NCBI GenBank assembly: GCA_014860725.1 | Contig: JACZJD010000363.1 | Location: 1 to 8,602, forward strand | Length of the DNA stretch: 8,602 nucleotides | Reading direction: 5' to 3' | Origin: Aquamicrobium sp. | GTDB lineage: Bacteria > Pseudomonadota > Alphaproteobacteria > Rhizobiales > Rhizobiaceae | Shown: positions 1 to 8,602 of the stretch, in pieces | Numbering within the stretch: the first letter of the stretch is position 1 | Layout of the letters: each line of letters opens with the position of its first letter | The notes under the pieces: generated by a model | Databases searched by the model: none | The model's input: the letters and a program-made list of their open reading frames with translations, nothing else | Told to the model about the DNA's origin: nothing | Program-made: the position numbers and the translations under genes

Positions 1-20
1 GTCTTGAAGACTGTTCTCAT
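1..20 (-). CDS. Start of the next gene after livH, probably a LivM-type ABC permease (partial)
   Basis: Only the first six codons and part of a seventh lie in the window, reading M-R-T-V-F-K. What is seen is an ATG at 20-18, five bases after a perfect GGAGG (30-26), and that GGAGG follows the livH stop codon (33-31) directly. This is a textbook translation start. Liv-type transporters almost always encode their second permease, LivM, immediately after LivH, so LivM is the expected product. That identity rests on gene order alone, because six residues cannot identify a family. The gene continues beyond the left edge of the window. Confidence 0.55.
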
Positions 21-30
21 TTCCGCCTCC

Positions 31-906
31 TCACACTTTCTTCCGGTGGACCTGGGCAAGGATGCCGTGCGGCCGGAACACAAGGATCAGGAACAGGAGC
101 AGGTAGGGCATGATCTGCGAGTAGCCGGCGGCGATGTAGCGCGAGGCGAACGGCTCGATCAGCCCGACGATGATCCCGCCGAGCAGCGCGCCCGGCAGCG
201 AGCCGAACCCGCCGATGACGGCGGCCGCGAACGCCTTGATGCCGAGCAGGCCGATCGAGGGGTCGATGGCGCCCTTGGACGCGAACAGGATGCCCGCCAC
301 CGCCGCGACCATGCCGGCCAGCGCCCACACCAGCGACTGAACCCGCTTGACCGGAATGCCCATATAGTAGGCGGCGAGCTGGTTCTGCGACGAGGCCTGC
401 ATCGCCACGCCGAGCTTGGTGCGGTTGAAGTAGAAGTAGAGCACCAGCGTCAGCAGCACCGTGACCACGATCACCGCGATCTCGTCGAGGCCGAGCACGA
501 GGCCGCCGAAGCGGATGTCACGGCCGGCGATCGGCGACTGCAGCGAGACCGGCTCGTGCCCCCACATCAGGCCCGCGAAGAAGCGCAGCACGAAGCCGAG
601 CGCGATCGTCAGGATGATGACGGCGATCTGCGACTGGCCCGACATGCGCCTGAGCACCACGAGGTCGAGCGCGTAGCCGAAGGCCCCCATGATGAGGATG
701 GCCACCGGCACGGAAATCCAGAAGGGCAGCCCCATGAATTCCGCATTGGTCAGCCCGAGGCAGATGAACGCGCCCAGCATCATGAAGTCGCCCTGGGCGA
801 AATTAACCGCCTCGGTCGCCTTGTAGATCAGGACGAAGCCCATCGCGATCAGGCCGTAGACGCAGCCGTTTGCAAGGCCGCTCACGATCAGTTGCAGGAC
901 ATCCAA
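31..906 (-). CDS. livH: Branched-chain amino acid-type ABC transporter permease, LivH family
   Basis: This is an inner-membrane permease of 291 residues, the usual LivH length. It would form the translocation pore with LivM, energised by LivG/LivF and fed by a periplasmic binding protein. The chain is almost wholly hydrophobic helices. The N-terminal G-L-I-A-M-G-F-V-L-I-Y-K-A block (about 18-30), the N-F-A-Q-G-D segment (35-40), the family signature GGFGSLPGALLGG (232-244) and the C-terminal F-R-P-x-G (277-281) are all visible. The start is a TTG at 906-904, chosen because GGAGGAG (921-915) sits eight bases upstream; the ATG two bases further in is out of frame. The gene lies on the same strand 128 bases after the oxidoreductase and is followed by a probable livM. 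Liv-type systems also import short-chain and aromatic acids and amides, so the substrate is open. Here the catabolic neighbours hint at an organic acid rather than leucine. Confidence 0.93.
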   Translation of the reverse strand: MDVLQLIVSGLANGCVYGLIAMGFVLIYKATEAVNFAQGDFMMLGAFICLGLTNAEFMGLPFWISVPVAILIMGAFGYALDLVVLRRMSGQSQIAVIILTIALGFVLRFFAGLMWGHEPVSLQSPIAGRDIRFGGLVLGLDEIAVIVVTVLLTLVLYFYFNRTKLGVAMQASSQNQLAAYYMGIPVKRVQSLVWALAGMVAAVAGILFASKGAIDPSIGLLGIKAFAAAVIGGFGSLPGALLGGIIVGLIEPFASRYIAAGYSQIMPYLLLFLILVFRPHGILAQVHRKKV

Positions 907-972
907 ACCTGTTACTCCTCCCTGCGGGCGACGAGCCTCGCAAGGCGCCGCCGTCCCGTTCGTTCCCCTTTG

Positions 973-991
973 CCGGCTCCCTCGGAGCCGG
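973..991. repeat. Hairpin in the gap before livH
   Basis: CCGGCTCC, a three-base loop CTC, then GGAGCCGG form a perfect 8-bp stem. It lies in the 128-base gap between the oxidoreductase and livH. No T-run follows on the minus (transcribed) strand, so it does not look like a classical terminator. It may act as an mRNA-processing or stability element that sets livHM levels apart from the upstream enzyme genes. The function is inference only. Confidence 0.5.
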
Positions 992-1019
992 GCGATCGAA
1001 TGCCGTGCCTTTCCGCCCC

Positions 1020-1035
1020 AGGGACCGGGGTCCCT
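1020..1035. repeat. Short palindrome touching the oxidoreductase stop codon
   Basis: AGGGACC-GG-GGTCCCT is a perfect inverted repeat with 7-base arms. It overlaps the last base of the minus-strand TGA (1037-1035) of the oxidoreductase gene. The spacer is only two bases, so an RNA hairpin would open to a loop of about four. There is no T-tract after it. It could be a weak stop or processing signal at the end of the enzyme genes, or chance in GC-rich DNA. Confidence 0.35.
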
Positions 1036-2003
1036 CAGGGCCTGAGCACGATCTTTCCCGTTGCACCCCTGTCGAGCACGCGCCCGAGCACGCTGCCCGC
1101 CTCCGTCAGGGGATACACGCCTTCAATCACCGGCCTGACCTTGCCCGCGAGCCGCCAGCCGATCAACTCCTTCATGTTCTCCGCATAGACCTGCGGCTCC
1201 TTCTGCGTGAAGGCGCCCCAGAAGACGCCGACCACGGAATAGCTCTTCACCAGCGTCAGGTTCACCGGCAGCTTCGGGATGGCGCCCGAGGCGAAGCCGA
1301 TGACGAGCAGCCGCCCGTCCCACGCCATCGACCGCGACAGCGCGTCGAACGCCTCGCCGCCGACGGGATCGAAGGCGACGTCGACGCCCTTGCCGCCGGT
1401 CGCCTCCTTCAGCGCGTCCTTGAGGTTGTCGTAGCCCAGCACGACGTCGGCGCCCGCCTCGCGCGCTGTTCGCTGCTTCTCCTCGCTGGAGGCGACCGCG
1501 ATCACCCGCGCGCCCATCGCCTTGCCGATCTGCACCGCCGCGACGCCGGTCGCACCCGCCGCTCCGAGGACGCACAGCGTCTCGCCCGGCTTGAGCCGGC
1601 CGCGCTGCTTCAGCGCATAGTGCGACGTCCCGTAGGCGACGAGCAGCGCGCAGGCGTCCTCGCCGGAAATGCCCGCCGGCAGCTTCATCACCGCGGATTC
1701 GTGCACGCCGACCTTCTCGGCATAGCCGCCGAGCTGGAGAAGCGCCGCCACGCGGTCGCCGACGGCGAAGCCGGTGACCTTGTCGCCCACCGCCGCGACC
1801 CGGCCCGCCACCTCCATGCCGGGCACGAAGGGCACCGGCGGCTTCATCTGGTAGAGGCCCTGCACCAGAAGCCCGTCCGGGAAGTTGACGCCGATTGTCT
1901 CGACGTCGATCACCACGGTGCGGCCTTCCGCGGCCGGCTCCGGCCAGTCGGTGTATTCGAGCTTGTCCAGCGGCGCGAAATCGCGTGCGACGATCGCCTT
2001 CAT
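1035..2003 (-). CDS. NADPH:quinone oxidoreductase-like MDR enzyme (zinc-free)
   Basis: This 322-residue cytoplasmic medium-chain dehydrogenase/reductase is the normal length for the QOR/enoyl-reductase branch. The N-terminal GroES-like half shows the E-T-I-G-V-N-F-P-D segment (35-43) and P-G-M-E-V-A-G (61-67). The Rossmann half carries the nucleotide-binding run AAGATGVAAVQIGKAMGA (148-165), and the chain ends with G-K-I-V-L-R-P. The cysteines and histidines that bind zinc in alcohol dehydrogenases are absent, which places it among NADPH quinone or enone reductases. The start is the ATG at 2003, one base after the dehydrogenase stop (TGA-G-ATG). Its own ribosome site is weak, so translation is probably coupled to the gene before it. 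In this setting it may reduce an enoyl or enone intermediate of the acyl-CoA pathway. The substrate cannot be read from sequence. Confidence 0.9.
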   Translation of the reverse strand: MKAIVARDFAPLDKLEYTDWPEPAAEGRTVVIDVETIGVNFPDGLLVQGLYQMKPPVPFVPGMEVAGRVAAVGDKVTGFAVGDRVAALLQLGGYAEKVGVHESAVMKLPAGISGEDACALLVAYGTSHYALKQRGRLKPGETLCVLGAAGATGVAAVQIGKAMGARVIAVASSEEKQRTAREAGADVVLGYDNLKDALKEATGGKGVDVAFDPVGGEAFDALSRSMAWDGRLLVIGFASGAIPKLPVNLTLVKSYSVVGVFWGAFTQKEPQVYAENMKELIGWRLAGKVRPVIEGVYPLTEAGSVLGRVLDRGATGKIVLRP

Positions 2004-2004
2004 C

Positions 2005-3255
2005 TCACACCTGCTGCTGCGTGAATTTCTTGAGCTCGTCGCGGGCGATCTGCCGCCGGTGCACCGCGTCCGGGCCGTCGGCGAGCCGCAGCGTGCGCAG
2101 ATGCGTCCACGAGCGCGCGAGCGGCGTGTCCTGCGACACGCCCTGCCCGCCATGCATCTGCACCGCCTCGTCCGTCACCTTGAGCGCGACGCGCGGCGCG
2201 ATCACCTTGATCTGGCTGATCCACGGCGCCGCAGCCTTGCCGTCGCCCTGGTCGATCATCCACGCCGCCTTGAGGCACAGGAGCCGCGCCATCTCGATCT
2301 CCATGCGGCACTCGGCGATGATGTCGTAATTGGCGCCGAGCTTGGCCAGCGGCTGGCCGAACGCCTCGCGGCGCATGGCGCGCTGGCACATCTGCTCCAG
2401 CGCCATCTCCGCCTGACCGATGGCCCGCATGCAGTGGTGGATGCGGCCGGGGCCGAGGCGGCCCTGCGCCACGGCGAAGCCCTTGCCTTCCGACAGGATC
2501 AGGTTCTGCGCCGGCACGCGCACGTCCTCGAAGCGGATGTGCATGTGGCCGTGCGGCGCGTCGTCGTCGCCATAGACCTTCATCGCCCGGAGCACGGTGA
2601 TGCCCGGCGTGTCGGCCGGCACCAGAATCATCGAGTGCTGCTCGTGCTTGCGGCGGCTGGCATCGGGCGTCGCGACCATGACGACATAGATGGCGCAGCG
2701 CGGGTCGCCCGCGCCCGAGGCCCACCACTTCTCGCCGTTGAGCACGTAATCACCGCCGTCGCGCTCGCAGCGCATGGCGATGTTGGTGGCGTCGGAGGAG
2801 GCGACGTCCGGCTCGGTCATCAGATAGGCCGAGCGTATCCTGCCTTCGAGCAGCGGCTCCAGCCACCGCTTCTTCTGCTCCGGCGAGCCGTAGCGCTCCA
2901 GCACCTCCATGTTGCCGGTGTCGGGCGCGGAGCAGTTGAACACCTCGGCGCCCAGATGCGCCTTGCCCATCTCCTCGGCGAGATAGGCGTATTCCACCGT
3001 CGACAGGCCGTAGCCGCGGCCGGAATCGGTCAGCCAGAAGTTCCACAGCCCGCGCTCGCGCGCCTTCGCCTTCAGCCCTTCGAGGATTTCGGTCTGGCGC
3101 GGCGTGAAGCTCCAGCGGTCGCCGTCCTTGCCGATCTCGGCGAGGAATTCCTCGTCGAGCGGAAGGATCTCGTCGCGCACCATGCGCGCCACCTTCTCGT
3201 GGATCGGCTTCAGCCGCTCGGTCATGCCGAGCGCCATCTCCGGGTTGGTCTTCAT
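2005..3255 (-). CDS. Acyl-CoA dehydrogenase family protein, ACAD10/ACAD11-like
   Basis: This is a 416-residue FAD-dependent acyl-CoA dehydrogenase fold. Seen in order are an N-terminal helical domain, M-T-E-P-D-V-A-S-S-D-A-T-N (146-158) at the FAD and substrate site, G-E-K-W-W-A-S-G-A-G (174-183), Q-H-S-M-I-L-V-P (206-213), QGRLGPGRIHHCMR (264-277), M-H-G-G-Q-G-V-S-Q-D (367-376) and R-L-A-D-G-P-D-A-V-H (390-399). From memory, these blocks match the C-terminal domain of animal ACAD11 closely, much more than medium-chain dehydrogenases. Where the classical family has E-G-T with the catalytic Glu, this protein has Asp393-Gly-Pro. Family members include Pseudomonas LvaC, which acts on 4-phosphoacyl-CoA. 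The ATG at 3255 overlaps the regulator stop (ATGA) and has GGAAGGA just upstream. The predicted role is turning a 4-phosphoacyl-CoA into an enoyl-CoA with the phosphotransferase at 5422. A plain acyl-CoA dehydrogenase is the alternative. Confidence 0.93.
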   Translation of the reverse strand: MKTNPEMALGMTERLKPIHEKVARMVRDEILPLDEEFLAEIGKDGDRWSFTPRQTEILEGLKAKARERGLWNFWLTDSGRGYGLSTVEYAYLAEEMGKAHLGAEVFNCSAPDTGNMEVLERYGSPEQKKRWLEPLLEGRIRSAYLMTEPDVASSDATNIAMRCERDGGDYVLNGEKWWASGAGDPRCAIYVVMVATPDASRRKHEQHSMILVPADTPGITVLRAMKVYGDDDAPHGHMHIRFEDVRVPAQNLILSEGKGFAVAQGRLGPGRIHHCMRAIGQAEMALEQMCQRAMRREAFGQPLAKLGANYDIIAECRMEIEMARLLCLKAAWMIDQGDGKAAAPWISQIKVIAPRVALKVTDEAVQMHGGQGVSQDTPLARSWTHLRTLRLADGPDAVHRRQIARDELKKFTQQQV

Positions 3256-3917
3256 GCGTCCTTCCGTTCCTCTTTCCCGCCCCGTTCCTCTTTTCCACCA
3301 AGTCCGCGCCAGGCGCAGGTGACGACAAGCTTCGCCAGTTCCTCGATGTCGGCCTTGGTCTCGCCGGTGCGCGGGGCGTACCAGAAGATCGGCGAGTTCA
3401 GCGTCATGAACATGAGCTGGTTGGTGATGCTGACGTTCTCGAAATCGAAATCGCCCTCTTCCCGCGCCCTGACGATCACCTCGCGGAAGATGGCGCTGTA
3501 GTCGCTGCGCAGGCGCACGAGGTCGGACAGGACGACGCGCTGCTGCGGCGTCGTCGCGCCGCGCAGGTGCATCTCCACCCCCATCCACACCGTGCGCTGG
3601 AACGGCCTGGTGACGATCATCTGGATGACATGGGCGAAGGCCATGCGCTTCCAGCGCATCGCCGCCGGGCCGGGCAGCGTGCGATGGGGCTCGATCGCCG
3701 CGTAGTTCATCTCCATGCCGGCGCGGAAGACGTTGGCGAACAGGTCGGCCTTGGAGCGGAAATGGTGGTAGATGCGGCCCTTGGTGGCGCCCAGCGCATG
3801 CGCGACGTCGTCGATCGACGTCTCGCTGTAGCCATGCTCCATGAAGCAGGTCGCGGCCGCGCTCAGTATGTCGGCGCGCGCATGGTCCAGCATATGCTCA
3901 CGGACGCCAAGCGTCAT
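3252..3917 (-). CDS. TetR/AcrR-family transcriptional regulator
   Basis: This 221-residue repressor-type protein has its DNA-binding domain near residues 12-60. The helix-turn-helix reads S-I-D-D-V-A-H-A-L-G-A-T-K-G-R-I-Y-H-H-F (34-53), followed by the typical R-S-K-A-D-L-F. The C-terminal part is a helical ligand domain without a recognisable ligand signature. The tail holds a tandem hexapeptide, GGKEER twice. The start is uncertain: GGGAGG lies 11 bases before the ATG at 3917 and only two bases before an in-frame GTG at 3926. The ATG is preferred because two bases is too close, but the GTG adds just three residues. It is the first gene of the minus-strand operon, overlaps the dehydrogenase by ATGA, and faces the plus-strand operon. 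It probably represses both through the palindromes at 4020-4052, relieved by an acyl-CoA or similar pathway compound. Confidence 0.92.
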   Translation of the reverse strand: MTLGVREHMLDHARADILSAAATCFMEHGYSETSIDDVAHALGATKGRIYHHFRSKADLFANVFRAGMEMNYAAIEPHRTLPGPAAMRWKRMAFAHVIQMIVTRPFQRTVWMGVEMHLRGATTPQQRVVLSDLVRLRSDYSAIFREVIVRAREEGDFDFENVSITNQLMFMTLNSPIFWYAPRTGETKADIEELAKLVVTCAWRGLGGKEERGGKEERKDA

Positions 3918-3954
3918 CGAGCCCACTTCCTCCCTTGTCCCCGGGCCCTTGTTC

Positions 3955-3990
3955 GGGAAACTCCTCCAAGAAACCCCTGGAGGGGTTCCC
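3955..3990 (-). promoter_or_regulatory. Regulator leader with two competing hairpins
   Basis: Two foldings share one strand. One is a perfect 7-bp hairpin, AACCCCT-GG-AGGGGTT at 3972-3987. The other is a longer imperfect stem pairing GGGAAACTCCTCC (3955-3967) with GGAGGGGTTCCC (3979-3990), with one mismatch or wobble and one bulge. Both cannot form at once. On the minus strand they lie in the 5' leader of the TetR gene, about 40-70 bases before its start. They may modulate read-through or mRNA stability. No leader peptide or T-run was seen, so attenuation is only a possibility. Confidence 0.35.
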
Positions 3991-4019
3991 GTCGGGCCTT
4001 TACGGGTGTGCGAATGATG

Positions 4020-4039
4020 AACATACTACCGGGTATGTT
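4020..4039. promoter_or_regulatory. Probable operator of the TetR-family regulator
   Basis: AACATACTACCGGGTATGTT has perfect 7-base outer arms (AACATAC and GTATGTT) around a six-base centre. A second, offset palindrome (TACC-G-GGTA) sits inside it. It lies between the divergent regulator and SDR genes, about 100 bases from the former and 62 from the latter. The size and placement are typical of operators bound by TetR dimers. It touches a TTGACA hexamer on the minus strand, so binding there would block the regulator's own promoter and probably the SDR promoter too. The assignment to this regulator is inferred from position. Confidence 0.65.
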
Positions 4040-4052
4040 GTCAACGTGACAA
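4038..4052. promoter_or_regulatory. Second palindrome in the divergent control region
   Basis: TTGTCA-ACG-TGACAA is a perfect 6-base inverted repeat with a three-base spacer, abutting and overlapping the main palindrome by two bases. Its halves resemble neither arm of the first site. It could be a binding site for a second regulator, or a by-product of back-to-back -35 hexamers, since TTGTCA reads on the plus strand and TTGACA on the minus strand. Confidence 0.4.
4039..4044 (-). promoter_or_regulatory. -35-like hexamer, minus strand (regulator operon)
   Basis: TTGACA reads perfectly on the minus strand at 4044-4039, about 122 bases before the regulator start. The hexamer 17 bases downstream, TTCATC, is a poor -10, so this is a candidate promoter and not a firm one. 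It lies inside the palindrome cluster, which fits autoregulation. Confidence 0.35.
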
Positions 4053-4101
4053 AGCTGCCGCACACGCCATTTGTGATGCCGCAGCGTAATGGGGAGGGAC
4101 G

Positions 4102-4917
4102 ATGTCGTATCTTGAGGATCTGTTTTCCGTCGCGGGCAAGACCGCGCTCGTCACCGGCGCGGCCACCGGCATCGGCCGCATGGCGGCGACCGGCCTGGTC
4201 ATGGGCGGCGCGACGGTTCTGATCGCCTCGCGCAAGGGCGCGGACTGCGCCCGCGTCGCGGACGAGCTGAACGCGCTCGGCGGCAGCGGCCGGGCCGAGG
4301 GCTTCGCCGGCGACGTCGGCAGCGAGGAAGGCATCGCCGCGCTGGTCGCCGAGGTGAAGAGCCGCACCGACCGCCTCGGCATCCTCATCAACAATGCCGG
4401 CATCACCTGGGGCGCGGAGTTCGAGGACTTCCCCTATTCGGCCTGGGCCAAGGTGCTTGCGGTCAACGTCACCGGCCTCTTCCACCTGACGCGCGAGCTG
4501 ACGCCGCTGCTGGAGAAGGCGGCGAGCCACGAGGACCCCGCCCGCGTCATCAATCTCGGCTCCGTCATGGGCACGCAGCCGCTCGCCGACGGCGCCTATT
4601 CCTACACCGCCTCCAAGGCGGCCGTGCATCACCTCACCCGCACGCTCGCCAACGAGCTCGCCCCCCGGCGCATCACGGTCAACGCCTTCGCGCCCGGCCC
4701 CTTCCAGAGCCGCATGACCGCCTTCGCCACCGCCTCCGACCGGCAGGCGGCCCATGTCGGCGGCCATGTGCCCCTCGGCCGCATAGGTGCGCCCGACGAC
4801 ATCGCCGGCGCCACGCTCTATCTGTGCAGCCGCGCCGGCCGTTATGTCACCGGCGCGATTCTGCCTCTTGACGGCGGGCAATCCGTCCAGCACGGCATGA
4901 CGCTGTTCAAGGAATGA
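4102..4917 (+). CDS. Classical SDR-family oxidoreductase (FabG-like), first gene of the plus-strand operon
   Basis: This 271-residue cytoplasmic Rossmann-fold enzyme has the full classical SDR set. The glycine motif T-G-A-A-T-G-I-G is at 18-25, N-N-A-G at 97-100, and the catalytic tetrad is Asn122, Ser154, Tyr168 and Lys172 (Y-T-A-S-K). After the second strand it has S-R-K (43-45); basic residues there usually mean NADP(H) preference. The C-terminal P-L-D-G-G (255-259) is standard. The ATG at 4102 follows a GGGGAGGG tract (4091-4098). As the first gene divergent from the TetR regulator, it is likely controlled by the palindromes at 4020-4052. With the MaoC hydratase next to it, the likely job is interconverting a 3-hydroxyacyl-CoA and 3-oxoacyl-CoA, or oxidising another secondary alcohol such as a 4-hydroxy acid. 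Substrate and direction are not visible in the sequence. Confidence 0.92.
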   Translation: MSYLEDLFSVAGKTALVTGAATGIGRMAATGLVMGGATVLIASRKGADCARVADELNALGGSGRAEGFAGDVGSEEGIAALVAEVKSRTDRLGILINNAGITWGAEFEDFPYSAWAKVLAVNVTGLFHLTRELTPLLEKAASHEDPARVINLGSVMGTQPLADGAYSYTASKAAVHHLTRTLANELAPRRITVNAFAPGPFQSRMTAFATASDRQAAHVGGHVPLGRIGAPDDIAGATLYLCSRAGRYVTGAILPLDGGQSVQHGMTLFKE

Positions 4918-4930
4918 TGCGAGCCGCAAG

Positions 4931-5425
4931 ATGAGCACAAGCAAGCTGGAACCCGTCTCCCTCGAGGAGGCGAAGCAGGCCGTGGGCACGGAGATAGGAG
5001 TCTCCTCCTGGCGCACGGTCTCGCAGGAGATGATCGACAAGTTCGCCGACGCCACCGACGATCATCAGTTCATCCATGTCGATCCGGCGCGCGCCGCCGC
5101 CGAGACGCCGTTCGGCGGCACCATCGCCCACGGCTTCCTGTCGCTGTCGCTCCTGTCGACGCTCGCCTACGAGACGATCCCGCCGGTCCGCGAATCCGGC
5201 ATCGGCGTCAATTACGGCTTCGACCGCGTCCGCTTCGCCGCGCCAGTGAAGTCGGGCGCCCGCATCCGCGGCCGCTTCAGGCTGGTCGAGCTCACCGTCC
5301 GCCCCTCGGGCTGGCTGCACTTCAACTACGACGTCACGGTCGAGATCGAGGGGTCGGCCAAGCCGGCGCTGACCGCGCGCTGGCTCACCCTCGGCAAGAT
5401 CGAGAATGGAAAGGACGCAGCATGA
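4931..5425 (+). CDS. MaoC-family dehydratase, (R)-specific enoyl-CoA hydratase/NodN-like
   Basis: This is a single hot-dog domain of 164 residues, the usual size for PhaJ/NodN-type hydratases. The active-site segment reads F-A-D-A-T-D-D-H-Q-F-I-H-V-D-P (38-52). It places Asp44 and His49 five residues apart, as in the catalytic Asp/His pair of (R)-hydratases. F-G-G-T-I-A-H-G-F-L-S-L-S-L-L (61-75) forms the conserved central helix. The family hydrates trans-2-enoyl-CoA to (R)-3-hydroxyacyl-CoA. The start at 4931 lies 13 bases after the SDR stop with a weak ribosome site, so coupling to the upstream gene is likely. Its TGA overlaps the next ATG (ATGA). In this cluster it would take the enoyl-CoA made by the ACAD-like enzyme and pass a 3-hydroxyacyl-CoA to an SDR. 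NodN-like proteins of unknown substrate are the main alternative. Confidence 0.92.
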   Translation: MSTSKLEPVSLEEAKQAVGTEIGVSSWRTVSQEMIDKFADATDDHQFIHVDPARAAAETPFGGTIAHGFLSLSLLSTLAYETIPPVRESGIGVNYGFDRVRFAAPVKSGARIRGRFRLVELTVRPSGWLHFNYDVTVEIEGSAKPALTARWLTLGKIENGKDAA

Positions 5426-6456
5426 GCGACGCCAACGCCCTCGATGCCGCCGCGCTCGCGCCGTATCTGGAGAAGCACGTGGCCGGGTTCCACGGCCTGA
5501 AGGAAATCGAGAAGTTCAACGCCGGCCAGTCGAACCCGACCTATCTGGTCGTGGCCGAGAGCGGCCGCTACGTGCTGCGCGCCAAGCCGTCCGGCCAGCT
5601 CCTCAAATCCGCGCACCAGGTCGACCGCGAGTACCGGGTGATGGCGGCGCTGAAGGACAGCGCCGTGCCGGTGCCGCCGGTGCTGCATCTGTCGGGCGAG
5701 GATTCGCCCATCGGCCGGATGTTCTACGTCATGGCCCATGTCGAGGGCCGCATCTTCTGGGACCCGGCGCTGCCCGAGGTGGCGAGCACGCAGGAACGCG
5801 GCGCCATCTACGACGCCATGAACAAGGTGCTAGCCGCCCTGCACGACGTCGATGTCGAGGCCGTCGGCCTCGGCGATTTCGGCCGGCCGGGCAGCTATTT
5901 CGAGCGCCAGCTCACCCGCTGGAGCGGCCAGTACCGCGCCTCCGAGACCGAGTCGATCGCGGACATGGACGGGCTGATCGAGTGGCTGGAGAAGAACCTC
6001 GTCGCCGACGACGGCCGCGTGTCGCTGGTGCACGGCGATTTCCGCCTCGACAACATGATCTTCGCGCCCGACAGGCCCGAGGTGATCGCCGTTCTCGACT
6101 GGGAGCTCTCGACGCTCGGCCACCCCTTCGCCGACATCTCCTATCAGTGCATGCAGTGGCGGCTGCCGCATGATTCGGGCTTCCGCGGCCTCGGCGGCCT
6201 CGACCGCGCCGCGCTCGGCCTGCCCACCGAGGCCGAATATGTCGCGCGCTACTGCGAGCGGCGCGGCCTCGACGCCATCCCCGACTGGACGTTCCACCTC
6301 GCCTTCTCCTTCTTCCGTCTGGCGGCGATCTGCCAGGGCGTCTACAAGCGCGCGCTCGACGGCAACGCCTCCAATCCGGAGAAGGCGAAGACCTACGGCA
6401 AGGCCGTGCATCTCCTGGCCGCGCTGGCGCAGGACGCGATCCGGGAAGGAGCCTGA
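5422..6456 (+). CDS. APH-fold phosphotransferase, ACAD10/11 N-domain and LvaA-like
   Basis: This 344-residue kinase has the aminoglycoside/choline kinase fold. Seen are a nucleotide loop F-N-A-G-Q-S-N-P-T-Y (32-41), the ATP-anchoring lysine in L-R-A-K-P (Lys55 the likely one), the helix glutamate in V-D-R-E-Y-R (Glu70), the catalytic loop H-G-D-F-R-L-D-N (204-211, Asp206 and Asn211) and the metal-binding D-W-E (226-228). All key kinase residues are present. This branch is not a resistance kinase: homologous domains are fused in front of the dehydrogenase domain in animal ACAD10 and ACAD11, and Pseudomonas LvaA phosphorylates 4-hydroxyacyl-CoA. The ACAD partner is in the divergent operon at 2005-3255. 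The start is the ATG of the ATGA overlap with maoC, six bases after AAGGA (5411-5415). The next gene starts two bases after its stop. The predicted substrate is a hydroxyacyl-CoA; the exact chain is unknown. Confidence 0.92.
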   Translation: MSDANALDAAALAPYLEKHVAGFHGLKEIEKFNAGQSNPTYLVVAESGRYVLRAKPSGQLLKSAHQVDREYRVMAALKDSAVPVPPVLHLSGEDSPIGRMFYVMAHVEGRIFWDPALPEVASTQERGAIYDAMNKVLAALHDVDVEAVGLGDFGRPGSYFERQLTRWSGQYRASETESIADMDGLIEWLEKNLVADDGRVSLVHGDFRLDNMIFAPDRPEVIAVLDWELSTLGHPFADISYQCMQWRLPHDSGFRGLGGLDRAALGLPTEAEYVARYCERRGLDAIPDWTFHLAFSFFRLAAICQGVYKRALDGNASNPEKAKTYGKAVHLLAALAQDAIREGA

Positions 6457-6458
6457 CC

Positions 6459-7226
6459 ATGGGCCGTTTCGAGGGAATGACCGTTCTCGTCACCGGCGCT
6501 GCCGGCGGCTTCGGCCTCAGGACGGCGGAACGCTTCGCCGCCGAGGGCGCGCGCCTCGTGCTCTCCGACATCGACGGCGGCCGGCTGGACGAGGTCGCGG
6601 CCAGCCTCGGCGCGGAGACCGCGACGCTGGCGGGCGACATCTCGGACGAGGCGCTTTCCGAAAACCTCGTCGCGCTCGCCTTCTCGCGCTTCGGCCGGCT
6701 CGACGTCGCCGTCAACAATGCCGGCATCGTCCACGACTTCATGAAGCTGCCGCAGACGCCGTCGGACGTGGCGCGCCGCGTCTTCGACATCGACCTGCTC
6801 GGCATGTTCTTCGCGCTGAAGCACCAGCTTCCGGCGCTGGAGCGGCAGCACAAGGAGGCGGGCATCAGGAGCGCCGTCGTCAACATCGCCTCGGTCGCCG
6901 GCATCGCCGGCGCGCCGCGCCTTGCCGTCTATGCGGCCGCCAAGCACGGCGTCGTCGGCCTGACGCGCTCGGCGGCGGCGGAATACGCCACAAAGGGCAT
7001 CCGCATCAACGCGGTCTGCCCCTCCTTCGCGCGCACCGCGATGGTGACCGGCGTGCTCGGCCACGACAACCCCTCCGGCGAGACAGAGCTGACGCGCGGC
7101 GTGCCGATGAAGAGGCTGGCCGAGGTGGACGAGATCGTCGAGGTGATCCTCTTCGCCGCCGACCCGAAGAATTCGTTCATGACCGGACAGACGCTCGCCG
7201 CCGACGGCGGCATCACCGCGATCTGA
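6459..7226 (+). CDS. SDR-family oxidoreductase, likely NAD-dependent, last gene of the operon
   Basis: This 255-residue classical SDR carries T-G-A-A-G-G-F-G (12-19), N-N-A-G (86-89), Ser145, and Tyr158/Lys162 in Y-A-A-A-K. Asp37 at the end of the second strand (L-S-D-I-D) favours NAD(H), unlike the first SDR of the operon. The position usually held by the tetrad Asn is Asp112 (D-I-D-L-L-G). The overall look is that of 3-hydroxyacyl-CoA dehydrogenases and cyclopentanol-type dehydrogenases. The ATG at 6459 lies two bases after the phosphotransferase stop, with AAGGAG (6446-6451) seven bases before it inside the upstream gene. A strong hairpin follows at 7253, so this gene closes the operon. 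It is probably the oxidative 3-hydroxyacyl-CoA step, paired with the MaoC hydratase. Which of the two SDRs does which step is not decidable here. Confidence 0.92.
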   Translation: MGRFEGMTVLVTGAAGGFGLRTAERFAAEGARLVLSDIDGGRLDEVAASLGAETATLAGDISDEALSENLVALAFSRFGRLDVAVNNAGIVHDFMKLPQTPSDVARRVFDIDLLGMFFALKHQLPALERQHKEAGIRSAVVNIASVAGIAGAPRLAVYAAAKHGVVGLTRSAAAEYATKGIRINAVCPSFARTAMVTGVLGHDNPSGETELTRGVPMKRLAEVDEIVEVILFAADPKNSFMTGQTLAADGGITAI

Positions 7227-7252
7227 TCCGGGCGCTGCGACCGATCCCCGCA

Positions 7253-7302
7253 CGGCCGGCGCCACGCTTTGCGCCGGCCGCGGGAGGCATGATTTTCCCG
7301 CG
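7253..7302 (+). terminator. Probable transcription terminator at the end of the plus-strand operon
   Basis: CGGCCGGCGC (7253-7262) pairs perfectly with GCGCCGGCCG (7271-7280) across an eight-base loop, giving a 10-bp GC stem. A second stem, CGCGGG (7279-7284) with CCCGCG (7297-7302), overlaps it by two bases, and a TTTT at 7293-7296 falls in that second loop. There is no clean T-run right after the first stem, so it is not a perfect intrinsic terminator. The position 26 bases after the last gene and before an unrelated gene supports the role. Confidence 0.6.
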
Positions 7303-7360
7303 AAGGCGGCCCATCGGAAAATCTGCATCCTAAAGCCTAATTTAAGCAGTTCGTGCAACG

Positions 7361-7406
7361 TTCCCTCGTTACGCAGCAACGGCCGGCACAAGAAATAACG
7401 AGGGAA
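7361..7406 (+). promoter_or_regulatory. Inverted repeat whose right arm contains the sensor gene's ribosome site
   Basis: TTCCCTCGTTA (7361-7371) and TAACGAGGGAA (7396-7406) are perfect 11-base arms separated by 24 bases. The right arm contains GAGGG (7400-7404), the Shine-Dalgarno for the GTG at 7409. If the transcript includes both arms, a hairpin would bury the ribosome site and limit translation of the CHASE-PAS sensor. It could instead, or also, be a protein-binding site in DNA. The AT-richer stretch just upstream (about 7316-7346) is where a promoter would be expected, though no clear -35/-10 pair was found. Confidence 0.6.
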
Positions 7407-7408
7407 AG

Positions 7409-8602
7409 GTGGACGTCTCGGTCAAGAGCCACCGCAGGGCGTCAGGGTCCATATTCCGGGCGACGAACATACCGGCCCTTCTGGCCCTGTTCGTCGTCAC
7501 GGTCGCATGGCTGGTGGCCGAGCAGCAGAACCGCCGCCTGTTCGAGCAGGCCCAGCGCGCCGACGTGCTCCACCACATGAGCGTGATCCGCGCCCGGCTC
7601 GAAGGCAATGTCAGCGGCAACATCCAGCTCGCCCGCGGCCTCGTCGCCATCCTCGCCACCGAGCCCGACATGGACCAGCGGCGCTTCTCGGCGCTGGCCG
7701 GCAACCTGCTGCCCAGGACGTCGCAGATCCGCAACTTCGCCGCCGCCGAGGACCTGACCGTCACCCTCGTCTATCCGTTCGAAGGCAACGAGAAGGCGCT
7801 GGGGCTGAACTATCGCGACAATCCCGAGCAGCGCGCCGGCGCCGAGCGCGCACGCGACACCGGCGACCTCGTGCTCGCCGGCCCGGTCGATCTCGTGCAG
7901 GGCGGCCGCGGCATCATCGGCCGCCTGCCGGTCTTCGCCGCCGGTCCCGACGGCAGCCGGCCCTTCTGGGGCATCGTCTCGGTCGTCGTCGACATCGACC
8001 GGCTCTACGCCGACAGCGGCATGCTCGACCCGGGCCTGCCGATCGACATCGCGCTGTCCGGCCACGACGGGCTCGGCGCGCGCGGCGCGCTGTTCTACGG
8101 CGCGCCCGAGATTCTCGCCAGCGACCCGGTCGTGGCCGAAGTCACCCTTCCCTCGGGCGCGTGGCAGATCGCCGCGACGCCCAAGGGCGGCTGGCCGCAG
8201 ACGCCGACCAATCTGTGGACGCTCAGGCTGCTCCTGTTCACGGCGGCCGCGCTCATCATGGTGCCGGCGGTGATCGCCGGCCGCCTGATCGAGGAGCGCC
8301 AGCGCAACATCCGCACGCTGCGCCGCCGCGAGGCGCAGCTCGGCAAGCTGTCGCGCCGCCTGCGCCTCGCCCTCGACACCTCGAAGGTCGCGGTGTGGGA
8401 GATGAGCATCGGCGCCTCGTCGCAATACTGGGACGACCGGATGAATGAGCTCTACGGCTATCCGGCCGACGGCGAGCCGCGCAACAGCGGCCACTGGGAG
8501 CAGCGCCTTCACCCGGACGACGTCGAGCGCGCGAACGAGGAGTTCCGCAGGCTGGCCGCCGACGGCCACTACACGTCGCAGTACCGCATCGTCCTCGACG
8601 AC
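7409..8602 (+). CDS. Membrane sensor protein with CHASE and PAS domains (3' end outside window)
   Basis: This open frame of 398 codons reaches the window edge without a stop. A short basic N-terminus is followed by a first membrane helix (about 21-37). Then comes an extracytoplasmic CHASE-like domain (about 60-250, with G-L-N-Y-R-D-N-P near 132 and G-P-V-D-L-V-Q-G-G-R-G near 158). A second membrane helix follows (about 272-292), a charged linker (293-316), and a PAS-fold segment starting near 317 (L-A-L-D-T-S-K-V-A-V-W-E, then H-P-D-D near 368). CHASE domains sense small molecules outside the membrane. The output domain lies beyond the window and could be a histidine kinase, GGDEF or EAL. The GTG start is chosen because GAGGG lies four bases upstream, an in-frame stop lies at 7343, and the first in-frame ATG (codon 57) falls after the first helix. 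It is separated from the acyl-CoA operon by a terminator and need not be functionally linked. Confidence 0.88.
   Translation, partial: MDVSVKSHRRASGSIFRATNIPALLALFVVTVAWLVAEQQNRRLFEQAQRADVLHHMSVIRARLEGNVSGNIQLARGLVAILATEPDMDQRRFSALAGNLLPRTSQIRNFAAAEDLTVTLVYPFEGNEKALGLNYRDNPEQRAGAERARDTGDLVLAGPVDLVQGGRGIIGRLPVFAAGPDGSRPFWGIVSVVVDIDRLYADSGMLDPGLPIDIALSGHDGLGARGALFYGAPEILASDPVVAEVTLPSGAWQIAATPKGGWPQTPTNLWTLRLLLFTAAALIMVPAVIAGRLIEERQRNIRTLRRREAQLGKLSRRLRLALDTSKVAVWEMSIGASSQYWDDRMNELYGYPADGEPRNSGHWEQRLHPDDVERANEEFRRLAADGHYTSQYRIVLDD

Follow-up and report, generated by a model that had tools for sequence, protein, structure and literature searches.

A split ACAD10/11-type kinase and dehydrogenase pair in divergent operons of Aquamicrobium sp., with a candidate DarR-like regulator

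Introduction

Animals fuse a kinase and an acyl-CoA dehydrogenase (ACAD) in one protein, ACAD11, for the breakdown of 4-hydroxy fatty acids, and papers of 2024 and 2025 attributed the catabolism of 4-hydroxy acids to animal ACAD10/11. The stretch of DNA analysed here (the window) comprises 8,602 nt of Aquamicrobium sp. contig JACZJD010000363.1 (assembly GCA_014860725.1). An original prediction made from its sequence had described a split ACAD11-type kinase/dehydrogenase pair, read it as a candidate 4-hydroxyacyl-CoA degradation system and wondered whether a lactone product might be the substrate. Is this pair indeed of the ACAD10/11 type, or does it belong with the Pseudomonas lva operon, and what might control it and feed it?

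Results and Discussion

Layout of the locus

A Pfam search agrees with the domain calls for the open reading frames (ORFs) of the window, which are as follows:

31..906, minus strand, LivH-type ABC permease (domain models)
1035..2009, minus strand, PIG3-like quinone oxidoreductase/MDR protein (QOR; domain models)
2005..3255, minus strand, ACAD10/11-type acyl-CoA dehydrogenase (PDB matches, residue alignment, trees)
3252..3926, minus strand, DarR-like TetR-family regulator (DarR-type chains at 112-122 bits; 30% identity to Thermus TTHB023)
4102..4917, plus strand, SDR1, RhlG-like 3-oxoacyl reductase/dehydrogenase family (top PDB match 2b4q, 218 bits)
4931..5425, plus strand, MaoC, probable enoyl-CoA hydratase (Pfam MaoC; top PDB match RV0130, 123 bits)
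5422..6456, plus strand, ACAD10/11-type APH-fold kinase (PDB matches, residue alignment, trees)
6459..7226, plus strand, SDR2 (Pfam; located near the kinase in 62 of 80 related loci)

The observation of a split pair is confirmed, the dehydrogenase and kinase ORFs lying where they had been placed. A spacer at 3927-4101 separates two divergent operons, TetR-ACAD-QOR-LivH leftward and SDR-MaoC-kinase-SDR rightward, with overlaps of 4-5 bases between TetR and ACAD, ACAD and QOR, and MaoC and kinase. The predicted picture of two operons facing a TetR-controlled region holds as to their divergence, with the correction that the leftward operon itself begins with the TetR gene. In a nearest-relative locus (L005) this operon continues with LivM, LivG, LivF and an acyl-CoA ligase.

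Regarding the accessory enzymes, PDB 2b4q is the rhamnolipid 3-oxoacyl reductase, and the top NCBIfam model for SDR1, gluconate 5-dehydrogenase, scores under its cut-off. Family membership suggests that MaoC may be (R)-specific, and SDR2 may act as a 3-hydroxyacyl- or as a 4-oxo/4-hydroxyacyl-CoA oxidoreductase.

Residues and trees of the pair

In a PDB sequence search the window ACAD matched ACAD11 at 417 bits, as compared to 157 bits for the top ordinary ACAD, and it is 50% identical to mouse ACAD11. Residue alignment equates R626, R631, H634, R637 and D753 of ACAD11 with R266, R271, H274, R277 and D393 of the window, so that the phosphate-pocket residues (R626, H634, R637) and the catalytic Asp are all present; the block QGRLGPGRIHHCMR, singled out in the original prediction, does exist in the protein and contains three of the four ACAD11-special residues. 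Non-conservative changes at these residues abolish the ACAD step of ACAD10/11 (PMC12440821). After removal of hits shorter than 80% of the query or with stop codons, and thinning of near-identical rows (ACADs from 215 to 73, kinases from 186 to 116), the five residues (RRHRD) were present in 67 of the 73 non-redundant locus ACADs, and the other six (approximately 30% identity or less) retain at most the generic R631.

The trees, all of them quick searches with SH-aLRT support only and, for the ACADs, with long branches flagged, separate the window ACAD from ordinary ACADs (SH-aLRT 99) and unite it with ACAD11 in a 36-row clade (SH-aLRT 99) that leaves out the LvaC-type rows. A position among ordinary ACADs, which would go against the original prediction, fails because the window protein groups with mouse ACAD11 and carries the diagnostic residues. 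It is expected to convert 4-phosphoacyl-CoA to 2-enoyl-CoA.

The kinase matched ACAD11 at 264 bits and 3dxp at 368 bits in the same type of search, is 43% identical to the mouse ACAD11 kinase domain and falls with it in the kinase tree. Its D206, N211, R69-E70 and R162 correspond to D220 and N225, the Arg beside the alphaC Glu, and R176 of the ACAD10/11 kinases (residue R86 in the paper's numbering is position 84 by our count). Both CoA-contact arginines are kept; they are absent from LvaA-type kinases of lva-order operons. We would expect this kinase to phosphorylate 4-hydroxyacyl-CoA.

Co-occurrence and conservation

Among 299 Pseudomonadota genomes, 85 have both proteins, 2 the kinase only, none the ACAD only and 212 neither, with the ACAD threshold of 280 bits chosen after a gap in the score list was visible and up to 6-7 candidates scored per genome. 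Even the two kinase-only genomes encode, adjoining the kinase, an ACAD of the same signature class at 37-38%. This near-perfect association, a check that the prediction had called for, is far beyond chance; since the genomes are related, the associated p-value should not be read as one for independent draws.

Alternatively, an ordinary ACAD for branched or cyclic acyl-CoA might sit beside a kinase for an unrelated substrate, as the generic database names would allow; Liv and QOR genes, too, occur in numerous catabolic operons. The catalytic Asp and phosphate-pocket residues, the tree and the co-occurrence counts all argue against this scenario, which we regard as very improbable.

Near the kinase, ACAD is found in 79, SDR1 in 78 and MaoC in 79 of the 80 loci, and ACAD facing SDR-MaoC-kinase constitutes a conserved divergent core in Phyllobacteriaceae. 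A nearby TetR of this type is missing from 63, QOR from 62 (it is present in 18) and LivH from 67, some of these loci being incomplete: L031 and further short loci end at contig boundaries. The ORF caller applied to some of the sequences in this study is crude in G+C-rich DNA. Long open frames at the kinase matches of four genomes (G168, G120, G021 and G294) had suggested bacterial kinase-ACAD fusions, an idea that was dropped because their ACAD matches sit on other contigs.

Comparison with lva and other known systems

With mammalian ACAD10/ACAD11 (PMC12440821, PMC11342911) the window shares both homologous domains and the tested active-site residues, but it has two proteins in divergent operons with bacterial catabolic neighbours, and it lacks the HAD domain of ACAD10. 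According to the available sections of PMC11342911, bacterial orthologues from another species stand in for the ACAD10 domains in vitro. That pair and 3dxp are separate orthologues of other proteobacteria and thus represent the same split arrangement, though the MaoC/SDR/Liv/DarR-like setting of the window is not described in those sections.

It might be argued that the cluster is instead an lva-type levulinate/4-hydroxyvalerate operon in which homologues of LvaA, LvaC and LvaD have been reordered. The chemistry is alike, LvaC-type ACADs also carry RRHRD, and the Pseudomonas operon (LvaABCDE) likewise combines kinase and ACAD with an SDR and a CoA ligase, so the window gene set differs less from lva than the original prediction had supposed. 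The regulators do differ, a TetR in the window as compared to the sigma54-dependent LvaR in lva. No LvaB gene lies beside the kinase, and the window intergenic gaps (182 bases or less) leave no space for one, LvaB being equated with DUF6285 from gene order. LvaC-type ACADs share 33-34% identity with the window ACAD; with mouse ACAD11 they share 34-37% identity and 51-54% similarity, at variance with the 62% and 56% given for ACAD10/11 and LvaC in the available part of PMC11342911. LvaA-type kinases, 26-27% identical in partial alignments and devoid of both CoA-contact arginines, cluster with Thermus TTHB014 in a clade of their own. These comparisons used lva-order operons of one genome group (that of G131) rather than KT2440 proteins, located via DUF6285 and judged to be Pseudomonas from gene content; a search by ACAD copy number had led to other kinase-ACAD clusters. 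In trees with these rows the window pair falls outside the LvaA/LvaC-type clades and nearer ACAD10/11, which refines the original prediction. We therefore consider the lva explanation improbable: the ACAD residues and grouping, the kinase identity and arginines, and the co-occurrence mark the pair as being of the ACAD10/11 type, to which the lva pair is a distant cousin.

The PfmR (TTHB023) operon on pTT27 of Thermus thermophilus similarly encodes a TetR (30% identical), MaoC, two SDRs, an AMP-binding protein and a phosphotransferase, and its ACAD, TTHB015, has the RRHRD signature. It differs in that its kinase and ACAD fall in LvaA/LvaC-like clades, in its DUF6285 and second ordinary ACAD, and in its operator consensus, as far as the available text on PfmR gives it.

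A candidate operator and its regulator

The spacer contains three candidate regulatory elements:

3999..4027, plus strand, possible rightward promoter TTTACG-N17-CATACT, read by eye, -10 within the candidate operator
4020..4039, no strand assigned, candidate operator AACATAC-N6-GTATGTT, an exact palindrome between the divergent genes
4023..4052, minus strand, possible leftward promoter TTGTCA-N18-TAGTAT, consensus scan (9/12), -10 within the candidate operator

The palindrome, for which the chance expectation in the window is 0.03 even at three mismatches, recurs without mismatch in all 18 spacers compared, counting that of the window, and tracks the TetR, occurring in 17/17 related loci with that gene versus 0/63 without it, and in 4/4 versus 0/6 survey loci. 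The leftward promoter score has an expectation of 0.1 in shuffled sequence; the rightward promoter scores under the scan threshold, and its CTTTACG is conserved in most aligned spacer rows.

The TetR keeps the KG and Tyr DNA-contact positions of the mycobacterial/rhodococcal DarR, whose operator is given as ATACT(N)4AGTAT in the available text of PMC10636190. The inner part of the palindrome resembles this operator, with one base off in the window (GGTAT rather than AGTAT) and exact DarR-type inner motifs in L005, L009, L084 and many second sites (see below). Unlike DarR, the window TetR and those of 16 of the 17 loci have Glu in place of the adenine-reading Gln, W(X)6E being found where the cyclic-nucleotide signature W(X)6Q(X)7L was looked for (L007 was not covered). 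The neighbouring DarR-like TetR appears to control the cluster, and its reach seems to extend to a second operon in many relatives. No description of this cluster or operator occurs in the titles and abstract openings of the openly licensed PMC papers among the matches listed.

A second site and a possible lactone connection

A second copy of the palindrome is present in 14 of 20 TetR-bearing genomes, upstream of a FadB-like gene in every case, with a PcaD-type lactonase between site and FadB in 12. The other six genomes (G453, G456, G457, G195, G198 and G233, the last three perhaps close kin of genomes in the 17-locus set) have no second site at one mismatch or less; at two mismatches, matches are about as frequent as for a control pattern. 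This second operon is known from the genomes of relatives, not from the DNA of the window. The lactonase passes TIGR02427 (342 versus a cut-off of 255.85 bits). In 12 of the 20 genomes an operator-like sequence thus recurs ahead of a lactonase, which indirectly favours the early guess of a lactone product. PcaD-type lactonases take their name from 3-oxoadipate enol-lactone, so that assigning them a gamma-lactone is guesswork.

Alternatively, the 4-hydroxyacyl-CoAs might derive from fatty acids or lipid peroxidation, as in animals, and the second operon might merely be a co-regulated fatty-acid operon with no lactone involved. ACAD10/11 substrates are indeed approximately 5-10 carbons long, FadB is the more constant gene behind the second site, and QOR-type reductases could use enals or enones. 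Moreover, the nearest-relative locus L305 (genome G445) has second site and FadB without the lactonase, for which no match was found anywhere in that genome at E<=1e-40. Against this, the lactonase lies between operator and FadB at 12 of 14 sites, and the lactonases behind second sites share 67-83% identity with the L288 copy, as compared to 52-57% for matches in six genomes with TetR-less loci. We consider a source without lactones rather unlikely, if still a serious contender.

Proposed route

In our best reading, the TetR represses a pathway for 4-hydroxy (or 4-oxo) acids, which lactones perhaps supply. The genes, homology, residues, co-occurrence and conserved palindromes tracking the TetR are observed, whereas each of the reactions, the repression by the TetR and the nature of the substrate are deductions. 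The carboxylic acid would enter through the Liv-type ABC transporter and be activated with CoA by an acyl-CoA ligase such as that downstream in L005; if it is a 4-oxo acid, an SDR would reduce it to 4-hydroxyacyl-CoA. The kinase would then phosphorylate the 4-OH, and the ACAD, with FAD as internal redox shuttle, would eliminate the phosphate to give 2-enoyl-CoA, which MaoC would hydrate for oxidation of the 3-hydroxyacyl-CoA by SDR1; the FadB-like protein might provide an alternative to the MaoC/SDR1 steps. The DarR-like TetR would repress both operons from one palindrome overlapping their promoters and, in many relatives, also the second operon, FadB usually preceded by the lactonase, an enzyme that might release the 4-hydroxy or 4-oxo acid by opening a gamma- or enol-lactone. 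We put at roughly three in four the probability that the cluster is a bacterial split ACAD10/11 system in one catabolic regulon with this route.

This leads us to speculate that, in Phyllobacteriaceae, a DarR-like repressor whose altered adenine pocket possibly reads a CoA ester controls a two-operon lactone-catabolism regulon, in which the PcaD-like lactonase opens a lactone and the split pair directs the 4-hydroxy (or 4-oxo) acid so formed to beta-oxidation; we offer this fuller proposal tentatively, at less than even odds.

Conclusions

While the enzymology is already known, the gene arrangement and the regulon appear to be new, in particular the DarR-like character of the TetR and the exact palindrome between the operons that tracks it. 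Residues and trees set ACAD10/11-type pairs apart from lva-type pairs, and the lva type is now linked to the Thermus PfmR operon, whose kinase and ACAD bore just generic names in the available text of its paper. The window would represent a bacterial split version of the animal system, equipped with a dedicated regulator, a candidate operator and genes under shared control; it may provide a class of substrates open to testing and a bacterium convenient as a model.

A split ACAD11-type kinase and dehydrogenase

The window has a G+C content of 66-72% in 1-kb steps across its 8602 bases and holds nine genes, whose closest proteins, where a source is named, belong to Aquamicrobium, Mesorhizobium and their kin:

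31-906, minus strand, LivH
1035-2009, minus strand, QOR
2005-3255, minus strand, acyl-CoA dehydrogenase (ACAD)
3252-3926, minus strand, TetR regulator
4102-4917, plus strand, SDR1
4931-5425, plus strand, MaoC
5422-6456, plus strand, APH kinase
6459-7226, plus strand, SDR2
7409-8602, CHASE-PAS sensor protein, running off the window edge

The full APH-fold kinase noted at 5422-6456 shows 43% identity to the kinase domain of ACAD11 (51% to 3dxp). The catalytic residues D206 and N211 are present, as are R69 (beside E70) and R162, the equivalents of the ACAD11 arginines modelled on CoA, and all four recur in every one of the 116 non-redundant kinase rows that span at least 80% of the query.

The dehydrogenase had been called ACAD11-like, and its top PDB matches agree (4hr3, 427 bits; ACAD11, 417 bits; ordinary ACADs at most 157 bits). 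PMC12440821 describes, from modelling and mutation, an ACAD11 4-phosphate held by R626, H634 and R637 with D753 catalytic; these align with R266, H274, R277 and D393 of the window protein. The full signature (RRHRD) occurs in 67 of 73 non-redundant ACADs from the fetched loci, some merely 34-38% identical to that of the window, and the remaining six, at no more than about 30% identity, lack all four residues. The proposed trees set the signature class apart from ordinary ACADs (99 SH-aLRT) and put the window protein in a common clade with mouse ACAD11 (99 SH-aLRT).

Co-occurrence of the pair, which had also been proposed for survey, held across 299 Pseudomonadota genomes: 87 carry the kinase (E<=1e-40) and 85 an ACAD11-class ACAD (at least 280 bits), every one of these 85 with the kinase and none without it. 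In the two kinase-only genomes (G013, G227) a 37-38% identical ACAD with the RRHRD signature adjoins the kinase (L159, L106); four others (G009, G017, G047, G281) have just ACADs of this weaker-scoring kind (191-242 bits), with no match to the kinase. An ACAD match lies within 5 kb of 64 of 106 kinase matches, and within 1 kb of 39. A second adjacent pair on contig C45 of genome G001 (L116, L169), whose ACAD is just 36-37% identical and bears RRHRD, is a deep subtype.

Among the 80 loci retained from a kinase scan of 488 relatives, nearby genes were ACAD (79), MaoC (79), SDR1 (78), SDR2 (62), QOR (18), TetR (17) and LivH (13), with ACAD and kinase on opposite strands in 79/79; beyond these loci the pair is often adjacent on the same strand or separated by one gene. 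The sensor gene lies near the cluster in 7/80. A second MDR-type oxidoreductase gene lies near the ACAD in the majority of these Phyllobacteriaceae loci (72/80; e.g., L034:6215-7252); it is missing from the window and locus L005, where QOR occupies its place.

Comparison with lva and Thermus operons

Operons of lva order were located via DUF6285 (PF19802), present in 24 of 298 genomes. They encode a divergent protein of about 650 aa, kinase, 118-aa DUF6285, 390-aa ACAD, 255-aa SDR and AMP ligase, an order agreeing with the lva genes in the published material available. Since a 118-aa gene, located where the DUF6285 matches fall, fills the LvaB slot (L345, L348, L349, L350), gene order suggests that DUF6285 is probably the LvaB family.

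We reject a reading of the window as an lva operon. The LvaC-type ACADs of these operons share RRHRD with the window ACAD but are just 33-34% identical to it and cluster instead with Thermus TTHB015, while the LvaA-type kinases (n=4) lack both CoA arginines and form a separate clade.

TTHB015 belongs, according to the portion of the literature available, to the operon of the studied TetR regulator TTHB023/PfmR (L327:5044-13746, Thermus thermophilus pTT27). It has the full ACAD11 signature and adjoins kinase TTHB014 and a DUF6285 gene; judged by its sequence, this operon is an lva-like 4-hydroxyacyl-CoA module in Deinococcota.

Regulator and candidate regulon

The spacer between the divergent operons carries a candidate operator, AACATAC-N6-GTATGTT (4020-4039), exact in 18/18 spacers that otherwise mostly drift; chance would give about 0.0016 exact sites per 5 Mb. 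It tracks the TetR gene, being present in 17/17 loci with TetR and 0/63 without (a few of the 63 are incomplete). Among ten survey loci it occurs in 4/4 with TetR (G001, also the genome of L006; G195; G198; and G233, with a TetR just 38% identical) and 0/6 without.

The window TetR scores 112-122 bits against DarR structures. The DarR operator, ATACT(N)4AGTAT in the available part of PMC10636190, fits some further copies of the palindrome elsewhere in TetR genomes exactly (for instance ATACT-CGGT-AGTAT), whereas the window palindrome differs by one base. The adenine-reading Gln of DarR is Glu in the window TetR and in 16 of 17 TetR loci, all where the site aligned, which suggests a different effector.

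Such second sites (at most one mismatch) occur in 14 of 20 TetR genomes (13/16 in the main scan, plus G001); the genome scan found none in G195, G198 or G233. With at most one mismatch, the 16-genome scan gave 30 sites versus 2 for a backward control pattern. Matches with two mismatches occur about as often as those of the control. A FadB-like gene lies downstream of each of the 14 second sites. In 12 cases the site is immediately followed by a gene for an alpha/beta hydrolase, of which the L288 copy passes the TIGR02427 model (3-oxoadipate enol-lactonase); this lactonase gene is missing at L305, the nearest relative, and at L314. L318 has one more site, with neither gene. At six second sites, inspected by eye, CATACT is preceded at about 17 bases by TTGAC (five sites) or TTGAT (one), which makes the palindrome overlap a likely -10 box.

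Proposed pathway

We propose that the substrate would enter through the Liv transporter and be activated by a FadD-like ligase, a gene for which lies at the end of L005. The kinase would phosphorylate the 4-hydroxyl, and the ACAD would eliminate the phosphate in an FAD-dependent, redox-neutral reaction, a mechanism described in the available parts of PMC11342911 and PMC12440821, to give a 2-enoyl-CoA. MaoC (best PDB match RV0130) might then hydrate this, with oxidation by the RhlG-like SDR1 or, alternatively, FadB. The lactonase could open gamma-lactones to give 4-hydroxy acids, or enol-lactones to give 4-oxo acids; SDR2 could reduce these 4-oxo acids. Strong homology argues for the kinase and ACAD steps; the substrate and lactone input are what we infer.

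Searches covering part of the literature turned up neither this arrangement of genes nor a DarR-like two-operon regulon. The chemistry of the 4-hydroxyacyl-CoA route is already known; the split ACAD11-type kinase/dehydrogenase is a real finding, and the earlier reading of the pair was essentially right.
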